Below are positions 1 to 64,000 of a DNA stretch of 64,000 nt, in pieces; positions within the stretch are counted from its first letter, which is position 1, and each line of letters begins with the position of its first letter. Under the pieces are notes generated by a model. That model saw only the letters and a program-made list of their open reading frames with translations. It was not told where the DNA came from and did not search any database. The stretch spans positions 5,890,001-5,954,000 of the forward strand of contig NZ_CP134609.1 of NCBI RefSeq assembly GCF_031844705.1, read 5' to 3'. The translations under genes and the position numbers were made by a program. The stretch comes from Streptomyces sp. ITFR-16 (lineage in GTDB: Bacteria; Actinomycetota; Actinomycetes; Streptomycetales; Streptomycetaceae).

Positions 1-6
1 GGCCGG

Positions 7-483
7 ATGGTGACGCGGCGCGGGACGCGAAGGATACGGGATGCGCGGCGCCTGGCCGCCGTCGTGGCCGGATGCGCGGGCCTGGTCCTGCTGACGGCGT
101 GCTCGGGCGGCGGCGGGGAGAGCGCCGTACCGCCGACCGCGACCGGCACACTGGAGGAGCTCGCGGCCCAGGCGGGCTGCGAGCCCAGGATCCAGACCGA
201 CGCCCAGGAGCTGCGGCAGGCCAACTGCACCACGGAAGACGGGCGTTATGTGCTGGCCACCTTCGCCACCGACCGGGGCCAGCGCGAGTGGATCAACGAG
301 GCGAACGACTACGGCGGCTCGTACCTGGTCGGCCGCAGGTGGGTGGCCGTCTCGGACGCCGAGGTGGTCACGGCACTGCGCGGCCGGCTCGGCGGGACGG
401 TGGAGACCGCCTCGCCGCACCACTCGGGAAGTGGTGGCAGTGGGGGGAGCGAGGCAGGACACTCCGGTCACCGCACGAGCTGA
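7..483 (+). CDS. putative small secreted lipoprotein
   Basis: A 158-residue protein with a twin-arginine-rich N-terminus, a hydrophobic stretch around residues 17-30 and a lipobox ending LLTAC (Cys32), so it is probably exported and lipid-anchored. The mature part is about 125 residues with no family I recognise. It holds two further cysteines and ends in a Gly/Ser/His-rich tail. The ATG is only 6 bases from the window edge, so the ribosome site cannot be seen and an earlier start is possible. It converges on the DUF1996 gene. No function is assigned. Confidence 0.7.
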   Translation: MVTRRGTRRIRDARRLAAVVAGCAGLVLLTACSGGGGESAVPPTATGTLEELAAQAGCEPRIQTDAQELRQANCTTEDGRYVLATFATDRGQREWINEANDYGGSYLVGRRWVAVSDAEVVTALRGRLGGTVETASPHHSGSGGSGGSEAGHSGHRTS

Positions 484-530
484 CCGCGCAGGCGGGCGGG
501 GGCGCGGGGGAGGCGCCGAGCCACAGGGGC

Positions 531-2006
531 TCAGCGGCATGTGCGCCCGGAATTGATGCAGCTCACCACTTTCCGCATCAGCCTGGCGTCGAAGACGTTG
601 ATGAAGTCACCGTGGTCCGTGACGGGCTTGTGCAGCTGCTCCGGGAAGGAGTCGACGGCGAACCCGGGCCCCGGCGGCACGTCGTAGACGATGCGCTGGA
701 CCAGCTGCGGAATGGCCCGGAAGCCCTCGGGGCACCGCCCGTCGTCCTGGGCGAACGCCACATGGGTGCGGTGGTTGGCGCTGTCGGTGTTCTGCCCGTC
801 CCGGCAGCTCTGGAAGGCGAAGGAGCGGACGACCTGGCTGCCCTGCGGGCAGATCGGGTACTTGTCCTTCAGCTGCCGGTCCTCGAAGCCGGTGCAGCTC
901 CAGGAGGCGTTGGCGTTGGCGTCGCCGTTGGTGAAGGCCTTGGCGTCACCGGTGATGATGCGCAGGAAGCGCGGCATGGCCGTGACCTTGCCGGTGGGGT
1001 TCCCGGTGAACTTCAGCGTCACCTGGGCGGGCGTCTGGATCTCCCCGGTGTTCTGGTCCCTGCCCCCGCCGTCGGCGTCCGCGTCGTTCTCGTCCGCCCC
1101 GTTCTGCAGCCGGAGCACGGGCCAGTAGTACGTGGAGCGGTCGCCCTGATTGCGGCAGGTGGTGTCCCCGGCGGCCAGCTCGTCGTCGCCCGCGAAGGCG
1201 TCCGTGGCCTGGTTGCCGACGTAGTCGTGCATGTGGTGGGCGCCGTTGCTCACGCCGGGCGCGGCGATGACGTTGTCCGGGTTGAACTTCCCGTTCTCGT
1301 TGCGCCCGCACTCGGTGGTGAAGGTGCCGCGCGAGGCGCCGCGCAGCCGGGCGGGCCTGCCGGCATCGGGCTGGACGGACTGGATGTCGACGAAGTCGGA
1401 GTCCTCGGGGCCGTTGCCGCTCGGGGCCGGGTCCCGGCCGTCACCGTTGCCGTCGCCGCCGTTCCCGGGATCCTGCGAGGGGGCCTGTGACGGGTCCTGC
1501 GACGGGTCCTGCGAGGGCTCCGGCGGGTCGTCGTCGGCACGCATGCTGCACGGGGCCAGCGAACCCAGTCGCTCCGGACGCTTCGCGCTGCGCCCGATCG
1601 CGGTCGCGATGCGGTCGATGCTGGCGGTGCGCCGGGCCCTGAGCGGGCCCAGCACGGTGTTCTCGGCGAGACCGGGCTCCCGGGCCATCCGGTCCCTGCG
1701 GTCGGCGAACTCCCGGTAGGCGTCGGTGATCTGGGTGTCCATGGCGGCCAGTTCCCGGTCCACCTCCGCCCGCGCGGGTGCCGGCACCTCGGGGATCGCG
1801 TCGACCACCTCCGGGCAGTCGATGGTGGAGGCCTGGCGGACCGGCTGCTGCCAGTGCCGGCCGTGCGGGGAGCCGGCGGACCCCTCGCCCGCAGAGGCGT
1901 AGACGTTGACCGCGGCCAGCCCACCCCCGCCCAGGATCAGTGCGGCCGAGGCGATGATCGCCCGGTTGGCCAGGGTGGAGCGTTTCTTGCGCGATGTGCG
2001 TCCCAT
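531..2006 (-). CDS. secreted DUF1996 domain protein
   Basis: A 491-residue exported protein. The start at 2006 (MGRTSRKK) is preceded by a GAGGAG ribosome site; an in-frame ATG at 2057 lacks that support. A basic N-terminus and one hydrophobic helix (about residues 14-35) act as signal peptide or anchor. The middle has a helical region, then a low-complexity Ser-Gln-Asp-Pro and Gly/Asp linker. The C-terminal ~270 residues carry the DUF1996 signature, including a His-rich HHMHD motif, conserved Cys residues and a YYWP motif. The biochemical role of DUF1996 is not established; related proteins are secreted by actinobacteria and fungi. The family call is by motif. Confidence 0.82.
   Translation of the reverse strand: MGRTSRKKRSTLANRAIIASAALILGGGGLAAVNVYASAGEGSAGSPHGRHWQQPVRQASTIDCPEVVDAIPEVPAPARAEVDRELAAMDTQITDAYREFADRRDRMAREPGLAENTVLGPLRARRTASIDRIATAIGRSAKRPERLGSLAPCSMRADDDPPEPSQDPSQDPSQAPSQDPGNGGDGNGDGRDPAPSGNGPEDSDFVDIQSVQPDAGRPARLRGASRGTFTTECGRNENGKFNPDNVIAAPGVSNGAHHMHDYVGNQATDAFAGDDELAAGDTTCRNQGDRSTYYWPVLRLQNGADENDADADGGGRDQNTGEIQTPAQVTLKFTGNPTGKVTAMPRFLRIITGDAKAFTNGDANANASWSCTGFEDRQLKDKYPICPQGSQVVRSFAFQSCRDGQNTDSANHRTHVAFAQDDGRCPEGFRAIPQLVQRIVYDVPPGPGFAVDSFPEQLHKPVTDHGDFINVFDARLMRKVVSCINSGRTCR
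1470..1518. repeat. 12-bp tandem repeat inside DUF1996 gene
   Basis: About four imperfect copies of a 12-base unit (TCCTGCGACGGG on the plus strand) encode a Ser-Gln-Asp-Pro linker repeat in the DUF1996 protein. One copy has changed to Ser-Gln-Ala-Pro. Being in frame and 12 bases long, it could vary in copy number between strains without breaking the gene. Confidence 0.75.
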
Positions 2007-2121
2007 GGAACTCCTCGGACTCCTCAGGCTTCGCGGGGGAGAAGCGTGACGTTCCATACGGGTCCGGGGCGCGGCCCGTTCAACGGGCGGCTGAATTCCT
2101 GGGATTCGTGGGAGGCAAGTG

Positions 2122-2667
2122 TCAGGCGAACGCGGCCAGTTGGGGGTCGACGGGCGCGTCCGTCATCCGGTTGGCCAGTGTCGACATGGTGTAGGCGCCG
2201 ATGCCCAGGACCACTTCCAGCGCGTTGCGGGAGGTGTGGCCGTGCGCCAGGAAGGCGTCGAGCGCGGCGTCGTCGACGGCCCCGTTGGTCGCGAGCACCG
2301 CGAGGGTGAACTGCCGTACCGCCTCCAGCCGTTCGTCCGGCAGCGGGTTCCCGTCGCGGAGTGCGGCGAGGAGGGCGGCGTCCGCGTCGAGCGCGGTGAG
2401 CCTGGCGGTGTGCATCGCCACGCAGAGGTGGCAGCCGTTGCGGGTGGCCATCGTCATGATCACGACCTCCCGGGCGAGCGGGTCCAGGGTGGTCGACTCG
2501 AAGAGCGCGCTCACCTTCAGGAAGCCGTTGAGCAGCTCCGGCGCCGAGGCGAGCCGGGTGACGCCGACGGGCAGGTAGCCCTGCTTCCGCTCCACGGCGG
2601 CCATGGTGGCGCGGGCGGCGGCGGGGGCGGATTCGAGGGTGTGGTCGGGAAAGCGGGTCACGGACAT
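2122..2667 (-). CDS. AhpD-like carboxymuconolactone decarboxylase-family protein
   Basis: A 181-residue protein with the AhpD/CMD core: a CHLCVAMH stretch (CxxC followed by His three residues later) in a helical fold. Family members are peroxidases or reductases that use the CxxC pair as redox centre. The ATG at 2667 is chosen because GAGAGG lies 7 bases upstream and the protein then starts as expected. It is divergent from the MarR gene at 2739 and the two share an inverted repeat, so expression is probably MarR-controlled and may answer oxidants or reactive phenolics. The substrate is unknown. Confidence 0.85.
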   Translation of the reverse strand: MSVTRFPDHTLESAPAAARATMAAVERKQGYLPVGVTRLASAPELLNGFLKVSALFESTTLDPLAREVVIMTMATRNGCHLCVAMHTARLTALDADAALLAALRDGNPLPDERLEAVRQFTLAVLATNGAVDDAALDAFLAHGHTSRNALEVVLGIGAYTMSTLANRMTDAPVDPQLAAFA

Positions 2668-2686
2668 GAGGGACGCCTCTCGCGGT

Positions 2687-2734
2687 AAACTCGACAACGT
2701 GATTGACGAAAACGTAAACCAGGTTGTCGAGTTT
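2687..2734. promoter_or_regulatory. MarR-type operator between AhpD-like and MarR genes
   Basis: A perfect inverted repeat: AAACTCGACAAC (2687-2698) and GTTGTCGAGTTT (2723-2734) separated by 24 bases. A TTGACG hexamer at 2703-2708 lies in the spacer and could be a -35 element for the rightward gene. The right arm ends only 4 bases before the MarR ATG, so a bound repressor would block both promoters. Assignment to the adjacent MarR protein is by position. Confidence 0.72.
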
Positions 2735-2738
2735 CGCA

Positions 2739-3242
2739 ATGGCTGAGCGAGGAGGTGCGGCCCCGGCACAGGCCGCGGAGGCGCCCGGCGCGGGCTTCGA
2801 GCTGCCCCTGCTGCTGTTCGCCGGATTCCGGTCGGTCATCGACGCGCTGCACCGCGAACTGGCCGAGCAGGGCCACCCCGACATGCGCCCGGCATACGGG
2901 TACGCGCTTCAGGCGGTGGGCTGGGACGGGTCGACCGCCAGTGAGATCGGCCGCCGGCTCGGCGTCTCCAAGCAGGCCGCGGGCAAGACCGTCGAGAAGC
3001 TGGAGGCCCTCGGCTACGTGGAGCGCGTCGACGATCCGCACGACGGCCGCCGCAAGCTCGTCCGGCTGTCCCCGCGCGGGGCCGACGTGCTCGCCCGGTC
3101 CGCCGAGGGCTTCGACCGGCTGCGGGCCGAGTGGGTCCGCGCGCTCGGGGCCGAGCGCGTCCGCGCCCTGGAGTCCGACCTGCGCACGATGGTCCCGGCG
3201 GACACCTTCCGGCTCGATGTCGCGGCCTGGTTCAACGGCTGA
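2739..3242 (+). CDS. MarR-family transcriptional regulator
   Basis: A 167-residue winged-helix regulator. The recognition-helix region (TASEIGRRLGVSKQAAGKTVEKLE) and the wing with DPHDGRRK are typical of MarR. The ATG at 2739 is preferred, but there is no ribosome site before it; an in-frame TTG at 2724 lies inside the operator arm. A leaderless message starting at the ATG would explain both facts. It is transcribed away from the AhpD-like gene and probably represses both. The ligand is unknown; AhpD/MarR pairs commonly respond to oxidants or phenolic compounds. Confidence 0.88.
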   Translation: MAERGGAAPAQAAEAPGAGFELPLLLFAGFRSVIDALHRELAEQGHPDMRPAYGYALQAVGWDGSTASEIGRRLGVSKQAAGKTVEKLEALGYVERVDDPHDGRRKLVRLSPRGADVLARSAEGFDRLRAEWVRALGAERVRALESDLRTMVPADTFRLDVAAWFNG

Positions 3243-3386
3243 CCGCAGCGGTCCGGCTTGGACTTTACGCATGAGAGATAGGACGTATGTCACGCGCACC
3301 CTTCCCGGGTGCCCCTCCTTGCGGCACCATGCACGCGTCGGTACCCAAGAGATCGGACCACTCGTGGTCGCGAATGGGAGGGAACC

Positions 3387-5057
3387 ATGGCACGACGCAC
3401 CCATGTGCTCAGCGCGCTCGCACTGGCGGCCGCCGCCGCGCTCGTCCCCGTACAGGCGACGGCGCAGCAGCCGGCGCCGCATCGTCACGCCCCGTGCGAC
3501 GCGCCCGTGAGACCCGCCTCGCAGATGACGGTCGAGGCGTGCGACAGCCCGGACCGGATCATCGAGAAGGCGGCGAACACCGTCCCCACCAAGGGGCAGC
3601 TCGCCTGGCAGCAGCGCGAGGTCACCGCCTTCACGCACTTCGGGATGAACACCTTCACCGACCGCGAATGGGGCTCGGGCACCGAGGACGAGAAGCTCTT
3701 CGCCCCCGAGACCATCGACGCCGACCAGTGGATGCGCGCGTACAAGGCCGCCGGTGTCGAACAGGTCATGCTCACCGTCAAGCACCACGACGGCTTCGTC
3801 CTCTACCCCAGCCGCTACACCGACCACTCGGTCGCCCTCAGCCCCGGCAGCCCCGATGTCGTCGCCGCCTATGTGAAGGCCGCCCGCAAGGCGGGCCTGA
3901 AGGTCGGCCTCTACCTCTCACCGTCCGACGGCGCCGAACTCCCGCACGCCTGGCACGCCGAGTGGGTCGAGAAGATCCGCGCCAAGCAGGCCGAGGGGCA
4001 GCCGCTGAGCCTGCCCGAGCGCATGGCGCTGGAGGACGGCGACCGGGCCCCGGCCGGTCGGGGCCGCTTCGGCAACGGCAGCGCCGTCACCGAGCGCACC
4101 ATCCCCACCCTCGTCCCCGGCGACGACCGCGCCGCCCGGGTGAAGAGCGGCAAGCTGCCCACCTTCAAGGTGAAGGCCGACGACTACGACGCGTACTACC
4201 TCAACCAGCTGTACGAGATCTTCACCCACTACGGCCCCGTCGAGGAGCTGTGGCTCGACGGCGCCAACCCCTGGTCCGGCTCCGGCATCACTCAGAAGTA
4301 CGACGTCAAGCAGTGGTTCGACATGGTCAAGGCGCTGTCGCCGGACACCGTCGTCTTCCAGGGCCCGCAGGGCGTGCGCTGGGTCGGCAACGAGTCCGGG
4401 GTCGCCCGCGAGACCGAGTGGAGCGTCACCCCGCACCTCACCGACCCGTGGACCGGGCTCGGCAGCCTCCCCAACGACTCGACCGACCCCGACATCGGCT
4501 CCCGCGCCCGGCTCCTGCAACCGGACGTCCGCTACCTCCAGTGGTACCCGGCCGAGGCGGACGTCTCCAACCGCCCCGGCTGGTTCTACCACCAGGACGA
4601 ACAGCCCAAGAACGCGGCCCAGTTGATGGACCTGTACGAGAAGAGCGTCGGCCGCAACGCCTCGCTCCTGCTCAACGTCCCGCCCGCCCCCGACGGCCGG
4701 ATCGCCGAGGCGGACATCGCCTCACTGACCGCCTTCGGCGCCGAGGTGCGCCGGGTCTACGGCACCGACGTGCGCAGGCAGGGCCCGGGGCCGTACACCT
4801 TCGACCGGGTCGCCGTCCGGGAGGACACCCGGCACGGCCAGCGGGTGGAGAGGTTCGCCGTGGAGGCCCGGACCGGCGGGAGCTGGCACCGGATCGCCGA
4901 GGGCACCACCATCGGCCGTGAACGCATCCTGCCGCTCCCCGAAGCGGTGACCGCGTCCGCGGTCCGCGTCAAGGTGCTGGAATCCAGGGCGAAGCCGTAC
5001 CTCGGCGCCACGACCCTGCACCTCGCCGGTACACCCGCCGGGGCCGACACGCCCTAG
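3387..5057 (+). CDS. secreted GH29 alpha-L-fucosidase
   Basis: A 556-residue protein with a signal peptide (MARRTHVLSALALAAAA, cleaved near AxA around residue 25) and a GH29 catalytic barrel. Visible signatures are the THFGMNTF segment, a KHHDGF segment and ELWLDGANPW, where Asp291 fits the catalytic nucleophile. The C-terminal ~100 residues form a beta-rich domain. Enzymes of this family release alpha-L-fucose from glycans with retention of configuration, here outside the cell. The start at 3387 has GGGAGGGA 3 bases upstream. Its stop codon overlaps that of the convergent response regulator (CTAG at 5054-5057). No transporter gene is adjacent. Confidence 0.9.
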   Translation: MARRTHVLSALALAAAAALVPVQATAQQPAPHRHAPCDAPVRPASQMTVEACDSPDRIIEKAANTVPTKGQLAWQQREVTAFTHFGMNTFTDREWGSGTEDEKLFAPETIDADQWMRAYKAAGVEQVMLTVKHHDGFVLYPSRYTDHSVALSPGSPDVVAAYVKAARKAGLKVGLYLSPSDGAELPHAWHAEWVEKIRAKQAEGQPLSLPERMALEDGDRAPAGRGRFGNGSAVTERTIPTLVPGDDRAARVKSGKLPTFKVKADDYDAYYLNQLYEIFTHYGPVEELWLDGANPWSGSGITQKYDVKQWFDMVKALSPDTVVFQGPQGVRWVGNESGVARETEWSVTPHLTDPWTGLGSLPNDSTDPDIGSRARLLQPDVRYLQWYPAEADVSNRPGWFYHQDEQPKNAAQLMDLYEKSVGRNASLLLNVPPAPDGRIAEADIASLTAFGAEVRRVYGTDVRRQGPGPYTFDRVAVREDTRHGQRVERFAVEARTGGSWHRIAEGTTIGRERILPLPEAVTASAVRVKVLESRAKPYLGATTLHLAGTPAGADTP

Positions 5058-5701
5058 CCCCGGTCCAGATACGCGAGTACCGCGAGAACGCGGCGGTTGT
5101 CGTCGTCGGACGGCGGCAGGCCGAGCTTCCCGAAGATGTTCGAGGTGTGCTTGGCCACCGCCCGCTCCGTGATCACCATCTGCGAGGCGATCGCCGCGTT
5201 CGACCGGCCCTGGGCCATCAGCTCCATGACCTCGCGCTCCCGGGGCGTCAGCCCGCCCATCGGCTTGTCCTGGGAGCGCCGCGACAGCAGCTGCGAGATC
5301 ACCTGCGGGTCCATCGCCGTGCCGCCCGCCGCGACCCGGCGCACCGCGTCGATGAACTGGTCGGCGTCGAAGACCCGGTCCTTGAGCAGATAGCCGATCG
5401 CCCCGTTGCCGTCCGCCAGCAGCTCGCGCGCGTACAACTGCTCCACGTGCTGGGACAGTACGAGCACCGGCAGACCGGGTCTCGCCTTCCGGGCCGCGAG
5501 GGCGCACTGCAGCCCCTCGTCCGTGTGGGACGGCGGAAGCCGGACGTCGACGACGGCGACGTCCGGCTGCAACTCGGCCAGGGCTCTGGTCAATTCGGGC
5601 CCGGTCTCGACGGCGGCCGCGATCTCGAAGTCGTACGCCTCCAGCATGCGGACCAGGCCGTCGCGCAGCAGGAAGAGATCTTCGGCTAGGACAACTCGCA
5701 A
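5054..5701 (-). CDS. NarL/LuxR-family response regulator
   Basis: A 215-residue response regulator: receiver domain (acidic Glu7/Asp8, phosphorylation site Asp52 in VVDVRLPP, Lys in the LLKD motif) and a C-terminal LuxR-type helix-turn-helix (LTPREREVMELMAQG, then AVAKHTSNIFGKLGL). The start is a TTG at 5701 with GGAG 5 bases upstream; no ATG or GTG fits the frame. The start lies inside the end of the kinase gene (16-bp overlap), so translation is probably coupled. It most likely controls the divergent MMPL transporter, which is inferred from position only. Confidence 0.9.
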   Translation of the reverse strand: MRVVLAEDLFLLRDGLVRMLEAYDFEIAAAVETGPELTRALAELQPDVAVVDVRLPPSHTDEGLQCALAARKARPGLPVLVLSQHVEQLYARELLADGNGAIGYLLKDRVFDADQFIDAVRRVAAGGTAMDPQVISQLLSRRSQDKPMGGLTPREREVMELMAQGRSNAAIASQMVITERAVAKHTSNIFGKLGLPPSDDDNRRVLAVLAYLDRG

Positions 5702-6954
5702 GGGATCTCCATGGTCACCATGGTGGGACCGCCCGCGGGGCTGCTGACGGCCATGATGCCGTCGAATGTACCGAGTCGGCGTTCGATTCCGCTCAGACCC
5801 GAGCCCGGTCCGGCCGCCGCGCCGCCCTTTCCGTTGTCCGTGACCGAGATCCTGAGCATCCCGTCGGTGTGGTGCAGATCCACCCAGATCCGGTCCGCGC
5901 CGGAGTGCTTCGCCGCGTTGGTCAGGGTCTCGCTCACCGCGAAGTACGCCGCCGACTCGACCGGGGCGTCGGCCCGCCCGTCCAGGTCCACGTCCACCTC
6001 GGACTCGATGGGCAGCCGCAGCGCCAACGCCTTGACCGCGTCCCCGAGTCCGCGCTCGGCGAGCACCGGCGGGTGGATGCCCCGCACGAGGTCGCGCAGC
6101 TCCGTCAGCGCCTCGGCCGAGGACTCCCGGGCCATCGCCAGGAGCTTCTTCGCCTGCGCCGGGTCCTTCTCGATCAGCGCCTCGATGGTGCCCAGGTTCA
6201 TGCCCATGGCGACCAGCCGGGCCTGCGCCCCGTCGTGCAGATCCCGCTCGATGCGCCGCAGCTCGGAGGCGGCGGTGTCGACGGCCTCGTGCCGGGTCTC
6301 GGTCAGCCGGTCGATGCGCAGGGCCAGTTCCTGCTCCTGGGTGGGGGCCAGCACCGAGCGGGCGAGCACGAAGTGCGCCCGCAGCAGCCGCTCGCTCAGC
6401 GCCACACCGACCGCGAAGAGCGCCACCCCGAGCGCGGCGGCGGCAAGGCCCGTCGCCTGGCTGTCGACCGGCACGAACGCGTACCAGTACCGGTCGTCCG
6501 TGAAGACCCGCCACAGACCCGCCGCCAGGACGAACCCCTCCACCGGGTAGATCAGCAGCGCCGCCGCCAGGATGGACACCGTGTAGCCGGCCGTCATGTC
6601 GACCAGCATCCACCGGATGTCCCGCCAGGTCGCCGGGTCCTTCAGCATCAGTGTGGTCCGCTCCACCTGACCGGTGAAGCCGCCGCGCACGTCCTTGGGG
6701 AAGGGCCGGTACGGAACCGGGATGCGGACGTCCGACCAGGTGATCGCCAGCAGCCGGCGCTGGTTGGCGTGCTTGCGGACCGCCTCCAGCACGTACGGCG
6801 TGGTGACCAGGCCGATGCCCAGCGGAATGAAGGCGATGGAGAGCACCGCCAGCACGAACAGCGTGATCGACCCCACCGAGGAGGCGAACGACAGCACCAG
6901 CCCGCGCCCCGCGGCCAGCAGCGCGGCCCTGATCCGTCCCTGTTTCGTGGTCAT
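5686..6954 (-). CDS. NarL-type sensor histidine kinase
   Basis: A 422-residue membrane kinase. Hydrophobic segments lie near residues 20-50, 115-150 and 165-190; these form the sensor part. The dimerisation and phosphorylation domain (HisKA_3) has the phospho-accepting His240 in RDLHDGAQARL, followed by a HATPase domain with an N-box (SETLTNAAKHS) and G-boxes (DNGKGG, GSGLSGI). It sits in the inner membrane and phosphorylates the overlapping response regulator. The ATG at 6954 has AAGAGGGG 7 bases upstream. The signal is unknown. Confidence 0.9.
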   Translation of the reverse strand: MTTKQGRIRAALLAAGRGLVLSFASSVGSITLFVLAVLSIAFIPLGIGLVTTPYVLEAVRKHANQRRLLAITWSDVRIPVPYRPFPKDVRGGFTGQVERTTLMLKDPATWRDIRWMLVDMTAGYTVSILAAALLIYPVEGFVLAAGLWRVFTDDRYWYAFVPVDSQATGLAAAALGVALFAVGVALSERLLRAHFVLARSVLAPTQEQELALRIDRLTETRHEAVDTAASELRRIERDLHDGAQARLVAMGMNLGTIEALIEKDPAQAKKLLAMARESSAEALTELRDLVRGIHPPVLAERGLGDAVKALALRLPIESEVDVDLDGRADAPVESAAYFAVSETLTNAAKHSGADRIWVDLHHTDGMLRISVTDNGKGGAAAGPGSGLSGIERRLGTFDGIMAVSSPAGGPTMVTMEIPCELS

Positions 6955-7195
6955 TCCGGCCCCTCTTCCCCTTGCCGGGCCCTCGTGCCGGCCCCGGTCC
7001 GCTCACAGTCTCACCCGACGGGCACCGGATGCGTCAGCCGTTTCACCACCCGGCGGGGGTGTACCCAGCACCACCCCCGCGACCTCGCCCTATGTCGCTC
7101 GGAGCGGGGGGTTCGGCGGCTGGGGCGGCGGGCGGCACCTTCCTAGATTCGAGGTGCATCGTCGGACCTCACAACCAACAGGGGGCGAACCCGCC

Positions 7196-9334
7196 ATGAG
7201 GCGTAACCTCGCGGCACGTATCGGTGTGTGGAGCGCACACCACCGCAAGACGGCCATTCTCGGCTGGCTGCTCTTCGTCGTACTCGCCGCGGGCATCGGC
7301 GGCGCGTCGGGCATGGTCGAGATGACCGACGCGGAGAACGGGGCGGGCGACTCGGCCCGCGCCGAACAGCTCCTCTCCGACGCGGGCCTGGCCCACCGCG
7401 CCGGTGAACTGGTCATGGTGTCGTCGGCCGAGCCGGACGGCTGGCGGGCCGCGGCGCGCGAGCTGACCGAGGCCCTGGGGAAGACCGGCGAGGTGACGGA
7501 CCTCGCGGCGCCGGTCCCCTCCAAGGACGGCAAGGACGCGCTGGTCACCTTCGCGATGAAGGGCGACGCGGACACCGCGGCCGACCGGGTGCAGCCCGTC
7601 CTGGACGCGGTGGCCGGTGTCCGGGACCACCGTGAGGACGTCACGGTCCAGCAGTTCGGCGACGCCAGCGCCGGCAAGTGGCTCGGCGACCTGCTCGCCG
7701 ACGACTTCAAGAAGGCCGAGTTCACCGCCGTACCGCTGGCGCTCGGCATCCTGCTGGTCGCCTTCGGCGCGGTCGTGGCGGCCCTGCTGCCCGTGGGGCT
7801 CGCGCTCACCGCGTGCATGGCCGCCTTCGGTCTGCTGTCGCTCGCCAGCCACCAGCTGCACCTGTTCCAGACCACGTACTCCGTGATGTTCCTGATGGGC
7901 TTCGCCGTCGGCGTCGACTACTGCCTCTTCTACCTGCGGCGCGAGCGCGACGAGCGGGCGGCCGGGCGCGACGCCGAGACCGCCCTGCGGATCGCCGCGG
8001 CGACCAGCGGCCGGGCCGTGCTCGTCTCCGGGCTGACCGTCATGGTGGCCATGGCCGGCATGTTCCTGTCCGGACTGCTGCTCTTCAAGGGCTTCGCCCT
8101 CGCCACGATCACCGTCGTCTGCATCGCCATGCTGGGCTCCGTCACCGTGCTGCCCGCGCTGCTGTCCTGGCTGGGCGACCGGATCGACGCCGGACGGGTG
8201 CCGCTGCTGAACCGGCGCGGCAAGCGGGGCAGGAAGGAGAGCGGCCGGCTCGCCGGGAAGCTGCTGCGGCCCGTGCTGGCCAAGCCGAAGTTCTTCGCCG
8301 CCGCCTCCGTCCTCGTCCTGCTGGCGCTCGCCGCGCCCGCCCTGGGCATGAAGACCGAGTCGCTCGGCCTGGAGAAGCAGTTCGGCTCCGACTCCGCCCT
8401 GTCCGTCGCCTACCGGAACATCAGCGATACCTTCCCCGGCGGCCCCGCCCCGGCCCAGGTGGTCGTCGAGGCCGACGACATCCAGGCGCCTGCCGTACGC
8501 AAGGCGCTCGCCGGGTTCGACGGGGTGACCGTCCACAAGGCGCGGAACATCGCGGAGATCGAGGTGCCGCTGCCCGGCGGCGCGGCCGATCTGGACGGGC
8601 TGCGCGAGGACCGGCTGCCGGCCGCGTTCGACGGCACGGGCGCCCGGGCCTATGTCACCGGTGAGGTGGCCGGGTCGGCCGACTTCAACGACCAGCTGAA
8701 GCGCGGCATCGTGCCGGTCTTCCTCTTCGTCACCGCCGTGACCTTCCTGCTGATGCTGTTCTGCTTCCGCTCCTACGTCATCGCCGTGACCTCGATCCTG
8801 CTCAACCTGCTCTCCGTGGCCGCCGCCTACGGGGTGATGACCGCCGTCTTCCAGCACGGCTGGGGCGCCTCGCTGATCGGCTCCGAGGGGGTCGGCGCGA
8901 TCGAGTCCTGGATGCCGCTGTTCGTCCTGGTGGTCCTGTTCGGGCTCTCGATGGACTACCACGTCTTCGTGGTCTCCCGGATCCGCGAGGCCCACGGCCG
9001 GGGCCTGGACACCCGGGCCGCGATCGACGAGGGCATCCGGCGCACGGCCGGTGCGGTGACCGGTGCGGCCGTGATCATGGTGGCGGTGTTCTCGGTCTTC
9101 GGGACGCTGTCCATGCAGGACATGCAGCAGATGGGCGTCGGCCTGGCCGTCGCGGTGCTGCTGGACGCCACGGTCGTACGGATGGTGCTGCTGCCCTCCG
9201 CGATGGCGCTGCTGGGCGAGCGCAACTGGCGCACCCCGCGCGGCCTCTCCCGGCTGCCGAGCCTGGACCACAGCGAACCGGAGCCCGCACCCCTCGCGGC
9301 GACGGCCCCGGTCGGAACGGGCCCGCGCGGCTGA
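7196..9334 (+). CDS. MMPL-family RND transporter
   Basis: A 712-residue polytopic protein with the two-fold MMPL layout: N-terminal helix (about residues 20-40), a soluble loop, five or six helices (about 175-340), a second soluble loop, then a second helix block (about 505-690). The proton-relay-type motifs FAVGVDYCLF and GLSMDYHVFV appear once in each half. Such proteins export lipids, siderophores or toxic compounds. The ATG at 7196 follows a GGGGGC stretch. It is divergent from the kinase gene, separated by 241 bp that must hold both promoters. The substrate is not predictable. Confidence 0.92.
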   Translation: MRRNLAARIGVWSAHHRKTAILGWLLFVVLAAGIGGASGMVEMTDAENGAGDSARAEQLLSDAGLAHRAGELVMVSSAEPDGWRAAARELTEALGKTGEVTDLAAPVPSKDGKDALVTFAMKGDADTAADRVQPVLDAVAGVRDHREDVTVQQFGDASAGKWLGDLLADDFKKAEFTAVPLALGILLVAFGAVVAALLPVGLALTACMAAFGLLSLASHQLHLFQTTYSVMFLMGFAVGVDYCLFYLRRERDERAAGRDAETALRIAAATSGRAVLVSGLTVMVAMAGMFLSGLLLFKGFALATITVVCIAMLGSVTVLPALLSWLGDRIDAGRVPLLNRRGKRGRKESGRLAGKLLRPVLAKPKFFAAASVLVLLALAAPALGMKTESLGLEKQFGSDSALSVAYRNISDTFPGGPAPAQVVVEADDIQAPAVRKALAGFDGVTVHKARNIAEIEVPLPGGAADLDGLREDRLPAAFDGTGARAYVTGEVAGSADFNDQLKRGIVPVFLFVTAVTFLLMLFCFRSYVIAVTSILLNLLSVAAAYGVMTAVFQHGWGASLIGSEGVGAIESWMPLFVLVVLFGLSMDYHVFVVSRIREAHGRGLDTRAAIDEGIRRTAGAVTGAAVIMVAVFSVFGTLSMQDMQQMGVGLAVAVLLDATVVRMVLLPSAMALLGERNWRTPRGLSRLPSLDHSEPEPAPLAATAPVGTGPRG

Positions 9335-9344
9335 CGGCACACAC

Positions 9345-9388
9345 ACGTGGGGCCCGGTTCCGGTACACACCGGAACCGGGCCCCACGT
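9345..9388. terminator. bidirectional terminator hairpin
   Basis: Two 20-bp perfectly complementary arms (9345-9364 and 9369-9388) around a 4-base ACAC loop lie between convergent genes, so the hairpin can end transcription from both sides. There is no T-tract, as is common in Streptomyces. Confidence 0.88.
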
Positions 9389-9394
9389 CCTGTC

Positions 9395-10021
9395 TCAGGG
9401 CGCGTACTTGTAACCCACGCGCCGCACCGTCTGGATCGACCGGCGGTGCTCGGCGCCCAGCTTCCGGCGCAGCCGGGCGATGTGGACGTCGACGGTGCGC
9501 CCGTCGCCCACGTGTCCGTAACCCCAGACCGTGGTCACCAGCTGGTCGCGGGTGTGCACCCGGTGCGGGTGCGCCACCAGGTGGGCCAGGAGTTCGAACT
9601 CCAGGTAGGTCAGGTCGAGGGTGTTCCCGTTCACCGATGCGGTGCGCTGGACGGAGTCGATACGGACCGGTCCGGTCCCCGCCTCCTCCAGCACCTCCGG
9701 AGCGGCGAACCGGCCCGCCTTGGCGACATCGGCGGCCGCGGCCGCGAAGGCCGGCTGCTGGTCGGCGGGGACGAGCACCAGATAGCCGACCATCGGCGGG
9801 CGGCCCGGCAGCGCCGGCAGGGTGTGCTGGGGCGCGGGCAGCCAGGTCGCGCCCGGCGTCAGGAACGCCGACACATCGGCCGGCTGGACGACCTCGTCAG
9901 GGGCGACGGCACGCAGTCGGTGCCGGTTGGGAGAGGGGGGACGAGCGGAAGCGGTCGCAGCGGCCGCCGGCTGCGCTGCGGTGGCAGCGGCTGCGGCGGA
10001 GAAAGTACGAGTGTTCGCCAT
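9395..10021 (-). CDS. orphan OmpR/PhoB-type winged-helix regulator
   Basis: A 208-residue protein. The C-terminal ~95 residues are a complete OmpR/PhoB DNA-binding domain (LDLTYLEFELLAHL, RDQLVTTVWG, RTVDVHIARLRRKL, VRRVGYKY). The N-terminal half has no receiver domain: it starts with an Ala/Thr-rich stretch and a short alpha/beta region (GYLVLVPADQQ). No kinase gene is adjacent. It therefore probably acts without phosphorylation or reads another input. The ATG at 10021 is chosen over upstream frames because it marks the start of plausible protein; the nearby GAAAGAG is a modest ribosome site. A small peptide gene lies 83 bp upstream on the same strand. Confidence 0.85.
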   Translation of the reverse strand: MANTRTFSAAAAATAAQPAAAATASARPPSPNRHRLRAVAPDEVVQPADVSAFLTPGATWLPAPQHTLPALPGRPPMVGYLVLVPADQQPAFAAAAADVAKAGRFAAPEVLEEAGTGPVRIDSVQRTASVNGNTLDLTYLEFELLAHLVAHPHRVHTRDQLVTTVWGYGHVGDGRTVDVHIARLRRKLGAEHRRSIQTVRRVGYKYAP

Positions 10022-10104
10022 GGGGGTCAGCTCTTTCGCGCGAAGGAGTCGTCTGTGGACGGACTTGCTACGTGCGCGCGGACCGAAGACCGGGGTGAGC
10101 GGCT

Positions 10105-10224
10105 TTAGGGGGCCAGCGCGTTCAACGCGCGGCAACACACCCGGTCGAAGTCGTGGTGCTGACGGGAAGGCCAGAAGGGCTCGAGGTCGCTGCGACCTGT
10201 CGAGGAGTGCGGGTAGCTGGCCAT
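10105..10224 (-). CDS. 39-residue peptide gene upstream of the orphan regulator
   Basis: A short open frame, ATG at 10224 to TAA at 10105, encodes 39 residues that start MASYPHSS and contain the pair RVCCR near the C-terminus. Only about 5 of 39 codons end in A or T, which fits coding DNA in this genome. The ribosome site is unclear: GGGGG lies only one base before the ATG, while TTCAAT 6 bases before the ATG could be a -10 for a leaderless message. It may be a leader peptide for the regulator at 9395-10021 or an independent small protein. Confidence 0.5.
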   Translation of the reverse strand: MASYPHSSTGRSDLEPFWPSRQHHDFDRVCCRALNALAP

Positions 10225-10320
10225 GCCCCCATTGAACCAGAGAACAGGACCCCGGAGCAGACTTCTCTCAGCCGTCGATACGGACCCTTTGCGTTACGTT
10301 CCTCACCTCGGGCACGCGCG

Positions 10321-10352
10321 GAGGCGCCCACCGGCAGTGCGGTGGGCGCCTC
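10321..10352. terminator. terminator downstream of glnII
   Basis: Arms GAGGCGCCCACCG (10321-10333) and CGGTGGGCGCCTC (10340-10352) pair perfectly around a 6-base loop. It lies 21 bases past the glnII stop codon on the minus strand. Confidence 0.85.
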
Positions 10353-10373
10353 TTGTGCGTGTGCGGGGCCGGA

Positions 10374-11408
10374 TCAGACCTGGTCGGCCTTCTCCAGCGC
10401 GGTGCAGCAGGTGTCGACGATCAGCCGCGTGACGACGTACGGGTCGACGTTGGCGTTCGGGCGGCGGTCCTCGATGTAGCCCTTGCGGTCCTGCTCGACC
10501 TGCCACGGGATGCGGACCGAGGCGCCGCGGTTGGAGACGCCGTAGCTGTACTCGTTCCACGGGGCGGTCTCGTGCAGACCGGTCAGACGGTCGTCGATGC
10601 CCGCGCCGTAGTTCTTGACGTGGTCCATCGGCTTCGAGCCCTCGCCGAGCGACTCGCACGCGGTGATGATCGCGTCGTAGCCCTCGCGCATCGCCTTGGT
10701 GGAGAAGTTGGTGTGCGCGCCCGCGCCGTTCCAGTCGCCCTTGACCGGCTTCGGGTCGAGGGTCGCGGAGACGTTGAAGTCCTCGGCGGTGCGGTAGAGC
10801 AGCCAGCGGGCGATCCACAGCTGGTCGGAGACCTCCAGCGGGGAGAGCGGGCCCACCTGGAACTCCCACTGGCCGGGCATGACCTCGGCGTTGATGCCCG
10901 AGATGCCCAGGCCCGCCTTCAGGCAGTTGTCGAGGTGCTTCTCGACGATCTGGCGGCCGAAGATCTCGTCCGCGCCGACACCGCAGTAGTAGCCGCCCTG
11001 CGCGGCCGGGAAGCCGCCCTCCGGGAAGCCGAGCGGGCGGTGGCCGTCGAAGAAGGTGTACTCCTGCTCGATGCCGAAGATCGGCTCCTGGCCGGCGAAC
11101 TGCTCGGCGACCGGGCGGAGTCCGGCCCGGGTGTTGGACTCGTGCGGAGTCATGTCGATGTTGAAGACCTCGCACAGGACCAGGACGTCGTCGCCGCCGC
11201 GGATCGGGTCCGGACACGTGAAGACCGGCTTCAGCACCCGGTCGGAGGCGTGGCCCTCGGCCTGGTTGGTGCTCGAACCGTCGAAGCCCCAGATGGGCAG
11301 CTCCGCCACGTCGGACGACGGGGTACCGGGCATGATCTTGGTCTTCGAACGGAGCTTGGCGGTCGGCTCGGTGCCGTCGATCCAGATGTACTCAGCCTTG
11401 AACGTCAC
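10374..11408 (-). CDS. glnII: glutamine synthetase type II (GlnII)
   Basis: A 344-residue eukaryotic-type glutamine synthetase, which makes glutamine from glutamate, ammonia and ATP in the cytoplasm. Visible motifs include AEYIWIDG at the N-terminus, WGFDGSST, the FGIEQEYTF glutamate/metal motif, GPGQ-like MPGQWEFQVG, NGAGAHTNFST and the Arg-rich NRGASVRIP. The length is normal for GSII, and there is no adenylylation tyrosine as in GSI. The GTG at 11408 is preferred over the ATG at 11417: AAAGG abuts that ATG, but the AAAGGA stretch sits 8 bases before the GTG. A GlnR-like box lies at 11464-11501. It is not heat-stable GSI; the second enzyme is glnA at 19484. Confidence 0.93.
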   Translation of the reverse strand: MTFKAEYIWIDGTEPTAKLRSKTKIMPGTPSSDVAELPIWGFDGSSTNQAEGHASDRVLKPVFTCPDPIRGGDDVLVLCEVFNIDMTPHESNTRAGLRPVAEQFAGQEPIFGIEQEYTFFDGHRPLGFPEGGFPAAQGGYYCGVGADEIFGRQIVEKHLDNCLKAGLGISGINAEVMPGQWEFQVGPLSPLEVSDQLWIARWLLYRTAEDFNVSATLDPKPVKGDWNGAGAHTNFSTKAMREGYDAIITACESLGEGSKPMDHVKNYGAGIDDRLTGLHETAPWNEYSYGVSNRGASVRIPWQVEQDRKGYIEDRRPNANVDPYVVTRLIVDTCCTALEKADQV

Positions 11409-11463
11409 GGAAGCCATCCTTTGCGGGTGCTGCGGTCTATGCAGCGCAGCTTCGCAAGACGCG

Positions 11464-11501
11464 ATTTCCCGACCGTTGCTCCGGTGTGAACCCCGTGTTA
11501 C
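11464..11501 (-). promoter_or_regulatory. GlnR-like binding box upstream of glnII
   Basis: Reading the minus strand: GTAAC-n6-TTCAC-n6-GCAAC-n6-GAAAT, with exact 6-base spacing throughout. This matches the layout known for Streptomyces GlnR (gTnAc-n6-GaAAc repeated), with a perfect first site, a near-perfect last site and degenerate middle sites. A CATAGA hexamer at 11436-11441 may be the -10 element. Confidence 0.68.
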
Positions 11502-11542
11502 CGAGGTTTCCTGCGAAAGACGGGCCTGTTGCGAAGGCTCCT

Positions 11543-12676
11543 TCACAGCTCCCGGTGCCGCAGCAGCGACTCGAATCCGGCGGCCCGGATCCGCGCCCTC
11601 AGCTCCTTCTCACCGGTGCCCAGGGCCTGCGCGGCGAGCGGCAGCCGCCAGTCCGCGTCGTCCAGCCGGTGCAGCAGATGGCCGCGCCGGACCTGCGCCT
11701 CGGAGAGCCGGAACGTCTTCAGATAGGCGACCTGCCCCTTGTGGTCGGTGATCGTCTCGCCGATGTGCTGCCCGCCCCGGTCGCGCAGGAACGGCGGCAG
11801 GAACCGCCACAGTGTGAACGCCCCCATCCGGTACACCCGCTCGAAGCCGTACGAGCTGTCCAGCAGCTCCCGCGCGAACAGGGTGTCGTGCGCCTCGGCC
11901 CACTCCCGCTCCTGCTCCCGCGCGGCCGCCCGCAGCGCGGCGAGCGTCCGCAGCCCGGGCCCGTCCGCGATCCGCGCCCCGAACTCCGGCACCGGCGCCC
12001 CGTACATCGCGTACTGGTGGACCAGCTCCCCGTACAGGTCCTCGATCAGCGTCGGGTGGAGCAGCCGGTAGTCGCCGGGATGCGGCACCACGAAGGCGGC
12101 GGCGAGCGTGTCGGCGGCGTAGACCATCACCCCGCACTGTCCGGGGTGGATCTCGAAGGTGCGCAGCGCGTCCCCGAGCCCGCGCACCGACCACCCCATG
12201 TACGCGTCCTCGCCGCGCGGCGAGAGCCCGTCGCGCAGCGCCCGGCGCGACCACTCCTCCCAGGCGGTCGACGGACCGCCGAAGTGCAGCGCGAGATAGC
12301 CCTCCAGCGCCAGATGCAGCGGCAGGAAGCGCAGCCGGTCCCCGGGCTGCCGCTTGGCCAGCCGGTGGTGGCGGTGGCGCGGCAGCTTCATCGTCCGGGG
12401 CGGGGCACCCTCGCCGCCGGGCCCGGCCAGCTGCGTACCGTACGTGGCCGAGCGCGCCCCCTCGCCCGACCAGTCGGCGACGAACCCGTGCGGGATGTAC
12501 GAGGTGTAGTGGGCACGCGGACCCACCTCGACCACCGCCGGACCGTCCGCCGCGTACACCTCGCGGTGCAGGCGGAGTCCCTCGACCGGCTTCTCCCGCA
12601 CCAGCGGCACCAGCCGGATCCCGCCCCACACCTGGGCCGGGCGGGCGGTGAGACCGTTCAGTTCGAGCCTGTTCAC
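11543..12676 (-). CDS. unknown protein coupled to the vWA gene
   Basis: A 377-residue cytoplasmic protein with no signal peptide or membrane helix and no family I recognise with confidence. It has several conserved-looking aromatic and His motifs (HYTSYIPHGFV, HFGGPS near residue 130, GQHIGETITDHKGQVAYLKTF near 300). It starts with a GTG whose bases overlap the TGA of the vWA gene (GTGA, 12673-12676), so the two are translated as a unit. It may correspond to the ARPP-type domains reported beside RNA-repair and conflict genes, but that is from memory and unverified. glnII follows 134 bp downstream with its own promoter region. Confidence 0.7.
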   Translation of the reverse strand: MNRLELNGLTARPAQVWGGIRLVPLVREKPVEGLRLHREVYAADGPAVVEVGPRAHYTSYIPHGFVADWSGEGARSATYGTQLAGPGGEGAPPRTMKLPRHRHHRLAKRQPGDRLRFLPLHLALEGYLALHFGGPSTAWEEWSRRALRDGLSPRGEDAYMGWSVRGLGDALRTFEIHPGQCGVMVYAADTLAAAFVVPHPGDYRLLHPTLIEDLYGELVHQYAMYGAPVPEFGARIADGPGLRTLAALRAAAREQEREWAEAHDTLFARELLDSSYGFERVYRMGAFTLWRFLPPFLRDRGGQHIGETITDHKGQVAYLKTFRLSEAQVRRGHLLHRLDDADWRLPLAAQALGTGEKELRARIRAAGFESLLRHREL

Positions 12677-14145
12677 CGCGCGCCTCCCGGCCGTCCGTCG
12701 TCCACGAACCGGGCGACCTGCCGGTCCAGATAGGCGTGCAGCTCGGCGGGGCCGGTGCGCCCCTCGGAGAACTGGGCGATCTCCACCAGCGCCGGCAGGT
12801 CCTCGGCATCCCGGATGCCGGCCGTCGGCACGCTAGGGGACAGCCGCCGGACGTCGAAACCGGCCGCGTCGTATACAGGGTTCACATGCACCACGGCGGT
12901 GCGCCGGTCCGGATCCAGCCGGGTCCGCCACACCCGCAGCACCTCGCCCGCGAGCCCCGGCGGGGCGTTGTCCCAGCCGTCCGAGACGATGACCAGCCGC
13001 TCCGGGCCGTGCCCGAGCGCGTCCAGGATCCGGGTGCCCAGCGGGGTCGGCCCCGACGGCCCGACCAGCAGCGGATCGCGCGCACCCGAGGTCCACAGCG
13101 GAACGCACGCGCCGGGCGCCGCCAGCGCCTCCAGCAGGAAGTGGCAGGCCAGCGCCACGGCGAGCGGCCGGCGCCGCTTCTCGCCGGAGCCCGACGAGGA
13201 GTAGCTGTCGTCCAGGACCGCCGCGACCCGCCCCCAGCTCCCGGCGTGCGGCCCGGCCGCGCGACGGGCCGAGGCGCGCAGCGCCGGCACCAGCTCCGCG
13301 CGATGACGGCCGCGCGCCTCCCGCTCCAGCGACAGGACGTACAGGGCGAGCCGGGTCAGCGGCATCACGGTCAGATCGACGCCCCCGGGCAGCTCTGCCG
13401 GGTCCGCCACCGTGCGCCGGCCCTGGGTGCGCAGCCGCTCCAGCCGCGTCATCCGGGGCACCATCCGCGCCACGAACGCCTCGCGCTTCATACCGTGCCG
13501 CGCCGCGAAGCCCTCGGCGACGGTGAAGGGCAGCTCGTCGACGGCACCCTGCTCGTAGTGGGCCCGGCGCCAGGCGTCGAGCAGCCGGTGCTCGTAACGC
13601 GGCAGCTTCCCCGGCCGGAACAGGAACGCGCCCAGCTCGCCGTCGGGCGCGGTGCCGCCGTCGAGCCGCAGATGGGCGTGGCGCGCGGCTGTCTTCAGGC
13701 CCGCGCGGTACTTCACCGCGTCGTGCGCCGGATCCGGCCGCGCCGCCAGCCAGTCGCGCATGATCGCCCGGGTGCGCCGGTTGTTGACCTTGGCCGCCCG
13801 CAGCTCCCGGAACAGCCGGTAGACCCGCTGCGGCGGCAGCTTCGCCAGCCGGGCGGCGATGAGCCGCCCCTCGGTGCGCCTCTCCTCGGCGGACGCGTCG
13901 GCGGCGTGCTCCAGCAGGCCCCGCACGATCCGCACGGCGTTGTGGTCGTTGATGTCCAGGGCGAGCGAAGCCGCGTACACCCGGCGGTAGTTGATCCGTA
14001 CGTACGCGTGCAGGAAGTCCAGCGAGAGCTGCTGGTGCCCGGCGCCGGAGTGGAACTCGCGCTGGCCCGTCGCGGTGACGGCCGCGTTGACGAACAGCAG
14101 CACGTCCTCGGCGGCGATGAGATCGGCGTACGTCTCGGTCGTCAT
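12673..14145 (-). CDS. helical-repeat plus vWA protein, Ro60/TROVE-like layout
   Basis: A 490-residue cytoplasmic protein. The N-terminal ~300 residues are alpha-helical and rich in Arg, with repeats such as FLHAYVRINYRRVYAASLAL. The C-terminal part resembles a von Willebrand A domain: a MIDAS-type DDSYSS motif near residue 315, and VIVSDGWDN as the later metal/edge strand. Helical repeats followed by vWA is the layout of Ro60/TROVE proteins, which bind misfolded or Y RNAs, but I cannot confirm TROVE by eye. The ATG at 14145 has GGGGGACG upstream. It overlaps its partner by 4 bp. A role in RNA quality control or repair is inference. Confidence 0.72.
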   Translation of the reverse strand: MTTETYADLIAAEDVLLFVNAAVTATGQREFHSGAGHQQLSLDFLHAYVRINYRRVYAASLALDINDHNAVRIVRGLLEHAADASAEERRTEGRLIAARLAKLPPQRVYRLFRELRAAKVNNRRTRAIMRDWLAARPDPAHDAVKYRAGLKTAARHAHLRLDGGTAPDGELGAFLFRPGKLPRYEHRLLDAWRRAHYEQGAVDELPFTVAEGFAARHGMKREAFVARMVPRMTRLERLRTQGRRTVADPAELPGGVDLTVMPLTRLALYVLSLEREARGRHRAELVPALRASARRAAGPHAGSWGRVAAVLDDSYSSSGSGEKRRRPLAVALACHFLLEALAAPGACVPLWTSGARDPLLVGPSGPTPLGTRILDALGHGPERLVIVSDGWDNAPPGLAGEVLRVWRTRLDPDRRTAVVHVNPVYDAAGFDVRRLSPSVPTAGIRDAEDLPALVEIAQFSEGRTGPAELHAYLDRQVARFVDDGRPGGAR

Positions 14146-14380
14146 GATGCGTCCCCCGTGGTGTTCCGCGCGGCGGTGCGCGCACACGGAAGCCGGCCGG
14201 GGAATGGGGGCGCGAGCAGCGAAATGTTTGCTTCATAGGCAAGTCCCGGAAGTCGCACCGGAGTCCCGCGGCCGGCCCCGTCAACGTAACCGAACGGCCG
14301 CGCGTCCTGCCACCGCATTCGGCCGGGTACGCGAGGGGAGGGGCGCCCGGGCGGCGGGGCGCACCGGGCACACTGGACCC

Positions 14381-15289
14381 ATGACGACCTCCGCGAACCC
14401 CCTGCGCATCGGCCTGGCCGGTACGGGCCCCTGGGCCCGCAACACCCAGGCACCCGCCCTCGCCGCCCACCCGGGCGCCGTACTCAGCGGGGTGTGGGGG
14501 CGGCGGGCCGAGGCCGCCGGGGAGCTGGCCGCCGCGCACGGCGTCACCGCTTACACCGGTGATGCCGGGCTCGACGAGCTGTTCGCCGCGAGCGACGCCG
14601 TCGCGTTCGCCCTGCCGCCCGACGTCCAGGCTCCGCTGGCCGCCCGCGCCGCCTCGGCCGGCTGCCATCTGCTGATGGACAAGCCCGTCGCCACGACCGT
14701 GGCCGGCGCCCGCGAGGTGGCCGAGGCCGCCGAGCAGGCCCGGGTGGCCTCGATCGTGTTCTGCACGCTGCGGTTCGCGCCGGAGACCGCCGCCTGGATC
14801 GCCGAACAGGAGGCGGTGGGCGACTGGTTCACGGCCCGCGCGGACTGGATCGGCGCCCTGTGGGCTCCCGGCGCGGACAGCGAGTACGCCGCGTCCCCCT
14901 GGCGCCACGAGAAGGGCGGGCTCTGGGACGTCGGCCCGCACGCGCTCTCGGTCCTGATCCCGGTCCTGGGCGACGTCACCGCGCTCACCGCGTCCCGTGG
15001 CCCCGCCGACGCCCACCACCTCCTGCTGCGCCACACCTCCGGCGCCTCCAGCACGGTGACGCTCGCCCTGGGCGCGCCGCCTGCCGCGGCAGGCGTGGAG
15101 GTCCAGCTCAGGGGCGGCCGGGGCATCGCCTCGCTGCCGCGCTGGGACGGCGCGGTCGGCGCCTTCGGGGCGGCGGTGGACGCGCTGATCGCATCGGTGC
15201 GCACGGGGGAGCCGCACCCGTGCGACGTACGGTTCGGCCTGCGGCTGACCGAGCTGCTCGCGGAGGCCGAGGCGCAGGCGGGAGGCTGA
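14381..15289 (+). CDS. Gfo/Idh/MocA-family oxidoreductase
   Basis: A 302-residue NAD(P)-dependent dehydrogenase. The N-terminal Rossmann fold has IGLAGTGPWA, then the family's DKPVA motif (LLMDKPVATTVAGA), and the C-terminal alpha/beta domain has WDVGPHALSVL, which carries the usual catalytic His. The family oxidises or reduces sugars, inositols and similar compounds. The ATG at 14381 follows a weak ribosome site. It is divergent from the vWA gene. The substrate cannot be told from the sequence, and the neighbours give no pathway. Confidence 0.9.
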   Translation: MTTSANPLRIGLAGTGPWARNTQAPALAAHPGAVLSGVWGRRAEAAGELAAAHGVTAYTGDAGLDELFAASDAVAFALPPDVQAPLAARAASAGCHLLMDKPVATTVAGAREVAEAAEQARVASIVFCTLRFAPETAAWIAEQEAVGDWFTARADWIGALWAPGADSEYAASPWRHEKGGLWDVGPHALSVLIPVLGDVTALTASRGPADAHHLLLRHTSGASSTVTLALGAPPAAAGVEVQLRGGRGIASLPRWDGAVGAFGAAVDALIASVRTGEPHPCDVRFGLRLTELLAEAEAQAGG

Positions 15290-15309
15290 CCCCGGGCGGC
15301 GGGGCCGGC

Positions 15310-15774
15310 TCAGCCCGGCCCCGCGCCCTCCGGCTCCGAGACCGCCGCGAGGAATCCGTCCAGAAAGCGGCGCACGGCGGCGACCTCACCCGCGTCGAAC
15401 TCCCGCAGCAGCGCGACCGCGCTCCCGATCACCGGCCCGAACGCCGCCCACCCCAGCTCCACCGCGCCCGGCGTCACGGTCAGCAGCACCCGCCGCCGGT
15501 CCCGGGGGTCGCGGGTGCGGGTCAGATGGCCCAGCCGCTCCAGCCGGCCGATCAGCGAGGTGGTCCCCGCCGAGTTGAGCCCGAGTTCGGCGCCGAGCCG
15601 GCCGGGGGTGGCCTCGGTCCCGCTCCGCTCCGCGTCGAGCAAACACACCAGGGCCCGTACATCGGTCGGATGCATGCCGTGCCGGGCCGCGAACTCCGCC
15701 TGGCGCAGGCCGAATTCCGTCGTGACCCTGCGCAGCAAGTGGACGATCTCCAGCTCCGGACCCTGCTCGCTCAT
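15310..15774 (-). CDS. MarR-family transcriptional regulator
   Basis: A 154-residue winged-helix regulator. Recognition helix near LGLNSAGTTSLIGRLE and wing RDPRDRRRVLLTVT are clear MarR features. The ATG at 15774 has a strong GGAGGCGGAG ribosome site. It is divergent from the alpha/beta hydrolase gene, and a 33-bp palindrome lies between them, so it probably represses both genes and is released by a small ligand. Confidence 0.92.
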   Translation of the reverse strand: MSEQGPELEIVHLLRRVTTEFGLRQAEFAARHGMHPTDVRALVCLLDAERSGTEATPGRLGAELGLNSAGTTSLIGRLERLGHLTRTRDPRDRRRVLLTVTPGAVELGWAAFGPVIGSAVALLREFDAGEVAAVRRFLDGFLAAVSEPEGAGPG

Positions 15775-15785
15775 CTCCGCCTCCT

Positions 15786-15818
15786 CCTCTATTATCTCGC
15801 TCAGCGAGATAATAGAGG
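15786..15818. promoter_or_regulatory. 33-bp perfect palindromic operator
   Basis: Left arm CCTCTATTATCTCGCT (15786-15801), one central base, right arm AGCGAGATAATAGAGG (15803-15818): 16 bp of perfect dyad symmetry between divergent MarR and hydrolase genes. The A/T-rich TATTAT/ATAATA parts can serve as -10 elements in both directions. It is the only candidate operator in this gap. Confidence 0.88.
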
Positions 15819-15841
15819 TGTACGGAGTCCAGGGAGCACCC

Positions 15842-16720
15842 ATGACATCCACCCCGCCCCCGCCCGCCGACGCGGCCTTCCTCGCCGCGTACGACGAGGT
15901 CGTCGCGGCCACCTGGCCGGCCGGCACCACGCCGACCCCCGTCCCCACCCCGTACGGCACCACCCATGTCAACAGCTACGGCCCCGAGGACGCCCCGCCC
16001 CTCGTCCTGCTGCCGGGCGGCGGCGCGACCTCCACCGTCTGGTACGCCCAGGCCGCGGCCCTGGGCCGCACCCGGCGGGTCCACGCGGTCGACCTCGTGG
16101 GCGAGCCGGGACGCAGCACGCCGGGGGAGCGGCCGATCCGCACCGCGGCCGACCTGAACGCCTGGCTCGACGCGGTGCTGGACGGCCTGGGCGCGGACTC
16201 CACCGCGCTGTGCGGCCATTCGTACGGCGGCTGGATCGCCCTTCACCACGCCCTGCACGCACCCGGGCGCGTGAGCGGACTGATCCTCGTCGACCCGACC
16301 GGCTGCTTCACGGGCTTCCGCCCCGGCTATCTGCTGCACGCGCTGCCGATGCTGATCCGCCCGACCGCCGCCCGGACCCGGGCCTTCCTGGAGTGGGAGA
16401 CGGACCACGCACCGCTCGACCCGGCGTGGCTGCGGCTGCGCGAGGCGGCGGCGGACTTCCCCTCGGCGCGCCCGGTCACCGGCCCCCGCCCGTCACCCGA
16501 GGCCCTGGGCGCGCTCACCGTACCGACCCTGATCGTCCTCGCCGGCAGGAGCCGCGCGCATCACGCCTCCCGGGTGGCGGACGCCGCGCACCGCCTGCTG
16601 CCGCACGCAAAGACGGCGGTCCTGCCCGCCGCCACCCACCACACCCTGCCGCTGGACGCGGCGACGGCCCCCGAACTCACCGAAGCGATAGGGAAGTTCC
16701 TGGGCGCGCGGGCGGAGTGA
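15842..16720 (+). CDS. alpha/beta-hydrolase
   Basis: A 292-residue alpha/beta-hydrolase. The nucleophile elbow is GHSYGG, the oxyanion region is LLPGGGATSTVWY, and the late His of the triad fits AATHHTLPLD. The substrate may be an ester, lactone or amide. The ATG at 15842 has GGGAGCACC upstream. It is controlled with the divergent MarR gene through the shared palindrome, which suggests induction by the compound it acts on or a relative of it. It ends 9 bp from the convergent ArsC-like gene. Confidence 0.9.
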   Translation: MTSTPPPPADAAFLAAYDEVVAATWPAGTTPTPVPTPYGTTHVNSYGPEDAPPLVLLPGGGATSTVWYAQAAALGRTRRVHAVDLVGEPGRSTPGERPIRTAADLNAWLDAVLDGLGADSTALCGHSYGGWIALHHALHAPGRVSGLILVDPTGCFTGFRPGYLLHALPMLIRPTAARTRAFLEWETDHAPLDPAWLRLREAAADFPSARPVTGPRPSPEALGALTVPTLIVLAGRSRAHHASRVADAAHRLLPHAKTAVLPAATHHTLPLDAATAPELTEAIGKFLGARAE

Positions 16721-16729
16721 GCGCGTCCC

Positions 16730-17089
16730 TCAGCGCCCCATCGCGTCCCGGACCGCCTCGTCGGTGCGGGCGACCACGGCGGTGCCGTCCCCGGCCGTGA
16801 TGATCGGTCGCTGGATCAGCCCGGGGTGCTCGGCGAGGGCGGTGATCCACCGCTCCCGCGAGGCCGCCTCGCGCGGCCACTCCCTGAGCCCCAGCTCCTT
16901 CGCGTCAGCCTCCTGCGTCCGCGTGATGTCCCACGGTTCCAGCCCCAGCCGGTCGAGCACGGTCCGGATCTCGTCCGGCGACGGCACGTCCTCCAGGTAG
17001 CGCCGGACGGTGTAGCCGGCGCCCTCGGCGTCGAGCAGCCGCACCGCGCTGCGGCACTTGGAACAGGCGGGATTGATCCAGATCTCCAT
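16730..17089 (-). CDS. ArsC/Spx-family thioredoxin-fold protein
   Basis: A 119-residue protein with the ArsC/YffB fold: N-terminal INPACSKCRSA, with CxxC as the redox site, and the IQRPIITAGDGTAVVAR segment that normally contains the conserved Arg-Pro motif. The length is typical. Members are arsenate reductases or related thiol oxidoreductases; no arsenic-resistance genes are nearby, so arsenate reduction is not asserted. Confidence 0.88.
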   Translation of the reverse strand: MEIWINPACSKCRSAVRLLDAEGAGYTVRRYLEDVPSPDEIRTVLDRLGLEPWDITRTQEADAKELGLREWPREAASRERWITALAEHPGLIQRPIITAGDGTAVVARTDEAVRDAMGR

Positions 17090-17218
17090 GCGGCCAAAGG
17101 TACGCGATGGACCCGCGAAAACCCCTCTGGCCAGGGGCGATTGTCAGTGGGGGGCAGTAGAATAGGGGTAGTTCGTGAGGGTTCCGCAGAGCTCCGCCAC
17201 CCCGCCAGGAGGTTGCCC

Positions 17219-17488
17219 ATGGCCGTTGCCGCAGTCACGACCGAGCCGCTCCACAAGCCCCTTGGGAAGAAGCCGCTCCCCGCCGGCCACCCCCGTGAGT
17301 GGTACGTCTCCCACAACCGCCGGCTCAAGGCGATGCGCCTAACGATCGCCCTGCTCGACACGGGCGTCTACCACCCGTCGAGCGCGAGCAACGCCCGGAT
17401 ACGCACGACCGCCGACCGCCTCGGCATCCACCCGCCGTCCGACACCACCTGCCGCATGGTCCGCGCGCTCATCCGCTACGGCCGCTGA
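17219..17488 (+). CDS. conserved small basic protein of unknown function
   Basis: An 89-residue basic protein with no signal peptide or membrane helix. A central stretch (EWYVSHNRRLKAMRL) and a C-terminal helical region with many Arg residues suggest binding to nucleic acid or another protein, but I recognise no family. The ATG at 17219 has an excellent AGGAGG site. A TAGAAT hexamer at 17158-17163 is a likely -10 element. Confidence 0.75.
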   Translation: MAVAAVTTEPLHKPLGKKPLPAGHPREWYVSHNRRLKAMRLTIALLDTGVYHPSSASNARIRTTADRLGIHPPSDTTCRMVRALIRYGR

Positions 17489-17514
17489 CCCGGCCACCAC
17501 CACCGACCGCGCCG

Positions 17515-17536
17515 CGCCCCCGGAGGCCCGGGGGCG
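17515..17536. terminator. terminator between convergent genes
   Basis: Arms CGCCCCCGG (17515-17523) and CCGGGGGCG (17528-17536) pair perfectly around a 4-base loop, between the small gene ending at 17488 and the MmpS-like gene ending at 17547. Confidence 0.75.
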
Positions 17537-17546
17537 TGGCCGCGTC

Positions 17547-17987
17547 TCAGAACCCGTCGCACCTGGCGGTGGCGAACGCGCCGGAGGCCCGCGCGGTCCG
17601 GTGCGTACCGTCGTCCACCGTCACCGCGCAAGCGACCTCGCCCCCCGACCGCCCGAGGCGGACGACGAACGAACCGCCGCTCATGAACCCCCTGGTGTCC
17701 AGCTCCCCGGCCCACGGCAGGGACCGCAGGGTCAGCCGGCCGGTCGACAGCTCCTTGTCCCGCCAGGTGCTGTAGGTGAGCGTCACGTCCTCGGCGGTGC
17801 CGGTGACCTCGTACCGGATGTGCACGGTCCGCGAGCCCTCGGCGGAGATCCGGTGGGACAGTACGGCGGAGACGGCGCCCGCGGCGAGGGCCAGCAGGAC
17901 GGCGATCATCAGCAGCACCCACGGCCACAGCCGCCGCCGAGGGGGCGACGGCGGGACCGGCTCCTCGGAGGTCGACGGCTCGCTCAT
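17547..17987 (-). CDS. MmpS-like membrane-anchored protein
   Basis: A 146-residue protein: a Pro-rich cytoplasmic N-terminus, one transmembrane helix (about residues 20-43, WPWVLLMIAVLLALAAGAV) and an extracytoplasmic beta-rich domain with YEVTGTAEDVTLTYST, the signature region of MmpS accessory proteins. Two Cys residues in the outer domain could form a disulphide. MmpS partners of MmpL transporters usually sit beside them; here the nearest MMPL gene is 8 kb away and not in the same unit. The GGAGGG sequence nearly abuts the ATG, so the start is slightly uncertain. Confidence 0.75.
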   Translation of the reverse strand: MSEPSTSEEPVPPSPPRRRLWPWVLLMIAVLLALAAGAVSAVLSHRISAEGSRTVHIRYEVTGTAEDVTLTYSTWRDKELSTGRLTLRSLPWAGELDTRGFMSGGSFVVRLGRSGGEVACAVTVDDGTHRTARASGAFATARCDGF

Positions 17988-18127
17988 CCCTCCAGACTCG
18001 ACCGCCCCGCGCGACCCCGCGACCCCACAGCCCCGCTCCCTCACCCATCCGGCCCGCACGGCATGCGCCCGCACCCGCGGCCCCCTTGACTCGGCAGGAC
18101 AGGTGCGGGCCGGGACTGGGAGACACG

Positions 18128-18613
18128 ATGACGGGACGAGGCGTACGGGGCGCGGGCGCGGTGCTGGTAGCGATGATCGTCGCGGCGACGGCCACGGCCT
18201 GCTCGGACGACGGGGACAGCGCGTCCAGCACGGCGTCCAAGGCGGCTTCGGCGGCCTCCTCGCTGGCGTCCCGGGGCACCGACGCGGTCGCCTCGGCGAC
18301 GGCGGCGGCCGGTGACAAGCTGAACAGCATCAAGGACGGGGTGAACGCGAGCGGCGACGTCACGGTCGGCGCCCCTGACACCGACGAGGACGGCCGCGCC
18401 ACCGCGAAGATCACCGTCCGCAACGGCACCGACGCCGCCCGCTCCTACGCGGTGCAGATCAACTTCCGCGACGAGAACGGCAATCTGCTCGACACCTCCG
18501 TGGTCACGGTCGACGACGTGCCCGCCAAGGGCAGCAAGGACGCCACGGCCCGCAGCAACCGCAAGCTGGAGGGCGACGTCAAGACCGAGGTGGGCAAGGC
18601 CCTGCGCCACTGA
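18128..18613 (+). CDS. putative lipoprotein with FxLYD-like domain
   Basis: A 161-residue exported protein with a lipobox ending TATAC (Cys25), a Ser/Ala-rich linker (residues 30-70) and a C-terminal beta-rich domain in which ITVRNGTDAARSYAVQINFRD resembles the FxLYD pattern. No catalytic motif is present. The ATG at 18128 has a GGGAGA ribosome site. It is divergent from the MmpS-like gene. Function is unknown. Confidence 0.72.
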   Translation: MTGRGVRGAGAVLVAMIVAATATACSDDGDSASSTASKAASAASSLASRGTDAVASATAAAGDKLNSIKDGVNASGDVTVGAPDTDEDGRATAKITVRNGTDAARSYAVQINFRDENGNLLDTSVVTVDDVPAKGSKDATARSNRKLEGDVKTEVGKALRH

Positions 18614-18640
18614 CCCGGCGGGCCGGATACGATCCCGCCC

Positions 18641-19201
18641 ATGCGCCTTGAGGACCAACTGGCCGCCCTCGCGGACCTGGGACTGCCGCTCGCGGCCGGC
18701 CGGACCGTGGACGAGCTGCTGTACTCGTGGCCCAGGGAGGCGTACGAGCGCAAGCCGTTCGACCAGCTGCTGTTCACCCTGGGCTGCGCGGTCGAGGCGG
18801 AGCCGTGGGACCGGTGGTTCTGCGACCGCGCCTGGCACTTCGACACCGAGTGCGTCCGGGGCCGCGGTTCGTACGTGACGCTCGCCCGCCGGCTCAGCCG
18901 CATCACCGGCCGCCCGGACGCCCTGACCGACCTGCGCGACCACGTCGACCTCGGCACGGAGGAGGCATGGCTCGCGTACACGGCCGACGGCCGCCGGATC
19001 ACCTGGCCCATCGAGGTCCGGGACGACTGGGCCGACCTGATGGTGGTCGGCTACCTCATGGACGAACTGGAACACGGCAGGTCCCGCTTCCATGTCCGCC
19101 ACAACGGCCAGGCGATGACGCTCTTCTACCTCGACACCGACGCGGCGGAACGCCTCAACACCCTGACCGGCGAGGAGACGGTGGCGCCGTTCCCGGGGTA
19201 G
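18641..19201 (+). CDS. conserved hypothetical protein
   Basis: A 186-residue cytoplasmic protein rich in Trp and acidic residues, with no membrane helix and no family I recognise. Motifs that look conserved are LYSWPREAYERKPF, WDRWFCDRAWHFDTEC and WPIEVRDDWADLMVVGYLMDELE. It starts 28 bp after the FxLYD-like lipoprotein gene, so the two are probably co-transcribed. Confidence 0.7.
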   Translation: MRLEDQLAALADLGLPLAAGRTVDELLYSWPREAYERKPFDQLLFTLGCAVEAEPWDRWFCDRAWHFDTECVRGRGSYVTLARRLSRITGRPDALTDLRDHVDLGTEEAWLAYTADGRRITWPIEVRDDWADLMVVGYLMDELEHGRSRFHVRHNGQAMTLFYLDTDAAERLNTLTGEETVAPFPG

Positions 19202-19252
19202 GGACCTCGCAGCCGGCGCACGAACTCCGGAGGGGGAGCGACAGGGCCGGTG

Positions 19253-19381
19253 TCAGTGCCCTGCCGCCTTCACGGCGGCGTCGATGGCCTTGGCCAGTTC
19301 CGGTGTCAGCCTGCTCTCGCTGATCCAGCCGTCGTCCCAGGGGCCGGCCAGCTCCTTATGCAGGTCTTGGTGTCCTCCGAC
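19253..19381 (-). pseudogene. possible decayed 3' gene fragment
   Basis: The minus strand reads coherently for about 40 codons to a TGA at 19253, ending LTPELAKAIDAAVKAAGH, with a WDDGWISESRL segment before it. There is no start codon or ribosome site and the frame is lost upstream, so it looks like the tail of a gene whose 5' part was deleted or frame-shifted. The family is unknown. It could also be chance in high-G+C DNA. Confidence 0.3.
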
Positions 19382-19431
19382 TGGCCTTCGTCGACCCCAC
19401 GCGGGCGGCCCGGCAGTGGCCGCTCACGGCG

Positions 19432-19465
19432 AAGGCCGCCGCACCCGGGCGGGTGCGGCGGCCTT
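19432..19465. terminator. terminator downstream of glnA
   Basis: Arms AAGGCCGCCGCACCC (19432-19446) and GGGTGCGGCGGCCTT (19451-19465) pair perfectly around a 4-base loop, 18 bases past the glnA stop codon. Confidence 0.87.
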
Positions 19466-19483
19466 TGTGGCGGTGTCCGCGGC

Positions 19484-20893
19484 CTAGAGGTCGAAGTACA
19501 GCTCGAACTCGTGCGGGTGCGGGCGCAGCTGGATCGGGGCGATCTCGTGGGTGCGCTTGTAGTCGATCCACGTCTCGATCAGGTCGGACGTGAAGACGCC
19601 GCCGGCCTGGAGGTACTCGTTGTCCGCCTCGAGGGCATCGAGGACCGCCGGGAGGGACGTCGGGACCTGCTGGACGTTGGCGTGCTCCTCGGGAGCCAGC
19701 TCGTAGAGGTCCTTGTCGATCGGCTCGGCCGGCTCGATCTTGTTCTTGACGCCGTCCAGGCCGGCCATCAGGAGGGCCGAGAACGCCAGGTACGGGTTGG
19801 ACGACGGGTCCGGGGCGCGGAACTCGACGCGCTTGGCCTTCGGGTTGGAGCCCGTGATCGGGATACGCATCGCGGCGGAGCGGTTGCGCTGCGAGTACAC
19901 CATGTTGACCGGGGCCTCGAAGCCGGGGACCAGGCGGTGGTAGGAGTTCACCGTCGGGTTGGTGAAGGCCAGCAGCGACGGGGCGTGCTTCAGGATGCCG
20001 CCGATGTAGTAGCGGGCGATGTCCGAGAGGCCCGCGTAGCCCTGCTCGTCGTAGAACAGCGGGGAGCCGCCGGACCACAGGGACTGGTGGACGTGCATGC
20101 CCGAGCCGTTGTCACCGAAGATCGGCTTCGGCATGAAGGTCGCGGTCTTGCCGTTGCGCCAGGCGACGTTCTTCACGATGTACTTGAAGAGCATCAGGTC
20201 GTCGGCCGCGGCGAGCAGCGTGTTGAACTTGTAGTTGATCTCCGCCTGGCCGGCGGTGCCGACCTCGTGGTGCTGGCGCTCGACCTGGAGGCCGTTCTTG
20301 TCCAGCTCCAGGGAGATCTCGGCACGCAGGTCGGCGAAGTGGTCGACCGGCGGGGTCGGGAAGTAGCCGCCCTTGTAGCGGACCTTGTAACCGCGGTTGT
20401 TCTCCTCCGACCCGGTGTTCCAGGCGCCGGCCTCGGAGTCGATGTGGTAGAAGCTCTCGTTCGCCGACGTCTGGAAGCGGACGTTGTCGAAGACGTAGAA
20501 CTCGGCCTCGGGGCCGAAGTACGCGGTGTCGGCGATGCCGGTGGAGGCGAGGTAGGCCTCGGCCTTCTTGGCCACGTTCCGCGGGTCACGGCTGTACTGC
20601 TCGCCGGTGATCGGGTCGTGGATGAAGAAGTTGATGTTGACGGTCTTGTCGCGGCGGAACGGGTCGACACGGGCGGTCGACAGGTCCGCGCGGAGCGCCA
20701 TGTCGGACTCGTGGATGGCCTGGAAGCCGCGGATCGACGAGCCGTCGAAGGCAAGCTCGTCGCTCGGGTCGAAGACCGCCGCCGGGATGGTGAAGTGCTG
20801 CATCACACCGGGCAGGTCGCAGAACCGGACGTCGATGAACTTGACGTCTTCGTCGGCGATGTACTTCTTCACGTCGTCGGCGTTCTGGAACAT
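19484..20893 (-). CDS. glnA: glutamine synthetase type I (GlnA)
   Basis: A 469-residue GSI-type enzyme forming glutamine from glutamate and ammonia; normal length. Motifs seen: [29 protein letters not shown] (metal and glutamate binding), [11 protein letters not shown], the Asn-rich [12 protein letters not shown] and NRSAAMRIP. Tyr397 in [10 protein letters not shown] is at the exact position of the adenylylation tyrosine of GSI-beta enzymes, so GlnE-type control is expected. The ATG at 20893 has a strong AGGAGGAG site. Transcription is probably GlnR-dependent (box at 20991-21028, -10 TATGGT at 20975-20980, no good -35). Confidence 0.97.
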
Positions 20894-20990
20894 CCAACTC
20901 CTCCTACTCCCGGCCCGGGAGGGACGGGGTTGCAGCTCGTGGTGTGGCCAGTGCGGTGGCACACGCTGGACCCGACCATAGGCAGACGGG

Positions 20991-21028
20991 ATTTCTCAAG
21001 CATGACCCATTTGTTTCGCCGAAGTTAA
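20991..21028 (-). promoter_or_regulatory. GlnR box upstream of glnA
   Basis: Minus strand reads TTAAC-n6-GAAAC-n6-GTCAT-n6-GAAAT with exact 6-base spacers, matching the repeated gTnAc-n6-GaAAc layout known for GlnR in Streptomyces. TATGGT at 20975-20980 follows 10 bases further, in the position of a -10 element; the -35 region is poor, as expected for an activated promoter. Confidence 0.88.
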
Positions 21029-21180
21029 CCGAGCCGGGTGCGGGCGGCATCCCAGGGGCGTTCGAAAACGGCTCCCGCGCTGGTTCCGCGCGGGTTCCGG
21101 GCCGGTTTCGCGGGGGTGTCCGAAGAGTGGGACAGCACCCGCCGGGGAGGCATTCCGGGCGGGCGCAGTACCGTGGTCGG

Positions 21181-21648
21181 GTGGACAACAGGCAAGCAAT
21201 CGGATCGTGGCTCTCCGGGCCGCGCGCGGCGGCCGAGGAGATGGGCGCCGACTTCGGGTACCGGGGCAAACGGCTCGGGCTTCCCGAGCAGGGGCCGGGC
21301 TCCATCGCCCCGCTCGGCCGGCGCTTCGGCGCCCTCTTCGTCGACTGGGCCCTGTGCCTGCTGATCGCATACGGGCTGTTCGCTCGCGGTGACCAGCAGG
21401 CGGCGGGCAACTGGGCGCTCGGCATCTTCCTCGTCCTGAGCGTGCTCACCGTCGGCACGATCGGCTGCACGCCGGGCAAGCGCATCCTGGGCATCAAGGT
21501 CGTCGCCGAGGAGGGCGGCCGGCTGGGGTCCGGACGGGTCCTGGTGCGCAGCCTGCTGCTGTGCCTGGCGATCCCCGCCCTGGTCTGGGACCGCGACGGC
21601 CGCGGCCTGCACGACCGCCTCGCCCGCGCCGTCCAGGTCCGGATCTGA
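21181..21648 (+). CDS. RDD-family membrane protein
   Basis: A 155-residue protein with an RDD domain: RRFGALFVDWALCLLIAYGLF, a second helix (ALGIFLVLSVLTVG), the TPGKRILGIKV motif, a third helix and the closing WDRDGRGLHDRLA. The N-terminal 45 residues are soluble. Role unknown; RDD proteins have been linked to small-solute or sodium transport. The GTG at 21181 is used because it gives the N-terminus MDNRQAIGSW; the ribosome site is weak. It is divergent from glnA. Confidence 0.88.
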   Translation: MDNRQAIGSWLSGPRAAAEEMGADFGYRGKRLGLPEQGPGSIAPLGRRFGALFVDWALCLLIAYGLFARGDQQAAGNWALGIFLVLSVLTVGTIGCTPGKRILGIKVVAEEGGRLGSGRVLVRSLLLCLAIPALVWDRDGRGLHDRLARAVQVRI

Positions 21649-21660
21649 GACGCACACACG

Positions 21661-21705
21661 AAGAGGGCGGGCCGTGAACCCACTGGGTTCACGGCCCGCC
21701 CTCTT
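21661..21705. terminator. bidirectional terminator, 22-bp arms
   Basis: Perfect arms at 21661-21682 and 21684-21705 with a single central base. The right arm ends CTCTT followed by T. It separates the convergent RDD and DUF4191 genes. Confidence 0.9.
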
Positions 21706-21731
21706 TGCCTGCGTCCTGCTCGGTCCTGCGG

Positions 21732-22442
21732 TCAGCGCATCTTTCCGCCGCGCGGCATCCGCATGCCCTTCGGCATCGGGCCCTTCGGCAGCGGCATGTT
21801 GCTCATCAGGTCACCCATCGCGCGCAGCCGGTCGTTGGCGGCCGTGACCTGCGGGCCGGTCAGCACGCGCGGAAGCTTCAGCATCTTGGTGCGCACCTTC
21901 TTGAGCGGCACCTGGCCCTCGCCGTTGCCGACGATGATGTCGTGCACGGGTACGTCGACCACGATGCGGGCCATCTTCTTCTTCTCGGCCGCGAGCAGGC
22001 CCTTCACCCGGTTCGGGTTGCCCTCGCCGACCAGCACGATGCCCGCCTTGCCCACGGCACGGTGGACGACGTCCTGGCTGCGGTTCATCGCGACCGCGGG
22101 CGTCGTGGTCCAGCCGCGGCCCACCCGGTCCAGCACCGCCGCCGCGGCACCCGGCTGCCCCTCCATCTGCCCGAAGGCCGCACGCTCGGCACGGCGTCCG
22201 AAGACGATCGCCATCGCGAGGAGGGCGAGCACGAAGCCCAGGATGCCCACGTAGATCGGGTGATCGATCAGGAAACCGATCGCGAGGAGGACACCGAAGG
22301 TGACGATTCCCACACCCGCGACGACAAGACCGATCTTGGAGTCGGTCCGCCTGGTCATCTTGTAGGTCAGGGCGATCTGCTTGAGCCGCCCCGCGTTCTC
22401 GGCGCTGTCCGCGCCTTCAGTGGTGTTTGCCTTCCTCGCCAT
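21732..22442 (-). CDS. DUF4191 membrane protein
   Basis: A 236-residue protein: a charged N-terminus, two transmembrane helices (about residues 38-60 and 64-83), then a soluble cytoplasmic domain with GRGWTTTPAVAMNRSQDVVHRAVGKAGI and VLVGEGNPNRVKGLL, the DUF4191 hallmarks. The C-terminus is Met/Pro/Gly/Arg-rich. Function unknown. The gene is widely placed between glnA and lipA in Streptomyces, from memory. Confidence 0.88.
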   Translation of the reverse strand: MARKANTTEGADSAENAGRLKQIALTYKMTRRTDSKIGLVVAGVGIVTFGVLLAIGFLIDHPIYVGILGFVLALLAMAIVFGRRAERAAFGQMEGQPGAAAAVLDRVGRGWTTTPAVAMNRSQDVVHRAVGKAGIVLVGEGNPNRVKGLLAAEKKKMARIVVDVPVHDIIVGNGEGQVPLKKVRTKMLKLPRVLTGPQVTAANDRLRAMGDLMSNMPLPKGPMPKGMRMPRGGKMR

Positions 22443-22461
22443 GCAATGAAGTTTACGTGGC

Positions 22462-22662
22462 CTAGGAACGGTGGTCGGCCACGGCCTCCAGTACGTACTC
22501 GGACTCGACCCGGTCCTTGGCCCGGCGGCGGTCCTCCAGGACGGCCGTCCAGGCGTTGCGGCGGGCGGTCCGCTGGCCGCTGCTCAGCAGCAGCGACTCG
22601 ACGGCGCGGAGGGCATCGGTGACGGACGGAATGGCGGTGGCGCGTACCGGCACGGCCTGCAT
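22462..22662 (-). CDS. conserved 66-residue protein
   Basis: A 66-residue, mostly helical charged protein (TDALRAVESLLLSSGQRTARRNAW and DRRRAKDRVESEYVLEAVADH), with no membrane helix. Family unknown. The ATG is at 22662 with a GAGGGG-like site, and a good vegetative promoter lies 140 bp upstream. It ends 20 bp before the DUF4191 start and is probably co-transcribed with it. Confidence 0.78.
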   Translation of the reverse strand: MQAVPVRATAIPSVTDALRAVESLLLSSGQRTARRNAWTAVLEDRRRAKDRVESEYVLEAVADHRS

Positions 22663-22802
22663 CGTGGAAGTCCCCTCGGAACGAATGCGCTCACTGAGCG
22701 GCGCCCGGTGAACGGAGTGTGCTGCGCGGACTGGATACGGGGCGCAGGGGCGGCAGCGGCCCGGAGAGCCACTGCGCTGCGTGCATCCAGGGTCACTGCT
22801 CG

Positions 22803-22831
22803 GTGTTACCAGCGCATGACCGGTCGGTCAA
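22803..22831 (-). promoter_or_regulatory. vegetative-type promoter for the 66-residue gene
   Basis: Minus strand: TTGACC, 17-base spacer, TAACAC. Both hexamers are close to the principal sigma-factor consensus with ideal spacing. The predicted start point near 22796 gives a leader of about 130 bases. Confidence 0.65.
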
Positions 22832-22870
22832 ACACCAATGAAACCTTGATGCGGGCGCCGCGCACGCCGA

Positions 22871-22916
22871 CGCGGCCCATCCGCGCCTCCGACCTGCGAG
22901 GAGCGCATGGGCCGCG
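22871..22916. terminator. hairpin downstream of lipA
   Basis: CGCGGCCCAT (22871-22880) pairs with ATGGGCCGCG (22907-22916); GCGC on each side of the loop can extend the stem. It lies 54 bases past the lipA stop codon. Confidence 0.65.
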
Positions 22917-22969
22917 CCGAATCAGCCATTACTGATCAGTAGCTTCTTGTGCCCGGTTTCACACGGACG

Positions 22970-23938
22970 CTACGCGGACGGGGTCGCGGTGGCCTCGGCC
23001 CCGCGCGCCTCCATCGCCTGCTGGAACAGCCGGCCCGCGCGGTACGAGGAGCGGACCAGCGGCCCGGACATCACACCGGAGTAGCCGATGCTGTCCGCCT
23101 CGTCCTTGAGCTCCACGAACTCGTGCGGCTTCACCCAGCGCTCGACCGGGTGGTGGCGCACGGAGGGCCGCAGGTACTGCGTGATGGTGATCAGCTCGCA
23201 GCCCGCGTCGTAGAGGTCCTGGAGCGCCTCGCTGACTTCCTCGCGGGTCTCGCCCATGCCGAGGATCAGGTTGGACTTGGTCACCAGACCGGCCTCGCGG
23301 GCCCTGGTGATGACCTCGAGGGAGCGCTCGTAGCGGAAGCCGGGGCGGATCCGCTTGAAGATGCGCGGCACCGTCTCCACGTTGTGCGCGAGCACCTCGG
23401 GGCGCGAGGAGAAGACCTCGGCCAGTTGCTCGGGCTCCGCGTTGAAGTCGGGGATCAGCAGCTCGACCTTGGTGCGGCCGGCCTCCCGCTCCGCCGTCAG
23501 CGCGTGGATCTGGCGCACGGTCTCCGCGTACAGCCAGGCACCGCCGTCCTCCAGGTCGTCGCGGGCGACGCCGGTGATGGTGGCGTAGTTCAGGTCCATC
23601 GTGACGACCGACTCACCGACGCGGCGGGGCTCGTCCCGGTCCAGCGCCTGCGGCTTGCCCGTGTCGATCTGGCAGAAGTCACAGCGCCGGGTGCACTGGT
23701 CGCCGCCGATGAGGAACGTGGCCTCGCGGTCCTCCCAGCACTCGAAGATGTTGGGGCAGCCGGCCTCCTGGCACACCGTGTGCAGACCCTCGCTCTTCAC
23801 GAGCTTCTGCAGCTGGTTGTACTCGGGGCCCATCTTCGCCCGGGTTTTGATCCACTCGGGCTTGCGCTCGATGGGGGTCTGGCTGTTCCGGACCTCGAGG
23901 CGCAGCATCTTGCGCCCGTCGGGTGCGACAGCGGACAC
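22970..23938 (-). CDS. lipA: lipoyl synthase (LipA)
   Basis: A 322-residue radical-SAM enzyme that inserts two sulphur atoms into octanoyl groups on E2 and GcvH proteins. It has both iron-sulphur sites: CxxxxCxxxxxC (Cys56, Cys61, Cys67) and the radical-SAM CxxxCxxC (Cys82, Cys86, Cys89). The GTG at 23938 ([12 protein letters not shown]) has GGGGAG 7 bases upstream; the in-frame ATG at 24007 would add 23 residues without support. It lies just downstream of lipB and serves the E2 protein at 35296. Confidence 0.96.
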
Positions 23939-24070
23939 TCCGGCACTCCCCTTTGCTTTCGCTGCATTGGATTCTTCGGCGAACACCAGGGTACGCCCGT
24001 AGTTCATTCGGCTTTACGTCTGGCCAACCTGTGGCCGGCAGGGCCTATTCCCGGAGCCGTCTCCCGAGTG

Positions 24071-24883
24071 TCATGCCGTGGCCACGGCATCGCCGGTGCG
24101 CTCGATCGTGCGCGGGGCGAGTTCGGCGTTCTCCAGGATGTCCCGCAGGTGCTTCTCGGCGACGGGGAGCACCTGCGGGACGGTGATGTCGCGGCCGAGC
24201 TCGTAGCTGAGCGAGGTGACGCCCGCGTCCCGGATCCCGCACGGCACGATCCGGTCGAACCAGGTGTTGTCCGGGTTCACGTTGAAGGAGAAGCCGTGCA
24301 TCGTCACGCCCTTGGCGACCCGGATGCCGATCGCGGCCAGCTTGCGGTCCTCGCGGCGCTGCCCGGCGTTGGACGGGGCGTACTCCGGGCCGTTCAGCCG
24401 GGGGTCGAACTCGTCGTCCTGGAGCCTCGGGTCGAAGTCGAGCGAGAGCCCGCCGACCGCCGGGCGCTGCTCGACCGGGTCGCCGAGGACCCAGACGCCG
24501 CTGCGGCCCTCGACCCGGCTGGTCTCCACACCGAAGTCGGCGGCGGTACGGATCAGCGCCTCCTCCAGCCGCCGCACATGCGCGACGACGTCCACCGGGC
24601 GCGGCAGCTTCTGGATCGGGTAGCCGATGAGCTGGCCCGGACCGTGCCAGGTGATCTTCCCGCCGCGGTCCACGTCGATGACCGGGGTCCCGTCGAGGGG
24701 GCGCTCGTTGTCGGCCGTGCGCCGCCCGGCCGTGTAGACGGGCGGGTGCTCCAGCAGGAGGCAGGTGTCGGGGACGGTGTCCTCGAACCGTGCCGCGTGG
24801 ACCTCGCGCTGCTTCTGCCAGGCCTCCCGGTAGTCGACGGCTTCCTCGCCGAATCCCAGATGGACGAACCGAAGCTCAGTCAC
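24071..24883 (-). CDS. lipB: lipoyl(octanoyl) transferase (LipB)
   Basis: A 270-residue enzyme that moves octanoate from acyl carrier protein to lipoyl domains. Motifs: [43 protein letters not shown] (catalytic Lys) and the VPCGI Cys. An insert of about 40 residues (Asp/Pro-rich, around residues 145-180) makes it longer than the E. coli enzyme. It starts with GTG at 24883. lipA follows 132 bp downstream. Confidence 0.95.
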
Positions 24884-25158
24884 GACAGCAGCCTCTCTCT
24901 TCGGGGCGCCGGGATCCGGGGGGTGTCCCCGTTACCACGCCGCCCTGCACAACATCGCGCCCCGGCCACTGTACGACCGCCGCCGGAGCGGGCCCCCGGC
25001 AGGTGGTTCCCGTCAGCGCCGCCCCCAATCCTCACACGATCGGATGAATGTGGAGCGAAGGCCGCAGAAGCCGCCCCAGGTGCCGCTAAATTCGCGCCGT
25101 TCCCTAGGAGGCGTCCCCTGGGGCCCGCCCGCCCCGAAGGCAGGAGACCGTACAGCTG

Positions 25159-26805
25159 ATGTCGGAACGACCTCCGCAGCGCACCCCCAACCGCCGACTC
25201 GCCTCGCTCATCACCGAAGCCGGATTCTCCAACGCCGGCCTCGCCCGCCGGGTGGACCAGCTCGGCCTCGAACACGGCCTCGACCTGCGGTACGACAAGA
25301 CCTCCGTGACCCGCTGGCTGCGCGGCCAGCAGCCCCGGGGCACCACGCCCGCCCTGATCGCCGAGGTGTTCACCCGGCGGCTCGGGCGCCGGCTCTCCGC
25401 GCAGGACCTGGGCCTGGATGCGTGCGCCCCCGTCTACGCCGGCCTGGAGTTCGCCGCCACACCGGCCGAGGCGGTCGACATCGTCAGCGGACTGTGGCGC
25501 AAGGACTCCGGCAGCCAGGCGGAGCTGCGGAAGATCGCCTTCACCCCGGCGGGACTGGTCGTCCCCAGCCGGGACTGGCTGATCGGCCGGGCGGACGAGT
25601 GGGTGGGCCGGGGCGGCGAGCCCGTGACGACGGCGGGCGGTCCGGTCCGGGCCGTCGGCGTGGGCGGCGGGGCGGCGGGCCGAGCGCCCGGCGCCCAGGC
25701 CGCCGTCGCGCCCCGGGGCACGTACCCCGGCGCCCTGACCGGGGTCCCCGAGCAGGGCGGCGCCCCCGGCACCCGGCACGGCGTCCGGGGCCCCGCCCCG
25801 TCCCGGCCCGCCGGTGCGCCCGCGCCGACGGGCGCACCGGGCGGCGCCGCGCCCGCCGCCCCCGCCGTCCCCCGGCAGCGCCAGACCGAGCGGGGCTCCG
25901 GGCTGAGGGTCGGCAGCGGCGACGTCGCGGCCCTGCGCTCGGTCGCCGAGCTCTTCCGCACCCTCGACCACGCCTACGGCGGCGGCCACGCCCGGCAGGC
26001 CCTCGTGCGCTATCTGGAGCACGAGACGGAGCCGATGCTGCGCGGCATCTACGGCGAGACCACCGGACGGCGGCTGTTCGCCGCCGCCGCGGAGCTGACC
26101 CGGCTGGCCGGCTGGACCTCGTACGACATCGCGGCCCATGGGCTCGCCCAGCGCTACTTCGTCCAGGCGCTCCGGCTGGCCCAGGCAGCCGGGGACCGCG
26201 CCTACGGCAGCTACGTCCTGATCACCATGAGCCGGCAGGCGGTCTACCTCGCGCACGGCCGGGAGGCGGTCCAGCTGGCCCGGGTGGCGCAGCAGGGCAT
26301 CGGCTCCGCCGCGCCCCACGCCGTGCTGGCCCTGCTGCACGCGGTGGAGGCGCGCGGCCACGCGGTGCTCGGCGAGTCCAAGGCGTGCGCCGCCTCGCTG
26401 GCCCGGGCGGAACGCGCGCTGGAGGCCGCCCGCCCCGGCGACGAGATCCCGCACTGGGCGCGCCAGTTCGACGAGGCCCAGCTCGCCGACGAGTTCGGGC
26501 ACTGCCACCGCGACCTCCAGCAGTACCGGGCCGCCGCCCAGCACGCGGAGCGCTCGCTCCAGCTGCGCGCCCCGGCGTACGCCCGCAGCCGGCTGTTCTG
26601 CCGGGTGGTGCTCGCCTCCGCCCGGCTGGGGCTCGGCGAGCTGGACCAGGCCTGCCGGCTGGGCGCGGAGGCCGCCCAGCAGGCCGCCGAGATGCGCTCG
26701 GTGCGCGCCACCGAGTACGTACGCGACTTCGAGCGGCGGCTCGAACCGTTCCGGGACGCCGCCGCCGTCCGGGGCTACCGCGAGCGGGTCGCCGCCCTGG
26801 GGTGA
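25159..26805 (+). CDS. HTH/TPR-type regulator of the NsdA-like class
   Basis: A 548-residue cytoplasmic protein. The N-terminal ~75 residues look like a helix-turn-helix region (NAGLARRVDQLG, KTSVTRWLRGQQPRG). A Pro/Gly/Ala-rich linker spans about 155-245. The C-terminal ~290 residues are TPR-like helical repeats (RLFAAAAELTRLAGW, AALRLAQAAGDRAYGSYVL). Streptomyces proteins of this layout regulate differentiation and antibiotic production (NsdA is one); orthology is not claimed. It is divergent from lipB, with 275 bp between. Confidence 0.8.
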   Translation: MSERPPQRTPNRRLASLITEAGFSNAGLARRVDQLGLEHGLDLRYDKTSVTRWLRGQQPRGTTPALIAEVFTRRLGRRLSAQDLGLDACAPVYAGLEFAATPAEAVDIVSGLWRKDSGSQAELRKIAFTPAGLVVPSRDWLIGRADEWVGRGGEPVTTAGGPVRAVGVGGGAAGRAPGAQAAVAPRGTYPGALTGVPEQGGAPGTRHGVRGPAPSRPAGAPAPTGAPGGAAPAAPAVPRQRQTERGSGLRVGSGDVAALRSVAELFRTLDHAYGGGHARQALVRYLEHETEPMLRGIYGETTGRRLFAAAAELTRLAGWTSYDIAAHGLAQRYFVQALRLAQAAGDRAYGSYVLITMSRQAVYLAHGREAVQLARVAQQGIGSAAPHAVLALLHAVEARGHAVLGESKACAASLARAERALEAARPGDEIPHWARQFDEAQLADEFGHCHRDLQQYRAAAQHAERSLQLRAPAYARSRLFCRVVLASARLGLGELDQACRLGAEAAQQAAEMRSVRATEYVRDFERRLEPFRDAAAVRGYRERVAALG

Positions 26806-26820
26806 GCGGCGGCCCGTGCG

Positions 26821-28170
26821 TCAGGCGGCCTCGGGGAACTCCCTCGCGTCCTGTCCCGCCGGCCGTACACCCAGGTCCGTGAGGATCGCGGCGGCGGCGC
26901 GGCGGCCCGAGGACAGCGCGCCCCGGACCGTGCCCGTGTCGCGGTGGTCGCCGCAGACATACAGCCCCGCGAGGAGCCGGACCGGCCGCAGCGGATCGTG
27001 CGGGGGCGTCATCGCGGGCACCGCCTCCGGGTCGTGGTGGGCGGCCAGCAGCTCCCAGTCGTCGGTCGGCACGCCGTAGAGCGTGGCGAGATGAGCGCGG
27101 ACCGCGCGGTCCAGATCGGCGGGCGGGGTGCCGAGGACCGTGGAGCTGACCAGCGTCCGGCCCTGCGGGGCGCGCGCCGGATCGACCTCGCTCATCACCG
27201 CGGTGTGCGCCACCGGGCCCGTGCGGTCGCCGTCCAGCAGCAGCGAGGCGCCGGTCGGCGGGGGAGCGGGGGCGGTGTGGTGGAGCACCGTCACCGGGTG
27301 GAAGGACGGCACCCGCAGCCCCGGCAGCAGTTCGGCCGCCGCGCTCGCGCCGGTCGCCAGCAGCAGGGAGCGGCAGCCCAGTTCGCCGTGCTCCTTGGTG
27401 CGCACCGAGGTGATGTCGGCCGCGGTGACATGGACGCCGGTACGGACGGTGCCGGGCGGCAGCGCGGCGGCGAGCAGTTCGGGCAGGGTGCCCGAACCCC
27501 CCGACGGCACACAGAGCCGGCCGCTCGCATAGGTGCGCAGGGCGAGATCGGCGGACCGGCTGGACGTGGTGAGCGCCGGATCGCTGAGCAGCGCGGTGAG
27601 CAGCGGCCGTACGAAGCCGTTGAGCGTACGGGAGGACAGGCCGCGCCCGGCCAGGGCGTCCAGCGCGGGCCGTTCGGGCCGGGCCAGGAGGCGGGCCTCG
27701 GGGGTGGCGGCGAGGCGGGCCAGCGCCGCGGCCAGCCGGGCCTGGTCGATCGCGCCGCCCATGGCGCCGGTGAGCGAGCCGGTCAGCGGAGCCCGGGGGG
27801 CGTGCGCGAGGGCGCGCGCTGCCTTGAGCGCGCCCCGTGCGCTGCGTGAGCCCCGCACGGCGCGCGTCTCCCCGGTCCGGTGACGGCGGCCCTCGCTGTG
27901 GACGAGGACGCCCGGATCGAAGGTCCGCAGGCCGATTCCGTCCAGAGCGGGCGTCGTACACAGCTCCGGGCAGGCGGTGTTGAGCAGCGGGCCGATGCGG
28001 TCGAGCCGGAACCCGTCCACCTCGTCGGTCGTCATCCGGCCGCCGACGCCGGGGCCGGCCTCCAGGACGCTGACGCTCACTCCCGCACTGGTCAGTCGGT
28101 GGGCCGCCGAGAGGCCGGCGATCCCGGCCCCGATGATGACGACGTCCGCGTGGTGTGCCGTGCTGCGCAC
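26821..28170 (-). CDS. FAD-dependent oxidoreductase (PPOX/amine-oxidase-like)
   Basis: A 449-residue flavoprotein. The N-terminal dinucleotide motif is VVIIGAGIAGLSAAHRL, followed by EAGPGVGGRM; the C-terminal FAD motif is GLYVCGDHRDTGTVRGALSSGRRAA. The layout fits the protoporphyrinogen oxidase/phytoene desaturase/amine oxidase superfamily. The GTG at 28170 has GGAGGGG upstream. It converges with the TPR regulator 15 bp away. The substrate is unknown; no haem or carotenoid genes are nearby. Confidence 0.87.
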   Translation of the reverse strand: MRSTAHHADVVIIGAGIAGLSAAHRLTSAGVSVSVLEAGPGVGGRMTTDEVDGFRLDRIGPLLNTACPELCTTPALDGIGLRTFDPGVLVHSEGRRHRTGETRAVRGSRSARGALKAARALAHAPRAPLTGSLTGAMGGAIDQARLAAALARLAATPEARLLARPERPALDALAGRGLSSRTLNGFVRPLLTALLSDPALTTSSRSADLALRTYASGRLCVPSGGSGTLPELLAAALPPGTVRTGVHVTAADITSVRTKEHGELGCRSLLLATGASAAAELLPGLRVPSFHPVTVLHHTAPAPPPTGASLLLDGDRTGPVAHTAVMSEVDPARAPQGRTLVSSTVLGTPPADLDRAVRAHLATLYGVPTDDWELLAAHHDPEAVPAMTPPHDPLRPVRLLAGLYVCGDHRDTGTVRGALSSGRRAAAAILTDLGVRPAGQDAREFPEAA

Positions 28171-28351
28171 GTGCCCCTCCCCGAGTCGGCGCAATTGGTG
28201 GGAGGCTCTTGCCCTCAACCGGCCACCGGAATGCGCGAGTTCGGCACGAGGCTAGAGAGTGGCTCGATCGCGCGCAGTCGCGCGCGTGCGGGAGCACCGG
28301 TGCACGGGGTCGCACACCCGTCTGAATTCACCCGTAGGAAACGACAAGGCG

Positions 28352-29251
28352 TCAGCGCAGGGCCGCGCGGATGGCGGCGTCGATGCCCGGGAAGGCGAAG
28401 GTGAATCCGGAGTCCAGCAGCTGTCCCGGCAGCACCCGCTGACTGCCCAGCACATCCCCGGCGAACTCGCCCAGCGCGATCCGCAGCGCCGGCGCCGGCG
28501 CGGTGAACAGGGTCGGACGGTGCAGCACCCGGCCCATCGCCGCCGTCACCTCGCCGTTGGTGACGGGCCCGGGCCCGGTCAGGTTCACCGGTCCGGACAG
28601 CGCGGGGGTGTCGAGAATGTGCCGCAGCGCCGCGATGTGGTCGTGCAGCGCGATGAAGCTCCAGTACTGCCGGCCGTTGCCCAGCCGGCCGCCGAGCCCC
28701 GCGCGGAACAGTGGGAACATACGGCCCCAGGCGCCGCCCTCCCGGGCGACGACCAGCCCGGTCCGCGCGTGCACGGTCCGTACCCCGGCCTCCTCGGCGG
28801 CGGCCGTGGCCTCTTCCCACTCCACGCACACCGACGGCAGGAATCCGTCGCCCGGAGGCGCGCTCTCGTCGACCGCGCGGTCCCCGGTGTCTCCGTAGAA
28901 GCCGATCGCGGACCCGGACAGCAGCACCTGCGGCGGGGTGTCCAGCGAGGCGACTGCCTCGGCGATCGCGGCCGTGCCGAGCACCCGGCTGTCCCGGATC
29001 TCCTGCTTGTAGGCGTCGGTCCAGCGGTGGTCGCCGACCCCGGCCCCGGCGAGGTGGACGACCGCGTCGCAGCCGACCAGCCCGGCCACGTCCACATAGC
29101 CCCGCTTGGGGTCCCACTCCACCTCGTCGCCGTCCCGCGCCGGGCGCCTGACGAGGCGTACCACCTCGTGTCCGTCGGTCCGCAGCGAGCGCACCAGCGC
29201 CGCTCCGATGAGTCCGGTCGATCCGGTGACGGCGATACGGGAGTGCGGCAT
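28352..29251 (-). CDS. TIGR01777-family NAD(P)-dependent epimerase-like protein
   Basis: A 299-residue extended short-chain dehydrogenase: IAVTGSTGLIGAALVRSL (nucleotide binding), HLAGAGVGDHRW, SGSAIGFYGD in place of the usual YxxxK region, and the WSFIALHDHIAALRHIL and LLDSGFTFAFP segments typical of TIGR01777 proteins. Function unknown. The ATG at 29251 is chosen; an ATG three codons upstream is possible. It is divergent from the GNAT gene, 55 bp apart. Confidence 0.87.
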   Translation of the reverse strand: MPHSRIAVTGSTGLIGAALVRSLRTDGHEVVRLVRRPARDGDEVEWDPKRGYVDVAGLVGCDAVVHLAGAGVGDHRWTDAYKQEIRDSRVLGTAAIAEAVASLDTPPQVLLSGSAIGFYGDTGDRAVDESAPPGDGFLPSVCVEWEEATAAAEEAGVRTVHARTGLVVAREGGAWGRMFPLFRAGLGGRLGNGRQYWSFIALHDHIAALRHILDTPALSGPVNLTGPGPVTNGEVTAAMGRVLHRPTLFTAPAPALRIALGEFAGDVLGSQRVLPGQLLDSGFTFAFPGIDAAIRAALR

Positions 29252-29306
29252 GGGACCCATCCTGCCCCATGTCCCCCGCGATACGCGGCGTGGCACAGTG
29301 GCGCCC

Positions 29307-29834
29307 ATGGCCGATTCCTCCACCCCTCCCGCCCCGTCCGTCCGCCCCGCCGTCGCCGCGGACGGCCCGGTGCTCGGGGAGCTCGACCGGAGCACCTGGT
29401 CGACCCTGCACTCCGTGCAGCCGCGCCCCCAGCCGCCGTACGCGCCGTTCTTCGACGACCGGCACCTGCCCCGGGACATCCTGGTCGCCGAGGCGGCCGA
29501 CGAGGCCGGCGAGCAGGTCGTCGCCGGGTACATCCGGGTGGTCCCGCCCACCCCGCTCGCCTGCAACGCGCACGTCCGCCAGATACAGGGCCTGGCCGTG
29601 GCGGGCTGGGCGCGCGGGCGCGGCATCGGACGCGCGCTGATACGGGCCGCCTGCGGGGCGGCGCGCGCCGACGGGGCGAACCGGATCACCCTGCGCGTCC
29701 TCGGCCACAACGCCCCCGCCCGCGCGCTCTACGCGTCGGAGGGGTTCACCGTCGAGGGCGTGCTGCGCGACGAGTTCTTCCTGGGCGGGCGGTACGTGGA
29801 CGACGTGCTGATGGGCCGGCCGCTCGCCCCGTGA
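29307..29834 (+). CDS. GNAT-family N-acetyltransferase
   Basis: A 175-residue acetyltransferase with the acetyl-CoA motif VAGWARGRGIGRALI (Q/RxxGxG/A type), then LRVLGHNAPARALYASEGF, a standard motif B, and a C-terminal strand. The acceptor substrate is unknown. It is close to the divergent TIGR01777 gene and converges on the DUF4240 gene. Confidence 0.9.
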   Translation: MADSSTPPAPSVRPAVAADGPVLGELDRSTWSTLHSVQPRPQPPYAPFFDDRHLPRDILVAEAADEAGEQVVAGYIRVVPPTPLACNAHVRQIQGLAVAGWARGRGIGRALIRAACGAARADGANRITLRVLGHNAPARALYASEGFTVEGVLRDEFFLGGRYVDDVLMGRPLAP

Positions 29835-29852
29835 CCGGGCACGGGCCGGGGG

Positions 29853-30374
29853 TCACCCGGCGCCGAACCGCTCCCACAGCGCGGGCAGCCGGGCCGCCAG
29901 CGCCGCGTCGTCCTCGATGCCGATCGGGGTGCCCTCGGGCTCCCCGGCCTGCGGCGGCAGCCCGAGGTCCGGCGCGACCACCCCGGTGAGCTGCTCGTAC
30001 GCCTCGTCGGCGGCGTACCCCAGCTCCTCGGCGTCGCCGTCCAGCTCCTCGTCGAAGTCGTCCAGCAGCTCCGCCAGGGCGTCCGGATCGTGCACCGCGC
30101 CCTCGAAGACCTCCCTGCCCTGGCCGATCAGCCAGCAGCGGAAGTAGTCGAAGGCGTCGTCGCTCGCGCCGCCGAGCAGCACACTGGCGGCGGCCCACAG
30201 ATCCCAGCGGTAGGCCCGGTTGTAGCGGGCCTCGAAGTGCCGGGCGAAGTCCAGCACGGATTCGGGATCGAGCTGCACCAGCCGTTCGACGAGCAGGTCG
30301 GCGTGGTCCTCGGGGTCGCCGTCGGCGGCCTCGCGGGTGCTGTCGATGAGCTCCCAGAATTCCGTCTCGTCCAT
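29853..30374 (-). CDS. DUF4240 protein
   Basis: A 173-residue acidic protein starting MDETEFWELID, with the DUF4240 core ARYNRAYRWDLWAAASVLLGGASDDAFDYFRCWLIGQG and DELDGDAEELGYAADEAYE. No signal peptide. In conflict-system literature such acidic proteins (SUKH/DUF4240-like) can be immunity proteins, but no toxin gene is adjacent, so this is not claimed. The ATG is at 30374. The WYL regulator gene is 60 bp upstream on the same strand. Confidence 0.87.
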   Translation of the reverse strand: MDETEFWELIDSTREAADGDPEDHADLLVERLVQLDPESVLDFARHFEARYNRAYRWDLWAAASVLLGGASDDAFDYFRCWLIGQGREVFEGAVHDPDALAELLDDFDEELDGDAEELGYAADEAYEQLTGVVAPDLGLPPQAGEPEGTPIGIEDDAALAARLPALWERFGAG

Positions 30375-30434
30375 CACGGGTCCAGCATCTGCCCTGGCGG
30401 CGGCCGATGCACGCGGAGACACCGAAATGAAGCC

Positions 30435-31415
30435 TCACGGGGTGTTCCGGTAGAGCGCGTACAGGCGTTCGGCGGCCTCCGCGAACCTGCTGCGCAGCGC
30501 GGCCGGCTCCCTTACCTCCAACTCCGGTCCCAGGGCCAGCAGCTGACCGCGGGCGACCTCCAGGGACTCGACCGGCAGGGTGACCGCGACCCATCCGTCC
30601 GCGTCGGGCGGCCCGGCGGCCGCGAGCGCCTCCTCGGCCGCCGCCCGGTCCACGGCGTGCGGCAGCCGCCGCACGGCTGCCGGGGAGAGCCGCAGGGTGA
30701 CCTCGGTGCGCAGGATCGAGCGGGCGAACTGAGCCGCGCGCTCGTCCCAGAAGGCGGGCAGATCGAAGTCCTCGTCCCGTACGAACGGGGTGTCCGACAC
30801 CGTCACGGCGGTGAAGCGGTCGATCCGGTACACCCGGAAGTCGTCACCCGCCCGGGCGCAGAGATACCAGACCCCGGCCTTGAGGACGAGGCCGTACGGG
30901 GCCAGCTCCCGTTCCACCCCGGTGTCCCGGCCGGCCCGCAGATAGCGGGCCAGGATCGTACGGTCGCCCCGGACGGCCTCGGCCACGGCGGGCAGGTGCT
31001 CCGGGGTGGCCGGTTCCCGGTACCAGCCGGGGGCGTCCAGATGGAAGCGGCGCCCGGCGCCCGCGGGCGCGTCCCGCAGGGAGGGCATGAGCGCGGCCGA
31101 CACCTTCAGCCGGGCGGCCGTCGCGGCGTCCTGGAGGCCCATCTCGCGCAGGGCGGCGGGCAGGCCGGAGAGGAAGAGCGCCTCGGCCTCGTCCCGGGCG
31201 AGGCCGGTGAGCCCGGTGCGGTACCCGCCGACAAGCCGGTACCCGCCGGACCGCCCCCGCTCCGCATAGACCGGGATGCCCGCCTCGGACAGGGCCTGGG
31301 CGTCCCGGGTGACGGTCCGCTCGGACACCTCCAGCTCCCGGGCCAGCTCGGCCCCGGTCAGACCGGGCCGGGCCTGAAGAAGCAGCACCATTCTGATGAG
31401 CCGGGCAGCACGCAT
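30435..31415 (-). CDS. YafY-type HTH/WYL transcriptional regulator
   Basis: A 326-residue regulator: N-terminal winged helix (LTGAELARELEVSERTVTRDAQALSEAGIPVYAERG), then a WYL domain (LKAGVWYLCARAGDDFRVYRIDRF) and a C-terminal WCX extension (LRLSPAAVRRLPHAVDRA). WYL domains bind nucleotides or nucleic acid and often govern stress or defence genes. Its target may be the DUF4240 gene directly downstream. Confidence 0.92.
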   Translation of the reverse strand: MRAARLIRMVLLLQARPGLTGAELARELEVSERTVTRDAQALSEAGIPVYAERGRSGGYRLVGGYRTGLTGLARDEAEALFLSGLPAALREMGLQDAATAARLKVSAALMPSLRDAPAGAGRRFHLDAPGWYREPATPEHLPAVAEAVRGDRTILARYLRAGRDTGVERELAPYGLVLKAGVWYLCARAGDDFRVYRIDRFTAVTVSDTPFVRDEDFDLPAFWDERAAQFARSILRTEVTLRLSPAAVRRLPHAVDRAAAEEALAAAGPPDADGWVAVTLPVESLEVARGQLLALGPELEVREPAALRSRFAEAAERLYALYRNTP

Positions 31416-31471
31416 GCGGCCATTGTGGCCGCGGCACCGGGCACGCGAGCACTGGCCTCAGCCGCCGGCCG

Positions 31472-31571
31472 GGCTCCAAGGATGTCCTCAATCGCCGGCC
31501 GGGCCCGGTGGTGCACGACCGAGCCCGTCCGGCGAAGGAGGACAACGCCTCCCGCCGGACGGGCCCGATGG
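31472..31571. repeat. GCCCGnCCGGCG-type intergenic repeat cluster
   Basis: Several related copies of a GC-rich element, in alternating orientation: GCCGGCCGGGC (31472 onwards), an inverted pair at 31483-31504 and 31523-31544 that share TGTCCTC and GCCCGtCCGGCGAaggAGGACA, and a further GCCGGACGGGCCCG near 31556-31567. This element type is abundant between genes in Streptomyces chromosomes, from memory. The inverted pair can fold and may also terminate transcription. Confidence 0.65.
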
Positions 31572-31586
31572 CGGGTCTCCGGGCCG

Positions 31587-34256
31587 TCAGAGCCCGTAAC
31601 GCTCGCGTGCCTCCTTGACCGCGGACGCGGGCACCTCGCCGCGGCGGGCCAGCTGGGCCAGGGCCGCGACCGTGATCGACTGCGCGTCCACGCCGAAGTG
31701 GCGGCGGGCCGCCTCACGGGTGTCGGAGATGCCGAAGCCGTCCGTGCCGAGCGAGGTCCAGTCCTGCTCGACCCACTGGCTGATCTGGTCCGGCACCTGG
31801 CGCATCCAGTCGCTGACCGCGAGGACCGGACCCGGAGCGCCTTCCAGCGCCTGGGTCACGTACGGCACCCGCTGCTCACCGCGCAGCAGCGCCTCGTCGC
31901 ACTCCAGCGCCTCCCGGCGCAGCTCGCCCCACGAGGTGGCGGACCAGACGTCGGCCGTGACACCCCAGTCCGAGGCCAGCAGCTCCTGCGCCTCCAGGGC
32001 CCAGTGGATCGCCGTGCCGGAGGCCAGCAGCTGGGTGCGGGGCGCGTCCGCCTTCGCGGGCGTGCCCTCCTTGAAGCGGTACAGCCCCTTGAGGATGCCC
32101 TCCTCGACGCCCTCCTGCATCGCGGGCTGCGGCTTCGGCTCGTTGTAGACCGTCAGGTAGTAGAAGACGTTCTCGGCGTCGGGGCCGTACATCCGCCGCA
32201 GGCCGTCCTGGACGATGACCGCGATCTCGTACGCGAACGCCGGGTCGTAGTTGAGCGACGCCGGGTTCGTGGACGCGATCAGGTGCGAGTGGCCGTCCGC
32301 GTGCTGGAGGCCCTCACCGGTCAGGGTCGTACGGCCGGCGGTGGCGCCGACCACGAAGCCGCGGCCGAGCTGGTCGCCGAGCTGCCAGAACTGGTCGCCC
32401 GTGCGCTGCCAGCCGAACATCGAGTAGAAGATGTAGAACGGGATCATCGGCTCGCCGTGCGTCGCGTACGACGTGGCGGCGGCGATGAAGTCGGCCATGG
32501 CGCCGGCCTCGGTGATGCCCTCGTTGAGGACCTGGCCGTCCTTGGCTTCCTTGTAGTACATCAGCTGGTCGCGGTCGACCGGGTCGTACGTCTGGCCCAG
32601 CGGCGAGTAGATGCCGGCCGACGGGAACAGCGCCTCCATACCGAAGGTGCGGGCCTCGTCGGGGACGATCGGGACCCAGCGCTTGCCGGTCTCCTTGTCC
32701 CGCATCAGGTCCTTGGCGAGGCGGACGAAGGCCATCGTGGTGGCCAGCTCCTGCTTGCCGGAACCCTTCTTCAGCGCGGCGAACGCGCGCTCCTCGGGCG
32801 CGGGCAGCGCCACCTGGTGCACCCGGCGGGCCGGGGCGGGGCCGCCGAGGGCGGCACGGCGCTCCTGGAGGTAGCGGACCTCCGGGGAATCGGCGCCCGG
32901 GTGGCCGTAGGGCACCAGGCCCTCGTCCAGCTTCGAGTCCGGGATCGGCAGGTCGAGCAGGTCGCGCATGGCGCGGAACTGCTTGCCGTCGAGCTTCTTC
33001 ATCTGGTGGTTGGCGTTGCGCGACTCGAAGCCCGGGCCGAGCGTGTAGCCCTTCACGGTCTGGGCCAGGATCACCGTCGGGGCGCCCTTGTGCTCCAGCG
33101 CCGCCCGGTAGGCCGCGTACACCTTGCGGGCCTCGTGGCCGCCGCGCGAGGTGTGGAAGCACTCGGCGATCTTCGCGTCGGTGAGCAGCTTCGCCAGCTC
33201 GGCGAGGGCGGGCTCGGCACCGAAGAAGTGCTCGCGGATGTAGGCGACGTCCCGGGTCGCGTACGTCTGGAACTGGGCGTCCGGCACCTCGCGGAGCCGG
33301 CGCACCAGCGCACCCGCGGTGTCGAGCTGGAACAGCTCGTCCCAGGCGGAGCCCCAGAGCGTCTTGACGACGTTCCAGCCGGCGCCGCGGAACGCGCCCT
33401 CCAGCTCCTGGACGACCCGGAAGTTGGCGCGGACCGGGCCGTCGAGGCGCTGCAGGTTGCAGTTGATGACGAAGGTCAGGTTGTCGAGCTGCTCACGGGC
33501 CGCGAGGGCGAGGGCGGCGGTCGACTCGGGCTCGTCCATCTCGCCGTCGCCCAGGAAGGCCCAGACGTGCGAGTTCGACGTGTCCTTGATGTTGCGGTTG
33601 GCCAGGTAGCGGTTGAAGCGCGCCTGGTAGATCGCCGAGAGCGGGCCGAGGCCCATCGACACGGTGGGGAACTCCCACAGCCAGGGCAGCCGGCGCGGGT
33701 GCGGGTAGGACGGCAGGCCGTCGCCGCCCGCCTCCTGGCGGAAGTTGTCGAGCTGCTGCTCGCTGAGCCGGCCGTCGAGGAAGGCGCGGGCGTAGATGCC
33801 GGGGGAGGCGTGGCCCTGGATGTAGAGCTGGTCGCCGGAGCCGTCCCCCTCCTTGCCGCGGAAGAAGTGGTTGAAGCCGGTCTCGTACAGCCAGGCCGCC
33901 GAGGCGAAGGTGGCGATGTGGCCGCCGACGCCGAAGCGGGAGCCGCGGGTGACCATCGCGGCCGCGTTCCAGCGGTTCCACGCGGTGATCTTCGATTCCA
34001 TCTCCAGGTCACCGTCGAAGGCGGGCTCCGCGGCGGTGGGGATGGAGTTGACGTAGTCGGTCTCCAGCAGTTTGGGCAGCGCGAGACCGGCACCCTCGGC
34101 GTGCTGGAGCGAGCGGCGCATCAGGTACGCGGCGCGGTGCGGGCCTGCGGCCTTGGTGACGGCATCGAGGGAGGCCGCCCATTCGGCGGTCTCCTCCGGG
34201 TCGCGGTCCGGGAGCTGGTCGAGCTCGCTCGGAAGCTTTGCTACGGGGTCGGTCAT
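31587..34256 (-). CDS. aceE: pyruvate dehydrogenase E1 component, homodimeric type
   Basis: An 889-residue E1, full length for the AceE type, which decarboxylates pyruvate with thiamine diphosphate and passes the acetyl group to lipoyl-E2. The ThDP motif is GDGEMDEPE...NLTFVINCN near residue 235; [13 protein letters not shown] and [19 protein letters not shown] are typical. The ATG is at 34256. It is controlled by its own promoter (34342-34371), which contains a palindrome. The FCD/GntR gene is next upstream and the E2 and E3 genes follow further along the same strand. Confidence 0.97.
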
Positions 34257-34341
34257 GATCGCCGCCTTCCGGTGAGGAGGGGGGTGGAGAAGTCCCTGAC
34301 TGGCAGGACAGGGCGATGGGGCCGGTGGGCCCGCGGAGTGA

Positions 34342-34371
34342 ACTGTAAGTCGCCGATCGATGATCGATCAA
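34342..34371 (-). promoter_or_regulatory. aceE promoter with embedded palindrome
   Basis: Minus strand: TTGATC, 18-base spacer, TACAGT, about 80 bases before the aceE ATG. A palindrome GATCGAT-n-ATCGATC (34355-34369) overlaps the -35 hexamer and spacer, where a bound repressor would block RNA polymerase. The GntR/FCD protein at 34525 is the obvious candidate by position. Confidence 0.62.
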
Positions 34372-34456
34372 AGGATGAAAGGCAAAACTTCTCGATCTGA
34401 AGAAAGTGGCATGGGGTGCCTCGAAAGGGGGCACGCAGTGACGGGATTTATGGGAT

Positions 34457-34492
34457 AAAAAGGGCACTCGCCTGCACGGGCGAGCGCCCCTT
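34457..34492 (-). terminator. intrinsic terminator of the GntR gene
   Basis: On the minus strand, a GC stem (arms 34478-34490 and 34462-34472, one mismatch, 5-base loop) is followed by five T residues. It lies 33 bases past the GntR stop codon. This is the only hairpin in the window with a clear T-tract. Confidence 0.85.
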
Positions 34493-34524
34493 CCGACACA
34501 TGCGCATCACTGCCGGCGCCGCTC

Positions 34525-35148
34525 TCAGGCGCGCGGCGCGCACCCGAGCACATGCGCCTTGACCAGCGTCCCGATGTCCGGGTCCTTGCGCAGGAAGGCC
34601 TCGATGAGCGCCTCGTGCTCCTCCGCGTACGACTTCTGCACCGTGCCGAGCCAGCGGATGGAGAGCGCGGTGAACACCTCGATGCCCAGCCCCTCCCAGG
34701 TGTGCAGCAGCACGGCGTTGCCCGCCGCCCGGACCAGCTCGCGGTGGAACCCGACCGTGTGGCGCACCTGCGCCTCGCCGTCGGCCAGCCGGTCCGCCTC
34801 GTACAGCGCCGCCACGTGCGGGGCCAGCAGCGAGCAGTCCTCGCCGAGCCCGGGGGCCGCCAGCTCGGCGGCGATCTGCTCCAGGCCGGCCCGGACCGGA
34901 TAGCTCTCCTCCAGGTCGGCGGCGGTGAGGTTGCGGACCCGGACGCCCTTGTTGGGCGCCGACTCGATCAGCCGGAGCGTCTCCAGCTCCCGCAGCGCCT
35001 CGCGCACCGGCGTCTGGCTGACCTCCAGCTCGGTGGCGATCCGCCGCTCCACGATCCGCTCGCCCGGCTTCCAGCGCCCGCTGACGATCCCGTCCACGAT
35101 GTGCTCGCGGATCTGCTCGCGCAGCGAGTGGACGACGGGCGGGGTCAT
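34525..35148 (-). CDS. GntR/FCD-family transcriptional regulator
   Basis: A 207-residue regulator. Winged-helix domain: LREQIREHIVDGIVSGRWKPGERI and the recognition helix LEVSQTPVREALRELE. The C-terminal FCD domain has conserved metal/ligand His and Asp positions (HTVGFHRELVRAAGN). FCD regulators commonly sense organic acids such as lactate or pyruvate. The ATG at 35148 has AAGGAG 7 bases upstream. It sits directly upstream of aceE, so control of pyruvate oxidation is likely. A TGTCTAGACA palindrome lies 65 bp before its start. Confidence 0.93.
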   Translation of the reverse strand: MTPPVVHSLREQIREHIVDGIVSGRWKPGERIVERRIATELEVSQTPVREALRELETLRLIESAPNKGVRVRNLTAADLEESYPVRAGLEQIAAELAAPGLGEDCSLLAPHVAALYEADRLADGEAQVRHTVGFHRELVRAAGNAVLLHTWEGLGIEVFTALSIRWLGTVQKSYAEEHEALIEAFLRKDPDIGTLVKAHVLGCAPRA

Positions 35149-35212
35149 GAGGGGCTCCTTCGGGGCAAACCGGTGCTGCCTGCACCGACACGGCGGCCGG
35201 AGCGACCGGTGG

Positions 35213-35222
35213 TGTCTAGACA
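35213..35222. promoter_or_regulatory. candidate GntR operator TGTCTAGACA
   Basis: A perfect 10-bp palindrome containing the GT-n4-AC core typical of GntR-family sites, 65 bases before the GntR start. Probable autoregulation. A single short palindrome can arise by chance. Confidence 0.5.
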
Positions 35223-35229
35223 ATACGGC

Positions 35230-35266
35230 GGCGCCCCCGCCCGGGAGTGTTCCGGACGGGGGCGCC
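35230..35266. terminator. terminator downstream of the E2 gene
   Basis: Arms GGCGCCCCCGCCCGG (35230-35244) and CCGGACGGGGGCGCC (35252-35266), one mismatch, 7-base loop, 30 bases past the E2 stop codon. Confidence 0.82.
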
Positions 35267-35295
35267 GCTGGTGAGGCTGGTTACAGCCGTGGTGC

Positions 35296-37050
35296 TCAGA
35301 GGCCGAGCTCGACCTCGAACTCACCGGCCTCCAGGATCGCCTTGACCGCGGTCAGGTAGCGGGCGGCGTCCGCGCCGTCCACCAGACGGTGGTCGTAGGA
35401 GAGCGAGAGGTACGTCATGTCGCGGACACCGATCACGGTGCCCTCCTCGGTCTCGATGACCGCGGGACGCTTGACGGTGGCGCCGATGCCCAGGATGGCT
35501 GCCTGGTTCGGCGGCACGATGACGGTGTCGAACAGCGCACCGCGCGAGCCGGTGTTGCTGATGGTGAAGGTGGCGCCGGACATGTCGTCCGGCGTCAGGC
35601 CGCCACCGCGGGCCTTGCCGGCCAGCTCGGCGGTCTTCTTCGAGATACCGGCGATGTTGAGGTCACCCGCACCCTTGATGACCGGGGTCATCAGACCCTT
35701 CTCGGCGTCCACGGCGATGCCGATGTTCTCCGAGTCGAAGTACGTGATCGTGCCTTCGTCCTCGTTGATCCGGGCGTTGATGACCGGGTGGGCCTTCAGC
35801 GCCTGGGCGGCGGCCTTGACGTAGAACGGCATCGGGGAGAGCTTGACGCCCTCACGGGCCGCGAAGCCGTTCTTCGCCTTATTGCGCAGCTTCATCAGCT
35901 TGGTGACGTCGACCTCGACGACCGAGGTCAGCTGGGCCTGCGAGTGCAGCGCCTTCATCATGTTGTCGCCGATGACCTTGCGCATGCGGGTCATCTTGAC
36001 CGTCTGACCGCGCAGCGGGGAGGCCTCCAGCTTCGGCGCCTTGGAGGCGGCGGCCGGGGCGGCGGCGGGAGCCGGAGCGGCAGCGGCGGCCTTGGCGGCC
36101 TCTGCGGCGGCCACGACGTCCTGCTTGCGGATGCGGCCACCGACGCCGGTGCCCTTGACCGAGCCCAGGTCGACGCCGTTCTCGGCGGCGAGCTTGCGGA
36201 CCAGCGGCGTGACGTACGCGCCGTCGTCACCGGAGGTCGCGGCCGGGGCGGCCGGAGCGGCCGGAGCCGGAGCCGGGGCGGCAGGCGCGGGAGCGGCGGC
36301 GGGCGCCGGAGCCGGGGCGGGAGCCGCCGGAGCCGGTGCCGGTGCGGGCGCGGCCGGCGCGGGAGCCGGAGCCGCCGGTGCCGGGGCGGGCGCGGCGGGT
36401 GCCGGGGCGGCGGCCGGGGCCGGAGCAGCGGCGGCCGGAGCGGCGCCCGGGGCGCCGATGACGGCCAGCTTGGCGCCGACCTCGGCGGTCTCGTCCTCGC
36501 CGACCACGATCTCCAGCAGCACACCGGAGACCGGGGCCGGGATCTCGGTGTCGACCTTGTCCGTGGAGACCTCGAGCAGGGGCTCGTCCTCCGCGACCTC
36601 CTCGCCGACCTCCTTCAGCCAGCGGGTGACGGTGCCCTCGGTGACGCTCTCGCCGAGCGCCGGAAGGGTGACGTCGGTGCCGGAGGCACCACCGGCCGGA
36701 GCCTCGGCCGCGGGGGCCGGGGCGGCGGGGGCCTCGGCTGCCGGAGCCGGAGCCGGGGCCGGGGCGGCCTCGGGCTCGGCGGCCGGGGCCTCGGCGGCGG
36801 CCGGGGCGCCCGAGCCGTCGTCGATGACGGCCAGCTCGGCGCCGACCTCGACGGTCTCGTCCTCGGCGACCTTGATGGAGGCGAGGATGCCGGAGGCGGG
36901 GGCCGGGATCTCGGTGTCGACCTTGTCGGTCGACACCTCGAGCAGCGGCTCGTCGGCCTCGACGCGCTCGCCCTCGGCCTTCAGCCAGCGGGTGACAGTG
37001 CCCTCGGTGACGCTCTCGCCGAGCGCCGGAAGGGTTACGGAAACCGACAT
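35296..37050 (-). CDS. sucB: dihydrolipoamide acyltransferase (E2) with two lipoyl domains
   Basis: A 584-residue E2 component. Two lipoyl domains carry STDKVDTEI with lipoyl-lysines Lys43 and Lys165. They are joined by Ala/Pro/Glu-rich linkers (about 80-120 and 205-275) that give flexibility. A peripheral-subunit-binding domain ([17 protein letters not shown]) and a catalytic domain follow, with His554 and Asp558 in HRLVDGADA. In actinobacteria one E2 of this type serves pyruvate dehydrogenase and is often annotated as 2-oxoglutarate dehydrogenase SucB. AGGAG lies 8 bases before the ATG. lpdA is 60 bp upstream, so E3 and E2 form an operon. Confidence 0.94.
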
Positions 37051-37110
37051 GGTTTCAGTTGCTCCTAACGAAAATGCGGAAGTGGTCGGTCGTCGCGCCC
37101 GGTCGACTGG

Positions 37111-38499
37111 TCAGTCGTGGGAGTGCAGGGGCTTGCCGGCCAGGGCCAGGTGGGCCTCGCCGAGCGCCTCGCTCTGGGTCGGGTGGGCGTGGATGAGCTG
37201 GGCCACCTCGGCCGGCAGCGCCTCCCAGTTGTAGATCAGCTGGGCTTCGCCGACCTGCTCGCCCATACGGTCACCGACCATGTGGACGCCGACCACGGCA
37301 CCGTCCTTGACCTGGACGAGCTTGATCTCGCCCGCGGTCTTGAGGATCTTGCTCTTGCCGTTGCCCGCGAGGTTGTACTTCAGCGCGACGACCTTGTCCG
37401 CGCCGTAGAGCTCCTTGGCCTTGGCCTCGGTGATGCCGACGGAGGCGACCTCGGGGTGGCAGTACGTCACCCGGGGGACACCGTCGTAGTCGATCGGGAC
37501 GGTCTTGAGACCGGCCAGCCGCTCCGCCACCAGGATGCCCTCGGCAAAGCCGACGTGGGCGAGCTGGAGCGTCGGGACGAGGTCGCCCACGGCCGAGATC
37601 GTCTCCACATTCGTCCGCATGTACTCGTCGACCAGGACGTAGCCGCGGTCCGTCGCGACGCCGGCCTCCTCGTAGCCGAGACCCTGTGAGACCGGGCCGC
37701 GGCCGATCGCGACCAGCAGCACCTCCGCCTCGAAGGTCTTGCCGTCGGCGAGGGTCACGCGGACGCCGTCCTGCGTGTACTCGGCGCTCTGGAAGAACGT
37801 GCCGAGGTTGAACTTGATGCCGCGCTTGCGGAACGCGCGCTCAAGAAGCTTGGAGCTGTTCTCGTCCTCGACCGGCACGAGGTGCTTGAGGCCCTCGATG
37901 ATCGTGACGTCGGTGCCGAAGGAGGTCCACGCCGAGGCGAACTCGACGCCGATGACGCCGCCGCCCAGCACGATCGCGGACTTCGGGACGCGGTCCAGCT
38001 TCAGTGCGTAGTCCGAGGAGATGATGCGGTTGCCGTCGATCTCCAGGCCCGGGAGCGACTTCGGCACGGAGCCGGTCGCCAGGAGCACGTGGCGGCCCTG
38101 GATGCGCTGGCCGTTCACATCCACCGAGGTGGGGGAGGAGAGCCGGCCCTCACCCTCGATGTAGTGCACCTTGCGGGAGGCGACGAGGCCCTGCAGACCC
38201 TTGTACAGGCCCGAGATCACCTCGTCCTTGTACTTGTGGACGGCCTCGATGTCGATGCCCTCGAAGGTGGCCTTGACGCCGAACTGGCCGGCCTCGCGCG
38301 CCTGGTCGGCGATCTCACCGGCGTGCAGCAGGGCCTTCGTGGGGATGCAGCCGTTGTGCAGGCAGGTGCCGCCAACCTTGCCCTTCTCGATCAGAGCGAC
38401 GTCCAGGCCCAGCTGCGCTCCGCGCAGGGCCGCGGCATACCCGCCGCTACCACCGCCGAGGATCACTAGGTCGAAAACGGTGCTGGCGTCGTTCGCCAC
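37111..38499 (-). CDS. lpdA: dihydrolipoyl dehydrogenase (E3)
   Basis: A 462-residue flavoenzyme that re-oxidises dihydrolipoyl groups using NAD. FAD motif LVILGGGSGGYAAA, redox-active disulphide GGTCLHNGC, NAD motif VLGGGVIGVEFAS, second FAD motif TISAVGDLV and the active-site HAHPTQSE. The GTG at 38499 is preferred, with GGAGGAC 5 bases upstream; upstream in-frame codons lack such a site. It is followed by the E2 gene. Confidence 0.97.
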   Translation of the reverse strand: MANDASTVFDLVILGGGSGGYAAALRGAQLGLDVALIEKGKVGGTCLHNGCIPTKALLHAGEIADQAREAGQFGVKATFEGIDIEAVHKYKDEVISGLYKGLQGLVASRKVHYIEGEGRLSSPTSVDVNGQRIQGRHVLLATGSVPKSLPGLEIDGNRIISSDYALKLDRVPKSAIVLGGGVIGVEFASAWTSFGTDVTIIEGLKHLVPVEDENSSKLLERAFRKRGIKFNLGTFFQSAEYTQDGVRVTLADGKTFEAEVLLVAIGRGPVSQGLGYEEAGVATDRGYVLVDEYMRTNVETISAVGDLVPTLQLAHVGFAEGILVAERLAGLKTVPIDYDGVPRVTYCHPEVASVGITEAKAKELYGADKVVALKYNLAGNGKSKILKTAGEIKLVQVKDGAVVGVHMVGDRMGEQVGEAQLIYNWEALPAEVAQLIHAHPTQSEALGEAHLALAGKPLHSHD

Positions 38500-38670
38500 G
38501 TCACGTCCTCCATGCATGTGCGCCGTACGCCGGGCCCCGTCATCGGGGTGTGACCGGCCGGTCGGCTGGTGTTCGGCCGCTTTTGTCTTTCGGCCCTGTG
38601 GTGGGGGCCCTGTCCTGCCGAGAACCCATCTTCGCACTTGTTGACGGTGGGCGGGACGCGGGGCCCGTGT

Positions 38671-38696
38671 CTGGGACGGATGATCGTCCGTCCCAG
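38671..38696. promoter_or_regulatory. inverted repeat upstream of lpdA
   Basis: Arms of 10 bp (38671-38680, 38687-38696) around TGATCG. Position between pepA terminator and lpdA leaves its role open: operator or second terminator. Confidence 0.45.
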
Positions 38697-38780
38697 GGGG
38701 TTACCGCTGCGTAGGGACCGGCTGATTTCGTCGAGAGCGAAACCGTCCGGGCCCCTGCCGCGGTGCCGTGAGGGGAACAC

Positions 38781-38812
38781 GTACGGCCCCGGGCCTATGC
38801 CCGGGGCCGTAC
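38781..38812. terminator. terminator downstream of pepA
   Basis: Arms GTACGGCCCCGGGC (38781-38794) and GCCCGGGGCCGTAC (38799-38812) pair perfectly around CTAT, 15 bases past the pepA stop codon. Confidence 0.88.
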
Positions 38813-38826
38813 AGCGGTCGACGACC

Positions 38827-40368
38827 TCAGCCGAGGTCTCCGGCCGCGGTGCGCTCCGCCAGCTTCACCAGGGTGCGGACCGACGAGCCGGTGCCGCCCT
38901 TCGGCGTGTAGCCGTACGGGGCGCCCTCGTGGAAGGCCGGGCCCGCGATGTCCAGGTGCGCCCAGGCGATGCCCTTGCCCACGAACTCCTTCAGGAACAG
39001 ACCGGCCACCAGACCGCCGCCCATCCGCTCGCCCATGTTGGCGATGTCGGCGGTCGGGGAGTCCATGCCCTTGCGGAGGTCGGCCGGGAGCGGCATCGGC
39101 CAGGAGGCCTCGCCGACCTCCTCGGCGATCTCGTGGATCGAGGTACGGAAGGCATCGTCGTTGGCCATGATGCCGAAGGTGCGGTTGCCCAGGGCCAGCA
39201 CCATCGCGCCGGTCAGGGTCGCCACGTCGACGATCGCGTCCGGGTTCTCCTCCGAGGCGCGGGTCAGCGCGTCCGCGAGGACGAGCCGGCCCTCGGCGTC
39301 GGTGTTGAGGACCTCGACGGTCTTGCCGCTGTACATGCGCAGCACGTCACCGGGGCGGGTGGCGTTGCCCGATGGCATGTTCTCGGCGAGCGCCAGCCAG
39401 CCGGTGACGTTGACCCGCAGGCCCAGACGGGCGGCCGCGACGACGGTCGCGAACACGGCGGCGGCGCCGCTCATGTCGCACTTCATCGTCTCGTTGTGGC
39501 CGGCCGGCTTCAGCGAGATGCCGCCCGAGTCGTAGGTGATGCCCTTGCCCACGAGGGCCAGGGTCTTCTCCGCCTTCGGGTGGGTGTAGGCCAGCTTCAC
39601 CAGGCGCGGGCCGTGGGTCGAGCCCTGGCCGACGCCGAGCAGACCGCCGAAGCCGCCCTTGACGAGCGCCTTCTCGTCGAGCACCTGCACCTTGATGCCG
39701 TGCTCCTTGCCGGCGGCGGTGGCCACGGCGGCGAAGGACTCGGGGTACAGGTCGTTCGGCGGGGTGTTGACCAGGTCACGGGCCCGGTTGATCTCCTCGG
39801 CCAGCGCGACCGCGCGCTCGGCCGCGGCCTTGAAGGCCTTGTCGCGCGGCTTGGCGCCGAGCAGGGCGACCTCGCCGAGCGGCAGCTTGGCGCCGGCCGC
39901 CTTGGCGCCTTTGGGCGCGAGCTTGTTCTCGCCGCCCTGGTAGGCGGTGAAGGCGTACGCGCCCAGCAGGGCGCCCTCCGCGACGGCCTCGGCGTCCTCG
40001 ACGGAGCCGACGGGCAGGGCGAAGCCCGCCTTCTTGGCGCCGGCGAGCGAGCGGGCGGCCGCACCAGCGGCCCGGCGCAGCGCCTCGGCGTCGTACGCGC
40101 CGTCCTTCTCCGGGACCGGGCCGAGTCCGGCCGCGATGACGACCGGGACCTTCAGGCCGTCGGGCGCGGGGAGCTTGGTCAGTTCGCCCTCGGCACCGGC
40201 GGCGCCCAGGGTCTCCAGGACGGCGGCGAGCTTTCCGTCGAACGCCTTGTCCGCGGCCTCGGCGCCCGGTGCGAGCACCAGGCCCTTGTCGCCCTTGGCG
40301 ACACCGACGACAAGCGCGTCGGCGCGCAGCGTCGCCGCACCGGCGGTGCTGAGAGTGAGAGCAGTCAC
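38827..40368 (-). CDS. pepA: leucyl aminopeptidase (M17)
   Basis: A 513-residue M17 metallo-aminopeptidase. The C-terminal catalytic domain has VGKGITYDSGGISLKP, the metal-binding and catalytic NTDAEGRLVLADAL, and DVATLTGAMVLALG. It releases N-terminal amino acids from peptides in the cytoplasm as a hexamer. The N-terminal third is the less conserved macro-like domain. The GTG at 40368 gives MTALTLS; the ribosome site is weak (GAGATTTCACCACC before the GTG). It is divergent from the GH114 gene. Confidence 0.94.
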   Translation of the reverse strand: MTALTLSTAGAATLRADALVVGVAKGDKGLVLAPGAEAADKAFDGKLAAVLETLGAAGAEGELTKLPAPDGLKVPVVIAAGLGPVPEKDGAYDAEALRRAAGAAARSLAGAKKAGFALPVGSVEDAEAVAEGALLGAYAFTAYQGGENKLAPKGAKAAGAKLPLGEVALLGAKPRDKAFKAAAERAVALAEEINRARDLVNTPPNDLYPESFAAVATAAGKEHGIKVQVLDEKALVKGGFGGLLGVGQGSTHGPRLVKLAYTHPKAEKTLALVGKGITYDSGGISLKPAGHNETMKCDMSGAAAVFATVVAAARLGLRVNVTGWLALAENMPSGNATRPGDVLRMYSGKTVEVLNTDAEGRLVLADALTRASEENPDAIVDVATLTGAMVLALGNRTFGIMANDDAFRTSIHEIAEEVGEASWPMPLPADLRKGMDSPTADIANMGERMGGGLVAGLFLKEFVGKGIAWAHLDIAGPAFHEGAPYGYTPKGGTGSSVRTLVKLAERTAAGDLG

Positions 40369-40541
40369 GGTGGTGAAATCTCGCTTCCGTTGAGTTCTTT
40401 TCCGGCCTGTGATGGTCGAGGGGGTGGCCGACCGGGCCCGGCGCATCGTAGACGCCGCCGCAATGTGCCGGGAATGAGCCTACGCGCGCCTTTGCTGCCC
40501 GATCACGGCGGCGGGCCGTCGAGGCCCCCGGCGGCCGTATG

Positions 40542-40575
40542 GTTGTCACCCCGGGAAGATCGTCCCGGGGACAAC
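40542..40575. promoter_or_regulatory. hairpin upstream of the GH114 gene
   Basis: GTTGTCACCCCGGG (40542-40555) pairs with CCCGGGGACAAC (40564-40575), two unpaired bases, 8-base loop. It ends 49 bases before the GH114 ATG in a divergent gap, so a leader structure or operator is possible. Confidence 0.45.
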
Positions 40576-40624
40576 GGACCATGGCTGGGGCGGCGTTGGC
40601 GGCGCCCCGGCGGACGGGGGAACG

Positions 40625-41458
40625 ATGCACCAGCGCCTGCCCGCGCTGCCGGTCGCCGTACTGACCCTGCTGGCGCTGCTGGCCGGCTGCGGCCCGGCAC
40701 CCGGCCCGGACCCGGCCGGGAAGACCTCGGCGAAGCCGTCGGCGGCCCGCTGGCAGCCCGCGCCCGGCACCGACTGGCAGTGGCAGCTCTCCGGCCGGCT
40801 GGACACCGCGGTGGACGCCCCGGTGTACGACATCGACGGCTTCGACCGCAGCGCCGCCGAGGTGGCCGCGCTGCACCGCAAGGGCCGCAAGGTCATCTGC
40901 TACCTGTCCACCGGCGCCTGGGAGAAGTTCCGCCCGGACGCGTCCCGCTTCCCCACCGAGGTCCTGGGGAAGGGCAACGGCTGGAAGGGGGAGCGCTGGC
41001 TCGACATCCGGCGCACCGACGTCCTGGAGCCGCTGATGGAGACCCGGATCGCGATGTGCGCGAAGAAGGGCTTCGACGCGGTGGAGCCCGACAACATGGA
41101 CGGCTACCGCAACCGCACCGGCTTCCCGCTGACCGCCGCCGACCAGCTGCGCTACAACCGCCTGATCGCCCGCGCGGCCCACCGCCACGGCATGGCCGTC
41201 GGCCTGAAGAACGACCTCCCGCAGATCCCGGAGCTGGTGGCGGACTTCGACTTCGCGGTCAACGAGCAGTGCGCCCAGTACGACGAGTGCGAGGAGCTCA
41301 CCCCGTTCGTGAAGGCGGGCAAGGCGGTCTTCCACGTCGAGTACGAGCTCCCGGTGGAGCGGTTCTGCGCACAGTCCCGGCGGCTGAGGCTGAGCTCGCT
41401 GCGCAAGGCGTACGAACTCGGCCCCTGGCGCCGGACGTGCCCGGCCGCGCGGAGCTGA
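40625..41458 (+). CDS. GH114-like (TIM-barrel) lipoprotein
   Basis: A 277-residue exported protein with lipobox LLAGC (Cys22). The mature part has the endo-alpha-1,4-polygalactosaminidase (GH114) pattern: VYDIDGFD, KVICYLSTGAWE, GERWLDIRRTDVL, FDAVEPDNMDGY, HGMAVGLKND, FAVNEQC and a Cys pair in CAQYDEC. The acidic residues in EPDNMD fit the catalytic region. It probably cuts galactosamine-containing exopolysaccharide at the cell surface. The ATG at 40625 has a GGGGGAAC site. Confidence 0.87.
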   Translation: MHQRLPALPVAVLTLLALLAGCGPAPGPDPAGKTSAKPSAARWQPAPGTDWQWQLSGRLDTAVDAPVYDIDGFDRSAAEVAALHRKGRKVICYLSTGAWEKFRPDASRFPTEVLGKGNGWKGERWLDIRRTDVLEPLMETRIAMCAKKGFDAVEPDNMDGYRNRTGFPLTAADQLRYNRLIARAAHRHGMAVGLKNDLPQIPELVADFDFAVNEQCAQYDECEELTPFVKAGKAVFHVEYELPVERFCAQSRRLRLSSLRKAYELGPWRRTCPAARS

Positions 41459-41474
41459 CCGGCCGGGGCGGGGC

Positions 41475-42254
41475 TCAGCCGAGTGCCAGGCCCACCAGCG
41501 TCACCGTCGCCGCCGTCTCCGCCAGCGCGCCGAACACATCGCCGGTCACCCCGCCGAACCGCCGCACGCAGTGCCGCAGCAGCAGCTGGGCCACCGCCAG
41601 GGCGGCCAGGGCGGCCAGGGCGTGGCGCAGCGCCCCGTACCCGCCGAACAGCGCGCCTGCGCCCGCGCAGGCCGCCACCACCACGAGGGCGGCGGCCACC
41701 GCGCCGGCCACCGGGACCGTGCCCGCGACCGCCGCGCCCAGCCCCTCCGGGCGCGCCGCCGGGACGCCGCGCCGGGAGGCGAGGGTGAGGGCGAGCCGGG
41801 CGACGACGGCGGAGGCGACGGCCGCCACCGCGCCGCGCACCCAGCCCTGCGCGTACAGCTGCTGGAGGACCGCCACCTGGGCCAGCAGGACGAAGAGCAG
41901 GGTGATCACACCGAATGGCCCAATGTCCGACTGCTTCATGATCCGCAGCGCGTCGTCGGCCGGTCTGCCGCTGCCGAGGCCGTCGGCGGTGTCCGCGAGA
42001 CCGTCCAGATGCAGCCCCCTGGTGAGCGCGGCCGGCGCGGCGGCGCAGGCCACGGCGGCGAGCAGCGGGCCCGAGCCGAACAGCAGCAACAGGCTCCCCG
42101 CCGCAGCCGCGAGCACGCCGACCGCGAGTCCGGCCAGCGGGGCGCACAGCATTCCGGACCGGGCCGCGTCCCGGTCCCAGCGGGTGACGCGGACGGGGAG
42201 CACGGTCAGGGTGCCGAAGGCGAAACGTATGCCGTGGCTGTTCAGGGAGGTCAC
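41475..42254 (-). CDS. cobS: adenosylcobinamide-GDP ribazoletransferase (CobS)
   Basis: A 259-residue integral membrane protein with about six helices. The N-terminal FAFGTLTVLPV and the HLDGLADTADGLGSG motif (acidic, metal-binding) are the family signature. It joins adenosylcobinamide-GDP and alpha-ribazole in the last steps of cobalamin synthesis. The GTG at 42254 begins the conserved protein, with a poor ribosome site. cobT and cobU lie nearby on the same strand but not adjacent. Confidence 0.94.
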   Translation of the reverse strand: MTSLNSHGIRFAFGTLTVLPVRVTRWDRDAARSGMLCAPLAGLAVGVLAAAAGSLLLLFGSGPLLAAVACAAAPAALTRGLHLDGLADTADGLGSGRPADDALRIMKQSDIGPFGVITLLFVLLAQVAVLQQLYAQGWVRGAVAAVASAVVARLALTLASRRGVPAARPEGLGAAVAGTVPVAGAVAAALVVVAACAGAGALFGGYGALRHALAALAALAVAQLLLRHCVRRFGGVTGDVFGALAETAATVTLVGLALG

Positions 42255-42341
42255 GGCGCGCAGGCTAATCGGTGGGCGCGGCCGATAGATTGTCCGAAAC
42301 GGCGGAAAACGGGCGGAAGCGGCCAAGCGGGAGTGGGTGGC

Positions 42342-43103
42342 ATGGGTCACTGGTTCGATCGGAACATCGTCGAGCCCGGCAAGCTGCCCCTGCTCCTGGC
42401 CCTGGCCGCCTTCGTGCTCACGTTCGCGATCACCCGCGTCATCACCCGGATGATCCGGGCCGGCAAGGGGCCGTTCCGCAACATCACCCCGGGCGGGGTC
42501 CATGTCCACCACGTGGTGCCGGGCGTCGTGCTCAGCGTCGTCGGCGGATTCGGTGCGGTGGCCAGCGGGAAGCACGGCGTCACGGCCGGGGTCTGTGCGG
42601 TGGTGTTCGGCATCGGCGCGGGACTGGTGCTGGACGAGTTCGCGCTGATCCTGCATCTGGACGACGTGTACTGGACCGAGCAGGGCCGCCAGAGCGTGGA
42701 GGTCGTGGTGCTCACGGCGGCCCTGGTGCTGCTGGTGCTCGGCGGGTTCTCCCCGCTCGGCGTGGACGACCTGAGCGACGATCAGCAGCAGGGCCGGCTC
42801 GGCGCCGTGCTCACCATCGTCGTCAACTTCTGCTTCGTGCTGATCGCCCTGTTCAAGGGCAAGACGCGGATGGCGGTGGTCGGCACCCTGGTCCCGTTCG
42901 TCGCCCTGTTCGGGGCGGTCCGGCTGGCCCGGCCGACCTCGATGTGGGCCAAGCGCTTCTACCGCAACCGGCACCGCGCCCGGTCCCGTTCGGTGCTGCG
43001 GGCCTACCACCACGATGTGCGCTGGGCCGGGCCGCGCCGGAAGTTTCAGGACCTGATCGGCGGCGCGCCGGACCGGGTCCCGGCCCCGTCGCCCAAGCCC
43101 TGA
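42342..43103 (+). CDS. conserved integral membrane protein
   Basis: A 253-residue protein with about six transmembrane helices and a His-rich NITPGGVHVHHVVPG motif, which could bind a metal. Other motifs: LVLDEFALILHLDDVYW. The C-terminus is basic and cytoplasmic. No function known. GGGAG lies 8 bases before the ATG. Its last 58 bp overlap the 3' end of the convergent membrane-protein gene. Confidence 0.82.
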   Translation: MGHWFDRNIVEPGKLPLLLALAAFVLTFAITRVITRMIRAGKGPFRNITPGGVHVHHVVPGVVLSVVGGFGAVASGKHGVTAGVCAVVFGIGAGLVLDEFALILHLDDVYWTEQGRQSVEVVVLTAALVLLVLGGFSPLGVDDLSDDQQQGRLGAVLTIVVNFCFVLIALFKGKTRMAVVGTLVPFVALFGAVRLARPTSMWAKRFYRNRHRARSRSVLRAYHHDVRWAGPRRKFQDLIGGAPDRVPAPSPKP

Positions 43104-43768
43104 CCGCGCCGGCGCAGGCCCCCGAGCGCGCACAGCACCAGGGCCGCCACGATGGCCGCGAGGTGCTCCTTGCCCGCCAGGTTGTCCTTGACGGCCACCT
43201 CCGTCACCATCGCCACGATCACCAGCGCCCCGGTGAGCCGCGCCCGGTAGGCGCAGCAGACGCAGACGGCCAGGGCGACCACCGCCGCCGAGGGGCCGGT
43301 GTCCACGATCAGCGCGTCGGAGGCGGGCAGCCCGAGGAACCCGCCGGGCCCGGTCGCCACGCCGATCCGCGCGTACAGCGTCCCGGCCAGCGTCGCGACG
43401 TACGCGATCAGCAGCGTCCGCCACCGGCCGAGGCAGATCTCGGCGGTCCCGAACACCAGCAGCACCTGGACCAGCGCGCCCCACACCGGCAGATCGAGCG
43501 CGGGCACGAACAGCGACAGGGGGGTCCGCAGCAGCGCCGCCCACAGGGGGTCGTCGGCCCTGACCGCGCCGAGCGTCTGCACCGGCCCGTAGCCCCACGA
43601 CCGGTTCTGCACCACCTGGAGCAGCGCCACCAGGGCGACCGCGCACAGGGTCATGGGGACGGCCCGCAGCCCGTCGGCGGCGAGCGCCGTCCGTACGGCC
43701 GTCCACAGCGGACCCCACTCCCGGCGGGCCGCCCGGCGGACCGGGCCGAGCGCGCGCGGCGGTCTCAT
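43046..43768 (-). CDS. rhomboid-like integral membrane protein
   Basis: A 240-residue protein with about six hydrophobic segments. The region LGRWRTLLIAYVATLAGTLYA and DTGPSAAVVAL resembles the rhomboid fold (GxS-type motif, Ser near residue 160), but I see no clear catalytic His, so it may be inactive. The ATG at 43768 overlaps the TGA of the lysyltransferase-like gene (ATGA), so the two are coupled. The 3' end overlaps the convergent gene by 58 bp. Confidence 0.75.
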   Translation of the reverse strand: MRPPRALGPVRRAARREWGPLWTAVRTALAADGLRAVPMTLCAVALVALLQVVQNRSWGYGPVQTLGAVRADDPLWAALLRTPLSLFVPALDLPVWGALVQVLLVFGTAEICLGRWRTLLIAYVATLAGTLYARIGVATGPGGFLGLPASDALIVDTGPSAAVVALAVCVCCAYRARLTGALVIVAMVTEVAVKDNLAGKEHLAAIVAALVLCALGGLRRRGQGLGDGAGTRSGAPPIRS

Positions 43769-45567
43769 CCACGCGGTCCCAGCTGCGAGCGGTGCAGCCA
43801 CTTGGGCAGTCCGGGTGCCTCCAGGAACCCTTCGGCGCGGCCCGCCGCGATGCCGATGCGCAGCAGGTCCGCGCTCTTCTCGAACAGCAGATAGCGCGGT
43901 TCCCAGATCGGCCGGTACTTGGCGTTGGCGCGGTAGAGCGACTCGATCTGCCACCAGCGCGAGAAGAAGCTGAGCAGCGAACGCCACAGCCTGAGCACCG
44001 GCCCCGCGCCCAGCCGCGACCCGCGCTCGAAGACGGACCGGAACATCGCGAAGTTCAGCGAGACCTGGGTGACGCCGATCTTCTCGGCCCGTTGCAGGAG
44101 TTCGATGACCATGAACTCCATCAGGCCGTTCTCCGCGTCCCGGTCACGGCGCATCAGGTCCAGCGAGAGACCGTGCGGGCCCCAGGGGACGAAGCTCAGC
44201 ACGGCCCGCAGCCCGCCCGGGGTGCCGTCCTCGCCGGAGGCGTCCCGGCATTCGAGCATCACGCACTGCCCGTCGGCCGGGTCGCCGAGCCGGCCCAGCG
44301 CCATCGAGAAGCCGCGCTCGGTCGCCCCGTCGCGCCAGTCGTCGGCCCGGCGCACCAGTTGGGCCATCTCGGCCTCGGGGATGTCCGCGTGCCGGCGCAC
44401 CGTCACCTCGTAACCGGCCCGCTTGACCCGGTTGTACGCCTGGCGGACGGTGCGCATCGCCCGCCCGTCCAGGGTGAATTCGGCGGTCTCCACGATCGCC
44501 TCGTCCCCCAGCTCCAGGGCGTCGAGGCCGTGCCGGGCGTAGACGGTGCCGCCCTCCTCGCTCACCCCCATCGCGGCCGGGATCCAGCCGTGCTCGCGGG
44601 CCTCGGCCAGCCAGGGGGCGATCGCCCCGGGCCAGGCCTCGGGGTCGCCGATCGGGTCCCCGGAGGCGAGCGAGACCCCGCCGACCACCCGGTAGGTGAC
44701 GGCCGCCTTCTTCGTCGGCGACCAGATGACGCTCTTCTCGCGGCGCAGCGCGAAGTAGCCGAGCGAGTCCCGCTCACCGTGCTTGTCGAGCAGCGCCCGC
44801 AGCTCCGCCTCGTCCGCCGGGCCGATCGGGTCGACCGCCCGGCGCGAGCGGAACGCCGCGTACACGACGGCGATCAGCAGCAGCGTGGAGAGGATGTTGA
44901 TGACGACGTTCACCCAGCCCGGCGTCCGGATGCCGGGGAACCGCGAGTCGTCGGCGGCGACGGAGACCAGCCGCAGCGCGCCGTAGCGCCAGCGGTCCAG
45001 GAACGTCGAACGGTAGTCGTCGTGCGCGGAGTTGGTGACCGTGACCAGGCCCGCCGCGAGCAGCGAGGTGACCAGCAGCCCGCCCACCGCGACCAGCGCG
45101 GCCAGCTTCGGGTTGGACCGGTCGCCCTTCGCGTAGAACTCGCGCCGGCCGAGGACCAGCGCCAGGACGAAGGCGGCGGTCAGTGCCAGCGAGATCCAGT
45201 TCTGCGGGTAGCGGCGGATCTCCGGGAAGCCGATCACCGCGGCGAACAGCAGCAGGGTCAGCCCGCTGAGCACCATGTTCACGATCCACGCGGCTCGTTT
45301 GCGCCGCCGCATGGTCACGGCCAGGAAGAGCGCGACCACCCCGGAGGAGAAACCCGCCGTGAGCAGATAGGGGGTGAAGTAGTTCTCGGTGTTGTGGCGG
45401 CGCAGGTCCTGGCCGAAGGTGACCCAGACGGCGCTCAGGAAATTGATGAACGACACGATGCGCAGGTACCAGATGGCGAATGCCGCGCTGCGTCGTGAAC
45501 GTTCGGTGCTCTGCGGCCGGACGGCACCCTGCCCGGATTCCTCGCTGACCAATCGGACCTCTCCCAT
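43765..45567 (-). CDS. MprF-like phosphatidylglycerol lysyltransferase family protein
   Basis: A 600-residue protein: five to seven transmembrane helices (to about residue 245), then a cytoplasmic DUF2156/GNAT-fold domain (VIWSPTKKAAVTYRVVGGVSLASGDPIGD, GGLRAVLSFVPWG, GLSLDLMRRD, EFMVIELLQ, VSLNFAMF). Members add amino acids to phosphatidylglycerol, changing surface charge and resistance to cationic peptides. There is no lysyl-tRNA synthetase domain as in mycobacterial LysX. It overlaps the rhomboid-like gene by 4 bp. Confidence 0.87.
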   Translation of the reverse strand: MGEVRLVSEESGQGAVRPQSTERSRRSAAFAIWYLRIVSFINFLSAVWVTFGQDLRRHNTENYFTPYLLTAGFSSGVVALFLAVTMRRRKRAAWIVNMVLSGLTLLLFAAVIGFPEIRRYPQNWISLALTAAFVLALVLGRREFYAKGDRSNPKLAALVAVGGLLVTSLLAAGLVTVTNSAHDDYRSTFLDRWRYGALRLVSVAADDSRFPGIRTPGWVNVVINILSTLLLIAVVYAAFRSRRAVDPIGPADEAELRALLDKHGERDSLGYFALRREKSVIWSPTKKAAVTYRVVGGVSLASGDPIGDPEAWPGAIAPWLAEAREHGWIPAAMGVSEEGGTVYARHGLDALELGDEAIVETAEFTLDGRAMRTVRQAYNRVKRAGYEVTVRRHADIPEAEMAQLVRRADDWRDGATERGFSMALGRLGDPADGQCVMLECRDASGEDGTPGGLRAVLSFVPWGPHGLSLDLMRRDRDAENGLMEFMVIELLQRAEKIGVTQVSLNFAMFRSVFERGSRLGAGPVLRLWRSLLSFFSRWWQIESLYRANAKYRPIWEPRYLLFEKSADLLRIGIAAGRAEGFLEAPGLPKWLHRSQLGPRG

Positions 45568-45610
45568 GAAACGCGATCATATGGGGCATCGCACTCCGTG
45601 AGGGGCCGCT

Positions 45611-45637
45611 CCGCGGCCGGTGTCCGGCCGGCCGCGG
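45611..45637. terminator. hairpin downstream of cobT
   Basis: CCGCGGCCGG (45611-45620) pairs with CCGGCCGCGG (45628-45637) around a 7-base loop, 24 bases past the cobT stop codon. Further GC pairing can extend the stem. Confidence 0.7.
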
Positions 45638-45660
45638 CCCGATGGGTCGGGCGCGTTCCG

Positions 45661-46749
45661 TCAGTCCCCGGCCGGGGAGTCGTCGTCCTTCTCGTCGTCC
45701 TCGTCGGCCACCGGTGCCCGCTCGGGCAGTTCGGCTGCCAGTGCGGCGGCGGCCTGGACGAACGGAAGTGCGAGCAAGGCCCCGCTTCCTTCCCCGACGA
45801 TGACGCCGTGGTCCAGCAGCGGGTTGAGCGCCATCCGGTCCAGCGCCTTCGCCTGCGCCGGCTCACCGCTCAGCTGGCCCGCCAGCCACCAGTCCGGCGC
45901 CCGGAACGCCGCCCGCTGGCCGACCAGCGCACAGGCCGCGGAGACCACCCCGTCCAGGATCACCGGCAGCCGGCGCACCGCGCACTGCAGCAGGAAGCCG
46001 GTCATCGCCGCGAGATCGGCCCCGCCCACCGTGGCCAGCAGCTCCAGCTGGTCACCGAGGACCGGCCGGGCCCGGCGCAAGGCGTCCCGCACCGCCGCGC
46101 ACTTGCGCATCCAGGCCAGGTCGTCGATCCCCGCGCCACCGCGCCCCGTCACCACCGAGGCGTCCGTCCCGCACAGCGCCGCGATCAAGGTGGCCGCGGC
46201 CGTCGTGCCGCCGACGCTCAGATCGCCGAGTACCACCAGATCGGTGCCCGAGTCGGCCTCCTCGTCGGCCAGCGCCATGCCGAGCCGGACCGCCTGCTCC
46301 GCCTCCTCGACCGTCAGCGCGTCCTCGATGTCGATCCGGCCGCTGCCGCGCCGCACCCGGGTCCGCACCACCGACTCCGGCAGCAGCTCCGGGTCGCAGT
46401 CCAGCGAGACGTCGACGATCCGCACCGGGACGGAGAACCGCCGCGCCAGCACCGCGAGCGGCGTCGCCCCGTCCAGCGTGGCCCGTACCAGCTCGTACGC
46501 GCTGCCGGCCGCACGCCCCGACACCCCGAGCCCCGCCACTCCGTGGTCACCGGCGAACAGGATCACGCGCGCCTGCTCGACGGGCCTCACCGGCACGGAC
46601 TGCTGGGCCGCCGAGAGCCACTCGCCGAGTTCGTCGAGGCGGCCGAGGGCGCCCGGTGGCACCGCGAACCGTTCCCGGCGTTCCTCGGCGTCACGCCGTA
46701 CACCCCCGTCGGGGCGTTCGATCAGGTCGGAGAAGTCGTCCAGATTCAC
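45661..46749 (-). CDS. cobT: nicotinate-nucleotide-dimethylbenzimidazole phosphoribosyltransferase (CobT)
   Basis: A 362-residue enzyme that activates the lower ligand of cobalamin. Motifs: PPGALGRLDELGEWL (substrate-binding), FAGDHGV, GDLSVGGTTAAATLI, ILDGVVSAACALV and the C-terminal PLLDHGVIVGEGSGAL with catalytic Glu. It starts with GTG at 46749. The C-terminal Asp/Glu/Lys-rich tail is not part of the domain. A methyltransferase gene lies between it and cobU. Confidence 0.94.
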   Translation of the reverse strand: MNLDDFSDLIERPDGGVRRDAEERRERFAVPPGALGRLDELGEWLSAAQQSVPVRPVEQARVILFAGDHGVAGLGVSGRAAGSAYELVRATLDGATPLAVLARRFSVPVRIVDVSLDCDPELLPESVVRTRVRRGSGRIDIEDALTVEEAEQAVRLGMALADEEADSGTDLVVLGDLSVGGTTAAATLIAALCGTDASVVTGRGGAGIDDLAWMRKCAAVRDALRRARPVLGDQLELLATVGGADLAAMTGFLLQCAVRRLPVILDGVVSAACALVGQRAAFRAPDWWLAGQLSGEPAQAKALDRMALNPLLDHGVIVGEGSGALLALPFVQAAAALAAELPERAPVADEDDEKDDDSPAGD

Positions 46750-46786
46750 GGGGGTCTGCCTCGCGGGTCGATACGTGGGGTGGCCA

Positions 46787-46808
46787 GGGAGCCCGCCGGC
46801 GGGCTCCC
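46787..46808. terminator. hairpin between methyltransferase and cobT genes
   Basis: An 11-bp perfect dyad, GGGAGCCCGCC/GGCGGGCTCCC, with no central bases. It lies 35 bases past the methyltransferase stop codon and 37 bases before cobT. It may stop transcription or act as a cobT leader site. Confidence 0.65.
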
Positions 46809-46843
46809 TGCGGAACAGTACCCGCCGCGATTTGCGGCCCCTC

Positions 46844-47683
46844 TCAGTGCGCCGCCCGGTCCCCGAACCGCAGCAGCGTCATGGCGGGCGTCAGCGTCCG
46901 CAGCCCCGGAAGCAGACCCTGCAGCCGGATCAGCTCACCCATCGCCCCGCGCCCGCGCGGCAGCCGCAGCGCCCGCACCTCGGTGATCCCCGGATGCGCG
47001 CCGCGCAGCTTGGCCCGCTCGCCCGGGTCCATCGCCCAGCGCATCGGCGGGATCGTCATCCCGCCGACCTTCGAGGTGCCCGCCACCGTGCCTTTCGCGA
47101 GCCACCGCGACATCGTGTCCAGCACCATGATCCCGCCCGGCAGCCGCTCGGCGCAGGCCGCCAGGATCCGGCGCACCTCGGCCGGCCGCAGATACATCAG
47201 CAGCCCCTGCGTCGTGACCACCACGCCCCGGCCCTCGGGGTCCTCGATCTCGTCCAGCCAGGACAGACCGGTCGCCGAACCGGACAGCGTCCGCAGCCGG
47301 TCCGACGGCGGCAGCAGCGTGCGCCGCAGCGTGGCCACCTCGGGCAACTCCACGCTCAGCCAGTTCAGCCGGCCGTTGTCGATCCGCCAGAACCCGGTCT
47401 CCAGACCGTCGCCGAGCGCCACCACGGTGGCCTCGGGACGGTCGCGCAGATACTCCTGCACCGCCAGGTCGAAGCAGCGCGACCGCAGCGCCTGCGCCTG
47501 CGAGTGGAAGGGGCTGGGCCGCCCGAACCGCTCCTCGAACGGGTAGTCGAGATCCGACAGCAGCTCGGCCGCCATCGGGTCGTCCAGCACCGGATAGGAC
47601 CGGCTCGCCTCGCAGGCCCGGTTGTACAAGGTCCACAACAGGGTCTCCGGGACCCCGTCCAGCATCGGCCGCACACGCGCCAT
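46844..47683 (-). CDS. class I SAM methyltransferase, LCMT/PPM-like
   Basis: A 279-residue methyltransferase of the leucine-carboxyl-methyltransferase type: N-terminal TLYNRACEASRSYPVLDDPMA, SAM-binding VVALGDGLETGF, and VVVTTQGLLMYLRPAEVRRIL. The substrate is unknown. It lies between cobU and cobT but has no recognised cobalamin step, so co-regulation rather than pathway membership is the safer reading. The ATG at 47683 has GGAGGAG upstream. Confidence 0.87.
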   Translation of the reverse strand: MARVRPMLDGVPETLLWTLYNRACEASRSYPVLDDPMAAELLSDLDYPFEERFGRPSPFHSQAQALRSRCFDLAVQEYLRDRPEATVVALGDGLETGFWRIDNGRLNWLSVELPEVATLRRTLLPPSDRLRTLSGSATGLSWLDEIEDPEGRGVVVTTQGLLMYLRPAEVRRILAACAERLPGGIMVLDTMSRWLAKGTVAGTSKVGGMTIPPMRWAMDPGERAKLRGAHPGITEVRALRLPRGRGAMGELIRLQGLLPGLRTLTPAMTLLRFGDRAAH

Positions 47684-47732
47684 GTCCGCTCCTCCTGTTC
47701 CGTTCCGGCCTGCGGGGGGTACGCGCCACCCG

Positions 47733-48935
47733 TCAGCCCCGCAGGGTCAGCGCCTGCCCCGCCACCACCAGCAGCACCAGCTCGCACTCGGCGGCGACCG
47801 CCGCGTTCAGCCGGCCCAGCTCGTCCCGGAAGCGCCGCCCTGCGGCGGTCGCGGGCACCACCCCGGACCCCGCCTGGTTGGTCACCGTCACGACGGTACG
47901 CCGGGTCCCGCGCACCGCTGCGACGAGTTCGGCCGTCCGCTTGCGCAGCGCGCTCTGTCCGCCGCCGGACCACGCCTCGTCGTCCCAGGCGTCCACCCGG
48001 TCCATCGCGTCCGTCAGCCACAGCGACAGGCAGTCGATCAGCAGCGGCGGCCCGTCCGAGGCCAGCAGCTCCGCCAGTTCGCATGTCTCCTCGGTGCGCC
48101 AGGCCGCCGGTCTGCGCTCCCGGTGCAGCCCGATCCGGGCCGCCCACTCCGCGTCGCCGTCCCGGCCGCCGCCGGTCGCCACGTACACGACCTCGGGATA
48201 CGTCTCCAGCCGCCGTTCGGCCTCGACCGACTTCCCGGACCGCGCGCCGCCGGTGACCAGCGTGCGCCGGGGGACCACGGGCGCGGCGCGGTAGCCGCCG
48301 ACCGCGAGCGTCGTCCCGTCCGGCACGGCCCGCGCCCCGGCCGCCGCGAGCCGTCGCTCCAGCTCGGCGCCGGGCGGGGCGTCGTGGTCCAGATGGACGG
48401 CGATCACCTCGGTGGCGGGCCCGACCGCCTCGACGGCCCGCAGCCGGGCCACCGCGTCGGGCCGGCCCACGACATCCGCGACCACCATGTCGTACGGCTC
48501 AGCCACCCGGTCCGCGAGACCGGCCGGGGCGCCGCCCGGCGGCAGGTAGAGCAGCCGCTCGCCCTCCGGCGAGGTCACCTCGTACCCCGTCCCCGGCGCG
48601 TCCATCGGCACGGCCCGCACCCGGTGCCCGCTGATCAGGGTCAGCTCCCGGCCGTCCGGCACCCGCCCCGCCGGCGGCAGGCCCGCGGGCAGTTCGACGG
48701 CCGGTCCGTCGTGCGGATGGGTGAGCAGCACCTGTCGTACGCCGGTCAGCGAATGCCCCGCGCGGGCGGCGGCGAACACCGCCCCGGGCGTGAGGTCGAG
48801 CAGCAGCGCGTCGTCGATCAGCAGGGCGGTCGCGGCCCGGCTGCGCGCTCCGGTGGCGGTGGCGCAGGCGGCGCAGGGGCAGTCGGGCCGCGGCAGCCCG
48901 TCGGGGGCTCCGGTGCCGAGCAGAGTCAGTTCCAC
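47733..48935 (-). CDS. cobU: metallo-beta-lactamase-like domain fused to CobU kinase/guanylyltransferase
   Basis: A 400-residue fusion. Residues 1-215 resemble the PhnP branch of metallo-beta-lactamase folds, with a Cys cluster (Cys19, Cys21, Cys24) and THPHDG at 73-76, but the HxHxDH metal motif is incomplete. Residues 222-400 are adenosylcobinamide kinase/guanylyltransferase: Walker A GGARSGKS (229-236), VYVATGGGRDGD, HRERRPAAW and VTVTNQAGSGVVP. The second part activates cobinamide before CobS acts. The GTG at 48935 with GGAGGATCGGAGC is favoured. The role of the N-terminal domain is unknown. Confidence 0.9.
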   Translation of the reverse strand: MELTLLGTGAPDGLPRPDCPCAACATATGARSRAATALLIDDALLLDLTPGAVFAAARAGHSLTGVRQVLLTHPHDGPAVELPAGLPPAGRVPDGRELTLISGHRVRAVPMDAPGTGYEVTSPEGERLLYLPPGGAPAGLADRVAEPYDMVVADVVGRPDAVARLRAVEAVGPATEVIAVHLDHDAPPGAELERRLAAAGARAVPDGTTLAVGGYRAAPVVPRRTLVTGGARSGKSVEAERRLETYPEVVYVATGGGRDGDAEWAARIGLHRERRPAAWRTEETCELAELLASDGPPLLIDCLSLWLTDAMDRVDAWDDEAWSGGGQSALRKRTAELVAAVRGTRRTVVTVTNQAGSGVVPATAAGRRFRDELGRLNAAVAAECELVLLVVAGQALTLRG

Positions 48936-49063
48936 GCTCCGATCCTCCCGCGTCCCCGCACCGGTTGCGCGATCTGGGGTGCACCGGGCGTGCCCGGCCC
49001 CCCTCCCGCCCCGGTCCGGAGCCACTAGGCTGCGGACCGTAACAAGTGACCCAGGAGGCGGAC

Positions 49064-49273
49064 ATGGCGTGGACGTGGCGGTTCGAGAAGTCCGACGGTA
49101 CGGAGACGGAGCCGGCCCTGCAGCCGGAGGAATTCACGACGCAGGGCGACGCGGAGTCCTGGATCGGTGAGTACTGGAAGGAACTCCTCGACGGCGGTGC
49201 GGACCAGGTGACGCTCTTCGAGGACGCGACGAAGATCTACGGCCCGATGAGCCTCCAGGGCGACCAAAGCTGA
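49064..49273 (+). CDS. conserved 69-residue protein
   Basis: A 69-residue acidic cytoplasmic protein (MAWTWRFEKSDGTE, GDAESWIGEYWKELLDGGADQVTLFED). No family known to me; the pattern is that of a small conserved Streptomyces protein. AGGAGG lies 5 bases before the ATG at 49064; an in-frame GTG 18 bases upstream lacks a ribosome site. Confidence 0.78.
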   Translation: MAWTWRFEKSDGTETEPALQPEEFTTQGDAESWIGEYWKELLDGGADQVTLFEDATKIYGPMSLQGDQS

Positions 49274-49277
49274 CCGC

Positions 49278-49323
49278 GACGGCCGCCGGGCGGGACCCGC
49301 GAGGGCCCGGCCCGGCGGCCGTC
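49278..49323. terminator. bidirectional terminator
   Basis: GACGGCCGCCGGGC (49278-49291) pairs with GCCCGGCGGCCGTC (49310-49323), 18-base loop, between the small gene and the convergent HtrA gene. Confidence 0.8.
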
Positions 49324-49342
49324 CGCCGTCGCCGTCCGGGTC

Positions 49343-50434
49343 TCAGATCTCCCCGAGCGTGACGTCGGCGGTCTTCTCCGCCTCGCTGCGCTGATAGGTG
49401 ACGGTGACCTTCTGGCCCGGCTTCCGCCCGGCCAGGGCCTCCGACAGCGAGGTGATCGTGGTGACCGGGGTGTCGCCCAGCTCGGTGATGATGTCGCCGA
49501 CCCGCAGCCCCGCCTTCTCGGCCGCGCCGCCCTTGCCCACACTGACGATCGCGACGCCCGCGGGCTGGTAGCTGTCGTTGACGACCGTACGGCCGGTGAT
49601 GTCCAGGGCCGCCCGGCCGGAGTCGGTGACCTTGCCGCTCTTGATGATCTGGTCGGCCACCGTCCTCACCATCGAGACGGGGATCGCGAAGCCGATCCCG
49701 GGCGCCGCGCTGTCACCCATCTGCGGGTCGGTCGCCGCGAGCGTCGGGATGCCGATGACCTCGCTGTTCAGGTTCACCAGGGCGCCGCCGCTGTTGCCGG
49801 GGTTGATCGCCGCCGAGGTCTGCACCATGTTCGCGATGGTGGCGCCGGTGCCGCCGCCCGCGCGGCTCTCGCTCACGGTCCGGCCCAGTGCCGAGACGAT
49901 GCCCTGGGTGACGCTGCTGGACAGACCGAGCGGCGACCCCATCGCCAGCACGATCTGGCCCACCTCGACCTTCTCCGAGTCGCCGAACTTCGCGGCCTTC
50001 AGCCCCTCGGGCACGTCGTCGAGCTTGATGACGGCGAGGTCCTGGTCGGGATAGGCGGCGACCAGCGAGGCGCTCAGCACCTTCTCGCCGGTGGCCGCGG
50101 TCACCTTGAACTTCTTCTCGTCGCCGACGACATGGGCGTTGGTGACGATATGGCCCTTGGCGTCGTAGACGATGCCGGAACCCAGACTGTTCGACGCGTC
50201 GATCTGCACGACCGACGGCAGCACGTCCTTGATGACCGACTGGTACTCGCTCTGCAGATCACCGGTGGCCTTCGAGGCCGAGCCCGGCTGAGCCGACCCG
50301 GACGTCGTCGCCTCGGGCTTCGGGGCGGGGGAGGTCGAGTCGGAGCAACCGCTCACCAGCGCGATCGCACAGACACCTGCGGACAGGGGCAACAGCAGCC
50401 GACGCACACGGCTGCGAGAGCAAAGGGCATCCAT
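49343..50434 (-). CDS. HtrA/DegP-type trypsin-like serine protease with PDZ
   Basis: A 363-residue exported protein with lipobox VSGC (Cys30), a Ser/Pro/Ala linker, a protease domain with catalytic His (VTNAHVVG), Asp (DQDLAVIKLDD) and Ser (NPGNSGGAL), and one C-terminal PDZ domain (KAGLRVGDIITELGDTPV). It degrades or chaperones misfolded proteins outside the membrane. Being a lipoprotein anchors it to the surface. The operon is single-gene. It lies close to the pspA unit, which fits envelope stress. Confidence 0.94.
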   Translation of the reverse strand: MDALCSRSRVRRLLLPLSAGVCAIALVSGCSDSTSPAPKPEATTSGSAQPGSASKATGDLQSEYQSVIKDVLPSVVQIDASNSLGSGIVYDAKGHIVTNAHVVGDEKKFKVTAATGEKVLSASLVAAYPDQDLAVIKLDDVPEGLKAAKFGDSEKVEVGQIVLAMGSPLGLSSSVTQGIVSALGRTVSESRAGGGTGATIANMVQTSAAINPGNSGGALVNLNSEVIGIPTLAATDPQMGDSAAPGIGFAIPVSMVRTVADQIIKSGKVTDSGRAALDITGRTVVNDSYQPAGVAIVSVGKGGAAEKAGLRVGDIITELGDTPVTTITSLSEALAGRKPGQKVTVTYQRSEAEKTADVTLGEI

Positions 50435-50509
50435 GTCCGTATTGTCACGTTCACGAAACGCGACGGCCCGCCGAGCGCACCCGCTGGTGTACGCCCGGGG
50501 CCCCGGCCC

Positions 50510-51322
50510 CTACCCCCGCACCCCGCACAGGTGCAGCAACGCCGCGACCCGCCGGTAGGGATCCGTCCGCCCCGCCCGGTCCTCCGCCGAAAGCACCCGC
50601 TCCAGCTCCGCCGCCGACGGCAGCTCCACGTCGTTGCCCACGTGATCCGTGAAGACCCGCACCCCGTACCAGGCGTGCAGCGGCGCCGCGATCCCGGCGA
50701 GCGTCGCGGTGAGGGCGTCCAGCCGGTCCGCGCGGACGGACAGGCCGAGCCGGTTGGTGTAGCGGTCCGTGTCGAACGCGGCCAGTGCCGCGTCCCAGTC
50801 CCCGGCCGTCCCGGGCCGCATCGCGAGCGCGTCCGCGTTCCGCACGAGCAGGGACAGCAGCCCGCCCGGGGCCAGCATCCTGGCCAGACCGGCCACCATG
50901 GCATCCGGCTCCTGGACATACATCAGCACGCCGTGGCAGAGGACCACGTCGAAGCTTCCGGGCAGGAAGTGCACCCCGGTGTCCTGGCCGTTGCCCTCGA
51001 TGAACCGGACCCGCTCACGGATGCCCGCAGGCTCGCCGCCGAGCGACTCACGGGCGACCCGCAGCATCTCGGCGTCGGCTTCGAGCCCGGTGACCGTGTG
51101 CCCGGCCCGCGCGAGCCGCAGGGCCTGGTTGCCCTGGCCCATGCCGACATCGAGGATCCGCAGCCGCTGGCCCACGGGGAAGCGGGCCGCTATCTGCTCG
51201 TCCAGCTGCCGGGCCACCAGCTCCTGGCGGACGGTGTTGCGCAGCCCGCCGAGCCCCTTCAGCCAGACCGACGAGGCCCCCTCGAACCCGGAGACCGCAT
51301 CACCCGGCCGGCCTGCGGACAC
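50510..51322 (-). CDS. class I SAM-dependent methyltransferase
   Basis: A 270-residue methyltransferase: SAM motif I RILDVGMGQGNQAL, VTGLEADAEML, VLCHGVLMYVQEPD, GGLLSLLVRN. The C-terminal region has an RGxx-type tail. It resembles tRNA or small-molecule methyltransferases of the CmoM type, without proof. The GTG at 51322 has no good ribosome site, but it begins 29 bp after the DUF3043 stop, so it is probably translated from the same message. Confidence 0.87.
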   Translation of the reverse strand: MSAGRPGDAVSGFEGASSVWLKGLGGLRNTVRQELVARQLDEQIAARFPVGQRLRILDVGMGQGNQALRLARAGHTVTGLEADAEMLRVARESLGGEPAGIRERVRFIEGNGQDTGVHFLPGSFDVVLCHGVLMYVQEPDAMVAGLARMLAPGGLLSLLVRNADALAMRPGTAGDWDAALAAFDTDRYTNRLGLSVRADRLDALTATLAGIAAPLHAWYGVRVFTDHVGNDVELPSAAELERVLSAEDRAGRTDPYRRVAALLHLCGVRG

Positions 51323-51351
51323 GCCGCCGGCCGCACCGGAGAGATCCGTAC

Positions 51352-51951
51352 TCAGGGCCGCTCTCCGCGCTTGACCTGCGGCTTCGGCAGCCGCAGGCGA
51401 CGCATCTGGAGCGTACGCATCAGGCCGTAGGCGACCGCTCCGCGCTTCGGGGTGTCCGGGAAGCGCTCGTTCAGCTGCTTGCGCAGCCGGAACGTGAGCC
51501 CGATCGAGTCGACGACGATCAGCACGATCACGCCGAGCCAGAGCAGCAGCGAGATGTTCTGGATGCCGCGGATCTGGATCACGCTGAGCACCAGGATGAC
51601 CACCGCCAGCGGCAGGAAGTACTCCGCGATGCAGAAGCGCGAGTCCACGAAGTCGCGGACGAAGCGCCGCACCGGGCCCTTGTCGCGGGCCGGCAGATAG
51701 CGCTCGTCACCACTGGCGAGCGCCTCACGCTGCCTGGCCATGTCCACACGCCGCGCTTCGCGCTGGCGCTTCATGGCCTCCTTGCGGTCGGTCGGCGCGC
51801 CACTGGAGGCACGGCGGCGCTGCGACTGGGCGTCGCTGCGCTTGGGGGTGGGGCGACCTTTGGGGGCCTGCGGGTCGCGGGGCGTCTTGGAGAGGTCCGC
51901 CGTCACCTTGCCGGTGGGGGCCTTCTCTTCCTTGGAGCGGCTACGGAACAC
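51352..51951 (-). CDS. DUF3043 membrane protein
   Basis: A 199-residue protein: a very basic, Arg/Lys/Pro-rich N-terminus (about 95 residues), two transmembrane helices (about 105-125 and 130-150) and a basic C-terminus that includes the RRLRLPKPQVKRGE motif of DUF3043. Start: GTG at 51951 is favoured because it gives the family's VFRSRSKEEK start; TTG at 51960 is the alternative. No ribosome site is present. A TACCCT hexamer 8 bases upstream suggests a leaderless transcript. It is divergent from pspA. Confidence 0.87.
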   Translation of the reverse strand: MFRSRSKEEKAPTGKVTADLSKTPRDPQAPKGRPTPKRSDAQSQRRRASSGAPTDRKEAMKRQREARRVDMARQREALASGDERYLPARDKGPVRRFVRDFVDSRFCIAEYFLPLAVVILVLSVIQIRGIQNISLLLWLGVIVLIVVDSIGLTFRLRKQLNERFPDTPKRGAVAYGLMRTLQMRRLRLPKPQVKRGERP

Positions 51952-52234
51952 AAGGCCCAAGGGTACGGGGTCGATCGCGACGACCCCAGACCGGCCGGGA
52001 ACGATCCGGCAACGGCCTGCGTCCTTGCCGGTGTACGAGCCGGACGATCCGGGCTTCCCCGCCCTTTCCCCGACCCTCGTCTACTCCCTGGGCCGGAGCG
52101 GTCACCGGGAGCAGTCGTCCTTGGGGAGGACCCCATCCACGCTCGAACAGTGCGGTAATAGAGACAGGGCCCGTACTGTGGGTTCTGTCGGAGTGCTGGA
52201 GCCCAGTTAAGTCAGAAGGGGGCGCGCGAAGCCC

Positions 52235-53029
52235 ATGAGCGGTGTCATGAAGCGTATGGGGATGATCTTCCGCGCGAAGGCGAACAAGGCCCTGGACCGG
52301 GCCGAGGACCCGCGCGAGACCCTCGATTACTCGTACCAGAAGCAGCTGGAGCTGCTTCAGAAGGTGCGCCGCGGCGTCGCCGACGTGGCGACCTCGCGCA
52401 AGCGGCTGGAGCTGCAGCTGAACCAGCTGCAGGGCCAGACGTCCAAGCTGGAGGACCAGGGCCGCAAGGCGCTCGCGCTCGGCCGCGAGGACCTGGCACG
52501 CGAGGCGCTGTCGCGCCGCGCCGCCCTCCAGCAGCAGGTCACGGACCTGGAGACGCAGCACACCACGCTGCAGGGCGAGGAGGAGAAGCTCACCCTCGCG
52601 GCCCAGCGTCTGCAGGCGAAGGTGGACGCCTTCCGTACGAAGAAGGAGACCATCAAGGCCACCTACACGGCGGCCCAGGCACAGACCCGGATCGGGGAGG
52701 CCTTCTCCGGCATCTCCGAGGAGATGGGCGACGTCGGCCTGGCCATTCAGCGGGCCGAGGACAAGACCCAGCAGCTCCAGGCGCGCGCGGGCGCGATCGA
52801 CGAGCTGCTCGCCTCCGGCGCCCTGGACGACCCGACCGGCACGGCGAAGGACGACATCGCCGCCGAGCTGGACCGGATCTCCGGTGGTACGGATGTGGAG
52901 CTGGAGCTGCAGCGCATGAAGGCCGAACTGGCCGGCGGCTCCTCCTCGCAGCAGGCCATCGAGGGCGGTCCGCAGGACGCCGCCCAGCAGCAGCAGGACC
53001 GGTCCCCGCACAAGTTCGACAAGAATTAA
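52235..53029 (+). CDS. pspA: phage shock protein A (PspA/IM30 family)
   Basis: A 264-residue coiled-coil protein of the ESCRT-III-like PspA/Vipp1 family, which binds stressed membranes from the cytoplasmic side. It is nearly all helix with long charged heptads (ELLQKVRRGVADVATSRKRLELQLNQLQGQ and TDLETQHTTLQGEEEKLT), plus EAFSGISEEMGDV and a Gln-rich C-terminus. The ATG at 52235 follows GAAGGGGG; an in-frame ATG 12 bases on is possible. The pspAA gene is 9 bp downstream. Confidence 0.95.
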   Translation: MSGVMKRMGMIFRAKANKALDRAEDPRETLDYSYQKQLELLQKVRRGVADVATSRKRLELQLNQLQGQTSKLEDQGRKALALGREDLAREALSRRAALQQQVTDLETQHTTLQGEEEKLTLAAQRLQAKVDAFRTKKETIKATYTAAQAQTRIGEAFSGISEEMGDVGLAIQRAEDKTQQLQARAGAIDELLASGALDDPTGTAKDDIAAELDRISGGTDVELELQRMKAELAGGSSSQQAIEGGPQDAAQQQQDRSPHKFDKN

Positions 53030-53038
53030 GGCAGCGTC

Positions 53039-53317
53039 ATGATCGTACGGATCATGGGGGAGGGCCAGGCAGTCCTGGCCGACAGTCACCTCGCCGAGCT
53101 CAACGAACTCGACAACGAACTGCTCGCCGAAATGGAGAGCGGTGACGGACCGGGCTTCCGCACCACGCTCCACGCGCTCCTGGCCAAGGTGCGTGAACTC
53201 GGCACACCCTTGCCCGACGACTCCCTGGAGCCGTCCGAGCTGATCCTGCCGTCGCCCGACGCGACCCTCGAAGAGGTGCGCGCCATGCTCCGCGACGACG
53301 GGCTGATCCCCGGCTGA
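53039..53317 (+). CDS. PspAA partner protein
   Basis: A 92-residue acidic protein starting MIVRIMGEGQAVL, with LNELDNELLAEMESGDG and LPDDSLEPSELILPSPDATLEEVRAML. This is the PspAA domain that accompanies PspA in actinobacteria. It starts 9 bp after pspA and ends before a strong terminator, so the two form a two-gene unit. It is thought to adjust PspA activity, but the mechanism is not shown by sequence. Confidence 0.87.
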   Translation: MIVRIMGEGQAVLADSHLAELNELDNELLAEMESGDGPGFRTTLHALLAKVRELGTPLPDDSLEPSELILPSPDATLEEVRAMLRDDGLIPG

Positions 53318-53341
53318 CCGCCGGCCGCTCCAGCACCCGCG

Positions 53342-53385
53342 GCACTGTGCCCCGCATCCGGTCCGCCGGACGCGGGGCACAGTGC
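53342..53385. terminator. terminator after pspA-pspAA
   Basis: Arms 53342-53361 and 53366-53385 pair over 20 bases with one mismatch around a 4-base loop. It separates the psp unit from the kinase gene. Confidence 0.85.
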
Positions 53386-53449
53386 TGTCGCGCACCGCTC
53401 CTGGCCGGCCGGACCGGTGCGCGAGCGACACGCCGTAACGTTGCTTGAC

Positions 53450-54718
53450 GTGACCACCCTCGGAACCGGGGTCCTGCGCGTCCGGCACTGGCTGCGCGAC
53501 CATCCCCTCGCGCTGGACGGCGCCCTCGCCCTCGCCGTGCTCGTGGCCATGATCATCGGGTCGTTCGCCGATCCGAACAGGCACAACGGGCCCGTCTTCG
53601 GCACCCGTACGCCCGCGGTGAGCAGCCTGCTCCTGATGACCCTGGGCGCCCTCGCCCTCGTCCGGCGGCGCCGCAACCCGCTTGCGGTGCTCGCCGCCAC
53701 CGGTGCGCTGACCGTCGTCGAACTGGTGATGGTGGATCCGCCCGCGCCCGTCGTGATGAGCGCGGTCATTGCGCTGTACACCGTCGCCGCCCGCACCGAC
53801 CGCCCGACCACCTGGCGGGTCGGGCTGCTCACGATGTCCGCGCTCACCGCGGCCGCGATGCTCTTCGGCTCGCCGCCCTGGTACAGCCAGGAGAACCTGG
53901 GCGTCTTCGCCTGGACGGGCATGGCGGCCGCCGCAGGGGACGCGGTCCGCTCCCGGCGCGCGTTCGTCGACGCGATCCGGGAGCGCGCGGAACGGGCCGA
54001 GCGGACCCGCGAGGAGGAGGCCCGCCGCCGCGTCGCGGAGGAGCGGCTGCGGATCGCCCGGGACCTGCACGATGTCGTCGCCCATCACATCGCCCTGGTC
54101 AACGTGCAGGCCGGGGTCGCGGCCCATGTCATGGACAAACGCCCCGACCAGGCCAAACAGGCACTCGCCCATGTCCGGGAGGCGAGCCGCTCCGCGCTCA
54201 ACGAACTGCGGGCCACCGTCGGGCTGCTGCGCCAGTCCGGCGACCCGGAGGCCCCGACCGAACCCGCCCCGGGGCTCGCGGTCCTCGGCCAGCTCGTGGA
54301 GACCGTGCGGCAGGCCGGGCTGCCCGTCGAGGTGGCCTGTGCGACCGGTGACGACCCGCCGCTGCCCTCGGCGGTGGACCTGGCCGCGTACCGGGTGATC
54401 CAGGAGGCGCTGACCAACGTGCGCAAGCACGCGGGCCCGGGGGCCAGGGCCGAGGTGAGTGTCGTACGGGTCGGGGCCACGGCCGAGGTCATGGTGCTGG
54501 ACAACGGCCGCGGCACCTCCGGCGGCGGCCGGCAGCCGGCCGGTGGCGGCCACGGGCTGCTCGGGATGCGCGAACGCGTCACCGCCCTGGGCGGCACCCT
54601 GACCGCGGGCCCCCGTTACGGAGGCGGCTTCCGCGTGCATGCGATCCTGCCCCTCAAGGCCCGTGCGCAGAAGCCGGATCAGCCGGGAGCGGCGGGCCGG
54701 ACGGGGGAGCACGCATGA
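53450..54718 (+). CDS. NarL-type sensor histidine kinase beside pspA
   Basis: A 422-residue membrane kinase. Five or six helices lie in residues 20-165, then HisKA_3 with phospho-accepting His207 in ARDLHDVVAHHIALV and a HATPase domain with QEALTNVRKHA, DNGRGTSGGG and GHGLLGMRERV. Start: GTG at 53450 is favoured. No ribosome site exists for it, but TAACGT 8 bases before gives a leaderless reading; an in-frame GTG at 53417 is the alternative. It overlaps the regulator gene by 4 bp. Confidence 0.9.
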   Translation: MTTLGTGVLRVRHWLRDHPLALDGALALAVLVAMIIGSFADPNRHNGPVFGTRTPAVSSLLLMTLGALALVRRRRNPLAVLAATGALTVVELVMVDPPAPVVMSAVIALYTVAARTDRPTTWRVGLLTMSALTAAAMLFGSPPWYSQENLGVFAWTGMAAAAGDAVRSRRAFVDAIRERAERAERTREEEARRRVAEERLRIARDLHDVVAHHIALVNVQAGVAAHVMDKRPDQAKQALAHVREASRSALNELRATVGLLRQSGDPEAPTEPAPGLAVLGQLVETVRQAGLPVEVACATGDDPPLPSAVDLAAYRVIQEALTNVRKHAGPGARAEVSVVRVGATAEVMVLDNGRGTSGGGRQPAGGGHGLLGMRERVTALGGTLTAGPRYGGGFRVHAILPLKARAQKPDQPGAAGRTGEHA

Positions 54719-55410
54719 CACCGGCCATCAAGGTCCTGCTCGTCGACGACCAGGCGCTGCTGCGCAGCGCGTTCCGGGTGCTGGTCGACTCGGAGCCCGA
54801 CATGCGGGTGGTGGGCGAGGCCGCGGACGGGGCGCAGGCCGTCGAACTGGCCCGCTCGACCCGGCCGGACGTGGTGCTGATGGACATCCGGATGCCCGGC
54901 ACGGACGGGCTCACCGCGACCCGGATGATCAGCGCCGACCCGGATCTCGCGGAGGTGCACGTGGTCATGCTCACCACGTTCGAGGTGGACGAGTACGTGG
55001 TGCAGTCGCTGCGCGCCGGCGCCTCGGGCTTCCTCGGCAAGGGCGCGGAACCCGACGAACTCCTCAACGCCATCCGGATCGCCGCGGGCGGCGAGGCGCT
55101 GCTGTCGCCCGCCGCGACCAAGGGCTTGATCGCCACGTTCCTCGCGCAGGGCGGCAGTTCGGCCGACGGGGGACCGGGCCCAGCGGCGTACTCCGAGCGG
55201 CTGGCGGCCCTGACCACCCGGGAGCGCGAGGTGCTGGTGCTGGTCGGGGGCGGGCTGTCCAACGACGAGATCGCGGAGCGGCTGGTGGTCAGCCCGCTCA
55301 CCGTCAAGACCCATGTGAACCGGGCGATGGCGAAGCTGGGCGCCCGGGACCGGGCCCAACTGGTGGTAATTGCATACGAATCGGGCCTGGTACGCCCCAG
55401 GGTGGAGTGA
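54715..55410 (+). CDS. NarL/LuxR-family response regulator beside pspA
   Basis: A 231-residue response regulator: receiver with Asp11/Asp12, phosphorylation site Asp57 in VVLMDIRMPG and Lys in GFLGKGA, then a LuxR-type DNA-binding domain (LTTREREVLVLVGGGLSNDEIAERL, VKTHVNRAMAKLGARDRAQL). The ATG overlaps the kinase stop codon (ATGA), so the two are coupled. Likely targets are pspA, the RND permease gene or itself. Confidence 0.94.
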   Translation: MTPAIKVLLVDDQALLRSAFRVLVDSEPDMRVVGEAADGAQAVELARSTRPDVVLMDIRMPGTDGLTATRMISADPDLAEVHVVMLTTFEVDEYVVQSLRAGASGFLGKGAEPDELLNAIRIAAGGEALLSPAATKGLIATFLAQGGSSADGGPGPAAYSERLAALTTREREVLVLVGGGLSNDEIAERLVVSPLTVKTHVNRAMAKLGARDRAQLVVIAYESGLVRPRVE

Positions 55411-55573
55411 GGGTGCAGCCCGGGTGTACTCCACCTGCGGTATGCGCGGCATAAGAAAGCGACCTGGGGCCGACGCCCGCGCCCCCGGGGGTGGGAGATC
55501 GTGTAGGTGGGCCGGGTCTGTCCCCGAGTCACCCGCCCATCTGCCGCGTAAGCCACAGAAGAGAGACCCACCC

Positions 55574-58500
55574 ATGTCCTGGCTGTCCAGATTCAGCCTC
55601 GCGCAAAGGGCCCTGATCGGGCTGATCTCGATCGTCGCGCTCGTCTTCGGAGCGATCGCGATCCCGCAGCTCAAGCAGCAACTGCTGCCCACCATCGAAC
55701 TCCCGATGGTGTCGGTGCTCGCTCCCTACCAGGGTGCGTCCCCCGATGTGGTCGAGAAGCAGGTCGTCGAACCGCTCGAGAATTCCATCAAGGCCGTCGA
55801 CGGCGTCACCGGCATCACGTCGACCGCCAGCGAGGGCAACGCCGTCATCATGGCGTCCTTCGACTTCGGGGACGAGGGCACCAAGCAGCTCGTCGCCGAC
55901 ATCCAGCAGGCGGTGAACCGCGCCCGCATCCAGCTGCCCGACGACGTCGACCCGCAGGTCATCGCCGGCTCGACGGACGACATCCCGACCGTCGTCCTCG
56001 CCGTCACCTCCGACAAGGACCAGCAGGCACTCGCCGACCAGCTGGACCGCACCGTCGTCCCCGCGCTGGAGGACATCGACGGTGTCGGACAGGTCTCCGT
56101 CGACGGTGTGCGGGACCTCCAGGTCTCCGTCACCCCCGACGACAAGAAGCTCGCCGCCGCCGGACTGAACGCGGCCTCGCTCTCCCAGGCGCTCCAGGCG
56201 GGCGGCGCGACCGTCCCGGCCGGCTCCTTCTCCGAGTCCGGCAAGAGCCGCACCGTCCAGGTCGGCGGAGCCTTCGGCTCGCTGAAGCAGATCGAGGACC
56301 TGAGGGTCTCCGGCCAGAACCCGACCGGCAAGCCCGGCAAGCCGGTCCGCGTCGGTGACATCGCGACGGTGGAGCAGGAGCCCGCCACCGCGGTCTCCCT
56401 CACCCGGACGAACGGCAAGCCGAGCCTCGCCGTCATGGCGACGATGGACAAGGACGGCAGCGCCGTCGCCATCTCGGACGCCGTCAAGGACAAGCTCCCG
56501 AAGCTGCGCCAGGACCTCGGCTCCGGCGCCGAGCTGACCGTCGTCTCCGACCAGGGCCCCGCCGTCTCCAAGGCGATCTCGGGCCTGACCACCGAGGGCG
56601 CGCTCGGCCTGCTCTTCGCGGTCATCGTGATCCTGGTCTTCCTGGCCTCGCTCCGCTCGACCCTGGTCACCGCGGTCTCCATCCCGCTCTCCGTGGTCCT
56701 CGCGCTGATCGTGCTCTGGACCCGCGACCTGTCGCTCAACATGCTCACGCTGGGCGCACTCACCATCGCGATCGGCCGGGTCGTCGACGACTCGATCGTC
56801 GTTCTGGAGAACATCAAGCGGCACCTCGGCTACGGCGAGGAGCGGCAGTCCGCGATCATCACCGCGGTGAAGGAGGTGGCGGGCGCGGTCACGGCCTCGA
56901 CCCTGACCACCGTCGCCGTCTTCCTGCCCATCGGCCTCGTCGGCGGCATGGTCGGCGAGCTCTTCGGCTCGTTCTCGCTGACCGTCACCGCGGCCCTGCT
57001 GGCGTCGCTGCTGGTCTCGCTGACCGTCGTGCCCGTCCTGTCGTACTGGTTCCTGCGCGCCCCCAAGGGCAGCGCCGAGGACCCGGACAAGGCGCGCCGC
57101 GAGGCCGAGGAGAAGGAGGCCCGCAGCAGGCTCCAGCGGATCTACGTGCCGGTGCTGCGCTTCGCCACCCGGCGCCGCATCACCAGTGTCGTCATCGCCG
57201 TGGCCGTGCTGCTCGGCACCTTCGGCATGGCCCCGCTGCTGAAGACCAACTTCTTCGACCAGGGCGAGCAGGAGGTCCTGTCCATCAAGCAGGTGCTCAC
57301 CCCGGGCACCAGCCTGGCGGCCGCCGACGAGGCGGCCAAGAAGGTCGAGAAGGTCCTCGCCGGCGACGAGGGCGTCAAGGACTACCAGGTCACCGTCGGC
57401 TCGTCCGGCTTCATGGCGGCCTTCGGCGGCGGCACGGGCGCCAACCAGGCCTCGTACCAGATCACCCTGAAGGACTCCGCCGACTACGACGCCACCCAGG
57501 ACCGCATCGACGAGGCCCTCGGCAAGCTCGACGGCATCGGTGACACCACCATCGCCGCGGGCGACGGCTTCGGCAGCCAGGACCTCAGCGTCGTGGTCAA
57601 GTCGGCCGACGCGGACACCCTGAAGAAGGCGTCCGAGCAGGTCCGCGCCGAGGTCGCCGGGCTGAAGGACGTCACCGACGTCCAGAGCGACCTGGCGCAG
57701 AGCGTCCCGCGCATCTCGGTCACGGCCAACGCCAAGGCCGCCGACGCCGGTTACGACCAGGCCACGCTGGGCGCGGCCGTCGCCGGTGCGGTGCGCGGCA
57801 CCCCGTCGGGCAAGGCGATCATGGACGACACCGAGCGCGACGTCGTCATCAAGTCCGCCCACCCGGCCACCACGATGGCCGAGCTGAAGAACCTCCCGCT
57901 CGGCCCGGTCAAGCTCGGCACGATCGCCGACGTGAAGCTGGTCCCCGGACCGGTCTCCATGACCCGGATCGACGGCCAGCGCGCCGCGACCATCACCGCC
58001 CGGCCCACCGGTGACAACACCGGCGCGGTCAGCGCCTCGCTCCAGACGAAGATCAACGCCCTGGACCTCCCGGACGGCGCCACCGCCACCATCGGCGGCG
58101 TCTCCCAGGACCAGGACGACGCGTTCATGAAGCTGGGCCTGGCCATGCTGGCGGCCATCGCGATCGTCTTCATGCTGCTGGTCGCCACCTTCCGGTCGCT
58201 GGTCCAGCCGCTGATCCTGCTGGTCTCCATCCCGTTCGCGGCGACCGGCGCGATCGGCCTGCTCCTGATCACCGGCACCCCGATGGGCGTCCCGGCGATG
58301 ATCGGCATGCTGATGCTGATCGGCATCGTGGTGACCAACGCGATCGTGCTGATCGACCTGATCAACCAGTACCGCGGGCAGGGCATGGGCGTCGTCGAGG
58401 CGGTCGTCGAGGGCGGCCGCCACCGGCTGCGCCCGATCCTGATGACGGCCCTGGCGACGATCTTCGCCCTCCTCCCGATGGCGCTCGGCGTCACCGGCGA

Positions 58501-58747
58501 GGGCGGCTTCATCTCGCAGCCGCTGGCCGTGGTGGTCATCGGCGGCCTCGTCACCTCGACGCTGCTGACGCTGCTCCTGGTGCCGACGCTGTACGCGATG
58601 GTGGAGCTCCGCAAGGAGCGCCGCGCGAAGAAGAAGGCGGACAAGCGCGCCAAGAAGGCCGGTCTGCCGGCGCCGTCCGAGCAGCAGGAGTCCACCTCCA
58701 CCGGCTCCTGCGACTCGTCCGACGAGCCGGAGCCGGCGAAGGCCTGA
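55574..58747 (+). CDS. HAE1/AcrB-type RND efflux permease
   Basis: A 1,057-residue, 12-helix proton-driven permease, full length for the HAE1 type. N-terminal helix (FSLAQRALIGLISIVALVFGA), porter domain with IPQLKQQLLPTIELPMVSV and YQGASPDVVEKQVVEPLE; the second helix block has LTLGALTIAIGRVVDDSIVVLENI, with the Asp pair of the proton relay. A second copy of the layout follows (about residues 540-1040), then a basic C-terminal tail. There is no adjacent adaptor or outer-membrane channel, as expected for a Gram-positive. It lies 163 bp after the response regulator. Confidence 0.95.
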   Translation: MSWLSRFSLAQRALIGLISIVALVFGAIAIPQLKQQLLPTIELPMVSVLAPYQGASPDVVEKQVVEPLENSIKAVDGVTGITSTASEGNAVIMASFDFGDEGTKQLVADIQQAVNRARIQLPDDVDPQVIAGSTDDIPTVVLAVTSDKDQQALADQLDRTVVPALEDIDGVGQVSVDGVRDLQVSVTPDDKKLAAAGLNAASLSQALQAGGATVPAGSFSESGKSRTVQVGGAFGSLKQIEDLRVSGQNPTGKPGKPVRVGDIATVEQEPATAVSLTRTNGKPSLAVMATMDKDGSAVAISDAVKDKLPKLRQDLGSGAELTVVSDQGPAVSKAISGLTTEGALGLLFAVIVILVFLASLRSTLVTAVSIPLSVVLALIVLWTRDLSLNMLTLGALTIAIGRVVDDSIVVLENIKRHLGYGEERQSAIITAVKEVAGAVTASTLTTVAVFLPIGLVGGMVGELFGSFSLTVTAALLASLLVSLTVVPVLSYWFLRAPKGSAEDPDKARREAEEKEARSRLQRIYVPVLRFATRRRITSVVIAVAVLLGTFGMAPLLKTNFFDQGEQEVLSIKQVLTPGTSLAAADEAAKKVEKVLAGDEGVKDYQVTVGSSGFMAAFGGGTGANQASYQITLKDSADYDATQDRIDEALGKLDGIGDTTIAAGDGFGSQDLSVVVKSADADTLKKASEQVRAEVAGLKDVTDVQSDLAQSVPRISVTANAKAADAGYDQATLGAAVAGAVRGTPSGKAIMDDTERDVVIKSAHPATTMAELKNLPLGPVKLGTIADVKLVPGPVSMTRIDGQRAATITARPTGDNTGAVSASLQTKINALDLPDGATATIGGVSQDQDDAFMKLGLAMLAAIAIVFMLLVATFRSLVQPLILLVSIPFAATGAIGLLLITGTPMGVPAMIGMLMLIGIVVTNAIVLIDLINQYRGQGMGVVEAVVEGGRHRLRPILMTALATIFALLPMALGVTGEGGFISQPLAVVVIGGLVTSTLLTLLLVPTLYAMVELRKERRAKKKADKRAKKAGLPAPSEQQESTSTGSCDSSDEPEPAKA

Positions 58748-58765
58748 CCCGGACCGGTACGACGA

Positions 58766-58802
58766 GGGGCCTGTCCCGCACCGAGCGTGCGGGACAGGCC
58801 CC
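58766..58802. terminator. bidirectional terminator between RND and STAND genes
   Basis: GGGGCCTGTCCCGCAC (58766-58781) pairs perfectly with the arm at 58787-58802 around CGAGC, between the convergent RND and caspase-STAND genes. Confidence 0.88.
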
Positions 58803-58822
58803 TTCGAGTCCGGCCGTGGACG

Positions 58823-61800
58823 TCAGGCGGTCCCGCTGAGCGCCTGGACCATCCGGAGCCACAGCTCGCCGTGCGGGCGGGCGTGCTGGACGCTGAGGGC
58901 GGCGATCTCCCTCAGCAGCCGGGTCCGGGTCTCGTCGGAGGCGCGGGGCAGGAGCGTCGCCAGCTCGTCCGGCACGACGCCCTCGACGGCTCCGGCGAGC
59001 ACCATGCCCGCCTGGGCGTGGGTGAAGGAGGACAGCTTGTCGTCGAAGACCTGCCCCTCGACGGCCGCCGCGTGCAACAGCGCGTTGCCGTCCCCGGCGG
59101 CCAGCGCCCTTTCCACATAGGCCTGGAGAGCGGCGCGGTCCTCGACGATACGGTAGGCGGCGTCCAGCCCTTCCGAGCGGGCGACCTCGATGACGGCGAG
59201 ATGCGCGAGGGGGGTGTCCTCGGGCGGCCGGGCCCGGAGGATGCGCGGGTGGGCCTGGAGGAAGGCCCGGGACTCCGCCCAGGAGGTGCAGTTCACCCAT
59301 TCCGCCGTCTGCTCCGCGAGGATCAGCGGGTCGTAGGCGGCGGTCACGCCGTGGGCGAGGATCGCCTCACGGAGCGCGGTGTGCCGCCGCGCGGTGCGGG
59401 GGTCCAGCAGCGCCAGCTCTTCGAGGGCCGTCGCCGCCCGCTCCTCGCCGAGCGTGTCGGCGTTCTGGGACCAGAAGTCGCGTGACGCGGGCCAGTTGGG
59501 CGCGAACATCCAGGAGCTGACCAGGTCCACGGTCACGGCCGACAGGGTGAGCCAGCCGGGCGCGGGGCCCGAGGTCTCCGCCTCCCACGCGGCGCGCACG
59601 GCCTGCGGGTCGCCATGACCGCGAAGCGCCCGCCGTGCCCGTACGGCCACCAGGTCCGGGCCGTCGTCCGGCCCGGTGCCGGTGCCCCGCGCCAGGAACG
59701 ACACGAGCGCGCGTACGCCCTCCGAGGGGCGGGGAGCGGGGCAGCCCAGCAGGAAGATGTCCCGCTCGGCCCCGAGACGCCGTGCGGTCGCGGGGTGGGC
59801 CTCGGCGAACTCGGCCGCGCACTCCTCGTACGCCTCGATCGCCGAGGCGTGGTCGCCGACGCGGGCGAGGTTCCCGGACAGGTTGGTGAGAGCTGCGACC
59901 AGGTCCGTCGCGAAGGCGCCCGGGTTCTCCAGGGCCAGGGTCCGGTACGCGGCGACCGCCTCCCGCGCCGCGCCCACGGCTCCTTCGCCGTCCTCGTTCA
60001 TCACCAGAAGCCTGCTGAGACCGTGGAGGGCGAGGGCCAGATTGGGCAGGTGGGCGCTGCTGAGTTCGCCGACCAGCTCGCGCAGGATCCGGACGCCCTC
60101 CCCGGCCGGCGCCAGGGAGTCCTTCCGGCTGCCGGTGTCGGCGAGATTGCGGGCCAGGGTGCCGAGTGAGCCGGCGAGCGCGGAGCGGAGAGCGGGCTCG
60201 GGAATCACGAGTTCACGGAAGAGGGCGACGGCCTCCTCCGACGCCCGCAGGCCCGCCGCCGGGTCCCCGGCATGGTTCAGGTGAGCGGCGAGGTTGATGA
60301 GCGCCGTGGCCAGGTCCGGCCGGAAGACGGCGGGCTGCTCCGCGGCGAGATCGCGGCGGATGGCGACCGATTCACGGCCCGCGGCCAGCGCCCCCGAGAC
60401 GTCGCCCAGGGAGGCGCGGTGGTTGCCGAGGTTGTTGAGGGCCGTCGCCAGCTCCGGGAGGAAGGCGTCCGGATCCTCCGTGGCCAGGCGCCCGTAGAGT
60501 GCGGTCGCCTCCTCGGCGTCGGACAGGGCCTCCCCGGGCTCACCCGAGGCGACCAGGTGCATCGCGAGGTTGTTGAGCATCGCGGCCAGCCCCGGGAGGG
60601 ATGCCCTCGGGAGGTCCCGGGCCAGTTCGCGCTGGATGCGGACGGCCTCGCGCGCGAGCAGGACGGCCGACGCCCGGTCGCCCGCGTCGGCCGTCTTGTT
60701 GGCCAGCGAGGTCAGGGACCGGGCGAGATCGGGCTGGAAGGCGTCGGGGTGCTGCGAGGCGAGCCCGGCGAACAGGCGCGCGGCGTCCCGGGCCGTGGTG
60801 AGCGCGCCCTCCCGGTCCCCGGTGGCGGACATCCGGTCCGCCAGGTTGTGCAGTGCGCCCGCCAACTGCGGCTGGAAGGCGGCCGGATGACGTGCGACGA
60901 GTTCCTGGCAGAGCTCCACGGCCTCCCGCGCGGGCGCCAGGCACCCCGCGAGATCACCGACATCCTCCCGGTGCACGGACAGATTGGTCAGGGAGCCGGC
61001 CAGGGAGGACCGCAGGACGGCGGGGTGGCGTTCGGCCACCTTCCGGTTGACCCTGACCGCCTCCTCCGCGTGCGGAAGCGCACTCGCATCGCTTCCGACG
61101 GCCTTGAGGCTGCCGGCCAGATTGGTCAGGGAGGAGGCCAGCGGGGCCAGGAACTCATCGGGGTGCGAAGCGGCCAGCTCGGTGTGGATCTCCACGGCCT
61201 CCCGCGCGGGCGGTACGGCGGCCCGGCGCTGCCCGACGGCCGCCAGACTCACCGCCAGATTGTTCAGCGAGGCGGCGAGCCGCGGGCGGAAGACCGCCGG
61301 GAACTCTTCCGCGAGCCCGCGGTAGATGTCGGCGGCGTCCCGCGTCAGGGTGAGCGCTCCCTCGCGGTCACCGATGTCGTGCAGGCGCCGGCCGAGTGTG
61401 CCGAGGGCGAGGGCCAGGTCGGGAAGGGACGCGCTGCCGCCCGCGTCGGCGATGCCGCGCTGGAGCGCCACCGCCTCACGCGCCGGGACGAGCGCCCCTT
61501 CGAGGTCGCCGATCTCGGCGCACCGGTTGGCGACGTTGATCAGCGTGCGGACCAGCGACGTCGTGCAGGACCCGGGAACGGTCTGCTCCAGCGCCCGGTA
61601 CAGCACCAGGGCCTCCCGCGCGTGCGTCACCGCCGCGTCGAGGTCCCCGTCCGTGCCGAGCCGCTCGGAGAAGTGGCGCAGGGCCTGGGCCAGAACCGGC
61701 ATCGCGCCCGTGACCCGCTCCGCCAGCCCCCGCAGCAGCTCGATGCCCGGCTCACCCGCCTGCGCCGCGTGCCGCGCCAGCCTCCGCACCACGTACGGGT

Positions 61801-63865
61801 CGACCGCTGCCCAGCCGCCGTCCGCCACACGCCGCTCGACGTGCGCGACCAGGGCGGCCGACGCCACCTCTCCGGCCGCGGCGCCTCCGGGCCCGTCCCG
61901 CCCCGCGAGATGGGACACGAACTCCCGGTGGTACAGGCGGTACACCGCCTGTCCGCCCTCCGAGTCCTCGACGATGTAGCGGCCGTAGGCGGACAGCACC
62001 CAGTCCACGTCGCTCTCCTCGTACGGCACCGCGCGGCCGCCCAGCGCGCCGGCGACCTCCTCCCAGACGCCTCCGGCGGGCATGCCGCGCCCGACCGCCC
62101 AGGCCAGTGCGGTCAGCAGGTCCCGGGCGGCGGAAGGCAGTTCGGTGCCGTCGGCCAGGACCCGGACCGGACCCGCCCGCAGGTCGTCCTCGAACGCGGC
62201 CTCGATGGACCCCGGCAGACCGTCCTGCCACCGCTCCTCCTCGGCGACCCGCCCCTCCGCCAGCAGCGAGCCCGTCACCAGCCGGGCGAACAGGAATCCG
62301 CCGCCCCCCGCCGCGGCCCGTGAGGCGACCGCCTCGCCCGCCTCCCGCGCCCGGCCCTCCGGCACACCGGCCGCCGCACACCGGCGGAACACGTACGCGG
62401 CGATGTCCTCCTGGGTGTGCGGCTCCCGCTCGAGGTCCGCAGTGGTGACGCCCGCGCCGATCAGCCGGGCCAGCGCGTCCGGCAGCGTCTCGTCCGCGCG
62501 CCCGTCGTCCGCCAGACGGCTGCGGAACGCGCGTTCGCGGGAGCCGAGCAGCACCGGGACCGTCCGGCTCAGCGGGAAGACCAGCTCCTCGATCATGCCC
62601 TGCAGGTGCTCGGCCGGTACCTCGTCCAGGCCGTCGATGACCAGGACCGGCTGAGGCGACAGCTCCCGCACCTCGGCCCGGAAATCGTCCGTGTTGCGGG
62701 GCCTGTGCAGGCCCAGGGCGCGGGCCAGCCGTGCTGCCGCCTGCACCGGGGTCAGGTCCCGTACGTGCACCGCCGCGAGCGTGCGCTCCGCCCGGACGCC
62801 CGGGTCCGGGTCGCCGTCGCGCAGCGCCCCGTTCTCCACGGCCCGCGCGCGCTGCTCCGGGTCCGCGAGCGTGGCGATACGGCCCAGCACGGCCGACTTC
62901 CCGCAGCCGGCGGGCCCGGTCACCAGGAACAGGCCGGGCGTGCCCTCGTCCATCCAGTCCACGATCCGGCCCAGCACCCCCGTACGGCCGGTGAAGAACC
63001 AGCCCTCCTCCAGGTGGCCGACCCCACGGGCCGCCTGCACCAGGTGCTCCACCAGCCGGGCCGGGGCCCCGGGGGTGTGGAGCGGATTGGGGAAGGCGGG
63101 CCGCCACTCGCCGATGGTGGCGGGGACCGGTGTCTGGCCCTCGCCCTGCCACCGCGTGGCGATGGCGCCCAGCAGGTCGGGGCCGCTGACGAGCGCATTG
63201 TGGTCGCTCCATGCGGAGCGGTACTCGTTGCCGGCCGGACCCGCCTTCAGTACCTCCGCCAGGGCGGCCAGCAGCGGGCCGCTGCCGTCCGAGGTCTCGT
63301 GGCTCTGACAACTCGCGAGGAAGCCGAGCCATTTGGCGTGTCCGGGTGCTGCGGACTCCTCCTCCCAGCGCCCGAGAGCCGTCTCCAGCGCCGGGACCGC
63401 GCCGCCGCCCGCGTAACAGGCGTCGATGATCACCAGTACGTGTTCGGCACCGGAGCCGACGGCTTCGCTGACGAGATCGTCGGCGGTCACGCCGTGCCGC
63501 GTCACCCTCGCCTTCCACTGCCCCGGGTCGTCGGCCGGCTTCAGGTCCGGGAGCACGAGCCGCGTCCGGCCGTCGACGCGCACCCCGTGCCCCGACCAGA
63601 TGACCAGAGCCGGTCTGGAGTCACCCGTGGCAACCCAGCCCTCGGACCACTCCTCGCACTCCGCGCGAAACGCGTCCGCCGAAGGGTCCCCGTCCCCCAC
63701 CTTCCGCGCCTCGTACCCCAACCCCTCCAGCAGCCCCACGATCTCGTCCATCTGGGCCCCGGCCCCCACGAGCCGTGGAAACCTCCCCCCGTCCGCGTAC
63801 TCCTCGCACACCACGCACAGCGCCGTGCCCGCCGGCTTCGGCCGGCCCTCTTCCTCGTGCGTCAT
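58823..63865 (-). CDS. caspase-like/STAND NTPase/TPR protein
   Basis: A 1,680-residue cytoplasmic protein with three recognisable parts. Residues about 12-200: caspase-fold peptidase with His93 in WSGHGV and Cys150 in IIDACYAGGG, the expected catalytic dyad. Residues about 285-560: STAND/NACHT-type P-loop NTPase, Walker A GPAGCGKS (317-324), Walker B VLVIDGLDE (407-415) and LLGSRER after it. Residues about 735-1340: twelve or so TPR-like repeats of ~48 residues (LARSLNNLA..GDREGAL). Residues 1340-1680: alpha-helical, unassigned. The plan is sensor (TPR), switch (NTPase) and effector (protease), as in prokaryotic conflict and programmed-death systems. It starts 2 bp after an upstream gene. Substrate and trigger are unknown. 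Confidence 0.9.
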   Translation of the reverse strand: MTHEEEGRPKPAGTALCVVCEEYADGGRFPRLVGAGAQMDEIVGLLEGLGYEARKVGDGDPSADAFRAECEEWSEGWVATGDSRPALVIWSGHGVRVDGRTRLVLPDLKPADDPGQWKARVTRHGVTADDLVSEAVGSGAEHVLVIIDACYAGGGAVPALETALGRWEEESAAPGHAKWLGFLASCQSHETSDGSGPLLAALAEVLKAGPAGNEYRSAWSDHNALVSGPDLLGAIATRWQGEGQTPVPATIGEWRPAFPNPLHTPGAPARLVEHLVQAARGVGHLEEGWFFTGRTGVLGRIVDWMDEGTPGLFLVTGPAGCGKSAVLGRIATLADPEQRARAVENGALRDGDPDPGVRAERTLAAVHVRDLTPVQAAARLARALGLHRPRNTDDFRAEVRELSPQPVLVIDGLDEVPAEHLQGMIEELVFPLSRTVPVLLGSRERAFRSRLADDGRADETLPDALARLIGAGVTTADLEREPHTQEDIAAYVFRRCAAAGVPEGRAREAGEAVASRAAAGGGGFLFARLVTGSLLAEGRVAEEERWQDGLPGSIEAAFEDDLRAGPVRVLADGTELPSAARDLLTALAWAVGRGMPAGGVWEEVAGALGGRAVPYEESDVDWVLSAYGRYIVEDSEGGQAVYRLYHREFVSHLAGRDGPGGAAAGEVASAALVAHVERRVADGGWAAVDPYVVRRLARHAAQAGEPGIELLRGLAERVTGAMPVLAQALRHFSERLGTDGDLDAAVTHAREALVLYRALEQTVPGSCTTSLVRTLINVANRCAEIGDLEGALVPAREAVALQRGIADAGGSASLPDLALALGTLGRRLHDIGDREGALTLTRDAADIYRGLAEEFPAVFRPRLAASLNNLAVSLAAVGQRRAAVPPAREAVEIHTELAASHPDEFLAPLASSLTNLAGSLKAVGSDASALPHAEEAVRVNRKVAERHPAVLRSSLAGSLTNLSVHREDVGDLAGCLAPAREAVELCQELVARHPAAFQPQLAGALHNLADRMSATGDREGALTTARDAARLFAGLASQHPDAFQPDLARSLTSLANKTADAGDRASAVLLAREAVRIQRELARDLPRASLPGLAAMLNNLAMHLVASGEPGEALSDAEEATALYGRLATEDPDAFLPELATALNNLGNHRASLGDVSGALAAGRESVAIRRDLAAEQPAVFRPDLATALINLAAHLNHAGDPAAGLRASEEAVALFRELVIPEPALRSALAGSLGTLARNLADTGSRKDSLAPAGEGVRILRELVGELSSAHLPNLALALHGLSRLLVMNEDGEGAVGAAREAVAAYRTLALENPGAFATDLVAALTNLSGNLARVGDHASAIEAYEECAAEFAEAHPATARRLGAERDIFLLGCPAPRPSEGVRALVSFLARGTGTGPDDGPDLVAVRARRALRGHGDPQAVRAAWEAETSGPAPGWLTLSAVTVDLVSSWMFAPNWPASRDFWSQNADTLGEERAATALEELALLDPRTARRHTALREAILAHGVTAAYDPLILAEQTAEWVNCTSWAESRAFLQAHPRILRARPPEDTPLAHLAVIEVARSEGLDAAYRIVEDRAALQAYVERALAAGDGNALLHAAAVEGQVFDDKLSSFTHAQAGMVLAGAVEGVVPDELATLLPRASDETRTRLLREIAALSVQHARPHGELWLRMVQALSGTA

Positions 63866-63867
63866 CG

Positions 63868-64000
63868 TCAGCCCCGCTCCAGGACCAGCACCAGGGCCGT
63901 CATCACCACATGGGACGAAACCCGGGTGCCGATCCGCACCCGGTGCCCGCCCGCCGGAAGTCCGCTGATCCGGGCGGTGTACAGCCCGCCGCCCCGGTTG
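63868..64000 (-). CDS. partial gene upstream of the caspase-STAND gene
   Basis: The minus strand is open from the window edge to a TGA at 63868, giving at least 43 C-terminal residues ending VVMTALVLVLERG, with LPAGGHRVRIGTRV before. Codon ends are almost all G or C. It lies 2 bp before the caspase gene start, so the two are almost certainly in one operon. The beta-rich look suggests a small sandwich domain or an effector-associated protein. The family cannot be told from this piece. Confidence 0.6.
   Translation of the reverse strand, partial: NRGGGLYTARISGLPAGGHRVRIGTRVSSHVVMTALVLVLERG

Follow-up and report, generated by a model that had tools for sequence, protein, structure and literature searches.

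A candidate RNA-protein-enzyme cassette in Streptomyces: a divergent Ro60-like protein, an ARPP-2 partner and a Y-RNA-like structured RNA

What might two overlapping genes do together when the first seems to encode a relative of the RNA-binding protein Ro60 and the second an uncharacterised partner? The pair lies within a 64,000-nucleotide stretch of the Streptomyces sp. ITFR-16 genome (contig NZ_CP134609.1, positions 5,890,001 to 5,954,000), referred to here as the window. A first-pass annotation had described a strictly coupled pair next to glnII, with a Ro60/TROVE-like first protein and an unrecognised second one, and had suggested an RNA-quality or RNA-repair module with no RtcB ligase beside it. 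Both open reading frames were found on the minus strand where that annotation had placed them, sharing the GTGA that it had noted (Table 1). The largest open reading frame of the window is a single predicted one of 1680 aa (58823-63865, minus strand). Ro60 proteins carry Y RNA on the outside and take up misfolded RNA in their cavity. Bacterial Ro60 proteins with Y RNAs are found in RNA-repair operons; in Salmonella, Rsr and Y RNAs are encoded in one operon with RtcB and RtcA, and in Deinococcus, Rsr is tethered to PNPase by a Y RNA (PMC7790460). In vertebrates Ro60 recognises a helix of 7 bp from which one cytidine bulges, and the part of bacterial Y RNAs bound by Rsr is their lower stem (PMC4726728).

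Table 1. Features of the Ro60-like/ARPP-2 locus, in window positions
Feature	Position	Strand	Details and basis
Ro60-like/vWA gene	12673-14145	minus	490 aa, ATG start at 14145; ORF list
ARPP-2 gene	11543-12676	minus	377 aa, GTG start; ORF list and Pfam
GTGA overlap of the Ro60-like and ARPP-2 genes	12673-12676	minus	sequence; translational-coupling geometry
GGGGGA, likely ribosome-binding site of the Ro60-like gene	14152-14157	minus	inferred from sequence
Y-RNA-like structured RNA, 85 nt	14192-14276	minus	conservation, covariation, covariance-model searches
TACGTT, -10-like box (TAnnnT)	14283-14288	minus	12 nt upstream of the RNA stem; inferred
ARPP-2 C-terminal Fis/NtrC-type HTH-like region, residues 323-368	11573-11710	minus	tentative, model-based

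The 490-aa protein matched nothing in the Pfam and NCBIfam profiles, neither TROVE nor vWA, and its N-terminus matched no non-RNA-binding family either; PADLOC gave no match, and no Ro60 was found by phmmer and hmmsearch against PDB sequences. An AlphaFold model (mean pLDDT 81.5), computed from a shallow alignment of 30 window-family sequences of at least 67% identity, comprises helices to residue 300 (TROVE-like from about residue 10) followed by an alpha/beta domain of the vWA type at residues 302-465; the predicted helical N-terminus covers about residues 42-300. When the model was compared with the PDB by Foldseek, ranks 1-7 were all Ro60/Rsr, headed by Deinococcus Rsr (2nvo, E 9.3e-7), and the first unrelated proteins appeared only at E 0.026. 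VIA-align placed 399-403 residues on a TROVE domain (9kop) and on the Ro60 of Thermus phage phiLo (9l5y) with Z 16.1 and an rmsd of 4.8-4.9, these being the best structural matches at an identity of just 12-13%, whereas the best vWA-only match reached Z 12.6; the global TM to Ro60 structures is about 0.4-0.55.

Conserved residues were found in both halves of the protein. The vWA motif reads DDSYSS...T...SDG, and the MIDAS is complete, with D312, S314, S316, T367 and D389 unchanged down to 22% identity; the basic motifs NNxR (121-124) and KYR (145-147), and likewise R54 and H156, are kept without change all the way from Streptomyces to the 24%-identical protein of a phage. Against canonical Streptomyces TROVE proteins, hhalign aligned the vWA half alone, with the MIDAS in register and a probability of at most 42%, and at the thresholds used PF05731 (TROVE) matched none of the Ro60-like proteins of the window, Nostoc, Alkaliphilus or the phage. 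The kinship with Ro60 is thus visible by structure comparison, and from the sequence only weakly and in the vWA part. The Ro60/TROVE plan proposed at first reading, a helical-repeat N-terminus and a vWA domain with a DxSxS-type motif, was borne out on the predicted model, with a HEAT-like helical toroid ahead of the vWA domain, and this supports regarding the 490-aa protein as a highly divergent relative of Ro60, hidden at the sequence level and matched over its full length in predicted structure. A search of the same genome with PF05731 found no canonical TROVE gene; such a gene is present in 35 of the 60 genomes sampled from the order.

The partner, which the first-pass annotation had called unrecognised, proved to belong to a named though uncharacterised family: the ARPP profile check identified it as Pfam PF22549 ARPP-2 (417.7 bits, cutoff 27; E 2.3e-125), and the match spans all of profile positions 1-278 of 278 and residues 4-285 of the protein. 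Invariant residues of the family are H63, E175, Q180, D202, R204, H207, D213 and E217. Cys181, next to the invariant Gln180, is replaced by Val in Nostoc; these two residues may correspond to the absolutely conserved, proposed catalytic Cys and Gln of ARPP-1. Because Cys181 varies, a cysteine-based mechanism should not be presumed. ARPP-2 is probably a sugar-acting enzyme. The AlphaFold model of its core is unreliable (pLDDT 51), and fold matches outside the C-terminus were set aside. The well-predicted C-terminal stretch of about 50 residues superposes 46 of 46 residues on 4l5e (rmsd 1.6, Z 3.7) and has a weak hmmsearch match to 3e7l (E 1.6); it tentatively resembles a helix-turn-helix (HTH) of the Fis type. 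Weak ARPP-2 matches elsewhere in the phylum look like relatives of ARPP-1. In one genome, G293, a putative WYL-type regulator gene lies near an ARPP-1-like gene (L054:93-1016 and 2264-3322), which fits the published ARPP-WYL neighbourhood.

The coupling of the two genes is close to absolute. In all 80 loci retrieved with the Ro60-like protein the ARPP-2 gene follows directly downstream, in 69 of them with the exact 4-nt overlap, and among 99 Streptomycetales genomes 22 have both the Ro60-like gene and ARPP-2, the only other occurrence being a lone ARPP-2 fragment of 73 profile positions. The strict coupling seen in the single locus therefore held in the co-occurrence check, and the genes are not commonly separated in actinobacteria. 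Their surroundings vary: glnII is a neighbour in Streptomyces alone and not throughout that genus, where most loci have it together with a Gfo/Idh gene; other genes adjoin the pair in family f3, and mixed genes in family f91. As the neighbours change between lineages, the unit consists of just the two genes and the RNA upstream of them. glnII was rejected as a functional partner, since the pair adjoins other genes in other lineages. No rtc genes were recognised among the predicted neighbours, and RtcB/RtcA adjacency is absent; the single RtcB of the genome lies about 1.2 Mb away, in keeping with the earlier remark that no RtcB ligase stands beside the pair.

When the upstream regions were aligned, a noncoding block stood out as much better conserved than the sequence around it; in the window it ends 46 nt before the start codon of the Ro60-like gene. 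It occurs upstream of pairs in Streptomyces, family f3, Actinomadura and Saccharopolyspora, and on Nostoc plasmids. Single-sequence folds have paired ends (z-scores from -1.9 to -4.8), and RNAalifold on 64 sequences gave a closing stem of 8 bp, one unpaired C (position 14268 in the window), a 4-bp stem, an internal loop and an inner stem of 7 bp. Two-sided changes that keep pairing were found at 9 of 19 pairs of this set. Pairing was observed at 98.8%, a value that none of 500 shuffles matched, nor did any match the double-change or covariation scores, and it fell to 37-59% when the partner was slid by 1-3 columns. In a more diverse set of 20 RNAs (nine of them from family f91 loci, one already in the 64-sequence set) pairing of the closing helix was preserved at 99.6%, and both bases had changed in 6 of its 12 pairs. 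The bulged base is a C or, in five family f91 copies, a U, and in Nostoc the stem ACTGTTT/GAACAGT stands in for GCCGGCC/GGCCGGC. The RNA structure is under selection.

The motif TAnnnT stands exactly 12 nt upstream of the RNA stem in 68 of the 80 loci, and this -10-like box is the probable promoter of the RNA and the operon, in which case the transcription start would fall at the stem. A sigma-70 consensus scan gave nothing, and no terminator is evident between the RNA and the start codon. A possible inverted repeat (TTCCG...CGGAA) in that interval (14146-14191, minus strand) could be a translational hairpin. The element has no match in Rfam, and ARAGORN found no tRNA-like gene or module in it. 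The RNA model gave only chance-level matches at 20 canonical TROVE loci, by which a general Streptomyces Y RNA was ruled out as the identity of the element.

The RNA is inherited with the proteins. A covariance model found a single copy in every one of the 22 Streptomycetales genomes (of 99) that carry the Ro60-like protein and none in the 77 others (models built from these families favour finding them, and absence elsewhere means absence of close relatives). Class-wide, in 395 genomes, the RNA was found in 18 and ARPP-2 in 19, with 17 common to both, and all three mismatches are broken or fragmentary loci: in G022 there is only a fragment of ARPP-2; in G736 the RNA, the Ro60-like gene and the N-terminus of ARPP-2 have been lost together; and in G715 (L195:4149-6838) the RNA is intact, a transposase gene of the IS605 OrfB type splits the Ro60-like gene, and all that is left of ARPP-2 is its tail. 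At the nine intact family f91 loci the RNA lies directly upstream of the pair (E 3e-11 to 2e-19).

More distant versions were found outside Actinomycetota. Three Nostoc plasmids carry Ro60-like and ARPP-2 genes (about 47% and 40% identical); in two of them genes of the XisH and XisI families lie between the two (L138:10451-11190 and L140:10472-11211), an apparent insertion into the cassette that is absent from the third (L139). On an Alkaliphilus megaplasmid a Ro60-like protein of 24% identity is followed by ARPP-1, and TerD-family, Ro60-like and ARPP-1 (DUF6569) genes stand there in a row, with TerD upstream (L141:7147-11315). The uncultured 462-kb phage LR756500 encodes a Ro60-like protein of 23-27% identity with an ARPP-1 gene 8 nt after it; a Macro gene lies 3.5 kb further on, and R2K ATP-grasp, CYTH and AAA genes are near (L163:5878-8489 and 12021-12599). 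The adjacency of a Ro60-like gene and an ARPP-superfamily gene is thus conserved even where the partner has switched from ARPP-2 to ARPP-1. The RNA covariance model found nothing convincing upstream of the Alkaliphilus and phage pairs, and the RNA therefore does not accompany every member of the protein family. Scans of viral contigs with the window-family, Nostoc and Alkaliphilus proteins gave no match, with the phage protein the sole find was apparently that phage itself, and the RNA core motif was not found in these contigs.

How do these parts compare with known systems? Like bacterial Ro60 (Rsr) with Y RNA/YrlA in Deinococcus, Salmonella and Mycobacterium, the cassette would combine a TROVE-like ring with a vWA domain bearing a MIDAS, as far as the predicted model goes, and next to the protein gene stands a structured RNA of about 85-90 nt whose ends pair and whose closing stem has one bulged pyrimidine. 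Unlike them, it has no Pfam TROVE match and no RtcB/RtcA alongside, it is strictly coupled to ARPP-2, and its RNA is absent from Rfam and has no recognised tRNA-like part. The consensus also differs from the Ro60 site of Y RNAs in having no opposite 3-nt bulge; for this reason, and for want of a tRNA-like gene, we call the element Y-RNA-like and do not class it as a Y RNA. The rsr-yrlBA-rtcBA RNA-repair operon (PMC7790460) likewise unites a Ro60-like protein and a Y-like RNA in one operon, whereas here ARPP-2 occupies the position filled there by the ligase RtcB and the cyclase RtcA, and no RtcR was recognised alongside. For ARPP of family 1 the predicted substrate is ribose from ADP-ribose, and vWA genes may be among the components of its host systems (PMC9503650). 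These ARG-centred systems resemble the cassette in their ARPP-superfamily partner and vWA genes, and the Alkaliphilus and phage pairs use ARPP-1 proper; the cassette differs in lacking ARG or phosphatase genes and in having a vWA protein of Ro60 architecture, a conserved structured RNA, and ARPP-2 instead of ARPP-1. In the literature searched, coverage of which was partial, we found no earlier mention of the protein pair or of the RNA, so a prior mention may exist.

Our preferred reading, to which we give a probability of about 0.62, is a three-part ribonucleoprotein cassette of a Y-RNA-like RNA, a divergent Ro60 ring protein and ARPP-2, the last as a partner in place of RtcB or PNPase. ARPP-2 would be made alongside the ring protein through translational coupling; the ring protein would hold the RNA via the closing stem and the bulged pyrimidine, and its central channel might admit misfolded or damaged RNAs by their single-stranded ends. 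ARPP-2 would dock on the particle and act on the ribose or ADP-ribose part of a captured RNA end, while its HTH-like tail may contact nucleic acid. The unit might serve RNA quality control or repair under stress, an idea already put forward in the first-pass annotation and strengthened by the conserved element directly upstream. The cassette may in this way do a job like that of the Rsr/Y RNA particles of other bacteria, with neither RtcB nor PNPase encoded alongside. Lying in the operon leader, the RNA may also tune the synthesis of both proteins.

A serious rival, which we regard as possible rather than probable, makes the RNA a cis-acting leader only, an autoregulatory site or riboswitch through which the Ro60-like protein or a ligand limits its own synthesis, while the proteins act on other RNAs. 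The element is indeed single-copy, always directly upstream and on the same strand, and no terminator precedes the start codon 46 nt on; but a stem that closes the ends and carries a single bulged pyrimidine is the layout of a Ro60 site, and with the -10-like box the 5' end would probably coincide with the stem, as it would in a small RNA that exists on its own. It is unlikely that the vWA protein is a peptide-binding chaperone and that ARPP-2 processes ADP-ribose on proteins, which would make the pair a pared-down version of the ARG-centred systems, whose proposed task is to reverse viral ADP-ribosylation. Co-occurrence of ARPP and vWA genes in those systems (PMC9503650) speaks for it, as do the Macro gene near the phage locus and the TerD gene at the Alkaliphilus locus, whereas the vWA protein is not a lone vWA and has, on the model, a full Ro60-like architecture, a structured RNA is co-inherited with the pair, and no ARG, rhodanese-phosphatase, Nudix or WYL gene was recognised beside the pair in the window. 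We think it very improbable that the two proteins form a transcription regulator pair binding DNA or tRNA fragments, with ARPP-2 acting through its Fis-type HTH: the HTH-like region at its C-terminus would suit this, but that match is weak, the neighbouring genes are not conserved, and the bulk of ARPP-2 forms a conserved domain of its own, in which many polar residues are invariant.

Beyond this locus, the cassette may represent an unrecognised class of Ro60 ribonucleoproteins, found in several families of actinobacteria, on plasmids of cyanobacteria and a megaplasmid of a clostridium, and in a huge phage, in which a Ro60 invisible to sequence searches is joined to an ARPP and, in Actinomycetota and Nostoc, to an uncatalogued Y-RNA-like RNA of its own; we consider the odds on this to be evenly balanced. 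To our knowledge, the roles of bacterial Ro60 particles beyond the Deinococcus PNPase complex are largely open. If the preferred reading is true, the ARPP subunit would be a built-in RNA-end or ADP-ribose-RNA processing activity of a Ro60 particle, and the ARPP superfamily would gain a concrete substrate hypothesis, namely an RNA end held by Ro60. The element would add a structured RNA family that is missing from Rfam and beyond the reach of TROVE profile searches, and a minimal RNA-protein-enzyme cassette in a genetically tractable and non-pathogenic Streptomyces would allow direct tests of the RNA bulge, the ring and the coupled enzyme.
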